Position numbers and translations under genes: made by a program
The notes under the pieces: generated by a model
The model's database searches: none
Seen by the model: the letters and a program-made list of their open reading frames with translations, nothing else
What the model was told of the DNA's origin: nothing
Part shown: piece after piece, positions 1 to 32,818 of the stretch
Layout: each line of letters opens with the position of its first letter
Position numbering within the stretch: position 1 is the first letter of the stretch
Assembly: GCA_031277165.1 (NCBI GenBank)
Contig: JAISLT010000027.1
Span: 1-32,818, forward strand
From: Spirochaetaceae bacterium
GTDB taxonomy: Bacteria; Spirochaetota; Spirochaetia; Treponematales; Breznakiellaceae
Length of the DNA: 32,818 nucleotides
Direction of reading: 5' to 3'

Positions 1-246
1 GCCCGGGAACTTAAAGCCCGGGATCTGCGGGTTGGGACGGAACTGGACGACAGCCGCCTTAACGCCAAGATCCGGGAATGTCAGAACCGGAAAATTCCCT
101 ACATGCTTGTGGTGGGCGAGAAAGAAGCCGGTGAGGGTACGGTTTCGATCCGCCGCCGGGACGGAACGCAGCTTGAGCCGATGAAGGTTTCGGCCTTTGC
201 CGATTATATAGAAGAGAAGATCAAGAGCCTGAGCCTGGAACTATAG
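1..246 (+). CDS. thrS: Threonyl-tRNA synthetase, C-terminal fragment (5' cut by window)
   Basis: The first 81 codons visible are the end of a protein whose start lies outside the window. The segment KIPYMLVVGEKEA followed by GTVSIRRRDG is the typical end of the class II anticodon-binding domain of threonyl-tRNA synthetase, which charges tRNA-Thr in the cytoplasm. The reading frame is open from base 1 to a TAG at 244-246. Other class II synthetases (ProRS, HisRS) have related domains, but the R-R-R-D-G ending and the short tail fit ThrRS best. A hairpin with a T-run follows at 309-340. Confidence 0.88.
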   Translation, partial: ARELKARDLRVGTELDDSRLNAKIRECQNRKIPYMLVVGEKEAGEGTVSIRRRDGTQLEPMKVSAFADYIEEKIKSLSLEL

Positions 247-308
247 GCCGGCCTGTTCCGGGGAATTTTTGCGGACGGCCCGGAAATTTTTTTGCGCCCT
301 CCCATAAT

Positions 309-340
309 CAGCGCGCCGCCGCGGGGCGCTGTAATTTTTT
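309..340 (+). terminator. Rho-independent terminator after thrS
   Basis: The arms CAGCGC (309-314) and GCGCTG (326-331) enclose an 11-base GC-rich loop and are followed by TAATTTTTT. It lies 60 bases after the thrS stop and before the convergent gene that ends at 394. Confidence 0.65.
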
Positions 341-393
341 AGACAGAACGGTGAATAGTTCCGGAACCCAGGCTGGTTTTGGGGAAGCCTTCA

Positions 394-810
394 CTAATCG
401 CCGATAATTTTTACCAAAACCCTTTTTCGGCGCTGGCCGTCAAACTCGCCGTAAAATATCTGTTCCCAGGGGCCCAGGTGGAGGGCTCCGCCGGTGACCG
501 CCGCCACAACTTCCCGTCCCATGATCTGCCGTTTCATGTGGGCATCGGCGTTTACTTCCCCGGTGTTGTGCCGGTAAGAAGCCACCGGTTCGTGGGGGGC
601 AAGCTTTTCAAGCCAAACGTCAAAATCATGGTGCAGACCGGATTCGTCATCGTTGACAAAAACGCTTGCGGTAATATGCATGGCGTTTACCAGGCATAAG
701 CCTTCCCGTATGCCCGATTCGGCAAGGAGCTTTTCTACTTCGCCGGTGATATTAATAAATTCCCGGTTCTTTTTTGTATTGAACCACAGTTCCCGCGTAA
801 AGGATTTCAT
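394..810 (-). CDS. YjbQ / UPF0047 family protein
   Basis: A 138-residue protein that matches the YjbQ (UPF0047) family over its full length. The start [12 protein letters not shown], the central [14 protein letters not shown] and the tail [18 protein letters not shown] with basic residues after it are the three conserved blocks of the family. Family members are small cytoplasmic trimers with weak thiamine-phosphate-synthase activity reported for some; the physiological role is unclear. I chose the ATG at 810 because it gives the usual length. A GTG at 825 would add five residues (MYAGT). It is a single gene, convergent with thrS. Confidence 0.85.
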
Positions 811-955
811 GGTCCCAGCATACACAATTCACCGCCGCCCCGCAAGCGTTCAGGTGGTACAGGAAGAGCCGCCATCGAAAAAAGAAACAAGCCCTTTCCT
901 TTGCGGGGATAAATTTATAAAATCTAAAAAATTCCGGAAAATCGATAAATACCCA

Positions 956-984
956 TTGACAAAATCATTCCTCTTCTTTATGCT
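956..984 (+). promoter_or_regulatory. Promoter of tRNA-Ala
   Basis: A consensus -35 TTGACA (956-961) is followed, after 17 bases, by the -10 TATGCT (979-984). The predicted transcript start is about 991, four bases before the mature tRNA 5' end. This is the strongest -35 box in the window, as expected for a tRNA gene. Confidence 0.75.
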
Positions 985-994
985 GATACACTCT

Positions 995-1068
995 GGGGGT
1001 GTAGCTCAGTTGGCTAGAGCGTTTGAATGGCATTCAAGAGGTCAGGGGTTCAATTCCCCTCACCTCCA
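995..1068 (+). tRNA. tRNA-Ala (anticodon GGC)
   Basis: A complete cloverleaf. The acceptor stem is GGGGGTG (995-1001) with CACCTCC (1061-1067), including one G-T pair. The D-arm is GCTC/GAGC, the anticodon stem TTTGA/TCAAG encloses the loop ATGGCAT with anticodon GGC, and the T-arm is AGGGG-TTCAATT-CCCCT. The discriminator base is A. The 3' CCA is not encoded. Confidence 0.95.
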
Positions 1069-1094
1069 GAAACAAGAACCGGTAAAGACAGTAA

Positions 1095-1123
1095 TTGTTA
1101 TTACCGATATTCTATGTTATACT
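1095..1123 (+). promoter_or_regulatory. Promoter of the small basic protein gene
   Basis: The -35 TTGTTA (1095-1100) and the -10 TATACT (1118-1123) are separated by 17 bases. The predicted start is near 1130, just before the GAGGAA ribosome-binding site of the gene at 1143. Confidence 0.6.
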
Positions 1124-1142
1124 GTTATTTGCGAGGAAACGA

Positions 1143-1325
1143 ATGGAAAAAGCTATTGAACAGCTAAAGAAACTCTGTGCTCAAAGGAAGGCGCTGGACA
1201 GCAAAATTTCCGCTGCGGAAACGAAGCTGATAAGCGCCGCAAAGGCCGCTGCCAAGGGCCCCAAAAGCCCGAGGGCAAAGAAAACCGTCAGAAAAAGCAA
1301 AGCTGCTGCTAAGCCAGTACGGTAA
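1143..1325 (+). CDS. Small lysine/alanine-rich basic protein
   Basis: A 60-residue protein. The first 30 residues look like a short amphipathic or coiled-coil helix (MEKAIEQLKKLCAQRKALDS). The second half is a low-complexity basic tail rich in K, A and P, of the kind found in histone H1-like nucleoid proteins. It has a good ribosome-binding site (GAGGAA, 6 bases before the ATG), its own promoter at 1095-1123 and a strong terminator at 1327, so it is a real single-gene unit although very short. A role in binding nucleic acid is inferred from composition only; no family was recognised. Confidence 0.72.
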   Translation: MEKAIEQLKKLCAQRKALDSKISAAETKLISAAKAAAKGPKSPRAKKTVRKSKAAAKPVR

Positions 1326-1326
1326 G

Positions 1327-1355
1327 AAAAACCGGGTTGCAAAACCCGGTTTTTT
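1327..1355 (+). terminator. Strong Rho-independent terminator
   Basis: A 12-bp perfect stem (1327-1338 with 1343-1354) has a GCAA tetraloop and a T-run that forms the end of the stem and continues to 1355. It starts right after the TAA of the small basic protein. Its 3' half also contains a promoter for the next gene. Confidence 0.85.
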
Positions 1356-1365
1356 GTTGTATAAT
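1337..1365 (+). promoter_or_regulatory. Promoter embedded in the terminator, for the 1375 gene
   Basis: A -35-like TTGCAA (1337-1342, the terminator loop region) and a perfect -10 TATAAT (1360-1365) are 17 bases apart. The transcript would start near 1372, two or three bases before the ATG at 1375. Confidence 0.55.
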
Positions 1366-1374
1366 TTCTTTTAT

Positions 1375-3006
1375 ATGGCAAATATGTTTCAAGGAGACAT
1401 GGATCCGGAGATAGCGGCCCTCTTGGGGGCAGAAACCGCCCCTGCCGCCGTGCCGGATTATACCACCCTCTTTGACGATCCCCTGGATTCAAACACAGCG
1501 AAACCCAGCGAAGGGGTGGACCTTACTGCCGAGGAATTTCCGGAAGTCAGCAAGCGTTTTGAAAATACCCCAAATCCTGTTTTTTCAGATCCCAATTACT
1601 ATAAGGCGGCCCTTTCGGGAGAGGGGGATATTGCCCAGCGGGTCCATACCCTTTTGCAGAAATTTCTGGGCGCCAAGGATCCCAAAGACAGAAGCGTATT
1701 CCGTCAACAGGTAACCACCGCCTATTGGGACTTTTTGATTAATGTGGCCCGTAAAGCCCCGGGAAAACTGCCGGAACAAAAAAAATACCTGCTTCGGTTT
1801 AATATACTTCATCCCACCTTTCTTAGCCCCGACCACAGAAATTTTTTTGCCAAGCTGGTGGTTGACAATGAACTGAATCAGCCCATTTATTACCTGGACG
1901 AATGGTTTAAGGCCGTTGGCACCGGGGTAGTACGGAATTCCGCCACCGACGAGGTACGGGTGGCGAAGGCCGGCGCCCAAACCAGGCTGCAGCAGCTGCT
2001 GGATAAAGCCATGGGAAAACGGGACGGGGCCCGGGGCTTGTTAAAGGCCAAGGATGAAGAACGGATTAATGCGGAGCGGCTTCTGCGGGACCGGATAAAA
2101 GACATAACCGAACATTATCCCCTGGACGGCCTTACGGATGTTAACGCCTGTTATACGGACATTCAAAAAAAACTCTTTGCCGAGATCCACGAAATTTTAA
2201 AAAGCCTTCTTAAGACCGATCATGATCTGGAAATTTTTCTTCGGGATTTTTATCAAGCCGAAGCGGATGTTAAGACGCTTTTAGAAAAGATCGAAGAAGA
2301 GGGAGGGGCGGTCCAGGTAGATGTAAAGGCGGTGGATACGGAATTTGACACGGTTAGGCAGATGACAAAAATGACCATTGGCCGCCAGGGGAACCATTTT
2401 CCTATTTTAAGCGCCGAATACTTTCGTTGTACCCCCAACGACGTAGGATACCGGGAAAATATAATCTCCCTAATGACAAAGATCGAAAGCATAGATCCGG
2501 GGGCGTTTTGCCGGGCCTATAAAAACCGGCTAAACCGGATCGTTCCCTATGTGATTTTAATCCCCAGCTACGGCGATACGGGGGTCTGCTGGGAACCCTT
2601 TGACCGGTTTAACCGGGCCACAAGCCGGGGCCGCATAGCCATGCCCATGTACCCCAAAAATTTATCCATAGCCCTGCTTTCTGCGGTGGCGGATCTGCGG
2701 TGGCAGGTAGCCAAGGAAAAGGCATCCTATTATTGGATGGAAGAGGGCCTAACGGGAAACTACTACCAATGGTTCCAGAAGATGAAACTAAAGGGCGATC
2801 TAAAAGAAGCCTTTATTGCCGATTATATTACCTGGATGACAAAAGAAAGCGATGCGATCCAAAAACTTGACAAAGAAGTTAGGGGAATTTTTTGGCGCCA
2901 TATTCCTTTTTCCCAGCCTGTCAAAGAAAAACTTCGGGACCGCAGCTACACCTACCAGGATCTTTACCAGCGGGATCTTAACCGCGCCATGTCCGACGGG
3001 TATTGA
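1375..3006 (+). CDS. Conserved-looking hypothetical protein, 543 aa
   Basis: I do not recognise this protein. It has no signal peptide and no membrane segment, and is rich in charged residues, so it is probably cytoplasmic. The middle (about residues 190-330) is strongly helical and charged; the C-terminal third is rich in aromatic residues. Three in-frame ATGs lie at 1375, 1384 and 1399. The first is given because a perfect TATAAT ends nine bases before it, with no ribosome-binding site, suggesting leaderless translation. The third follows AAGGAG, but only two bases away, too close to be a normal site. Codon use resembles the neighbouring genes. Coding status is secure; function is unknown. 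Confidence 0.8.
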   Translation: MANMFQGDMDPEIAALLGAETAPAAVPDYTTLFDDPLDSNTAKPSEGVDLTAEEFPEVSKRFENTPNPVFSDPNYYKAALSGEGDIAQRVHTLLQKFLGAKDPKDRSVFRQQVTTAYWDFLINVARKAPGKLPEQKKYLLRFNILHPTFLSPDHRNFFAKLVVDNELNQPIYYLDEWFKAVGTGVVRNSATDEVRVAKAGAQTRLQQLLDKAMGKRDGARGLLKAKDEERINAERLLRDRIKDITEHYPLDGLTDVNACYTDIQKKLFAEIHEILKSLLKTDHDLEIFLRDFYQAEADVKTLLEKIEEEGGAVQVDVKAVDTEFDTVRQMTKMTIGRQGNHFPILSAEYFRCTPNDVGYRENIISLMTKIESIDPGAFCRAYKNRLNRIVPYVILIPSYGDTGVCWEPFDRFNRATSRGRIAMPMYPKNLSIALLSAVADLRWQVAKEKASYYWMEEGLTGNYYQWFQKMKLKGDLKEAFIADYITWMTKESDAIQKLDKEVRGIFWRHIPFSQPVKEKLRDRSYTYQDLYQRDLNRAMSDGY

Positions 3007-3195
3007 TGCCGCGGCTGCTGTTTGCAGGTTCTGTTTAATCTCCGGCGGATCTTTCTGCCCCCTGTGCGGCGGCTTATTCGCAGTGGGGTCTAATCCGCTG
3101 CTCTGCGGCGGGGAGCCTCATTCCCCGGATGGGCCGATTGAAGGCCCGGTACATACCCCGTTGACCCTTCGGTTCGCGCTTGCCCCTGGGGAGGT

Positions 3196-3423
3196 TCATT
3201 CCTTTAGATACTGTTTTAGGAACCGGCGGTAGACAAGGAACGAAAAAATCACCGCCAGGATAAAAAGAACAGGAAAGGCCCCAAAGGCTGCCTCGGCAGG
3301 TATGTGGGGAATCAGCAGAACCATATAGAGCAGCAGCAGGATTATAAAGCACAGCGCCGTTACAACCATATTAAACCCGGTGGCGGCAATCATCAACAAA
3401 ATAATTTTAGTCCGTTTATTCAA
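3196..3423 (-). CDS. Small two-helix membrane protein
   Basis: A 75-residue protein with two hydrophobic helices (about residues 8-35 and 45-65) and a basic C-terminal end (YRRFLKQYLKE). The likely start is TTG at 3421-3423, which overlaps the lspA stop (3416-3418) by eight bases, so translation is probably coupled to lspA. No family was recognised. It is the last gene of the four-gene operon that begins at 6285. Confidence 0.6.
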   Translation of the reverse strand: MNKRTKIILLMIAATGFNMVVTALCFIILLLLYMVLLIPHIPAEAAFGAFPVLFILAVIFSFLVYRRFLKQYLKE

Positions 3424-3922
3424 GCGCTTTCTTTTGCTCCGGCTTAAAAATCGTTATAAGCAGCAGTATCCCAAAGATAACCACAAAAGAGTCGGCCAGG
3501 TTAAAGGTGGGCCATCGGTAAAATCCCAGAATTCCGTACATTTTTACGCTGATAAAGTCCACCACCCCGGCGGGGCGGAAGATGCGATCGATCAGGTTGC
3601 CCAGGCCGCCCCCTAAAATGCCCGCGACGGCCCAGCGCTGCGGGGGGGTAAATTCGTTGGATCTAAAATAGTATACAACCAAAAACGCCAGAACCCCCAG
3701 GGGAAGCAGAATAAACAAAACCGGCTTTAAGCCCTCCGGTAAATTGTGCCCCAGGCTAAAGGCTATGGCGGTGTTTCGTACATGGACAATCTCAAGAAAT
3801 TCATTGCCAAAGACATCCTTAATTAAGGAATTTTCCGGCCACCGTGCAATAATGGCCTTTGATATCTGATCCGCCGCCACCGCAAAGACACTGAGCCCCA
3901 AGGGCCATATCTTATTGTTCAT
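3416..3922 (-). CDS. lspA: Lipoprotein signal peptidase (signal peptidase II)
   Basis: A 168-residue inner-membrane aspartyl protease that removes the signal peptide of prolipoproteins after lipid attachment. Four hydrophobic helices are visible. The conserved blocks are all present: DQISK (18-22), RNTAIAFS (49-56), GGLGNLIDR (105-113), VVDF with the catalytic Asp122, and FNLADS with the catalytic Asp144. Length is normal. The start ATG is preceded by GAGGAG at a good distance. It lies 12 bases after the NIF3-family gene and overlaps the next small membrane-protein gene. Lipoproteins encoded in this window (14686 and 30667) would be substrates. Confidence 0.95.
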   Translation of the reverse strand: MNNKIWPLGLSVFAVAADQISKAIIARWPENSLIKDVFGNEFLEIVHVRNTAIAFSLGHNLPEGLKPVLFILLPLGVLAFLVVYYFRSNEFTPPQRWAVAGILGGGLGNLIDRIFRPAGVVDFISVKMYGILGFYRWPTFNLADSFVVIFGILLLITIFKPEQKKALE

Positions 3923-3934
3923 CGCCGCTCCTCT

Positions 3935-4708
3935 TTAAAGTCCCGTGGGAATATCCAGAAATTCCGTGGTCATATTAAGCTGAACCGCAGATTCTTCCAT
4001 GACCCGGCGGACCCCCCATATTTCTGTAGAATAATGGCCCCCGGCGATCATATTCAAGCGCCCCTCCAGGGCCTCGTGATACACGGTATGTTTCGCTTCC
4101 CCGGTAACGTACAAATCCACCCCCTCTTCTATGGCCTGCAGGGCTTCGCCGGCGGCGCCGCCGGAAATAACCGCGCAGGTTTCGTTGAGCTGTTTCCCAA
4201 AGGGATACACCCCCAGCGGAGGCCTGTCCAAATAACTTACCGCCTTAACCGCATCATCCACGGTTAAGGGATCTTTTAGCCGGCCCTTGTAGCCTATTTT
4301 TTTTCCGTGGTACACCCCAAAGGGCTGGGGATCTTCAATGCCCAAAAGTTCCGCCAATGCGGCGTTATTTCCCAGCCGGGGATGTTGATCCAGGGGCAGG
4401 TGAACCGCATAGAGGGCAATGTTGTGGTCCATAAGGTATTTTAGCCGCCCGCGGTGCGGACCCGCTAAAGCCAGCGGGGACCCCCAAAAAAGACCGTGAT
4501 GAACAAAGAGCATTCCGGCCCCGGCGGCGGCACAGCGCTTAAAACTTTCCAGGCAGGCGTCCACGGCAAAGGCAATTTTATCGATGGGGGATCCGTCGTT
4601 GTCCACCTGAATTCCATTCATCGACGAATCGATGGCGCCGAACTCCCCTATGTCAAGCAGGGATTTAAAAAAATTGTCCAGGACCCTGGTATTTATGCGG
4701 CCAGTCAT
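3935..4708 (-). CDS. NIF3 / YbgI family dinuclear-metal protein
   Basis: A 257-residue member of the NIF3-like family (also annotated GTP cyclohydrolase 1 type 2), toroidal hexamers with a two-metal site. The metal ligands are visible: HHG at 70-72, Asp107 in HLPLD, His225 and Glu229 in GHYSTE. Length is normal for the single-domain form without the PII-like insert. The start ATG overlaps the stop of the upstream gene (ATGA, 4705-4708), so translation is coupled. The cellular role of the family remains unsettled; reported activities include a GTP-cyclohydrolase-like reaction. Confidence 0.9.
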   Translation of the reverse strand: MTGRINTRVLDNFFKSLLDIGEFGAIDSSMNGIQVDNDGSPIDKIAFAVDACLESFKRCAAAGAGMLFVHHGLFWGSPLALAGPHRGRLKYLMDHNIALYAVHLPLDQHPRLGNNAALAELLGIEDPQPFGVYHGKKIGYKGRLKDPLTVDDAVKAVSYLDRPPLGVYPFGKQLNETCAVISGGAAGEALQAIEEGVDLYVTGEAKHTVYHEALEGRLNMIAGGHYSTEIWGVRRVMEESAVQLNMTTEFLDIPTGL

Positions 4709-6285
4709 GGTTGGAGTATAGTCCGGTTTCCGGGAATACGCCAGACCCCTCCGGTTTCCAGGTAGATGCGCTTATCCAGGACGGTTGTTTTTAAGCCGCC
4801 GAAGGTTTCTTCTGTGCCGGAACCGGCATGGGGGGATTCGCCGGTCCCCAGAATGAGGGCGGCAAAATTTGTTATCAATGATGCGGTTAGTTCCGGTCCC
4901 GGCGGCGGCTCCTCCGGGACATTACCGGCCCCCCGAAAGAGGGCGCTGTAAAGGGGGTAATAAAGGGGGCTGCCGGAATAATCAAAGGGCCCCGCCCAGG
5001 GGACCGCCGCCAAAAGAGCCATATCCGTGGAAGCCCCCAGGGTTCTAAGGATCGTTTCGTACCGGCCGGAACGGTTTTGAATAACCCTGCCGGAAAGGAT
5101 AAACAATATGGGAAGTGCCGGCTGGGGTATATTTTCTATACGGGTAATTTTTTTTGGCACAAGGCTCCGGGTAAAGTCGTCTATTTGCCGGAAGAAGGCG
5201 CTTACCGGATTACCCGGGGCGGTCTTCGGGGCCGGCAGGGGCTTACCCGCCAGCGAAGAAAGAAGGGGGCCTTCCAGGGCTATGACCCCCCGGACCCGGG
5301 GGTATGTTTCGATAAACGCCCTTTGGCCCGCCAGGGTGGTAAGGGCCGCCCCCCCGGCGCCATAACCGGCCAGAAAAATAGTGCCGCTGCCAGACGATAA
5401 TTTACCCCTAAGGATCATATTCCGGTCCAGTTCCCGCAGAAGAAATTGCAGATCCTGCCGGCGCCCCTCTTCTAATTTTCTGCCCCCGGCATTGGCTGCC
5501 ACATCGGTTAAACCCCTGCCCAGGGCATTAATAAGCCGGTACAGCCGGGGAATGGAAAGCCGTACCGTCTCGCCGTTTCCGTCAACGGCGGGGGAATCTA
5601 AACCGGGGCTGGAATAGGTAAGGACCGTAAAACCCCGGTCCCGCAGGGCTGCACAGACCGTATCGGTAACATATAGGGAACCGGCTGCCGGGGGCAGAAG
5701 GATAAGCAGGGGCCGGTTTTGGGGCGCCGGCAATTCCGGGGCTGTGCCGGCGGTGGCATCTCCGGTTTCCGGTTCTCCCCCGGCATCGCTTTCCGCTCCT
5801 TCTCCGGCCTTGGTTCCCCGATCTTCCCCGGTTTCGGCCTCCGGTTTGCCCCCGGGACCGTATATCCGGACATACAGGACCTTATTTTCCGTACCTTGCA
5901 GGGTTATTTTTTCCACTCCCTGGGTAGTAAACTGGGTGTCTATGGACGGGGCAAAGTACAGGGTTATCCACAACGTAAGGGCAAAGCCCGCGGCCGAAAC
6001 AAGGATAAAGATCAAGCTCCGGTCCCGGTAGGAATCGCTTTGAAGGCCAAAAAACAGGGCGGACAGATCCGAAAAATTAGCCACAATGAAAAAAAGTGCA
6101 AAAAAAAGTAACGGAACACATTCGGGACGGAACCCATAGGCGGGGAAAATCCCTAATAAAATACCCATGGACAGGAGGGGACAGACCGTAAGCCCATCCA
6201 GGGCCCATAAACCCCTTATTAGGGGCCGTATAATAGGGAAAAATAAGAAAAAAGCCGCTAAGAATACAAGTAGTCTTAACTCCAT
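4705..6285 (-). CDS. Membrane protein with alpha/beta-hydrolase-like domain
   Basis: A 526-residue protein. Three to four hydrophobic helices fill residues 1-112. Residues 145-190 are a linker rich in G, E, A, T and P. From residue 191 an alpha/beta-hydrolase-like core begins (RPLLILLPPAAGSLYV, then a region resembling strand-turn-helix). The nucleophile elbow reads GYGAGG (307-312), so the position normally held by Ser, Cys or Asp is Gly309 and catalysis of the usual type seems impossible. No ribosome-binding site is seen; a -10 box ends eight bases before the ATG. First gene of the operon with the NIF3-like gene and lspA. Function is unknown. Confidence 0.75.
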   Translation of the reverse strand: MELRLLVFLAAFFLFFPIIRPLIRGLWALDGLTVCPLLSMGILLGIFPAYGFRPECVPLLFFALFFIVANFSDLSALFFGLQSDSYRDRSLIFILVSAAGFALTLWITLYFAPSIDTQFTTQGVEKITLQGTENKVLYVRIYGPGGKPEAETGEDRGTKAGEGAESDAGGEPETGDATAGTAPELPAPQNRPLLILLPPAAGSLYVTDTVCAALRDRGFTVLTYSSPGLDSPAVDGNGETVRLSIPRLYRLINALGRGLTDVAANAGGRKLEEGRRQDLQFLLRELDRNMILRGKLSSGSGTIFLAGYGAGGAALTTLAGQRAFIETYPRVRGVIALEGPLLSSLAGKPLPAPKTAPGNPVSAFFRQIDDFTRSLVPKKITRIENIPQPALPILFILSGRVIQNRSGRYETILRTLGASTDMALLAAVPWAGPFDYSGSPLYYPLYSALFRGAGNVPEEPPPGPELTASLITNFAALILGTGESPHAGSGTEETFGGLKTTVLDKRIYLETGGVWRIPGNRTILQP

Positions 6286-6293
6286 TATTCGGC

Positions 6294-6322
6294 ATTATAA
6301 TGTCCAAAGTGTCTTGCGTGAA
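6294..6322 (-). promoter_or_regulatory. Promoter for the 6285 operon (minus strand)
   Basis: On the minus strand a -35-like TTCACG (6322-6317) and a perfect -10 TATAAT (6299-6294) are 17 bases apart. The predicted start is at 6286-6287, one or two bases before the ATG, so the mRNA would be essentially leaderless. Confidence 0.5.
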
Positions 6323-6342
6323 GTATCTAATAGTAGTATAGT
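6314..6342 (+). promoter_or_regulatory. Promoter for the HDOD gene
   Basis: TTGCGT (6314-6319) and TATAGT (6337-6342) are separated by 17 bases. The predicted start is near 6349. This promoter overlaps the divergent one at 6294-6322, so RNA polymerase binding at the two may compete. Confidence 0.5.
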
Positions 6343-6375
6343 TCAAATTAAAGAAAAATTTTAAAGGAAAAGTGC

Positions 6376-7887
6376 ATGGCTACAGCGCAGGAATTGGTTG
6401 TTGATGAAGTAAAAATAAAAAAAGCCGTTCAATCCGGCATACCTTTGACCATAACTACCTTTACCCTTCCTCACGAAATAGAAGTATACGTTGAGCAGGT
6501 GTTAACTATTTTTCTAAGGCAGGTGGATCAGGAAAGTTTAAAAGATTATGTGGCGTACTGTGTACAGGAATTGGCGGTAAACGCCAAGAAGGCCAACACC
6601 AAACGGGTTTATTTTACCGAGCGGGGCCTGGATATTTCAAATCCCGAGGATTATACGCTTGGCATGACTACTTTTAAGGACGATACCCTTAACAATATCA
6701 GCCATTATCTTCAACTGCAAAAAGATAAGGGCCTTTATGTAAAGCTTATTTTCCAGATAAAGAAAAATATCATTTATATTGAAGTTAGGAACAATATTTC
6801 CATTACAAAGACCGAGCTGGTCCGCATCCATGACAAGCTGGCCCGTTCCCGGCAGTACAATAACCTGGAAGACGCCCTTTCCCAGGTTCTGGACGATTCC
6901 GAAGGGGCCGGATTGGGCCTTGTAATCCTGGTGTTGATGCTTAAAAAAATGAATTTGGACGAGGATTGCTTTGATATTGTGGGAACCGATACCGAAACCA
7001 TTGCCCGAATTCTTATTCCCCTGGAAAAGACCAGGCTGGAAAAACTTTCCACCCTGTCTCAGACAATTGTGGATAACGTTAATTCCCTGCCGCAGTTTCC
7101 CGAAAACATTATGCTGGTTCAAAAGATGATCGGGGACCCCAAGTCGGAAATGGCCGATATTGCCCGGCAAATTTCCATGGATCCGGCCCTTACGGCGGAT
7201 GTGCTTAAGGTGGTTAACTCCGCCCAGTATATGCTGGCCAAACGGGTGGATAATATTTCCGAAGCGGTTAAGCTGGTGGGCATGCGGGGCATTAAAAACC
7301 TGCTTTATTCTTACGGAACCCAAAAGATCCTGGGGGATGAAACTTCCTCAAAGCGCAGTCTGTGGGAACATTCCTACAAAACGGCCTTTTATGCCTATAA
7401 TTTGGTAAAGAACTTTAAAAAAGATCATGATCTGCTGGATGATGCATACGTAGGGGGCATACTCCACGACATGGGTAAAATTATCTTTGCCAATGTCCAT
7501 CCTGAACTGCTGGAAAAGATTAAAGTATTTTGTTCCGAAAAGGGACTTCCGCCCTCTACCTTTGAAGACCTTTCCGCCGGGGTGAACCATGCGGAAATCG
7601 GCGGCATGGTGGCGGCAAAGTGGAATTTTCCCGAACACCTGGTCCACGCAATTCAGTACCACCACGATCCCCTGTCGGCCAATGAGGAGGATCAGGATCT
7701 GGTCTTTGCCGTTTACCTGGCCAACATGCTTTGCGAATACGAAAACTGTACGGTTGTGTTTGATCAATTTGAACCTAAGGTCCTGGATAGTTTTGGAATT
7801 ACCTCCAAAAAGCAGTTGTCCAGCCTTTTAGAGCGCTTTTCCGAGGGATTCAAGCGGGAAGTCCAGGCCTCGCAAAACCAAGGTTAG
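6376..7887 (+). CDS. ATPase-like / HDOD signalling protein
   Basis: A 503-residue cytoplasmic protein with two parts. Residues 30-220 resemble a histidine-kinase-type ATPase fold: an N-box-like ELAVNAKKA (65-73) and a glycine-rich GAGLGL (177-182) are present, but there is no histidine-phosphorylation domain. Residues 225-435 are an HDOD domain (LPQFPENIMLV, then ALTADVLKVVNSAQY) that keeps some HD-type residues such as HDMGK at 364-368 and HH at 429-430. HDOD proteins act in bacterial signalling; most are not active hydrolases. The ribosome-binding site is AAAGGAAAAG. It is a single gene, facing away from the 6285 operon. Confidence 0.85.
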   Translation: MATAQELVVDEVKIKKAVQSGIPLTITTFTLPHEIEVYVEQVLTIFLRQVDQESLKDYVAYCVQELAVNAKKANTKRVYFTERGLDISNPEDYTLGMTTFKDDTLNNISHYLQLQKDKGLYVKLIFQIKKNIIYIEVRNNISITKTELVRIHDKLARSRQYNNLEDALSQVLDDSEGAGLGLVILVLMLKKMNLDEDCFDIVGTDTETIARILIPLEKTRLEKLSTLSQTIVDNVNSLPQFPENIMLVQKMIGDPKSEMADIARQISMDPALTADVLKVVNSAQYMLAKRVDNISEAVKLVGMRGIKNLLYSYGTQKILGDETSSKRSLWEHSYKTAFYAYNLVKNFKKDHDLLDDAYVGGILHDMGKIIFANVHPELLEKIKVFCSEKGLPPSTFEDLSAGVNHAEIGGMVAAKWNFPEHLVHAIQYHHDPLSANEEDQDLVFAVYLANMLCEYENCTVVFDQFEPKVLDSFGITSKKQLSSLLERFSEGFKREVQASQNQG

Positions 7888-7896
7888 CGTTCTGCC

Positions 7897-7950
7897 CCTT
7901 TCCCAAAACTCCGGTAGTTTTAGGAAAGCCCCTTCTGTCTAAAAGTATAC
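7897..7950 (+). repeat. Dispersed hairpin repeat, copy A
   Basis: The arms CTTTCC-C-AAAACT (7898-7910) and AGTTTT-A-GGAAAG (7916-7928) form a 13-position stem with one mismatch, just after the HDOD gene. The same sequence order, ending in TATAC, recurs at 17973-18021. It may serve as a terminator between the convergent genes but lacks a T-run. Confidence 0.6.
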
Positions 7951-8012
7951 GGATGGGCCCTTGCTCACAGAACGGGTTTTGTGGAAAACTCCTTTGGACA
8001 GGGCTCCGGCTG

Positions 8013-9557
8013 TTACACGGTCCACAGACCCAGTCCCGGATTACGGATAAAATAAAACCGTTCCCCCCGGGAGCTGCTGTTCCACCCCGCCGCCAATTTT
8101 TCGGGGCCTTCGGGCAGATAGCGGGCCGCTTCTTCCGTAAGGTTTCCCCATTCATAGCCCACGGATTCAATGTCCCGGCGCTCCACCGGTCCCCCGGTTT
8201 TTTCCGGGGCCTTCCCAGGACAGTACCGGACGGTAAAGCGGCCTTCGGTGGAGCCGTGGATCAGGTGGGCCGCGGCGCACAGGGACCCCCCCAGGCGTCC
8301 CGGTGTTTCTTTTGCGGAATGTTCCGCCCCAAGTGCCCGAAGTATTGCCGCCCTGCCCTGGTAGCCGTAACGGCGGATCAACCCGTCAATTTCGCCGTCT
8401 TCGCCGAACCGGTCAAGGGCCGGGGCCAGTATTACCAGTTCCCCGCCGGAAGCAATGGCCTTCCGGGTACGGTATAGGGCCTTGTTGCCCAGCCAGGTAC
8501 TGCGGTATTCGCCGGGGTCAAGCCACACGACGATTTTCCGGGCCGGTTCGTCGAGCCGGGTAATGTTTACCCGGGCCGCCAGGTTCGAGGCTTGCTCAAA
8601 GCATTCCCGGCCAAATCCGGTAAAAAGCCCCCGGAACGTACCGGTCTGATCAACCACCGTAAGCACCCACAGTACCGGTGGTAAAAGGCCGCCGAAACGG
8701 CGGAGGGCCTCGTCAAAAAGGGAGCGGACCGGGTTTTCCCGTTCCCCCATGATCCGTTCAAGTCCGTAAAGGGCCCCCAGCCAGTGGCTTTTGTTGATCG
8801 CTTCGGCGCCGCCGGTTCCGACAAAAATATTCTTGGCGTGGTTTGCCATACCGGCCACTTCGTGGGGCACCACCTGTCCTATGGAAATAATAAGGGAAAA
8901 GGGTTCCCCCCCCTTAGGGCCCCGGGCTTTACCGTTCCCGGGGGGAAGTCCGTCCCTAAGCAGGCGGTTTACCTGTACCGGCCAGTCCATATAATAGGCC
9001 CTGTCCACCGGTGATTTTGCCCTGCCCCCCCCCTGTGTGCCGGAGTGATCCGTGGGGGTATGGCCGCCAAAAACAAGGGCCCCTTCTTTCGCGCGGGGGG
9101 AATCCCCAGGGCTCTGTCCGCTAAAAACGGCGGCCACCCAATCCGCCCGCAGCCGGCCAAGTTCCACCGTATCATCCCGCCACTGGTGGGGAAGGAACAT
9201 CTCCGCCGGACAGCGGGGAAACATCCGGGCAATTTCTTCCGGGTTTAGGGGACGGTGGGTTCCCAGGGCGGGGACAATTGCCCCCAGGCTCCATCTGTCC
9301 CGGATTCCCGCCGTTTCGGAGGAATGTTTTTCCAATTCCCGGCAGACCGTACCGGTAAGCGTCCCGGCCCGGGAATGGATCCGGGTCAGGTCCGGCGGGA
9401 GGATCAGCACCGGTCCGGGCTTAAGGGGAGGAACCGGTCCGGGAAAAAACGCAGGAAGTTCACCGGTTTTTACCCCGGGGGCTTTGCCGGAAAAGATCGT
9501 CCCCAGTACCTGGGCCAGGGCGGCTTCGGGATCGCCGCCGTTAAAGGTCCCGGTCAC
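8013..9557 (-). CDS. LarA-like nickel-pincer enzyme (lactate racemase family)
   Basis: A 514-residue protein of the LarA (DUF2088) family. LarA racemises lactate using a nickel-pincer cofactor bound to a lysine. The N-terminal PPDLTR (54-59) and ALGTHR (97-102) are family motifs. His101, His232, Lys242 and His258 match the known LarA residues His108, His174, Lys184 and His200; the last three have exactly the same spacing (10 and 16). A roughly 65-residue low-complexity insertion lies between the first and second histidines, making the protein longer than usual. The start GTG overlaps the stop of the phosphofructokinase gene. The substrate may be lactate or another hydroxy acid. No larB, larC or larE is in the window. 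Confidence 0.85.
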
Positions 9558-10912
9558 TGCATCTCGGTAATGCCTTCATTAAAGAAAGCTCCCATGGGGT
9601 TGTTCACCATAAGTATGGGCTGATGGGTCGCGTCCAGGGTGTCCCGCCAAAGGTTGCCTTCGGGATCCACATGGCTGCGCTGGGAAACCACCGCCTTCAT
9701 GGGTAAATGGACAAATTCGTTGTTCACCAGCCCTATGACACATTTTGTTTTTCCTGCCATGGCCGCATGGGCGGCGGCGTTGCCCAGCCGCTCACAGTAA
9801 ATTGAATCGCTGGGGTTGGCCTGGGCGGAACGGATCTGGTAACTGGGATCGATATATTTTAGGTTTATTTCCATCCCCTTGTCGTCGAAGTATTCGATAA
9901 TTTTGTCCCGGATATAGGTTCCCACATCGGCCATTTTGATATTGCCCCCGGCATCGGTTTTTACTTCTTTAATAAGCTGATCCTGCAGGGCCCCTTCGGC
10001 CACCACGATCACCGCATGCTTGGACTTTGAAAGCCGCTCTTCCAAATGGTGGAGAAAGCCGTTGGGTCCGTCCAGTTCAAAGGGAATTTCCGGAATCAGA
10101 ACAAAATTAACTTCGTGGCTTGCCAGGGCCGTATGGGCGGCAATAAACCCCGATTCCCGGCCCATAAGTTTAACCAGCCCTATGCCATTGATCTGGGAAT
10201 GGGCCTCCATATGGGCGGCGGTAACTACCTCCACCGCCTTGGCCACGGCGGTATCAAAACCAAAGGACTGCTGAATAAAGGAAAAATCGTTGTCCACCGT
10301 CTTGGGAATGCCAATGTTGACGATCTTAAGTTTTCGGCGGCCCACCTCTTCGGCTATATCCAGGGCCCCCCGCTGGGTTCCGTCGCCCCCTATGGTAAAA
10401 AGCATGTTAAGGTTCAACTGTTCCATGGCATCCACGATCTTAGACACTTCCTTTCCACCCCCCCGGGCGCTGCCCAGGACGGTACCGCCGATTTTGTGGA
10501 TGTCATCCACCACATCAGGGTTAAGTTCCTTGGTGCCAAAGTGATATTCGGGAAGGAAGCCCTTATACCCGTAACGGATGCCGGTAATGCGCCGGACCCC
10601 GTAACGGAACCAAAGACAGCGGACTATGGCCCGGATTACGTCGTTAATGCCCGGACAGAGGCCGCCGCAGCTGACAATGCCCGCGTGTACATGCTGGGGG
10701 CTAAAGTAGATCATCTCCCGGGGGCCGGCGGCCTCAAAGACCATCCTGCGTTCCAAGGATTCCTGCTTGCCGAGTTTGGCGTTTACATCCAGCCGGATAT
10801 ACTCGTCATCGGTCATATAATTGGCAATAAAATCGCCCTGCACCTTGGACAGGGTTAGGGGCGATTTTATGTTACATTTTCCCAGCTCTTCTATCGTAAA
10901 ATCGTACGCCAT
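9554..10912 (-). CDS. 6-phosphofructokinase, GGDG type
   Basis: A 452-residue glycolytic enzyme that phosphorylates fructose 6-phosphate. The first 70 residues are an extension seen in the long bacterial, trypanosome and plant type. Conserved blocks include GGLCPGIN (83-90), GGDGTQRGA (175-183), GIPKTVDND (201-209) and KLMGRESGF. The glycine at 178 is the residue associated with ATP use, while the lysine of PKTVDND is shared with pyrophosphate-dependent enzymes, so the phosphate donor is uncertain though ATP seems more likely. A good ribosome-binding site (AGGAG) precedes the ATG. The gene has its own promoter at 10930-10958 and shares a transcript with the LarA-like gene. Confidence 0.92.
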
Positions 10913-10929
10913 ATTTTTCTCCTGCTTAA

Positions 10930-10958
10930 ACTATACACCATAGAGTTAAGTTTGTCAG
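10930..10958 (-). promoter_or_regulatory. Promoter of the phosphofructokinase operon
   Basis: On the minus strand CTGACA (10958-10953) and TATAGT (10935-10930) are 17 bases apart. The predicted start is near 10923, followed by the AGGAG ribosome-binding site. It begins directly after the terminator of the efflux operon. Confidence 0.65.
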
Positions 10959-10988
10959 AAAAAAAGCAGCCGCGGTATTAAGCGGCCG
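10959..10988 (-). terminator. Terminator of the efflux operon
   Basis: On the minus strand CGGCCGC (10988-10982) pairs with GCGGCTG (10973-10967), with one G-T pair and an eight-base loop, followed by C and seven Ts (10965-10959). The TAA stop of the PII-like gene lies in its loop, so it acts right at the end of that gene. Confidence 0.8.
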
Positions 10989-11268
10989 GTGGTTCCGGCA
11001 GGCCAAAGATTTTGATTCCCTCTCCGGGGAATCTCTTTTTTACATCCGCCACCGCCGTGGCAATGCCCAGGGCCTCTTCGGATTCGCACCACACCACCAG
11101 GGCAAAGTTGTCTTCCGGCCAGATTGCGTCCCCCATCCGGGGCCCGGCGGAGCCAACCCCGGTAACGTTGGGATACAGGGTATAGTATTTTCCTACCCCA
11201 TGGTCTTTTAATGCTTCCAGAACATTCTCTTCCACCGAGTGGTTGGCGATAATTTCAACCCGTAACAT
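10978..11268 (-). CDS. PII-like protein linked to RND efflux
   Basis: A 96-residue protein with the ferredoxin-like pattern of the PII superfamily: a first strand MLRVEIIANHSV, a helix ENVLEALKDHGVG, a loop YYTLYPNVTGVGSAGPRMGD in the place of the T-loop, then NFALVVWCESEEALGIA. It lacks the typical nucleotide-binding and uridylylation motifs of GlnB. Similar small proteins are often encoded beside RND metal or drug pumps (DUF3240-like). The ATG at 11268 has an excellent ribosome-binding site (AGGAGGAAGATC) and overlaps the end of the pump gene by 14 bases. It is the last gene of the operon. A regulatory or ligand-sensing role is inferred. Confidence 0.75.
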   Translation of the reverse strand: MLRVEIIANHSVEENVLEALKDHGVGKYYTLYPNVTGVGSAGPRMGDAIWPEDNFALVVWCESEEALGIATAVADVKKRFPGEGIKIFGLPEPPAA

Positions 11269-14200
11269 GATCTTCCTCCTGGCCGCCAGCGTTGTTGTTC
11301 CGGTTTTCCGTTTGTTCCGGCCCCGGCAATTTTCCCACATTCCGTATATCTTTGCGGCTTAAACCTTTGGCAAGGGCTTCCCTTCGGGCTTCTACCAGGG
11401 CCTTCCGTTCATCGTCCCGTTTGTTCAGGATGGCATAAATGGTTGGCATAAGGAACAGGGTCATCAGGGTGCCGAAGGAAAGGCCCCCCAGGACTGTTTT
11501 ACCGATGGGGGCCACCATCTCCGAGCCTTCGCCGGGGAAAAAGGCCATGGGGACCAGTCCCAGGATCGTGGTAAGGGTGGACATAAGTATAGGCCGCAGC
11601 CTGTTCCCCGCCGCTTCCACACATGCGTCAACCAGGGCATAACCCCGCTTGCGGAGCAGATTGGTATAGTCCACCAGGACTATGCCGTTGTTGACAATAA
11701 CCCCCAGAAGTACCAAAAGACCCACCGCGGTAAGTATATTAAAGACCGTGCCGGTAATAAGGTAGATAAGCACGATGCCTATCATGGAAAGGGGTATGGT
11801 AAAGATAATAATAAATGGATCTTTAAAGGATTCAAAAAGACTTGCCATGACCCCAAAGACCAGGAAGAGCGCCACCACCAGAATTAAGACAAAGTTCAGC
11901 ATCATTTCGGCCATATCCGCATTGTCCCCGGCATATTCAACCACCACGTCATCTTCCGCGGGGATCTCCGCGGTAATAAGACTGCGGACCCTGTCGGAAA
12001 GCACGTTAAGCTTCGTTCCCTTAACGGCCCCCGCGGTAACATGGATAACCCGGCTTTGGTTTTCGCGGCGAATTGTAAGGGGACCGGTCCCTTCTTTATA
12101 CGTGGCAAAGTTGGAAAGGGGTACCCGGCCGGCAATCTGGCTGTTAATAAAAATCTGATCCAGCGCAGGCCGGGTACTGCGGTCCGCCTCCGCCAGGATC
12201 AGCACCACGTCATAGTCGTCCCCGGAACTTTTGTACTTTGTGGCGGTAATGCCGTCTACGGCGGCCTTGATCTCGTTCCCCACGGTAACGGTATTAAGCC
12301 CCAGGGCATAGAGTTTTTCCCGGTCTATCTCTATTTCTATCTGGGGAAGTCCGTCCCGCAGATCCACCATGGGCTCGGTGGCTTCCGGAAGTTTTTCCTT
12401 AATCAGCAGGGCGATCCTGTCTGCGATGGCCTTTCCCTTTACCAGGTTATCGGTCCGCAGGACTATATCAATCGGGTTGCCGCCCATGCCGCCGCCGAAT
12501 CCTCCGCCGAAAGAAAAGGATACGCCGGGGAATTCATTAAAGTGGGACCGGAGCCGGGCTTTCACATCCTCTGCGGAAAGGGTCCGTTCTTTATATTCCA
12601 CCAGGTTGATCCGCAGGGAGCCGCTGTGGCTTCCTCCGCTGGAAAACATGCCTCCGCCCCCCGCATTAAGAATAATTTCTTTATAGACGGCCTTGTCAAT
12701 CTCGTTTTCCACAATGCCCTGAAGCTGCTGCAGGGTGGATTCGGTCTGGGCCAGGGAAGAACCCATGGGCAGGGTGGCGGTGATCGACACATTGTCCGAT
12801 TCTTCCTGGGGCATAAATTCATAGCCGACCACAAAAATAGCAAGAAAGATACTTCCCACAAACAGGCCCAGAAGGGAAAGGATAACCGCAAGTTTATGCC
12901 TAAGTACCTTACGCACCGCCCGCCGGTATTTTTCGTCAAGCCAGTTAAAAAAAGTTTCAAATTTACGATCCAGTCCCACCAGGGATCCGGTTAGGGGTTT
13001 TTGCCTGCGGGTAACCAGGGGCAGGTAATGGCTGGAAAGGACCGGTACAAGAAAAAGGGCCGAAAAGAGAGAGATGGATAAAGAAATAACCACCGTAAAG
13101 GCAAGGCCCGCAAACAGTTCCCCGCCCATTTTTAAAAGGCCCTTGAACATTACCAGGGGCGCAAAAACGCAGATGGTGGTTAGGGTAGAGGCGGTAATGG
13201 CCACGATCATTTCCTGGGTCCCCAGGATCGCCGCGGGTTTTAGCTTGGCCCCCTTTTCCCGGTAATGGTAAATATTTTCCAGGATAACGATGGAGTTATC
13301 CACCAGCATTCCAACCCCCAAAACCAGGCCCGCCAGGGTCATAAGGTTTAGGGTAAGCCCCGCAAAGTACATGATCATGATGGTGATTATAAGAGAAATT
13401 GGTATGGCAAGCCCAATGATAATAGTAGGCTTCATGGACCGGAGAAATACAAAGAGGATAAGGATTGCCAGGATTGCCCCGCTGATGGTGGAGGACGTAA
13501 CCTGGTTAATGGAATTTTCAATTTGATCCGTCGTATTAAAAAGTTCCGTTATCGTTAAATCCCGGGGGATTTCCCGGGAAATCCGAACCAGCCGGCGTCT
13601 TAGGTCCCGGGCGGTTTGGACGGAATTTTTTCCACTCTGTTTTTGAACGGTCATCATGACCGAGGCGACGCCGTTGACTAAGACCGTACTGGTTTGATCC
13701 CGGTAGCCCTCAAAGACATTGGCCAGATCCCGCAGATAGACGCTTCGGGGCAGGGGCCGTCCGTTTATAATGCCCCCTCCCTGGTAGGAAACAACCGTAT
13801 TGCGTATTTCTTCCAGGGATTTGTACTCCCCCATGGTGGTAAGGATGTACGACATGCCCTCTTCGGTGATCGTTCCGGCGGCGATTTGGTTGTTGTTGGC
13901 GGCCAGCATCTGTTGAATTTGGGTAACGGTTAAACCATAGGCTTCCAGCCGGCTTTGGGGTATCTCCACCTTGATGATTTTTTCCCGGCCCCCCATTAAG
14001 TTGGCGGTGGCCACCCCCGGGGCCTGTTCAATCCGGGGAACGATGGTATTGTCGGCAATTTCCCGCAGTTCCTCCGGGGACCGGTTGCCCGTGACCATAA
14101 GGCCCATGATCGGTATCATGGACGGATCAAATTTAAAGATCATCGGCGAATCCGCGCCGGTGGGCATATAGGATCGGACCCGTTCCAGGGAATCCCGGAC

Positions 14201-14521
14201 CGAATTGGCCGCATCGGCCAAATCCACGCCGTAGGTAAATTCCATAATCACCATACTGGACCCTTTGGAGGAAGTGGACGTTACCTGTTCCAAACTGGAG
14301 ACGCTGGACAGGGCCGCTTCCAAAGGACGGGTAATGGTCCGTTCTACCTCTTCCGGGCCGGCGCCGGGGTACTGGGTCATAACCAGAAGATAGGGGGGGC
14401 TGATTTCGGGGTATAGATCAATATGAAGGTTGAGCAGGGCAAATCCCCCTAGTCCAATAAGCAGGGCAAAAATAATAAATACCGTGGTGGGCCTATTAAC
14501 AACCGTTTTAACAACACTCAT
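11255..14521 (-). CDS. RND efflux pump, HAE1 (AcrB-like) family
   Basis: A 1088-residue inner-membrane pump driven by protons. It shows the expected order of one N-terminal helix, a large periplasmic loop (about 35-340), helices 2-6, a large amphipathic stretch, a second helix, a second periplasmic loop and a final helix block. The proton-relay Asp408 lies in GVGMLVDNS; its partner is Asn, as in many HAE1 pumps. The N-terminal TVVNRPTTVFII and the NLHIDLYPEISPPY segment are typical. A charged tail of about 45 residues follows the last helix. The ribosome-binding site is AGGAGG. The gene lies 164 bases after the adaptor gene, separated by a structured repeat. Confidence 0.95.
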   Translation of the reverse strand: MSVVKTVVNRPTTVFIIFALLIGLGGFALLNLHIDLYPEISPPYLLVMTQYPGAGPEEVERTITRPLEAALSSVSSLEQVTSTSSKGSSMVIMEFTYGVDLADAANSVRDSLERVRSYMPTGADSPMIFKFDPSMIPIMGLMVTGNRSPEELREIADNTIVPRIEQAPGVATANLMGGREKIIKVEIPQSRLEAYGLTVTQIQQMLAANNNQIAAGTITEEGMSYILTTMGEYKSLEEIRNTVVSYQGGGIINGRPLPRSVYLRDLANVFEGYRDQTSTVLVNGVASVMMTVQKQSGKNSVQTARDLRRRLVRISREIPRDLTITELFNTTDQIENSINQVTSSTISGAILAILILFVFLRSMKPTIIIGLAIPISLIITIMIMYFAGLTLNLMTLAGLVLGVGMLVDNSIVILENIYHYREKGAKLKPAAILGTQEMIVAITASTLTTICVFAPLVMFKGLLKMGGELFAGLAFTVVISLSISLFSALFLVPVLSSHYLPLVTRRQKPLTGSLVGLDRKFETFFNWLDEKYRRAVRKVLRHKLAVILSLLGLFVGSIFLAIFVVGYEFMPQEESDNVSITATLPMGSSLAQTESTLQQLQGIVENEIDKAVYKEIILNAGGGGMFSSGGSHSGSLRINLVEYKERTLSAEDVKARLRSHFNEFPGVSFSFGGGFGGGMGGNPIDIVLRTDNLVKGKAIADRIALLIKEKLPEATEPMVDLRDGLPQIEIEIDREKLYALGLNTVTVGNEIKAAVDGITATKYKSSGDDYDVVLILAEADRSTRPALDQIFINSQIAGRVPLSNFATYKEGTGPLTIRRENQSRVIHVTAGAVKGTKLNVLSDRVRSLITAEIPAEDDVVVEYAGDNADMAEMMLNFVLILVVALFLVFGVMASLFESFKDPFIIIFTIPLSMIGIVLIYLITGTVFNILTAVGLLVLLGVIVNNGIVLVDYTNLLRKRGYALVDACVEAAGNRLRPILMSTLTTILGLVPMAFFPGEGSEMVAPIGKTVLGGLSFGTLMTLFLMPTIYAILNKRDDERKALVEARREALAKGLSRKDIRNVGKLPGPEQTENRNNNAGGQEEDHVTG

Positions 14522-14532
14522 AATCCCTCCTG

Positions 14533-14695
14533 GGAACCTGTTGCACCTGTAAGAGCCCCTGGCTTTTTTGGGCGAAAAAAGTCATACCCTCCAGGATTAT
14601 CCGGCATCCTTCGCAGTCTGCACGGTAAAAAACCGGCCTTGTTGACCGGTTTTTAGAGATTTCGCAGGCGAAGCGCAGCAAACTGCTAACGTTCC
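14533..14695 (-). repeat. Composite nested-hairpin repeat, copy 1
   Basis: This lies between the adaptor and pump genes. An outer pair GCAGTCTG (14613-14620) / CAAACTGC (14679-14686) encloses an inner stem AAAAACCGG (14628-14636) / CCGGTTTTT (14646-14654). Its end (GCAAACTGCTA and following) matches the end of copy 3 at 29271-29290, and its start (CCTGTTGCACCTGTA) matches the starts at 19824 and 29147. Read on the minus strand the inner stem ends in TTTTTT and resembles a terminator. The last codons and the stop of the adaptor gene fall inside the repeat. Confidence 0.75.
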
Positions 14696-15786
14696 GCACT
14701 TAAGGGGGCGGTCTGCTCGATTATATTGATCCGGGAACCGTCGTTAAGCAGGGTTTGGCCTTTAACGATAAAGACTTCCCCCGGTTTAAGCCCCTCCTGA
14801 ATTTCCAGGATCCCGTCGATAAGGATGCCGGGATTGACAATACGTTTCCGGGCGGCGTACTGCTTTGCCGGAATTTCCGCTTTTTCCACCTCTTCCTGGT
14901 TTTTTTTGCCAAACAGGGAACGAAGAAAATTAAAAAACCCCTTTTTTTCTTCCGGGGCGCCGGCGGTCTTTTCTGCCTCCGGGGGAAGTTCTTCCACCAC
15001 AAAGACATAATTTTCTCCAAACCGGCGGATCAACGCGGAATCGGGAATTTTGACGATATTTTCTTTTTGTTCGATAATAAGCTTTACCTTGGCGAACATT
15101 CCCTCTTTAAGCTTGTCCTCCTGGTTGGTTACATTTACCTTTACCTCCATGGTCCGGGAGGCCGGATCTACCACGGGGCTTATTTCGGTAACGGTTCCCC
15201 GGAAGATTTCCCCCGGCCAGGCGTCCAGGGTAATTTCGCAGGGCTGGCTCAGCGCTACCTTGGATATGAACCGTTCCGCAATGTAGAGTTTTATTTCCAG
15301 GGCGCTGCTGCCGGAAATGCGGGCCAGGGAAACCTGCTGGTTTACCGTGGCCCCCACCTGGGCGGGAAGAGCCACCACGATCCCCGCAATGGGGGCCGAG
15401 GCCACTCCGGGGATATAGTTCATCCCCGGCTTACTGGGATCCACCGCCGCAATGGGGGTTCCCCGGCTTACCCGGCTGCCCACATCCACATAAACCCGGG
15501 TTATTTTACCGGCCACATCGGAATACACATCCACGGTGGAACCCGCCACAATATCCCCGGACAGGGCTATGTAATCCCAAATTTGGCCCTGGACGGCGGT
15601 GCTGGTGTTGACGGCAAATACCGGTACATCCTGCCCCGGCTTATTGGGGCCGTCCTGTCCGCAGGAAGCAAGCGCCGCGATAAGGGTAAAAACAATTGCC
15701 GCCGCCGGGAACAATTTGCTTACCGGGGGCTCCAGGCCCTGCAGATCCATACCCCGCCCTTTAAGACGGGGAGCGTTATTTTTCAT
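14686..15786 (-). CDS. Periplasmic adaptor (membrane fusion) lipoprotein
   Basis: A 366-residue HlyD/AcrA-type adaptor that links the RND pump to the outer-membrane channel. A lipoprotein signal ends in LAASC-like ALASCG, with the lipid-accepting Cys42. The lipoyl halves (about 80-185), the beta-barrel region (IKLYIAERFISKVALSQPCEITLDAWP is the start of it) and the membrane-proximal region follow in order. There is no long hairpin, so it is a short-hairpin form. A charged insert near residue 260-300 (PEEKKGFFNFLRSLFGKK) is unusual. The start overlaps the TolC stop by four bases and has a strong GGGAGGAA site. An alternative start is Met13. Confidence 0.9.
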   Translation of the reverse strand: MKNNAPRLKGRGMDLQGLEPPVSKLFPAAAIVFTLIAALASCGQDGPNKPGQDVPVFAVNTSTAVQGQIWDYIALSGDIVAGSTVDVYSDVAGKITRVYVDVGSRVSRGTPIAAVDPSKPGMNYIPGVASAPIAGIVVALPAQVGATVNQQVSLARISGSSALEIKLYIAERFISKVALSQPCEITLDAWPGEIFRGTVTEISPVVDPASRTMEVKVNVTNQEDKLKEGMFAKVKLIIEQKENIVKIPDSALIRRFGENYVFVVEELPPEAEKTAGAPEEKKGFFNFLRSLFGKKNQEEVEKAEIPAKQYAARKRIVNPGILIDGILEIQEGLKPGEVFIVKGQTLLNDGSRINIIEQTAPLSAER

Positions 15787-17213
15787 TTATTCCTCCCGCT
15801 TAGATCGCCAAAGGGAAGACCAATGGCATATTCGAGATCGAGCAGATCCATCCGGTACTTATAGTTCTGTTGAAGCGCCTCTAATTGGGCCTGCCGCAGG
15901 GCCAGTTCGTCGTTTTGTACATCCAGAAATTCCTTAAGGCCGTTCCGGTAGGCGGTTTCGGAAAGCCGCAGGGTCCGTTCCGCCAATTCCACCGTAAGCC
16001 TTTGGGCCTCTGCGGTGGTCCGGGTTTTTTCCAGCTGTAAAATAATACCGTAGACCTCTACCTCTGTTTTCTGTATTTCCTGGGCAATTCCCAGGTCCAT
16101 AATTTTGACCGCATCGCTTAGAGCCCGGTAACCCTGATATTCGGTGGTAAAGGGGAGTAATGCGTTAAGCCTCCAGCCCAGGGTAATTCTAAACATGCCC
16201 GACTGTTGGTTCCACCGGGAAGAATTAAACCAGTTTTCCTCCCAGGGCTCCCCCCCAAAGGCGGGATCCATGGTAAACCCCAGCGAAAGGGTGGGGGTAT
16301 AGAGGCTGAAGAAAGCGGCCGTTTTTTTGGCCCTTAGGGCAGAAAGTTCCCGCCGCAGCTGCTCAATATCCGGCTTATGGGCCGCCGCCCGGGCGATTAG
16401 ATCCGCCGCTTCCAGGGTAATAAATTCTACAGTTTCGGGGATCCCGTTTATTTCAAACTGGGTGTCATAGGGAAGGCCCAGGAACATAGCAAAGGATGCC
16501 ATAAGGGTTTTATAGTTATTTTCCGCAGTGTCCATCTGGGGCCGCATGTTTTCCCGGGAAACCTGGGCCTGCAAAAAAGACACTTCGGGGACCAGCCCTG
16601 CCCGGTAATTTGCCTGGGCCATGGCAACCCGCCGGTCCGCATTGGAATAGCTTTCCCTAAGAAGGGCTATCTGTTCTTTAGCCAGCAGCATATTATAGCA
16701 GGCCTTGCGAACCTCCCGTTCCAACTGGAGCTTTGCCTTTTCTACCGAGATACGCCCCGCCTGGTACTCTTCTATCGTCTGCTTCATCCCTATAAAAGTT
16801 CCGATATTCAGGTTAACCGCAGCCTGGAAGGATGCGGAAAGCCGCCACTGGGGCCCCCCGCCCATTGTGATAGGACCGTAGGGCGGCGGAATCGGCAATA
16901 CCTGGGCTTCGGGGGCTTTGTTCAGCCGTCCCAGGGTGGCGCCCACATCCACCGTGGGGATCAACACATTCCAGGGTGTTTCCGCCGCCCGCCGCTTGGC
17001 ATCGTTGTTCAATTGGGCCTGTTGAAGCCCCAGGTTATGCTCCATGGCCATTTCCACCGCCCTGTCCGGGCTGATCTGTATGGGGCTGTCTATCCCGGTT
17101 TTTTCGGCATTTTCCTGGTCCCCGGCGGTCCCGGAAACTTCCTGCTGAGCAAAAAGATCCGGCCCCACAAGCAAGCCAATGATGCAAAAAAGGCTGTATA
17201 GTTTCTTTTTCAT
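15783..17213 (-). CDS. TolC-family outer-membrane efflux channel
   Basis: A 476-residue outer-membrane protein that forms the exit duct of the efflux complex. The start MKKKLYSLF begins a signal peptide that is cut near FAQQ. The protein is long and mostly helical, with the TolC duplicated layout: the first half shows EMAMEHNLGLQQAQL, the second DLIARAAAHKPDIEQ and later LRLSETAYRNGLKEFLDV. The ATG at 17213 has an AAAGGA site seven bases before; a start further upstream (17261) lacks one. It is the first gene of the operon and has a promoter at 17276-17303. Confidence 0.92.
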   Translation of the reverse strand: MKKKLYSLFCIIGLLVGPDLFAQQEVSGTAGDQENAEKTGIDSPIQISPDRAVEMAMEHNLGLQQAQLNNDAKRRAAETPWNVLIPTVDVGATLGRLNKAPEAQVLPIPPPYGPITMGGGPQWRLSASFQAAVNLNIGTFIGMKQTIEEYQAGRISVEKAKLQLEREVRKACYNMLLAKEQIALLRESYSNADRRVAMAQANYRAGLVPEVSFLQAQVSRENMRPQMDTAENNYKTLMASFAMFLGLPYDTQFEINGIPETVEFITLEAADLIARAAAHKPDIEQLRRELSALRAKKTAAFFSLYTPTLSLGFTMDPAFGGEPWEENWFNSSRWNQQSGMFRITLGWRLNALLPFTTEYQGYRALSDAVKIMDLGIAQEIQKTEVEVYGIILQLEKTRTTAEAQRLTVELAERTLRLSETAYRNGLKEFLDVQNDELALRQAQLEALQQNYKYRMDLLDLEYAIGLPFGDLSGRNK

Positions 17214-17275
17214 AATTTCCTTTAAGCAGCAGAGGGGCTGTGCCCCGGTTCTCTGCGCCACCTTATCAATACAAT

Positions 17276-17303
17276 TTTATACAAATTTTGCGATTCTTTG
17301 CAA
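17276..17303 (-). promoter_or_regulatory. Promoter of the efflux operon
   Basis: On the minus strand TTGCAA (17303-17298) and TATAAA (17281-17276) are 16 bases apart. The predicted start is near 17269, 55 bases before the TolC start codon. Confidence 0.55.
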
Positions 17304-17358
17304 TATAATGTAAAAACAACGAAAATAGCGCATCAGTTACCCGAAATCCCCCACAAAT

Positions 17359-17384
17359 TAAGTTACCGACCGGTCGTTAACTTA
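17359..17384. promoter_or_regulatory. TetR-type operator palindrome
   Basis: A 26-bp inverted repeat in which 12 of 13 positions pair, centred on CGACCGGTCG and flanked by TAAGTTA / TTAACTTA. Cores of this sort are common operators of TetR-family repressors that control efflux pumps. It sits about 55 bases upstream of the efflux -35 box. No TetR gene is in the window. Confidence 0.55.
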
Positions 17385-17480
17385 CAGGATATATATCTCT
17401 GCATGTTCTGTCAAGCGCCAAGCCCTGTATTTTTGCGAATACTTGTGCCTGGTCCCGGTCTTATGGTACAGTTTTTGAAT

Positions 17481-17745
17481 TAACGCTCCTATCGGAGCGC
17501 TTTTGCCGGCGCAGCGCACTGGGCTGACTCTAGTCAGCCCGCTTTTTCTGCGAAGCGCCGCATCCGTTAGGCGCTGACGCGTGGTACAATTGTTGATTAA
17601 CGCTCCTATCGGAGCGCTTTTGCCGGCGCAGCGCACTGGGCTGACTAGAGTCAGCCCGCTTTTTCTGCGAAGCGCCGCATCCTTTAGGCGCTGACGCGTG
17701 GTACAATTGTTGATTAACGCTCCTATCGGAGCGCTTTTGCCGGCG
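17481..17745 (+). repeat. 117-bp tandem repeat running into tRNA-Leu
   Basis: Two full units begin at 17481 and 17598 and a partial third unit begins at 17715. Each unit holds the stem CGCTCC-TATC-GGAGCG followed by CTTTT, then GCCGGCG, then a second stem GGGCTGAC/GTCAGCCC with GCTTTTT, then a third stem AGCGCC/GGCGCT and GGTACAATTG. The units are almost identical; the loop of the second stem is CT in one and AG in the next, and one other base differs. The third unit stops after GCCGGCG, which is the 5' acceptor strand of tRNA-Leu. Confidence 0.85.
17718..17738 (+). terminator. Terminator-like hairpin directly before tRNA-Leu
   Basis: The stem CGCTCC (17718-17723) / GGAGCG (17728-17733) with loop TATC is followed by CTTTT and then directly by the first base of tRNA-Leu. 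A -10-like TACAAT at 17702-17707 would place the transcript start just before it. It may be a weak terminator, an attenuator or a processing signal. Confidence 0.45.
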
Positions 17746-17821
17746 TGGTGGAATGGTAGACACGGTAGACTCAAAATCTACTGTCCGCGAGGATGTAAGA
17801 GTTCAAGTCTCTTCGCCGGTA
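17739..17821 (+). tRNA. tRNA-Leu (anticodon CAA)
   Basis: The acceptor stem is GCCGGCG (17739-17745) with CGCCGGT (17814-17820), ending in a G-T pair. The anticodon stem GTAGA/TCTAC encloses the loop CTCAAAA with anticodon CAA. A variable arm (GTCCGCGAGGAT) and a T-arm AGAG-TTCAAGT-CTCT follow. The discriminator is A. It reads UUG codons. The CCA end is not encoded. Confidence 0.93.
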
Positions 17822-17868
17822 TGGAGCTGTTTGCACGGGTGGTTTGTTGTGTTTCGCTCAGGGGGCCC

Positions 17869-17894
17869 AAAAAATCGGCTGAAAGCTGATTTTT
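17869..17894 (+). terminator. Terminator after tRNA-Leu
   Basis: An 11-bp stem (17870-17880 with 17884-17894) with loop GAA and one G-T pair ends in five Ts. It lies 48 bases after the tRNA. Confidence 0.7.
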
Positions 17895-17972
17895 CACCCC
17901 ACAGGGGGTTGGATCCCGGACCAGTCCACTTGCCTAAATTCCATAGCCTGTGGTAAAATTTGCCGTTATACG

Positions 17973-18021
17973 GGGGTTTTCCAAAACTTCAGCCTTTGGG
18001 AAAACACCTTTAGACATATAC
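17973..18021 (+). repeat. Dispersed hairpin repeat, copy B
   Basis: GTTTTCCAAA (17976-17985) pairs with TTTGGGAAAAC (17995-18005) with one bulged G. The order of blocks (TTTCC, AAAACT, TTT, GGAAA, CCTT, TATAC) is the same as at 7897-7950. It lies in the control region of lexA. Confidence 0.6.
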
Positions 18022-18062
18022 CTTAGATGTATAATCGGAATTCCCGGACATTCGCAGAATGT
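18009..18062 (+). promoter_or_regulatory. lexA promoter and candidate LexA-binding site
   Basis: TATAAT at 18030-18035 is a perfect -10, with a weak -35 (TTTAGA, 18009-18014). The predicted start is near 18042. Six bases on, a 15-bp palindrome ACATTC-GCA-GAATGT (18048-18062) lies before the lexA start. Because LexA usually represses its own gene, this palindrome is the best candidate operator. Confidence 0.5.
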
Positions 18063-18091
18063 TTGGGAATAACATGCAAGGAAGAACAAGG

Positions 18092-18700
18092 ATGAAAGAG
18101 CTTACCCAACGGCAAAGGGAAGTGCTTGCCTTCATCACAGAATACATCAAATCCCATTCATATCCGCCGACCATACGGGAGGTGGCGGAGTATTTTTTGG
18201 TCTCCGTAAAAGCCGCCTATGATCATGTGTCCGCCCTTAAACGAAAGGGCCGGATCAAGTTTGGGGATAAACGGTCCAGAACCATGGAGGTGGTGCAGGC
18301 CGGGCTGGAACAGGGGTACACCGGCATTGTGGAAATCCCTGTCCTGGGGGTGGTTGCCGCGGGGCGGCCCATCATGGCAGAAGAAAATTGGGACGGGACC
18401 ATCGCGGTCCATTCATCGTTCCTTAAGAAAAACCGCCAGTACTTTGCCCTTACGGTTAAGGGCAGTTCCATGAAGGACGCGGGAATTCTCGACAAGGATA
18501 CGGCGCTGATCCAGCAGCAGAATACCGCAAAAAACGGGGACATTGTGGTGGCGGTGGTGGACGATGCGGTAACCCTAAAGCGTTTTTTTAGAGAGGCAAA
18601 CCGTATCCGGCTTCAGCCGGAAAACCCCGAATTTAACCCGATCTACAGCCAGGATGTCCGTATCTTGGGCAAGCTGGCCTACGTGATCCGCGCCTGCTAA
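18092..18700 (+). CDS. lexA: LexA repressor
   Basis: A 202-residue SOS repressor. The N-terminal winged-helix domain (1-65) includes TQRQREVLAFI and YPPTIREVAEYF, the helix-turn-helix. The C-terminal half is the self-cleaving domain: the cleavage site Ala90-Gly91 in VVAAGRPI, the nucleophile Ser126 in GSSMKD and the base Lys163 in VTLKRF. Ser and Lys are 37 residues apart, as in E. coli LexA. The ATG at 18092 has AAGGAAG eight bases before; two earlier in-frame ATGs (18059, 18074) have none and the first overlaps the palindrome. It overlaps holA by one base. Confidence 0.95.
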   Translation: MKELTQRQREVLAFITEYIKSHSYPPTIREVAEYFLVSVKAAYDHVSALKRKGRIKFGDKRSRTMEVVQAGLEQGYTGIVEIPVLGVVAAGRPIMAEENWDGTIAVHSSFLKKNRQYFALTVKGSSMKDAGILDKDTALIQQQNTAKNGDIVVAVVDDAVTLKRFFREANRIRLQPENPEFNPIYSQDVRILGKLAYVIRAC

Positions 18701-19662
18701 TGGAATCCTGTTTTCTTTTTCTGGGGCCGGAGTTGGGGAAAAAGCTCGAGGCCCTTAAAACCCTCCGTTCCCGTCTTCCCCGGGAAACCGAAGAGGCGAG
18801 TTTTTATGCCGGGGAAACTCCCCTGCCGGAGATGGTTTCGGTCTTTAGAAACGGGGCCCTCTTTTCCGATGCCCGGCTCTTCCTGGTAAAACATGCGGAA
18901 TTAATTAAAAAAAAGGACGATGTGGACGTTCTGGTTCCGTATCTAAAAAAGCCCCAGGAAAATACCACGGTGGTGCTGATTTCCGGTGAGACCAAGCTTG
19001 ACAAGCGCATTGAAGAGGCGGTTCCCCGGGAAAACAAAACAATCTTTTGGGAACTTTTTGAAAATAAAAAGACCGAATGGGTTACGGCTTTTTTCCGGCG
19101 ACAGGGGGGATCCATAGACGAAGGAGGCATCCGGGCGCTCCTGGAAATGGTAGAGAACAACACCGATGCCTTAAGCCGGGAATGTCAACGGCTTATTCTT
19201 TTTTTAGGGAAAGACCGGCCCATTACCGCCGCGGATGTGGAAAAATACCTTTCCCATACCAGGGAAGAATCGGCCTTTACCCTTTTTGCCGCCATTGCCC
19301 GGAAAAAACTGGAACCGGCCTTGACGATCCTTCAAAATCTTCTGGGGGCCAGGGAAAGTCCCCAGGCGATCATGGCCAGCCTTGCCTGGTGTTTCCGCAG
19401 GCTTCGGGATTATCTTGCCCTGTCTGCCGCCGGACCGGTGAACGATCTGGACTTAAAAAAGATAGGGTTCTTTTCCAGCAAAGTCCGGGAGGACTACCTG
19501 GAAGCGGCAAAGCTCTGGCCCCGGGCCGACGGCGCCCTGGCCCTGATAGGGGAATATGAATACCTTGTCCGGTCCTCCGGAGGCCCCTGGGAGGGAATCC
19601 TTATGGATCTTCTTGTACTAAAACTTAGCGCCGGAAACCAACACAGGGGATCCCCCCTCTAG
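18700..19662 (+). CDS. holA: DNA polymerase III delta subunit
   Basis: A 320-residue clamp-loader subunit that opens the sliding clamp during replication. The family layout is present: an N-terminal domain with FLFLGPELG, LFSDARLFLVKHAE and TTVVLISGETKLDKR, a middle segment (WVTAFFRRQGGSIDE, LLEMVENNTDALSREC), and the C-terminal helical domain (ESAFTLFAAIARKKLEPAL, SLAWCFRRLRDYLAL). The first motif lacks a functional P-loop, as usual for delta. Its ATG overlaps the lexA stop (TAATG), so it should be translated with lexA and may be SOS-regulated. The stop codon is part of the inverted repeat that follows. Confidence 0.9.
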   Translation: MESCFLFLGPELGKKLEALKTLRSRLPRETEEASFYAGETPLPEMVSVFRNGALFSDARLFLVKHAELIKKKDDVDVLVPYLKKPQENTTVVLISGETKLDKRIEEAVPRENKTIFWELFENKKTEWVTAFFRRQGGSIDEGGIRALLEMVENNTDALSRECQRLILFLGKDRPITAADVEKYLSHTREESAFTLFAAIARKKLEPALTILQNLLGARESPQAIMASLAWCFRRLRDYLALSAAGPVNDLDLKKIGFFSSKVREDYLEAAKLWPRADGALALIGEYEYLVRSSGGPWEGILMDLLVLKLSAGNQHRGSPL

Positions 19663-19820
19663 TAGGTTGATTGGACTAAAAATACTGATATGAGCAATTA
19701 CAAAAGAGAAAGAGAAATTAACCACAAAGGCGAAGTCGAACCGAAGGTTCGTTGGTGGTTTATATTCTTATTCTCGCCTTTTTTCTCTTATCAGATCATT
19801 TAGTGTAATCACCCTACTAG
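19659..19820. repeat. MITE-like palindromic element
   Basis: A 162-bp element with terminal inverted repeats CTAGTAGG (19659-19666) / CCTACTAG (19813-19820). The pairing continues inward: TGATT/AATCA, ACTAAA/TTTAGT, CTGATA/TATCAG, then AAAGGCGA/TCGCCTTT with a T-run, and a central GAACC/GGTTC. It has no coding frame. The left end overlaps the holA stop codon. The strong fold with T-rich end could also terminate holA transcription. Confidence 0.75.
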
Positions 19821-19954
19821 CAGCCCGTTGCACTTGTAGGGTTTGACAGCTTTTTTCGTTGAAAAAGCCATCAAACCCACGGCTATCGGGCTGCTGCGGA
19901 CCTTTGGTCCGATGGAATTTGCAAAGTAAAAAATCGCCTGCCCGGCAATTTTTT
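19819..19954 (+). repeat. Composite nested-hairpin repeat, copy 2
   Basis: AGCAGCCCG (19819-19827) / CGGGCTGCT (19887-19895) encloses GGGTTTGA/TCAAACCC and GCTTTTT/AAAAAGC. Two further hairpins follow: CGGACC-TTT-GGTCCG (19897-19911) and AAAAAATCGCC/GGCAATTTTTT (19928-19954). It directly abuts the MITE-like element. It shares the start CCGTTGCAC-TGTA and the TATCGGGCT end of the first stem with the other copies. Confidence 0.75.
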
Positions 19955-20041
19955 AAGTTTTATGCACAAAGCAAACAAAATCTAGCCGTAAAGTCCCCAG
20001 GCCCCGCCCTGCGCCGTATGGCCTGCGCCCCCAGGATGTGG

Positions 20042-20047
20042 TATACT
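20042..20047 (+). promoter_or_regulatory. Extended -10 box for the phosphoribosyltransferase gene
   Basis: TATACT is preceded by TGG, giving an extended -10 (TGn). Seven bases separate it from the ATG at 20055, so the mRNA would start on or next to the start codon. No -35 match and no ribosome-binding site are seen. Confidence 0.5.
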
Positions 20048-20054
20048 CATTTTT

Positions 20055-20663
20055 ATGAAGAAGGAATTTCTCCCCTACGATACGGTGCGGAACAATGCAC
20101 TGAAGCTTGCTTGGAGAATTTATAACGATGGTTTTATACCCGATGTGATCTATGTGTCCCTGCGGGGCGGAGCCTACCTGGGTAATGTGATCAGCGAATA
20201 CTTTAAGGTAATAAAGTACCAGGGCAGGCCGGTGTACTATGCCGCGGTGGTGGCCCGATCCTATACGGACGTACGCAAGTCCGGACAAATTAAAGTTGAA
20301 GGATGGACCTATGCTCCCGAGCATCTGCGGACCGGGGACAGGGTCCTTTTGGTGGATGATATTTTTGATTCCGGAAAGACGGTTAACTGCCTGGCGGGGA
20401 TTATTCTGGAAAAGGGCATTCCCCGGGAGGATCTAAAAGTAGCGGTCCATGATTATAAGTATTTTTTCGACAAGGAAGAGCAGCTGCCTGTGCAGCCCGA
20501 TTATTGGTGCCGACGGCATGAACTGTCGGTTAAAGACGAGGATACCTGGATCCACTATATGAGCCATGAACTGGTCGGTCTTTCTTCCCAAGAGCTGGAC
20601 CAGTACTACTACTGTCAGGACGGGGAGCTGCGGAATGTCCTGCCCCTTGTACAGCAGCGGTGA
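20055..20663 (+). CDS. Type I phosphoribosyltransferase (purine-salvage-like)
   Basis: A 202-residue cytoplasmic enzyme that would transfer phosphoribose from PRPP to a base. The PRPP-binding loop VLLVDDIFDSGKT (97-109) is intact. The N-terminal VIYVSLRGGAYLG (31-43) is the pyrophosphate-binding loop. This layout is closest to the xanthine/hypoxanthine type (COG2236-like); the substrate cannot be decided from the sequence. The C-terminal 60 residues are rich in acidic and aromatic residues and are longer than in short relatives. The stop overlaps the start of rnhB, so the two form an operon. Confidence 0.85.
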   Translation: MKKEFLPYDTVRNNALKLAWRIYNDGFIPDVIYVSLRGGAYLGNVISEYFKVIKYQGRPVYYAAVVARSYTDVRKSGQIKVEGWTYAPEHLRTGDRVLLVDDIFDSGKTVNCLAGIILEKGIPREDLKVAVHDYKYFFDKEEQLPVQPDYWCRRHELSVKDEDTWIHYMSHELVGLSSQELDQYYYCQDGELRNVLPLVQQR

Positions 20664-21265
20664 AACCCCGGACGGTGGGTTTGGACGAAGCGGGCCGGGG
20701 CCCCTTGGCCGGGCCAGTTTCCGCCGCCGCGGTTATGCTTCCCCGGGATTTTCCCCTGGAGGTCCTGGGGGATTCAAAAAAACTCAACGAAGCTCAACGC
20801 AACAGGGCGGCGGCGTTGATAACAGAACGGGCCCTTTGGGGCATAGGCTGGGCAGAGGCCTCGGAGATAGACAGGATCAACATACTCCGGGCAAGCCTGC
20901 TTGCCATGACCAGGGCCTGGGACGCCCTAAGCGCCGCTTTCCCTGGGTATGGGGCCGGTTCCCCGGCCCTTAGCGCCGTGGCCGACGGGCTTTACTGTCC
21001 CGAACTCCCCATACCCTGCCGGGCCCTTGTTAAGGCCGATGCAAAGGTCCCCGAGGTGATGGCCGCGTCGATCCTGGCAAAAACAGCCCGGGACAGGATG
21101 ATGGTCCGTTATTCCTGGTTTTACCCGGAATACGGCTACAATAAACACAAGGGATACCCCACCGCGGAGCACCGGAAAGCGGTCCTGCATTACGGGCCTT
21201 CTCCGATCCAACGGCTTAGCTTTACCGTAAAGCCGGTTCCCGCCGGGGACGGGCCGTCCCTATAA
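20660..21265 (+). CDS. rnhB: Ribonuclease HII
   Basis: A 201-residue enzyme that cuts RNA in RNA/DNA hybrids and at single ribonucleotides in DNA. The signature GLDEAGRGPLAGP holds the catalytic Asp9 and Glu10; Asp109 (VADGLY) and Asp127 (KADAKV) complete the site. YPEYGYNKHKGYPT is the conserved C-terminal block. The start is GTG at 20660, which overlaps the upstream stop (GTGA). Normal length. It is convergent with the antiporter gene; only 40 bases separate them. Confidence 0.95.
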   Translation: MKPRTVGLDEAGRGPLAGPVSAAAVMLPRDFPLEVLGDSKKLNEAQRNRAAALITERALWGIGWAEASEIDRINILRASLLAMTRAWDALSAAFPGYGAGSPALSAVADGLYCPELPIPCRALVKADAKVPEVMAASILAKTARDRMMVRYSWFYPEYGYNKHKGYPTAEHRKAVLHYGPSPIQRLSFTVKPVPAGDGPSL

Positions 21266-21305
21266 CGGGGTTTTACACCCGCACTGTTTTAGACCCTCCG
21301 CGGTA

Positions 21306-23399
21306 CTACTGTTTTACGGTTCCCCGAAGCAGGGCCGCCGCTTCTTCTTTGGTTGGTGCGGTGATGGCTTTTTCTCGAATGTGGGGATCCTGTAAAACCG
21401 CCCCGATGGCGGCCAAAAACTGAATGTGGGGCCCGGAAATTTTTTTAGGAGAGATGATCATAATAAAGATCCGGGATTTTTCTCCGTCCAGGGAGCCAAA
21501 ATCAATGCCGGTCCTTTTTATTCCTACCGCCACTTGTATTTCGCCGGTTCCACCGGTTTTTGCATGGGGCAGGGCAACGCCGTGTTCCATGCCGGTGCTC
21601 ATGGTTTTCTCCCGCTGAAATACCGCTTCTAAGGTTTCATCCCGGTTTATGGGTTTTCCCCCGGCGGCGATAAGATCCACCAGCTCCGTAAGGACCTCGT
21701 TCTTGGTTTCGCCCCGAAGTTCCAAACAGATAAGTTCCGGCCGTATTAGGGACAGCACATCCTCCTGCATACGGCCCTCCAGGCCGGAGATTTCTTTTTT
21801 CATCGCCTGGGGATCGGCGGCTTTTTTTAAAGCCTGGATAGAATCGCTAAGCCGGAGGATCGCCTCGTAAACGGCGGTTTTTACAAAGGGAAGATCTTCG
21901 GCGGAACTTTCTATGACCAGGGTTTTTCCCGTCTGACAGATAGACAGGGCTATGTTGTTCTTCCGGGCCTGGGAAAGTCCTTCGTCTATGTCCATAAGCT
22001 GAACATAAAACCCCTCGGCCTTCAGGTCCCGCTGAAGGGTATCTGTCACCAGATCGGCAATTTCCTCGGAACCAAAATCCCAGGTTCCTTGGGCATTGTC
22101 CTCCCCGGCCGCGGGTTTGCGGGTCCCCGGACCCGGGATGCGGAGAAAGGCGGAAAGGATTGGCGGGGCCGCCAGGGTGGTGATAAGGGTCATAAGGATA
22201 ATTACCGCAAAGAGCTGGTTGTCCAGGATCCCCGAGGAAAGTCCTATGCCGGCGATGATCAGGGCCACCTCTCCCCGGGGGACCATGCCGGCGCCGATGC
22301 GGAGGGCGCCGCGGAGCTTAAACCCCAGAAGCAGGGCGGGGCCTCCGCAGCCGGCTACCTTGGCCAGAATAGCCGTCAGGGTATAGACCGCCCCAAAGAC
22401 CAGCACCGGGGGAGAGAAAATTTCCCGGACGTTCACCATCATTCCCATGACGGCAAAGAAGATCGGGACAAAAAAATCATACAACCCCCGGATCTTTTCC
22501 TGGATCACCGCCGCTATATCTGTTTTGGAAAGGGAAAGCCCGGCGACATATGCGCCGATGATCATCGCCAGGCCCTGTTTCTCGAAAACCCCCGCCAGGA
22601 TCAGGGCCACTCCCAGGGCTAGGACCGAAAAATCAAAGCTGGATTTAAAAAGTTTAAGAAATTTTCCCAGATGGCTAGAGAAGAGTAAGCCCAGGGCGGT
22701 AAAGCCCAGCCATATCCCAAAGGCCCTGCCGGCAATGGCAAGGATCCCATAGGGGGAAAGGCCCCCGTCGGCATTGGCGTGGCCGGTCAAGACCGCGACA
22801 ATTCCCAGGACCACCGCCAGGGCGATGATCCCCAGGACATCGTCGAAGACCGCCGCCGCCAGGATCGTTACCCCCTCGGGGGAGTCCATTTTTTTATGGT
22901 CCCGGAGTATCCGGGCGGTGATGCCCACGGATGTGGCGGTGGACAGGATCCCCAGGAAGAGGCACCGGGGATCCGCCAAAGGGACGTGCAGGATCATCAT
23001 CCCCGTAAGGGCCCCCAGGGCAAAGGAGAAGATCACCCCTCCCAGGCCAATGATTCCCCCCACCAGGGAATAGCGGAGAAAAAGAGCCAGGTCTGTTTCA
23101 AGGCCCGAAGCAAAAAGCAGGATGATCGACGCAATAACCGCCAGGCCGTACAATTCGGGCCGTACCGCCAGGGCCCCGCCGGAAACTTCCAGCGCGTCCG
23201 CCAGGGGGAATATTCCCTGGGGAAAACCCGGCAGGGCCATACCGCCCAGGGCATAGGGGCCGATCACCACCCCCGCCAGCAGTTCCCCCAGGACCGGCGG
23301 AATTCCCGCCAGTTTAACCAGCCGGCCCCCCAGCCGGACCGCAAATAAAAGTAAGCCCACCTGCAGAACCAGCAGAGCCATAATTTCCGTAATGTCCAC
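21306..23399 (-). CDS. CPA2-type cation/proton antiporter fused to a PTS EIIA domain
   Basis: A 697-residue protein. Residues 1-400 are a CPA2 (KefB/NapA-like) antiporter with about 12 helices; GELLAGVVIGPYALG, SVGITARILRDHKK and the paired helix region are family features. Residues 440-545 form a soluble linker. Residues 545-697 are a fructose/nitrogen-type PTS EIIA domain with the phosphorylatable His612 in GVALPHAK. Such fusions are known in bacteria; phosphorylation of the domain by HPr could regulate transport. The ion (Na+ or K+) cannot be read from sequence. GTG start with AGAGG five bases before. Single gene. Confidence 0.88.
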   Translation of the reverse strand: MDITEIMALLVLQVGLLLFAVRLGGRLVKLAGIPPVLGELLAGVVIGPYALGGMALPGFPQGIFPLADALEVSGGALAVRPELYGLAVIASIILLFASGLETDLALFLRYSLVGGIIGLGGVIFSFALGALTGMMILHVPLADPRCLFLGILSTATSVGITARILRDHKKMDSPEGVTILAAAVFDDVLGIIALAVVLGIVAVLTGHANADGGLSPYGILAIAGRAFGIWLGFTALGLLFSSHLGKFLKLFKSSFDFSVLALGVALILAGVFEKQGLAMIIGAYVAGLSLSKTDIAAVIQEKIRGLYDFFVPIFFAVMGMMVNVREIFSPPVLVFGAVYTLTAILAKVAGCGGPALLLGFKLRGALRIGAGMVPRGEVALIIAGIGLSSGILDNQLFAVIILMTLITTLAAPPILSAFLRIPGPGTRKPAAGEDNAQGTWDFGSEEIADLVTDTLQRDLKAEGFYVQLMDIDEGLSQARKNNIALSICQTGKTLVIESSAEDLPFVKTAVYEAILRLSDSIQALKKAADPQAMKKEISGLEGRMQEDVLSLIRPELICLELRGETKNEVLTELVDLIAAGGKPINRDETLEAVFQREKTMSTGMEHGVALPHAKTGGTGEIQVAVGIKRTGIDFGSLDGEKSRIFIMIISPKKISGPHIQFLAAIGAVLQDPHIREKAITAPTKEEAAALLRGTVKQ

Positions 23400-23430
23400 A
23401 TGAACCTCTATCGCTACATAAATTAGATGG

Positions 23431-23458
23431 CGGTTTCAAACCTGCGGTTTTGAAACGG
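23431..23458. repeat. Short palindrome upstream of the antiporter
   Basis: GTTTCAAA (23433-23440) pairs with TTTGAAAC (23449-23456) around the loop CCTGCGGT. It lies 34 bases upstream of the antiporter start codon. It could be a repeat fragment or an operator. The rest of the stretch 23400-23652 holds no supported gene. Confidence 0.45.
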
Positions 23459-23652
23459 CTAAGCATCAAAAACAAGGCTATTCTAAAATTTTAGTTTTGG
23501 GAACAAGTATATACACATAGATGAGTAATCCAAAGGTTCTGTTGGTTTTAGGATTGGCTTTGGCGGTATTTTTTCTGTGGGTCAGCCGGAACGGAGGGGC
23601 GGGGCCTGTCCACCCAGGGTCATGGCGATTTGCCCCGGAGAGAACGGCGGAT

Positions 23653-25779
23653 TTAGGTTCCCGGCGGAAGGCTCCGGCGTATAATAAAGGCCTGTTTTGT
23701 TTTCCAGGGTTGTTCCGCGGCCTTTTCCGCCAGTTTCTGCAGATGTTCCTGGGCTCTAAAGGGTTTTTCATCCCCCTGGGGGTTCCGGCGGTTCCAGCCG
23801 CCGTCTTCCTTTAAAACCCAGGCCTGGGTATTGTCGGTAAAATACGCATCCAGGATCCTGCGCAGTTCCTCCTGTACCCCCCCGTCCAGCATGGGGATAA
23901 GAAGCTCCACCCGCCGTTCCAGGTTACGGGGCATCCAATCGGCGCTGGAGATATAAAATTCCTCGGCCCCTCCGTTGTTAAAATAAAAGATCCGGGAATG
24001 TTCCAAAAACCGGTCCACGATGCTTATGACCCGGATATTTTCGGAAAGTCCCGGCGCCCCCGGTACGAGGGTACAGATCCCCCGGATGTTGAGGTTGATC
24101 TTTACCCCCGCCTGGGAGGCCCGGTACAGGGCGGCGGCCACGTCGTCGTCCACCAGGGCATTCATCTTTGCGATGATCCTCCCCGGAGATCCCTGGCTGG
24201 CCCGTTTTGCTTCCCGGTCAATAAGTTCGATAAACCGCTGCTTAAGGCGCCGGGGGGCCATAACCAGCCGGCGCATGGAGTCCAGTACCGAATAGCCGGA
24301 AAGCATGTTAAAAAAGAAGGTGGCGTCGCTTCCAAAATCTTCCCGGCAGGTAAAGAGGGAAAGATCGCTGTAGAACCGGGCGGTCTTATCGTTGTAGTTG
24401 CCCGTGGAAAGGTGGATATACCTAATAAGGCCGTCCGCTTCCCGGCGGATTACCTGGCTTATTTTTGCATGGACCTTAAGTCTAGCCAGGCCATAGATGA
24501 CAATTACCCCCGCTTTTTCCAGCCTGTTTGCCCAGGAAATATTCCGTTCTTCATCGAACCGGGCCTTTAGTTCCACCACCGCGGTGACATGTTTACCCTG
24601 AAGGGCCGCTTGTTCCAGGGCCCAGACCACCGGGGAATTTCCGCTGGTTCTGTAGAGGGTGGCTTTAATGGAAATAACCAGGGGATCCGCCGCCGCTTCC
24701 TGGAAGAACCGGATCACCGGATCGAAGGATTGGTAGGGAAGGGTTAAAAGCACGTCTCCCTTCCGTATTACCTCCCACACCGAGGTGTCCCCGGAAAAGG
24801 CCGGATGGGGACAGGGTTTATGGGGTTTACATTTTAGCTGATCAAAGCCGGGAACAAGGCCCAGGGTCCCCAGGCTGCTTAAGTTAAGGGGGCCCTCCAC
24901 GGAAAACAGATCCCGGGTCCCTAGGCCCAGACGGCGGGCCAGGGTTTCTGTGATGATCCGGCTTCCCGGAGAATGGAGCATCCGCACCGCCGGGGAACGG
25001 CGCCGGTTTACCAGGACCTCTTCCATGGCTTCCACAAAGTCCTCGTCCCGTCTTTCGTCCACCGAAAAATCCGCATCCCGGTGAATCCGAAACAGCATCC
25101 GTTCCTGCACCTCGTAGCCGGGAAAAAAGGCGTCCCCCCACAGCATAAGCAGATCGTCCAACAGGGCCCAGCGCAGACGGCCCGGGGAACTTTCTATACG
25201 GATAAACCGGTCCATGATTGGCGGGATTTCCACAATGGAAATAAAGAGCCCCGGATCGGGATTTTCTGTTTTTTTTAGAAGAAAGGCCCCGTAGAGAATG
25301 CCGTTGGCAATTCCCGGTTCCCCCGCTTCCGTGGAAGGGGGATCCTCCCCGGGGGAGCCGAACCGCAGGGGGGTAAGGGTGGACAGAATTTCCCGCATAA
25401 ACAGGGGTTTAAGGTAGCTGCTTTCTTCGGCGGTAAAGGGGGGACGGCGCAGTTCCAGGCCCCCGGCGGCCAGGGCGGGAAAAATTTCCCCCGCCAGGCA
25501 GCGGTAGAGCCGGGCAAGCATCGATCTGATCATGTCCGCGGCGGCAGTAAGCACTTCCTCCGAATCTTTTTCCGTGGCCCCTGCGGTACCGTCCGCACTA
25601 AGGGCCCGTTTAAGCGCCGCGACCCGGACCATAAAAAATTCATCCCAATTGGAAGATACGATCGAAAAAAACCGGAACCGTTCCAGGGGGGGAAGATCCT
25701 GCCGCAGGCCTTCCTCAAGGATCCGGTTATTGTAGTTGATCCAGGATAGTTCCCGGTTAAAGCAGCGGTATTCTGTCAT
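23653..25779 (-). CDS. ppk1: Polyphosphate kinase
   Basis: A 708-residue enzyme that makes polyphosphate from ATP. The N-terminal RELSWINYNNRILEE is typical of PPK1. The catalytic region includes SIKATLYRTSGNSPVV, VELKARFDEERNISW and KVHAKIS, whose histidine is the expected autophosphorylated residue. The second HKD-like segment YIHLSTGNYNDKTARFY and the end block ISSADWMPRNLERRVE are present. Length is close to the family norm. The start overlaps the ppx/gppA stop (25776-25779), so the two genes that make and break polyphosphate are coupled. Confidence 0.95.
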   Translation of the reverse strand: MTEYRCFNRELSWINYNNRILEEGLRQDLPPLERFRFFSIVSSNWDEFFMVRVAALKRALSADGTAGATEKDSEEVLTAAADMIRSMLARLYRCLAGEIFPALAAGGLELRRPPFTAEESSYLKPLFMREILSTLTPLRFGSPGEDPPSTEAGEPGIANGILYGAFLLKKTENPDPGLFISIVEIPPIMDRFIRIESSPGRLRWALLDDLLMLWGDAFFPGYEVQERMLFRIHRDADFSVDERRDEDFVEAMEEVLVNRRRSPAVRMLHSPGSRIITETLARRLGLGTRDLFSVEGPLNLSSLGTLGLVPGFDQLKCKPHKPCPHPAFSGDTSVWEVIRKGDVLLTLPYQSFDPVIRFFQEAAADPLVISIKATLYRTSGNSPVVWALEQAALQGKHVTAVVELKARFDEERNISWANRLEKAGVIVIYGLARLKVHAKISQVIRREADGLIRYIHLSTGNYNDKTARFYSDLSLFTCREDFGSDATFFFNMLSGYSVLDSMRRLVMAPRRLKQRFIELIDREAKRASQGSPGRIIAKMNALVDDDVAAALYRASQAGVKINLNIRGICTLVPGAPGLSENIRVISIVDRFLEHSRIFYFNNGGAEEFYISSADWMPRNLERRVELLIPMLDGGVQEELRRILDAYFTDNTQAWVLKEDGGWNRRNPQGDEKPFRAQEHLQKLAEKAAEQPWKTKQAFIIRRSLPPGT

Positions 25780-27476
25780 ACCAGGATTACCTTGTACCCA
25801 AACACGTCCTGGAAAAGGCCGGCCTTTTCCCTAAGTCCTATCTGCTCCAGGGACATATCCCGGTATACAACCGGGGAATAGGGATCCAGCCCCCTGGGGG
25901 AACCTTCCTCCGGGGCGTTTTTTTCTGCCGGATATTTTTCCGGCGGTTCCTTCTCTGTATTTTCCTGTTCCGGAGAATCCCTGCCGTGGATGATCAGGGT
26001 TTCTTCCCGTTTTTCGATCCGAATGCCGGCAATCCGCCGGGAATGTCCCCTGTCCAGGGCATCGGCAACCCGAAGGATCGAGGCCATTTTTAGCACCAGG
26101 ATCCGGTCCTCCCGCTGGAGGGCGATGTAGTCAATATCCCTGGGGGAGGGCAGTTCATCCCGGTGGTAGCGGATGACGTTTCCGACAATGTCCAGGTCTT
26201 CCTGTTTAAGGCCGAAGATCTCCGAGTTGGCCACAATGTACTGGCCGTGCTGCTGGTGCCTGGAGCTGCGGATAAACATCCCAATGTCGTGAAGTATGGC
26301 CGCCGTTTCCAGCAGCATCCGGTCATGGGCGTTCATGCCGTGTTCTTTGGTTAATGCGTCAAAAAAGGCCATGGATAGATGGGCCACATGGCGGCTGTGA
26401 TCTTCGTCGAAGTGATACTTTCGGCCCAGGCTTATGGCCGAAGCGCTGATCTGGGAATAAAAATCGTCCTGCAGTTCCCTGTCCATACCCCCCTGGGCCG
26501 GGGGCATGACCGTCCGGGCCAGGTCGATCAGGTACCCCTCCCTGATAGAAACCGCCGGCGCCGCCAGTTCCTCCGCAGAGACCCTCTCCAGGAACGTGCG
26601 GTATATGCGGAGTCCCGGCACAAAACCCTCGGCATCCACATAGGGAATTCCCAGGCGCTGGACGCAGTCTTCCACGGTATAATTTTCCACGGTTTTTACA
26701 AAGTCAAGAAAATCTTCTTTTTTGATGATCCGGCAGTGTTCGTTCAGGTCCCGGCCAATATGACGGGCCGCCTGCCGGGCATCGGAACCCGCCGCCACCA
26801 GGGTTCGTATGTTGGACAGATCCATTTCGTCGTTAAGAAATTCCTGGGTGTTCCGGACGCTTTCGGTAAGGTACCGTTCGACAAACCGGATCGAGCCCGT
26901 TCCCTGCCGTACCTTTTGATCGATCAGGATAGTTCCCAGCCGCAAGCTGTGGGCTGCCACCATCTTTCCCCGCCGGAGGAGCATAATTTCGGTGGAACCT
27001 CCCCCCACGTCCAGGATCATGGAATTGGATCGCCAAAAAAGGCTTAGCTCGTTTTTTAGGGCAAACCGCACGGCCAGGTACATTAGGCGGTTTTCTTCGA
27101 TCCCCTCAATAATCGTAGGATTAAGCCCCGTCTCCCGGTGCAGCCGGTCGGTAAAAATATCCCTGTTGCGGGCCGCCCGGACGGCGCTGGTGGCGATAAT
27201 ATGAATATCCCCTTCCTGTATGTCCCAGGCCCTAAGCTGTTCCAGAAAACCCTGGAGTACCGAGAGACATTCCAAAAAGGATTCCCGGCTTACTGCCCCG
27301 GAGGTAAAGACATCCCTGCCCAGGGCTACGGGCTTTCCCGCCTGATCGAGGATCCGCCATTCCCCAGGGGAGGTAAATTCTGCCAAGAGGAGCCTGATTC
27401 CGGTGGAACCAATTTCGATAACCGCCGCGTGCCGGGAGGCATCCCCGGAAGGCAGCTCCGCTGTATGTCCCGTCAT
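25776..27476 (-). CDS. Exopolyphosphatase / pppGpp phosphatase
   Basis: A 566-residue Ppx/GppA enzyme that releases phosphate from polyphosphate or pppGpp. Residues 15-310 are the actin-like fold: AAVIEIGSTGIRLLL (phosphate loop), IIATSAVRAARN and ILDVGGGSTEIML. Residues 340-480 are the HD-type domain with HSRHVAHLSM and AAILHDIG. A low-complexity insert rich in E, P and K (about 500-535) is unusual. The gene has no ribosome-binding site; the extended -10 TGC-TATAGA (27490-27485) ends eight bases before the ATG, suggesting a leaderless start. It lies 54 bases after the glycosidase-like gene. Confidence 0.9.
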   Translation of the reverse strand: MTGHTAELPSGDASRHAAVIEIGSTGIRLLLAEFTSPGEWRILDQAGKPVALGRDVFTSGAVSRESFLECLSVLQGFLEQLRAWDIQEGDIHIIATSAVRAARNRDIFTDRLHRETGLNPTIIEGIEENRLMYLAVRFALKNELSLFWRSNSMILDVGGGSTEIMLLRRGKMVAAHSLRLGTILIDQKVRQGTGSIRFVERYLTESVRNTQEFLNDEMDLSNIRTLVAAGSDARQAARHIGRDLNEHCRIIKKEDFLDFVKTVENYTVEDCVQRLGIPYVDAEGFVPGLRIYRTFLERVSAEELAAPAVSIREGYLIDLARTVMPPAQGGMDRELQDDFYSQISASAISLGRKYHFDEDHSRHVAHLSMAFFDALTKEHGMNAHDRMLLETAAILHDIGMFIRSSRHQQHGQYIVANSEIFGLKQEDLDIVGNVIRYHRDELPSPRDIDYIALQREDRILVLKMASILRVADALDRGHSRRIAGIRIEKREETLIIHGRDSPEQENTEKEPPEKYPAEKNAPEEGSPRGLDPYSPVVYRDMSLEQIGLREKAGLFQDVFGYKVILV

Positions 27477-27530
27477 ACTTTTATTCTATAGCAACACATG
27501 GTTTTATTATATCAGCCTGTGGGGGGTTCT

Positions 27531-28955
27531 TTACAGCTTGTCAATCAACATCGAACATTTGCCGGAAGGAATGGGGAGGGTTTTCTTTTTCTTTCCCAGA
27601 ATGTTAATTGTAAAATAGTAGAGCTTTTCGCTTTCCATGTGGATCTCCCAGCCCCGGCCGCTTTTGTTGGACAGGATCGTGATCATGTTCTTTTTTAGGG
27701 AGAGGTTTTCGATCCCCATGATCTCCAGGTTGGGGATGATCCAGTCCACGGTCTTCCGGGGCAGCGAGATAAAGAGCCCCACGATATTTTCTATGGTCAG
27801 GCAGATGGTGGAAAGGGCATCACAGGCCAGGTGTTGAGCCCGGGGAAAGAGGGGATTGGCGGGCCAAACCGCAGGGCCCTCTTTAAAGGGCAGGTAGGCT
27901 TCCCACAGTTTTCCCCGGTGATGGTTACCGTCGGGGTTCATGGAGTCAAGGACAAAGTACAGGTGCCGGATCGCACATTCCCGGGCAAGTTCCCAACGCT
28001 GGTATTTTTCCAGCCCCTTAATTACCATAAAAGTAAGGTGGGGAAACACGGCGCCCCTAAAGCCGCCGCCGTTTTCGTCAAAGTCCTTGTCACATACCGC
28101 CAAGGAAGGAAAAGGGTGGGGCGCCCCGAATATTTTAGGGTCCTGGAGTTTTCGGATAATCCGATCCGCCCGTTCGTCGTTGGATATTTCTGCCAACAGG
28201 GGCCAGTAACCGGCCAGGGTCTTAACCGCCAGCCGTTTTTCGTTGTTGTCGATGTCGTAATAAAAGCCCTCTTCGTTGTCCCACATTAAAGAGTTAATTC
28301 TGGTTTTAAGGGAAAAGTACTGCCGTTTGTACTGGAAGCTGGATTCCTTGTCGTTAAGAATATCCGCCAGGGCCGACATATACAGGGCGTTGATCGCCAT
28401 GCAGGTGTTAAAATCCACCGGATATGCGGCCCCTTCCCTGGGGGAATTGCCCATTTCCGTGGCGGCCAGGGGAACTTTGTACAGGCCGTTATCCTGCTTG
28501 CACACCGAATCGATCCATGCGGTGTACCGGTGGAGTATGGGTAATATGTCCTTGATCCGTTTTTTATTTGCCGACTTATGGTACAGGTTAAATTCCGCCC
28601 AGGCAAAAAGGGGCAGACTTAAGCCTTCGGGATTTTCCGGCTCTACCTGGGGAAGACCCGTTTCGGTGGAATAGACCGACCGGATTGCCCCCGAAGGCTC
28701 CTGGCGGCTGTAAAAGAGATCCAGCGTCGGCGACGCCTGGTAAATTCTATTGGAATAGACCAAAAAAAACGACGAAAGGATCGCCTCGAACTGTTTTACA
28801 GTGGCGGAACCGGGATCGGCAAAAAATTTCCCTTCAATTGCCCCCGGTTCTTCCCCGGTATTCCAATAATCCTGTATCCAGGCCCAAGTTTTATCATAAA
28901 TATCCACAAAATCCTGGTCATAAAAGTGAATCTTGGGGAAATCCCTCTTTGTCAC
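27531..28955 (-). CDS. Six-hairpin glycosidase-like protein (MGH1/GH63-like)
   Basis: A 474-residue protein resembling the (alpha/alpha)6 glycosidases of the GH63/MGH1 type. Repeated aromatic and acidic segments such as LKTRINSLMWDNEEGFYYDID, TLAGYWPLLAEIS, FRGAVFPHLTFMVIKGLEKY and GKLWEAYLP mark the barrel. No signal peptide is seen, so it is likely cytoplasmic. The last 90 residues (after VGLFISLPRKTVDW) form a beta-rich domain. The substrate is unknown; trehalose- or mannosylglycerate-like compounds are family substrates. GTG start with AGGGG before it. Promoter at 28971-28999. Confidence 0.72.
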   Translation of the reverse strand: MTKRDFPKIHFYDQDFVDIYDKTWAWIQDYWNTGEEPGAIEGKFFADPGSATVKQFEAILSSFFLVYSNRIYQASPTLDLFYSRQEPSGAIRSVYSTETGLPQVEPENPEGLSLPLFAWAEFNLYHKSANKKRIKDILPILHRYTAWIDSVCKQDNGLYKVPLAATEMGNSPREGAAYPVDFNTCMAINALYMSALADILNDKESSFQYKRQYFSLKTRINSLMWDNEEGFYYDIDNNEKRLAVKTLAGYWPLLAEISNDERADRIIRKLQDPKIFGAPHPFPSLAVCDKDFDENGGGFRGAVFPHLTFMVIKGLEKYQRWELARECAIRHLYFVLDSMNPDGNHHRGKLWEAYLPFKEGPAVWPANPLFPRAQHLACDALSTICLTIENIVGLFISLPRKTVDWIIPNLEIMGIENLSLKKNMITILSNKSGRGWEIHMESEKLYYFTINILGKKKKTLPIPSGKCSMLIDKL

Positions 28956-28970
28956 ACAAGCCCCTGCACT

Positions 28971-28999
28971 AGATTACTGTATAAAAGTTAAAAAGTCAA
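28971..28999 (-). promoter_or_regulatory. Promoter of the glycosidase-ppx-ppk cluster
   Basis: On the minus strand TTGACT (28999-28994) and TAATCT (28976-28971) are 17 bases apart. The predicted start is near 28964, giving a leader of about ten bases that still includes AGGGG. Confidence 0.6.
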
Positions 29000-29091
29000 A
29001 CAAAATTTACCCAGGGATTTGTTGAGTTTCGCGTACCAAGCCCTCAAAAATCGCCGCCCGGGGGATTTTTTGCCTTGAAAAGTCCGAAAAC

Positions 29092-29290
29092 AGCCCGATA
29101 ATTGCGGTTTTGATGACTTTTTCAAAAAAATCCATCAAATCTAGGAGCCTGTCGCACTCCGTGGATTTTTTGCATACTCATGCAAAAAATCCCGATTATC
29201 GGGCTCCTTTGGCAGTTTGCAAGGTATAAAAATTCACTTTCGTGAATTTTTATACAATTTGTGCGCGAAGCGCAACAAACTGCTAGTGTT
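29092..29290 (+). repeat. Composite nested-hairpin repeat, copy 3
   Basis: Three perfect stems are visible. AGCCCGATAAT (29092-29102) / ATTATCGGGCT (29195-29205) is the outer 11-bp stem. GGATTTTTTGCAT (29163-29175) / ATGCAAAAAATCC (29180-29192) is a 13-bp inner stem. TATAAAAATTCAC (29225-29237) / GTGAATTTTTATA (29242-29254) is a second 13-bp stem, enclosed by GCAGTTTG (29212-29219) / CAAACTGC (29276-29283). A further AAAAATC/GATTTTT stem lies just upstream (29045-29071). No gene is supported between 28956 and 29526. Confidence 0.8.
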
Positions 29291-29359
29291 CTACCGCCCG
29301 GCTCTTCGCTGCCCAGGACATCCGGGGCCACGGGAAGGACCATGGGGACCTGCGGCGGC

Positions 29360-29395
29360 GGGGTGGGGTGGACCTCCCCGCCCCAGGGCTTTTTT
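29360..29395 (+). terminator. Terminator-like GC-rich hairpin
   Basis: GGGGTGGGG (29360-29368) pairs with CCCCGCCCC (29376-29384), with one T-G pair, and AGGGC plus TTTTTT follows. No gene precedes it, so it may belong to a repeat or protect the next gene from read-through. Confidence 0.45.
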
Positions 29396-29445
29396 CTCAA
29401 ACCGGGGCGGCTATTGCCACCTATTGGTCGCTGCTGTCAGCCCTC

Positions 29446-29473
29446 TTGTTGCTGACATATTTAACATGATAAT
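29446..29473 (+). promoter_or_regulatory. Promoter of the leucine-rich repeat gene
   Basis: TTGTTG (29446-29451) and GATAAT (29468-29473) are 16 bases apart. An inverted repeat GTCAGC (29436-29441) / GCTGAC (29451-29456) overlaps the -35 box and could be an operator. Confidence 0.5.
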
Positions 29474-29526
29474 GTACTCATATTTGGTAAGTAACCAGGA
29501 ATTACGATAATACTAAGGAGGACTCT

Positions 29527-30654
29527 ATGAAAAGAAATTCCGGTACAATAAACCGGGTGTTGATAGTATGCGTGGTGTTGTTGGTGGCGGGAAAACTCAT
29601 TGCCTCCAACCCGCCCTCCGATTTCCGGTTCGACCTGAACGAGGCCGGAGACGGCGTAGTTATTCAAGAGTACACCGGTAAAGCCGCCGCGGTGGTTGTA
29701 CCCGCCAGTATAGAGGATTTCCCCGTCACCGAAATCGGGAGCCGGGCGTTTGGAAATTCGGGAATTGTATCGGTGGTACTACCCGATTCGGTTACGACCC
29801 TGGGGAGCGGTTGTTTTAGCCGTTCGGAAAAATTAACAACCGTTACGCTTTCCAAAAACATTAGCCAATGGGGAGATTCCGTCTTTTCCGGCTGTACCGC
29901 CCTGACATCCGTCACCATACCCCAGGGCGTTACCAGCATAGGAACTGAGGCTTTTTCCGAATGTACCGCCCTTAAAATCGTCACCATACCCCAGGGCGTT
30001 ACCAACATAGAAGAAAGCGTTTTTTCCGGCTGTACCGCTTTGACATCCGTAACCATACCGGAAGGCGTTACCAGCATAGGGAAGAGCGCTTTTCAACGCT
30101 GTACCTCTCTAACATCCGTCACCATACCCCAGGGCGTTACCAGCATAGGGCAGGAAGCTTTTTACCGCTGTACCGCCCTGACATCCGTAACCATACCGGA
30201 AGGCGTTACCAGCATAGGGCAGAGCGCTTTTTCCGACTGTGCTGCCCTGACATCCGTAACCATACCGGAAGGCGTTACCAGCATAGGGGATTCCGCTTTT
30301 TCCGGCTGTACCTCCCTGACATCCGTCACCATACCGGAAGGCGTTACCAGCATAGGGGTGGCCGCCTTTTACGAATGTACCACCCTGACATCCGTCACCA
30401 TACCCCAAGGCGTTACCAGCATAAAGGATGGCGCCTTTAGGGATTGTTCCGCCCTTAAAACCGTCACCATACCGGACAGTGTTACCAACATAGCGAATTT
30501 CGCCTTTTCCGGCTGTGCCGCCTTGGCCACGGTTGAATTAACGCCCCACCCTATTACGTTTGGCAGCTACAATAATTCTTTCAGCGGTTGTGCGCGGTTA
30601 AATCTTGCGTCCCGAAAAAAACTCAAAGATTCCGGGTTTACCGGGGAATTCTAA
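29527..30654 (+). CDS. Secreted BspA-type leucine-rich repeat protein
   Basis: A 375-residue protein. Residues 8-27 are a hydrophobic signal segment (VLIVCVVLLVAGKL). After a short spacer, eleven 23-residue LRR_5 units run from about 75 to 327; the core reads CTALTSVTIPEGVTSIG followed by AF. A divergent twelfth unit ends the protein. BspA-type repeats are common on the surface of oral and gut treponemes and may bind host or bacterial surfaces. The ribosome-binding site AAGGAGG is perfect. The gene is 12 bases from the lipoprotein gene that follows, so they form an operon. The exact target is unknown. Confidence 0.88.
   Translation: MKRNSGTINRVLIVCVVLLVAGKLIASNPPSDFRFDLNEAGDGVVIQEYTGKAAAVVVPASIEDFPVTEIGSRAFGNSGIVSVVLPDSVTTLGSGCFSRSEKLTTVTLSKNISQWGDSVFSGCTALTSVTIPQGVTSIGTEAFSECTALKIVTIPQGVTNIEESVFSGCTALTSVTIPEGVTSIGKSAFQRCTSLTSVTIPQGVTSIGQEAFYRCTALTSVTIPEGVTSIGQSAFSDCAALTSVTIPEGVTSIGDSAFSGCTSLTSVTIPEGVTSIGVAAFYECTTLTSVTIPQGVTSIKDGAFRDCSALKTVTIPDSVTNIANFAFSGCAALATVELTPHPITFGSYNNSFSGCARLNLASRKKLKDSGFTGEF
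29887..30507 (+). repeat. 69-bp coding repeats of the LRR protein
   Basis: Nine consecutive 69-bp units encode 23 residues each. Long stretches such as ACATCCGTCACCATACC and GGCGTTACCAGCATA are identical between units even at silent positions, which points to recent duplication or gene conversion. Number of units may vary between strains. Confidence 0.85.
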
Positions 30655-30666
30655 AAGGAGCTTGTT

Positions 30667-31212
30667 ATGAAAAGAGAACTGTTCAAGATGGGAATACTGT
30701 CGTGCATTATGGTTTTTGCGATTCTGTTGTGGTCCTGCAGGAACGCGGATGCCGGGAAAAATCAGGAAACGGCGCAGGCCGGACAGACGGAAGCGGAAGC
30801 CGCTCAGACGGCGGAGACCGCGCAGCCGGAGCAGGCCGCAGAGACCCCGCAGCCCGCACAGACGGCGCAAAATACCATACCCTATGAATCATATGATTTA
30901 GTCTTCTTCATGTACGATGGCAGCAAATTGAATGTCCGGGAAAGCCCCGATAGATCGGCTAAGGTTGTTTTTCAGTTGGATCAACCTACTAGCATTTCCT
31001 CTCTGGAATTAACAGCCTGGAAAGACACCATCGGTGGTGCAACAGATCGCTGGGTAAAAATCAAAATGGAGGATGGTAGAACCGGCTGGGTTTTCGGCGG
31101 TTTTTTAGGCGTGGAAAGGGGAGGCGGAGGTGGTCCAAAGTACAACATCGAGGAAGACAGAAAGGAATTTGAGGAATATCTGAAACTCCATCCCGAGGAT
31201 GAGGGAATATAA
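30667..31212 (+). CDS. Lipoprotein with an SH3-type domain
   Basis: A 181-residue protein. The signal peptide ends in a lipobox LLWSC (Cys24), so it is a predicted lipoprotein. Residues 30-70 are a flexible linker rich in A, E, Q, T and P. Residues 75-150 form a bacterial SH3-like domain (KLNVRESPDRSAKVVFQL, then WVKIKMEDGRTGWVFGGFL). The tail is acidic. Such domains often bind cell-wall peptides. The ribosome-binding site AAAGGAG precedes the ATG. It follows the LRR gene and probably shares its transcript; together they may form a surface module. Confidence 0.85.
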   Translation: MKRELFKMGILSCIMVFAILLWSCRNADAGKNQETAQAGQTEAEAAQTAETAQPEQAAETPQPAQTAQNTIPYESYDLVFFMYDGSKLNVRESPDRSAKVVFQLDQPTSISSLELTAWKDTIGGATDRWVKIKMEDGRTGWVFGGFLGVERGGGGGPKYNIEEDRKEFEEYLKLHPEDEGI

Positions 31213-31235
31213 ACGCCTTTGATTCGGATCGATCA

Positions 31236-31286
31236 GAGAAAACCCCGCCTGCGCCTCCAATGCGGGCGGTTTCTCGGTTGCTTTTT
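31236..31286 (+). terminator. Likely terminator after the lipoprotein gene
   Basis: GAGAAAACC and GGTTTCTC (31236 and 31268-31275) pair around GC-rich inner arms with some mismatches. TTTTT follows at 31282-31286. Confidence 0.5.
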
Positions 31287-31367
31287 GACCAGGTACTGTG
31301 CCGCCACTGTATAGGCGCTGCGTCGATTGTTGGTAAAGCAAGCCTTCCCATCAGGCCCGTCGCCCGT

Positions 31368-31523
31368 TCAACGGCCGTAGCAGTGTTTGTACTTTTTTCC
31401 CGAACCGCAGAGGCAGGGAGCGTTGCGGTCGGCTTTGGGGTAGGAGCGGACCACGATCGTGTTGTCTCGGCTTCGCTCCGGCGCGCTGTCCCGGCGAGGC
31501 GCGGCCCCCGACCTGAACCGGAG
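31368..31523 (-). pseudogene. C-terminal remnant with a SEC-C zinc motif
   Basis: On the minus strand an open stretch of 51 codons ends at 31368. It encodes [19 protein letters not shown] at its C-terminus, the SEC-C zinc-binding motif (C-x-C-x8-H-C) found at the end of SecA and of several small proteins. There is no ATG and the frame is closed by a stop directly upstream, so it is a fragment rather than a whole gene. The source protein is not clear. Confidence 0.55.
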
Positions 31524-32026
31524 CTACCGGGCGAACATTGCCACGTTTAACAAGCCGGTGTGGAAGGTGAACATTACTTTCCCATGTTCCGGTTTGAGCA
31601 GACCAGCGGGGTGAACGAACATCAGGAGGTGAAGGACCTGCGGGGCCGGACCGCCTCCGCGTATCTGGCCTGGAAAATATCCGAGGCACTCAAGCAGGCG
31701 GTGGCGTTTCCCTGACCGTATTTGCAGTACATGAACCCCCTGGAATACGGAAGCGCCTGCGCCCGGTTCTACCGGAATCCCAAAGCCGTGTCTGATTTTA
31801 TCAAGGAAAACCGGTATTCATGGCCAACCGGACCTTTGACCCGGTGATAAAAATTATCCGGGAACAGCAGGCGTTGAACCGGAACAAGCATTTTGGAAGA
31901 CTTAACCAGTTTAACAATCTGGAGATGAAGGGCCTTGAGATGATTGACTGGGCCTGCCCGGCGTCTTTACCCTTTCCCGTTTTTTACGCTAAAGTTATTT
32001 TATGGAGCAAGCATGGCGGAAAATAA
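31495..32026 (+). pseudogene. Decayed gene of unknown family
   Basis: Successive frames look coding but are broken. [16 protein letters not shown] (from 31510) is followed after a frame change near 31562 by EGEHYFPMFRFEQTSG and TASAYLAWKISEALKQ; an in-frame TGA lies at 31713; the same frame goes on with YMNPLEYGSACARFYRN; another frame change near 31815 leads to MANRTFDPVIKIIREQ (31820-32026). The codon choice in each piece resembles real genes. I did not recognise the family. It could instead be two short genes with a translational event, but decay is simpler. Confidence 0.45.
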
Positions 32027-32261
32027 AACCCTGTCCTTTTTGGACAAGCTGAAAAAAACGGCGGCGGAACAGAAAAATTACCTCCTCTACGAGAAGACCA
32101 CGCCGCCGTCCCTGGGCGCGGCGGTCTGTCCCAACTGCGGGGCGGGCCGGGCAAAGCAGGACGGCCTTACCCACTGCGCCTACTGCGGCCACCAATTCCT
32201 TGACGTGGAACTGGACGACGGCATCTACCTTAAAAAAGAGGATAATTCACCCCATGTTTAA
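32013..32261 (+). CDS. Small zinc-ribbon protein
   Basis: An 82-residue protein with a zinc ribbon made of two CxxC pairs: CPNCG (Cys39, Cys42) and CAYCG. The N-terminal 30 residues are helical and charged (FLDKLKKTAAEQKNYLLYE). GGAG lies seven bases before the ATG. The end overlaps the next gene by eight bases, so the two are co-translated. The function is unknown; a protein- or nucleic-acid-binding role is likely for such ribbons. Confidence 0.65.
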   Translation: MAENKTLSFLDKLKKTAAEQKNYLLYEKTTPPSLGAAVCPNCGAGRAKQDGLTHCAYCGHQFLDVELDDGIYLKKEDNSPHV

Positions 32262-32818
32262 TTTTCACAAATCCGGCGGCCCCGGCAGGGCGGAAGAACA
32301 GGCCTGGCGGGAAGAACTCAATGACCTTGAAAGCCGGTGGTTTGCCTTTCTGGAAAAGCTGGAAGCCAAAATGGAGGAACTCTGTTCCGCCGCCCTGCCG
32401 GAACTGCGGGCCCTGCGCGGCGATCCGGAAAACCAGCAGGTCTACGAGAAAATGCTTTCCGGCGTGGAGGGCCAGCTTGATAACATCAGGCACAAGGCCT
32501 ACGAGACCCACGATGTCAAAGTGATCGACACCTGGTACCGTTTTAAGGCGGAAATCGAATTCCTCAGCCCCTTTTACAAAACGGGCTACGAATTCGATCA
32601 GAACTGCGAGAAACGCTGGAACGAGTTTGAAGAAACCTACAGAGGCTGGCATGAGTTACTGCAGGGTACCCGCAGGGAAAACCTGGAAGAAGAGTACCGG
32701 CGGATCCTGGGAATTTTCAACAGCGCCAAAGAAAAGTTCCGCTGCTCACAGTGCGGCGCTCCCATCCCCCTGGAAAAAATGTACCTTATCAGCGTCCACC
32801 TGGCCTGCCCGGCCTGTG
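32254..32818 (+). CDS. Helical protein with a C-terminal zinc ribbon (3' cut by window)
   Basis: The first 188 residues are visible. They are almost all helical and strongly charged (AWREELNDLESRWFAFLEK, then long stretches with E, K and aromatic residues), ending in a zinc ribbon: CSQCGAPI and CPAC. The frame is open to the last base, so the C-terminus is outside the window. The start overlaps the upstream zinc-ribbon gene by eight bases. No family was recognised. The ribbon in both neighbours suggests they work together. Confidence 0.7.
   Translation, partial: MFNFHKSGGPGRAEEQAWREELNDLESRWFAFLEKLEAKMEELCSAALPELRALRGDPENQQVYEKMLSGVEGQLDNIRHKAYETHDVKVIDTWYRFKAEIEFLSPFYKTGYEFDQNCEKRWNEFEETYRGWHELLQGTRRENLEEEYRRILGIFNSAKEKFRCSQCGAPIPLEKMYLISVHLACPAC

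What the first reader, a model, noticed from the sequence alone, without database searches (positions are those of the whole stretch)
17481..17821. 117-bp tandem repeat whose last copy supplies the 5' end of tRNA-Leu
Two complete units and one partial unit lie head to tail, and the third is cut off exactly after GCCGGCG, the acceptor strand of tRNA-Leu(CAA). Every unit therefore carries a copy of the tRNA 5' end but not the tRNA body, as expected from repeated recombination or insertion at the tRNA 5' end. Each unit also holds a -10-like box and two hairpins with T-runs, so the repeat may control tRNA-Leu. The loop of the second hairpin is CT in one copy and AG in the other, as if inverted.
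Basis: partly seen in the sequence, partly recalled or inferred. Interest (0 to 1): 0.65.

Follow-up and report, generated by a model that had tools for sequence, protein, structure and literature searches.

The report
Guide-bearing repeat inserted at tRNA starts
The tandem repeat in front of this leucine tRNA gene is two copies of a short hairpin-rich DNA element, dispersed in up to about 74 copies in relatives of this spirochaete, which inserts at the start of tRNA and tmRNA genes and puts back the few tRNA bases it displaces, apparently using a built-in complementary 'address' sequence.

Summary
There are two full 117-bp units plus a truncated right end, 17464-17745, and each unit ends in GCCGGCG, the tRNA-Leu(CAA) 5' end. 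Two congeneric genomes keep the same gene order with no unit. Compared with them the window has 234 bp (2 x 117) inserted after tRNA nucleotide 7, and the last unit restores the tRNA.

The unit belongs to a dispersed repeat family. It occurs in 98 of 200 genomes of this spirochaete family (36-74 copies in three of them) and in no genome outside it among those of the order sampled. It has three conserved parts: a P1 stem enclosing hairpin 2 (loop CTAAAG), a guide, and hairpin 1 followed by the right end. The stems covary strongly and with almost no wobble pairs. A 4-6-nt guide is complementary to the element's own right end in 24 of 30 distinct guides (shuffled: 3.6). Right ends abut the 5' ends of tRNA-Leu, Ser, Val, Phe, Thr and Arg and of tmRNA, never the 3' ends; the guide then matches that RNA gene.

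Best reading: a non-autonomous, guide-addressed element that targets tRNA 5' ends. It resembles REP or IS200/IS605 ends in logic, but membership is not shown: Y1 transposases are not co-distributed. The enzyme is unknown.

The parts
17464..17503 (+). truncated leftmost copy / native tRNA leader with hairpin 1 (-10-like TGGTACAGT, hairpin CGCTCC-TATC-GGAGCG, CTTTT)
   Evidence: TRF; partial model match 17447-17503, E 0.019; aligned with the unit-free leaders of G001 and G002
17505..17511 (+). GCCGGCG: native tRNA 5' end, now the left flank of the array
   Evidence: sequence; empty-site alignment
17512..17628 (+). inserted unit 1 (117 bp), ending in its own GCCGGCG
   Evidence: TRF; covariance model match 17505-17620, 101 bits
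17629..17745 (+). inserted unit 2 (117 bp); its GCCGGCG is the present tRNA 5' end
   Evidence: TRF; model match 17622-17737, 104.9 bits
17512..17517 (+). P1 5' strand of unit 1 (CAGCGC); pairs with 17571-17576. Unit 2: 17629-17634 with 17688-17693
   Evidence: covariation counts
17521..17540 (+). hairpin 2 of unit 1 (GGGCTGACT-CT-AGTCAGCCC)
17638..17657 (+). hairpin 2 of unit 2 (loop AG; whole hairpin is the reverse complement of that of unit 1)
17577..17580 (+). guide of unit 1 (ACGC), complementary to GCGT = tRNA nt 5-8
   Evidence: register defined
17694..17697 (+). guide of unit 2 (ACGC), complementary to GCGT at 17743-17746
17582..17590 (+). extended -10-like TGGTACAAT of unit 1; unit 2 copy at 17699-17707
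   Evidence: sequence; motif enriched in tRNA-linked units
17601..17616 (+). hairpin 1 of unit 1; unit 2 copy at 17718-17733
17739..17822 (+). intact tRNA-Leu(CAA)
   Evidence: ARAGORN, Rfam RF00005 56.8 bits

Best explanation
The array is two head-to-tail insertions of a ~117-bp non-autonomous mobile DNA element of termite-gut treponemes and relatives. Left end: a P1 stem enclosing hairpin 2. Right end: a guide, an AT-rich linker, hairpin 1, and a terminal 4-6 nt complementary to the guide. The element inserts after a target sequence resembling its own right end. At tRNA and tmRNA genes the right end equals the first ~4-7 nt of the RNA gene, so insertion moves the original 5' end upstream and supplies a new one, leaving the gene intact. 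The new right end is itself a target for the next copy, which gives head-to-tail arrays. Shown: repeat family, structure, guide/right-end complementarity, empty site, preference for tRNA 5' ends. Inferred: that hairpins act in DNA (single strand), that the guide chooses the target, and that arrays grow by re-insertion rather than unequal crossing-over. Possible secondary effect, weakly supported: at tRNA genes the linker supplies a substitute -10 promoter. The enzyme is unknown.
For: Empty site: G001 and G002 (same genus) have the same neighbours and leader and no unit; the difference is 234 bp = 2 x 117 after tRNA nt 7. Dispersed family: 98/200 family genomes, 74, 60 and 36 copies in G211, G143 and G174; of 244 genomes of the order only members of this family match. 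Structure: 150 units, 93.3% of cells paired, 626 double changes vs 173 shuffled, slid controls at most 81. Wobble cells 26 G.T and 42 A.C against 3030 Watson-Crick cells, no strong strand bias, unlike a structured RNA. Guide: 24/30 distinct guides pair at >=4 of 5 with the right end in fixed register; shuffled mean 3.6, max 10 of 2000. Guide tracks target: Leu GCCGGCGT/ACGC, variant tRNA GCCGAAGT/ACTT, Ser GAGC/GCTC, Leu(TAA) GGGA/TCCC, non-tRNA GTTACC/GGTAAC, GTGCC/GGCAC. RNA-gene adjacency: G211 6/42 arrays, G174 3/9, G143 1/28, always 5' side, never 3'. Left flanks of first units resemble the guide's complement slightly more than shuffled (3.32 vs 3.03; 1/1000 shuffles).
Against: No autonomous copy with a gene between the ends was found in the loci read. 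Y1 transposase genes are negatively associated with unit number (units >=4: 18 with, 29 without; odds ratio 0.38, p 0.007) and no unit flanks 30 Y1 loci. IS110 and reverse transcriptase are absent from many unit-rich genomes. Left flanks often match the guide only partly, so target choice by the guide is not proved. In the window the guide pairs at only 4 nt, one of them beyond the copied 7-mer. Most genomes are fragmented MAGs.
Confidence: 0.62

Rival explanations
1. REP / REPIN (BIME)-type elements moved by a Y1 (RAYT, TnpA_REP) or IS200/IS605 transposase: the guide is the IS605-type guide, hairpin 1 and hairpin 2 are the subterminal hairpins, and the transposase acts in trans or has been lost.
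For: Guide-cleavage-site pairing with the order guide-hairpin-right end equals the right end of IS608 (described in PMC6006769, PMC8266576). Hairpin 2 on the minus strand often reads GTAG + stem with a TTTA loop, as in the Marinomonas REP. Hairpins are nearly Watson-Crick only.
Against: Y1 genes are absent from unit-rich genomes (G143, G174, G018, G199, G202) and negatively associated; no unit next to 30 Y1 loci. The guide is 3' of hairpin 2 and ~20 nt 5' of hairpin 1, not at the hairpin foot. The units are ~117 bp with three stems, not 20-40 bp.
Confidence: 0.25
2. A structured leader RNA that controls transcription or maturation of the tRNA (hairpin 1 as attenuator, guide masking the tRNA 5' strand against RNase P), or an rtT-like small RNA, duplicated in tandem.
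For: Hairpin 1 with T-run just upstream of the tRNA; -10 motif enriched in tRNA-linked units; guide complementary to the tRNA 5' strand; conserved loops CTAAAG and TTRAC.
Against: Most copies in G211 and G143 are not next to any RNA gene but keep the same guide/right-end pairing. No excess of G-U pairs on either strand. Congeners lack the unit at the same tRNA.
Confidence: 0.13
3. Plain local tandem duplication of the tRNA leader by slippage, with no mobility.
For: Head-to-tail copies nearly identical in the window; unit linker resembles the native leader; copies within one array are more alike than copies between genomes.
Against: The unit body (P1, hairpin 2) is not in the native leader of congeners, and homologues are dispersed at many unrelated sites and other tRNA genes. 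Duplication can explain growth of an array, not its origin.
Confidence: 0.07
4. A bridge-RNA (IS110/IS1111)-like or tyrosine-recombinase-mobilised mini-element with an RNA guide or identity block at the tRNA 5' end.
For: Short identity block restored at the tRNA; guide complementary to both element end and target; head-to-tail joints equal a circle junction.
Against: IS110 in only 39/200 genomes and absent from G143, G174, G018, G199; one guide only, no CT core; left and right flanks of non-tRNA copies are not identical, as strand exchange with an identity block would require.
Confidence: 0.05

Closest known systems
REP / BIME elements with TnpA_REP (RAYT)
   Same: High-copy intergenic palindromic repeats, single or in tandem, with a strand-specific short motif and hairpin; hairpin 2 on the minus strand often reads GTAG-stem-TTTA-stem
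   Different: Unit ~117 bp with P1 enclosing hairpin 2 plus hairpin 1; guide matches the element's right end and varies between copies; precise location at tRNA/tmRNA 5' ends; no co-distributed Y1 gene
IS200/IS605 ends (IS608, ISDra2) and their non-autonomous derivatives
   Same: Guide sequence pairs with the right-end cleavage sequence; hairpin between them; target related to the right end; no target-site duplication needed
   Different: Guide lies ~20 nt from hairpin 1 and on the 3' side of hairpin 2; 4-6 nt plain antiparallel complementarity; about 30-50 different guides in one family; no transposase found
E. coli tyrT 178-bp repeats (rtT RNA) (own knowledge, not tested)
   Same: Tandem repeats attached to a tRNA gene, each carrying a copy of one tRNA end
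   Different: There the 3' end and downstream side; not a dispersed family at many tRNA genes
Integrases that use tRNA genes as attachment sites (own knowledge)
   Same: Element restores the part of the tRNA gene that it displaces
   Different: Those use mostly the 3' half, carry an integrase and long identity blocks; here the 5' end, 4-7 nt, no gene
IS110/IS1111 bridge RNA (PMC11208160)
   Same: A guide in the element complementary to target and element end
   Different: Bispecific RNA with two loops and a DEDD recombinase; here one guide, DNA-type hairpins, no co-distributed IS110

Membership tests
REP/BIME (TnpA_REP system) | Dispersed high-copy intergenic palindromes | tested here: met
   36-74 copies per genome in G174, G143, G211
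REP/BIME (TnpA_REP system) | GTAG-type tetranucleotide at the 5' foot of the hairpin | tested here: inconclusive
   Present on the minus strand of hairpin 2 in many units (CTAC after the 3' arm), but GGAG, GCGG and GCCG occur in others
REP/BIME (TnpA_REP system) | Cognate Y1 transposase in the genome, flanked by REPs | tested here: not met
   PF01797 negatively associated with unit number and no unit at 30 Y1 loci
IS200/IS605 derivative | Guide complementary to the right-end cleavage site with a hairpin between them | tested here: met
   24 of 30 distinct guides at >=4/5 pairs vs 3.6 shuffled
IS200/IS605 derivative | Guide at the 5' foot of both subterminal hairpins | tested here: not met
   Guide follows the P1 3' strand, ~20 nt before hairpin 1
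IS200/IS605 derivative | Autonomous relatives with tnpA between the same ends | tested here: not met
   No split left/right end pair around a gene in the loci read; flanks of only ~1.5 kb were read
IS200/IS605 derivative | Single-strand excision and insertion activity | not testable with these tools
   needs a biochemical assay
Structured RNA (cis-regulatory or small RNA) | Compensatory changes including G-U pairs on the transcribed strand | tested here: not met
   Covariation strong, but G.T 26 vs A.C 42 cells against 3030 Watson-Crick
Known Rfam family | Match to one of 4227 models | tested here: not met
   Only tRNA above threshold; other hits far below gathering scores
IS110 bridge-RNA element | DEDD recombinase in the genome | tested here: not met
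   39/200 genomes; absent from several unit-rich ones

The most novel reading that the evidence does not exclude
A family of gene-less mobile DNA elements whose target is written as a few-nucleotide DNA guide that changes between copies, has specialised lineages for the 5' ends of particular tRNA and tmRNA genes, restores those genes, and is moved by an enzyme that is neither a known Y1, IS110 nor reverse-transcriptase system.
Probability: 0.2. Interest if true: 0.88.

Novelty: new variant of a known kind. Interest (0 to 1): 0.66.

Why it matters
Short elements that carry their own changeable address would be natural examples of reprogrammable DNA insertion, and tRNA 5' ends would be a new class of harmless site for them. 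The family is large, confined to one spirochaete family, and shows many natural guide-target pairs, so the rule linking guide and target can be read out from sequence and tested directly. It also means that promoters and leaders of tRNA and tmRNA genes in these gut symbionts are repeatedly rebuilt by inserted DNA.

Tried and rejected
Rfam at low threshold gave nothing. Terminator and promoter scans found only the window hairpins. Y1_Tnp, IS110 and RVT_1 as movers: no co-distribution. Units around Y1 genes: none. Split elements with an internal gene: one weak pair in L246 with 286 bp between, too short, next to a tRNA-Thr. Integron attC was considered: no conserved GTT/AAC core. The guide test in free register was weaker (19/50 with >=5 nt vs 5.2 shuffled) than in fixed register. 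Literature searches on treponeme repeats at tRNA genes found no description; the two REP/HUH surveys and the stem-loop survey that were searched do not mention Treponema.

Full report
WHAT IS THERE. The window holds a 117-bp tandem repeat, 2.4 copies, 96% matches, no indels, at 17464-17745, directly in front of tRNA-Leu(CAA). GCCGGCG, the 5' acceptor strand of the tRNA, occurs at 17505, 17622 and 17739. Each unit holds hairpin 2, a -10-like TGGTACAAT and hairpin 1. The hairpin 2 copies are exact reverse complements of each other.

EMPTY SITE. Two genomes of the same genus, G001 and G002, keep the same gene order at the locus (efflux-protein gene upstream; LexA gene seen downstream in G002) and have the tRNA without any unit. 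Aligning the leaders shows homology up to GCCGGCG. The window differs by exactly two units, 234 bp, placed between tRNA nt 7 and nt 8. The leftmost GCCGGCG is thus the old 5' end and the one now used by the tRNA comes from the last unit. The left 'partial copy' is the native leader, which carries the same hairpin 1 as the units; the congeners do not have that hairpin, so it is either the remnant of an earlier copy or homogenised with the units.

A FAMILY, NOT A LOCAL REPEAT. A covariance model from 23 units matches 98 of 200 genomes of the bacterial family: 74 copies in G211, 36 in G174, 60 in G143. In 244 genomes of the order, every match is in the same family, which is also a good negative control for the model. 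A pattern scan of 85,000 species returns almost only 'Treponema sp.' MAGs and one 'Spirochaetia bacterium'. Sizes of two complete genomes fit Treponema primitia and T. azotonutricium (own knowledge), so the family is probably Breznakiellaceae. The window's own genome has further copies: three at 150-bp period in front of tRNA-Val(GAC) on C106, and single ones on C121, C90 and C47.

ANATOMY. On 150 units aligned by the model the three stems are kept by 93.3% of cells, with 626 double-sided changes against 173 in shuffles, and controls with shifted partners give at most 81. The alignment was fitted to the model, which favours the structure; the smaller alignment A1, made by MAFFT without structure, gives the same picture (91.3%, 70 vs 21). 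Wobble-type cells are rare and not clearly biased to one strand (26 G.T, 42 A.C, 3030 Watson-Crick). That argues for hairpins kept at the DNA level. The loop of hairpin 2 is CTAAAG in 114 of 150 units, so the two window loops (CT, AG) are both departures.

THE GUIDE. Directly after the P1 3' strand lie a few bases that are complementary to the right end of the same unit, 8-10 nt after hairpin 1. In a fixed register 24 of 30 distinct guides pair at 4 or 5 of 5 positions with their own right end; shuffling right ends among units gives 3.6 on average and never more than 10 in 2000 trials. Examples: GTTACC/GGTAAC, GTTCC/GGAAC, GTGCC/GGCAC, CGCCC/GGGCG, and at RNA genes GAGC/GCTC (tRNA-Ser), GGGA/TCCC (tRNA-Leu TAA), GCGT/ACGC (tRNA-Leu CAA). 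Where a tRNA-Leu reads GCCGAAGT, the guide reads ACTT. In the Leu arrays the guide also matches the first tRNA base beyond the copied segment, even in upstream units where that base is not next to them, as if it had been fitted to the intact tRNA gene.

WHERE IT SITS. Of 101 arrays in the sample 42 end 0-9 nt before a tRNA gene, but that sample was seeded with tRNA-Leu cases. In three genomes taken for their copy number, 6 of 42 (G211), 3 of 9 (G174) and 1 of 28 (G143) sampled arrays end 0-15 nt before a tRNA or tmRNA gene, in the same orientation, and none starts just after an RNA gene. I estimate well under 0.1 such cases by chance in G211 (about 50 RNA genes, ~20-nt windows, 2.8 Mb). The RNA genes include Leu, Ser, Val, Phe, Thr, Arg and tmRNA. 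The other copies are intergenic or at least not next to an RNA gene. For first units outside RNA genes the left flank resembles the guide's complement only slightly more than expected (3.32 vs 3.03, 1 of 1000 shuffles as high).

HOW IT MOST LIKELY WORKS. A small gene-less element whose right end and target are both recognised through the guide. At a tRNA gene the right end equals the displaced tRNA bases, so the gene survives; the new right end can serve as target again, which builds head-to-tail arrays. Unequal crossing-over can then change copy number and homogenise copies. Shown: family, structure, guide-right-end pairing, empty site, placement. Inferred: single-stranded DNA action, target choice by the guide, re-insertion. 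Not shown: the enzyme. A secondary effect at tRNA genes is possible, since an extended -10 motif is in 30 of 65 tRNA-linked and 14 of 85 other units (units are not independent).

COMPARISON. The logic is that of IS200/IS605 ends and REP sequences, where guides at hairpin feet choose the cleavage site and can be changed to retarget it (PMC6006769, PMC8266576). IS110 and reverse transcriptases are not co-distributed either. Searches of the open literature held here found no description of this family, which is not proof that none exists.

LIMITS. Nearly all genomes are fragmented MAGs, so absence of an enzyme gene is weak evidence in any single one, though it is repeated in genomes over 90% complete (G174, G114, G203). 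Only ~1.5 kb on each side of most copies was read. Copies within a genome are related, so counts overstate the number of independent events; the guide test was therefore done on distinct guides.

Noticed in passing
window:29883-30522: 69-bp tandem repeat, about 9 copies (also seen as 138 and 207), probably coding for short leucine-rich-type repeats.
   Followed up: no
window:17364-17384: Palindrome GTTACCGACCGGTCGTTAAC in front of the efflux operon is conserved in G001 and G002 while the surroundings differ: probably a repressor operator (TetR type).
   Followed up: partly
L253:1500-2443 (G174) and L246:3446-3512 (G211): The same element family stands directly in front of the tmRNA gene; in G174 as an array of about nine units of two alternating types.
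   Followed up: partly
L090 (G000 C106, about 37191-37603): Own-genome variant in front of tRNA-Val(GAC) has a 150-bp period with an extra hairpin (TTTTCCCGCCGGGAAAACC); a similar 148-bp-period variant is in front of tRNA-Val in G134, and G143 also has a unit in front of tRNA-Val.
   Followed up: no
L197, L203, L220, L229, L237, L242 (G211), left of the unit: One subfamily is preceded by a further conserved stretch of about 30 bp (CTGCCGCATACCTCGCTTTGACC), so its left end may lie further out.
   Followed up: no
L103:2480-3158 (G115): Units on the opposite strand next to tRNA-Leu(TAA) enclose a piece of the tRNA-Leu gene in reverse, suggesting that rearranged tRNA fragments are carried between units.
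   Followed up: no
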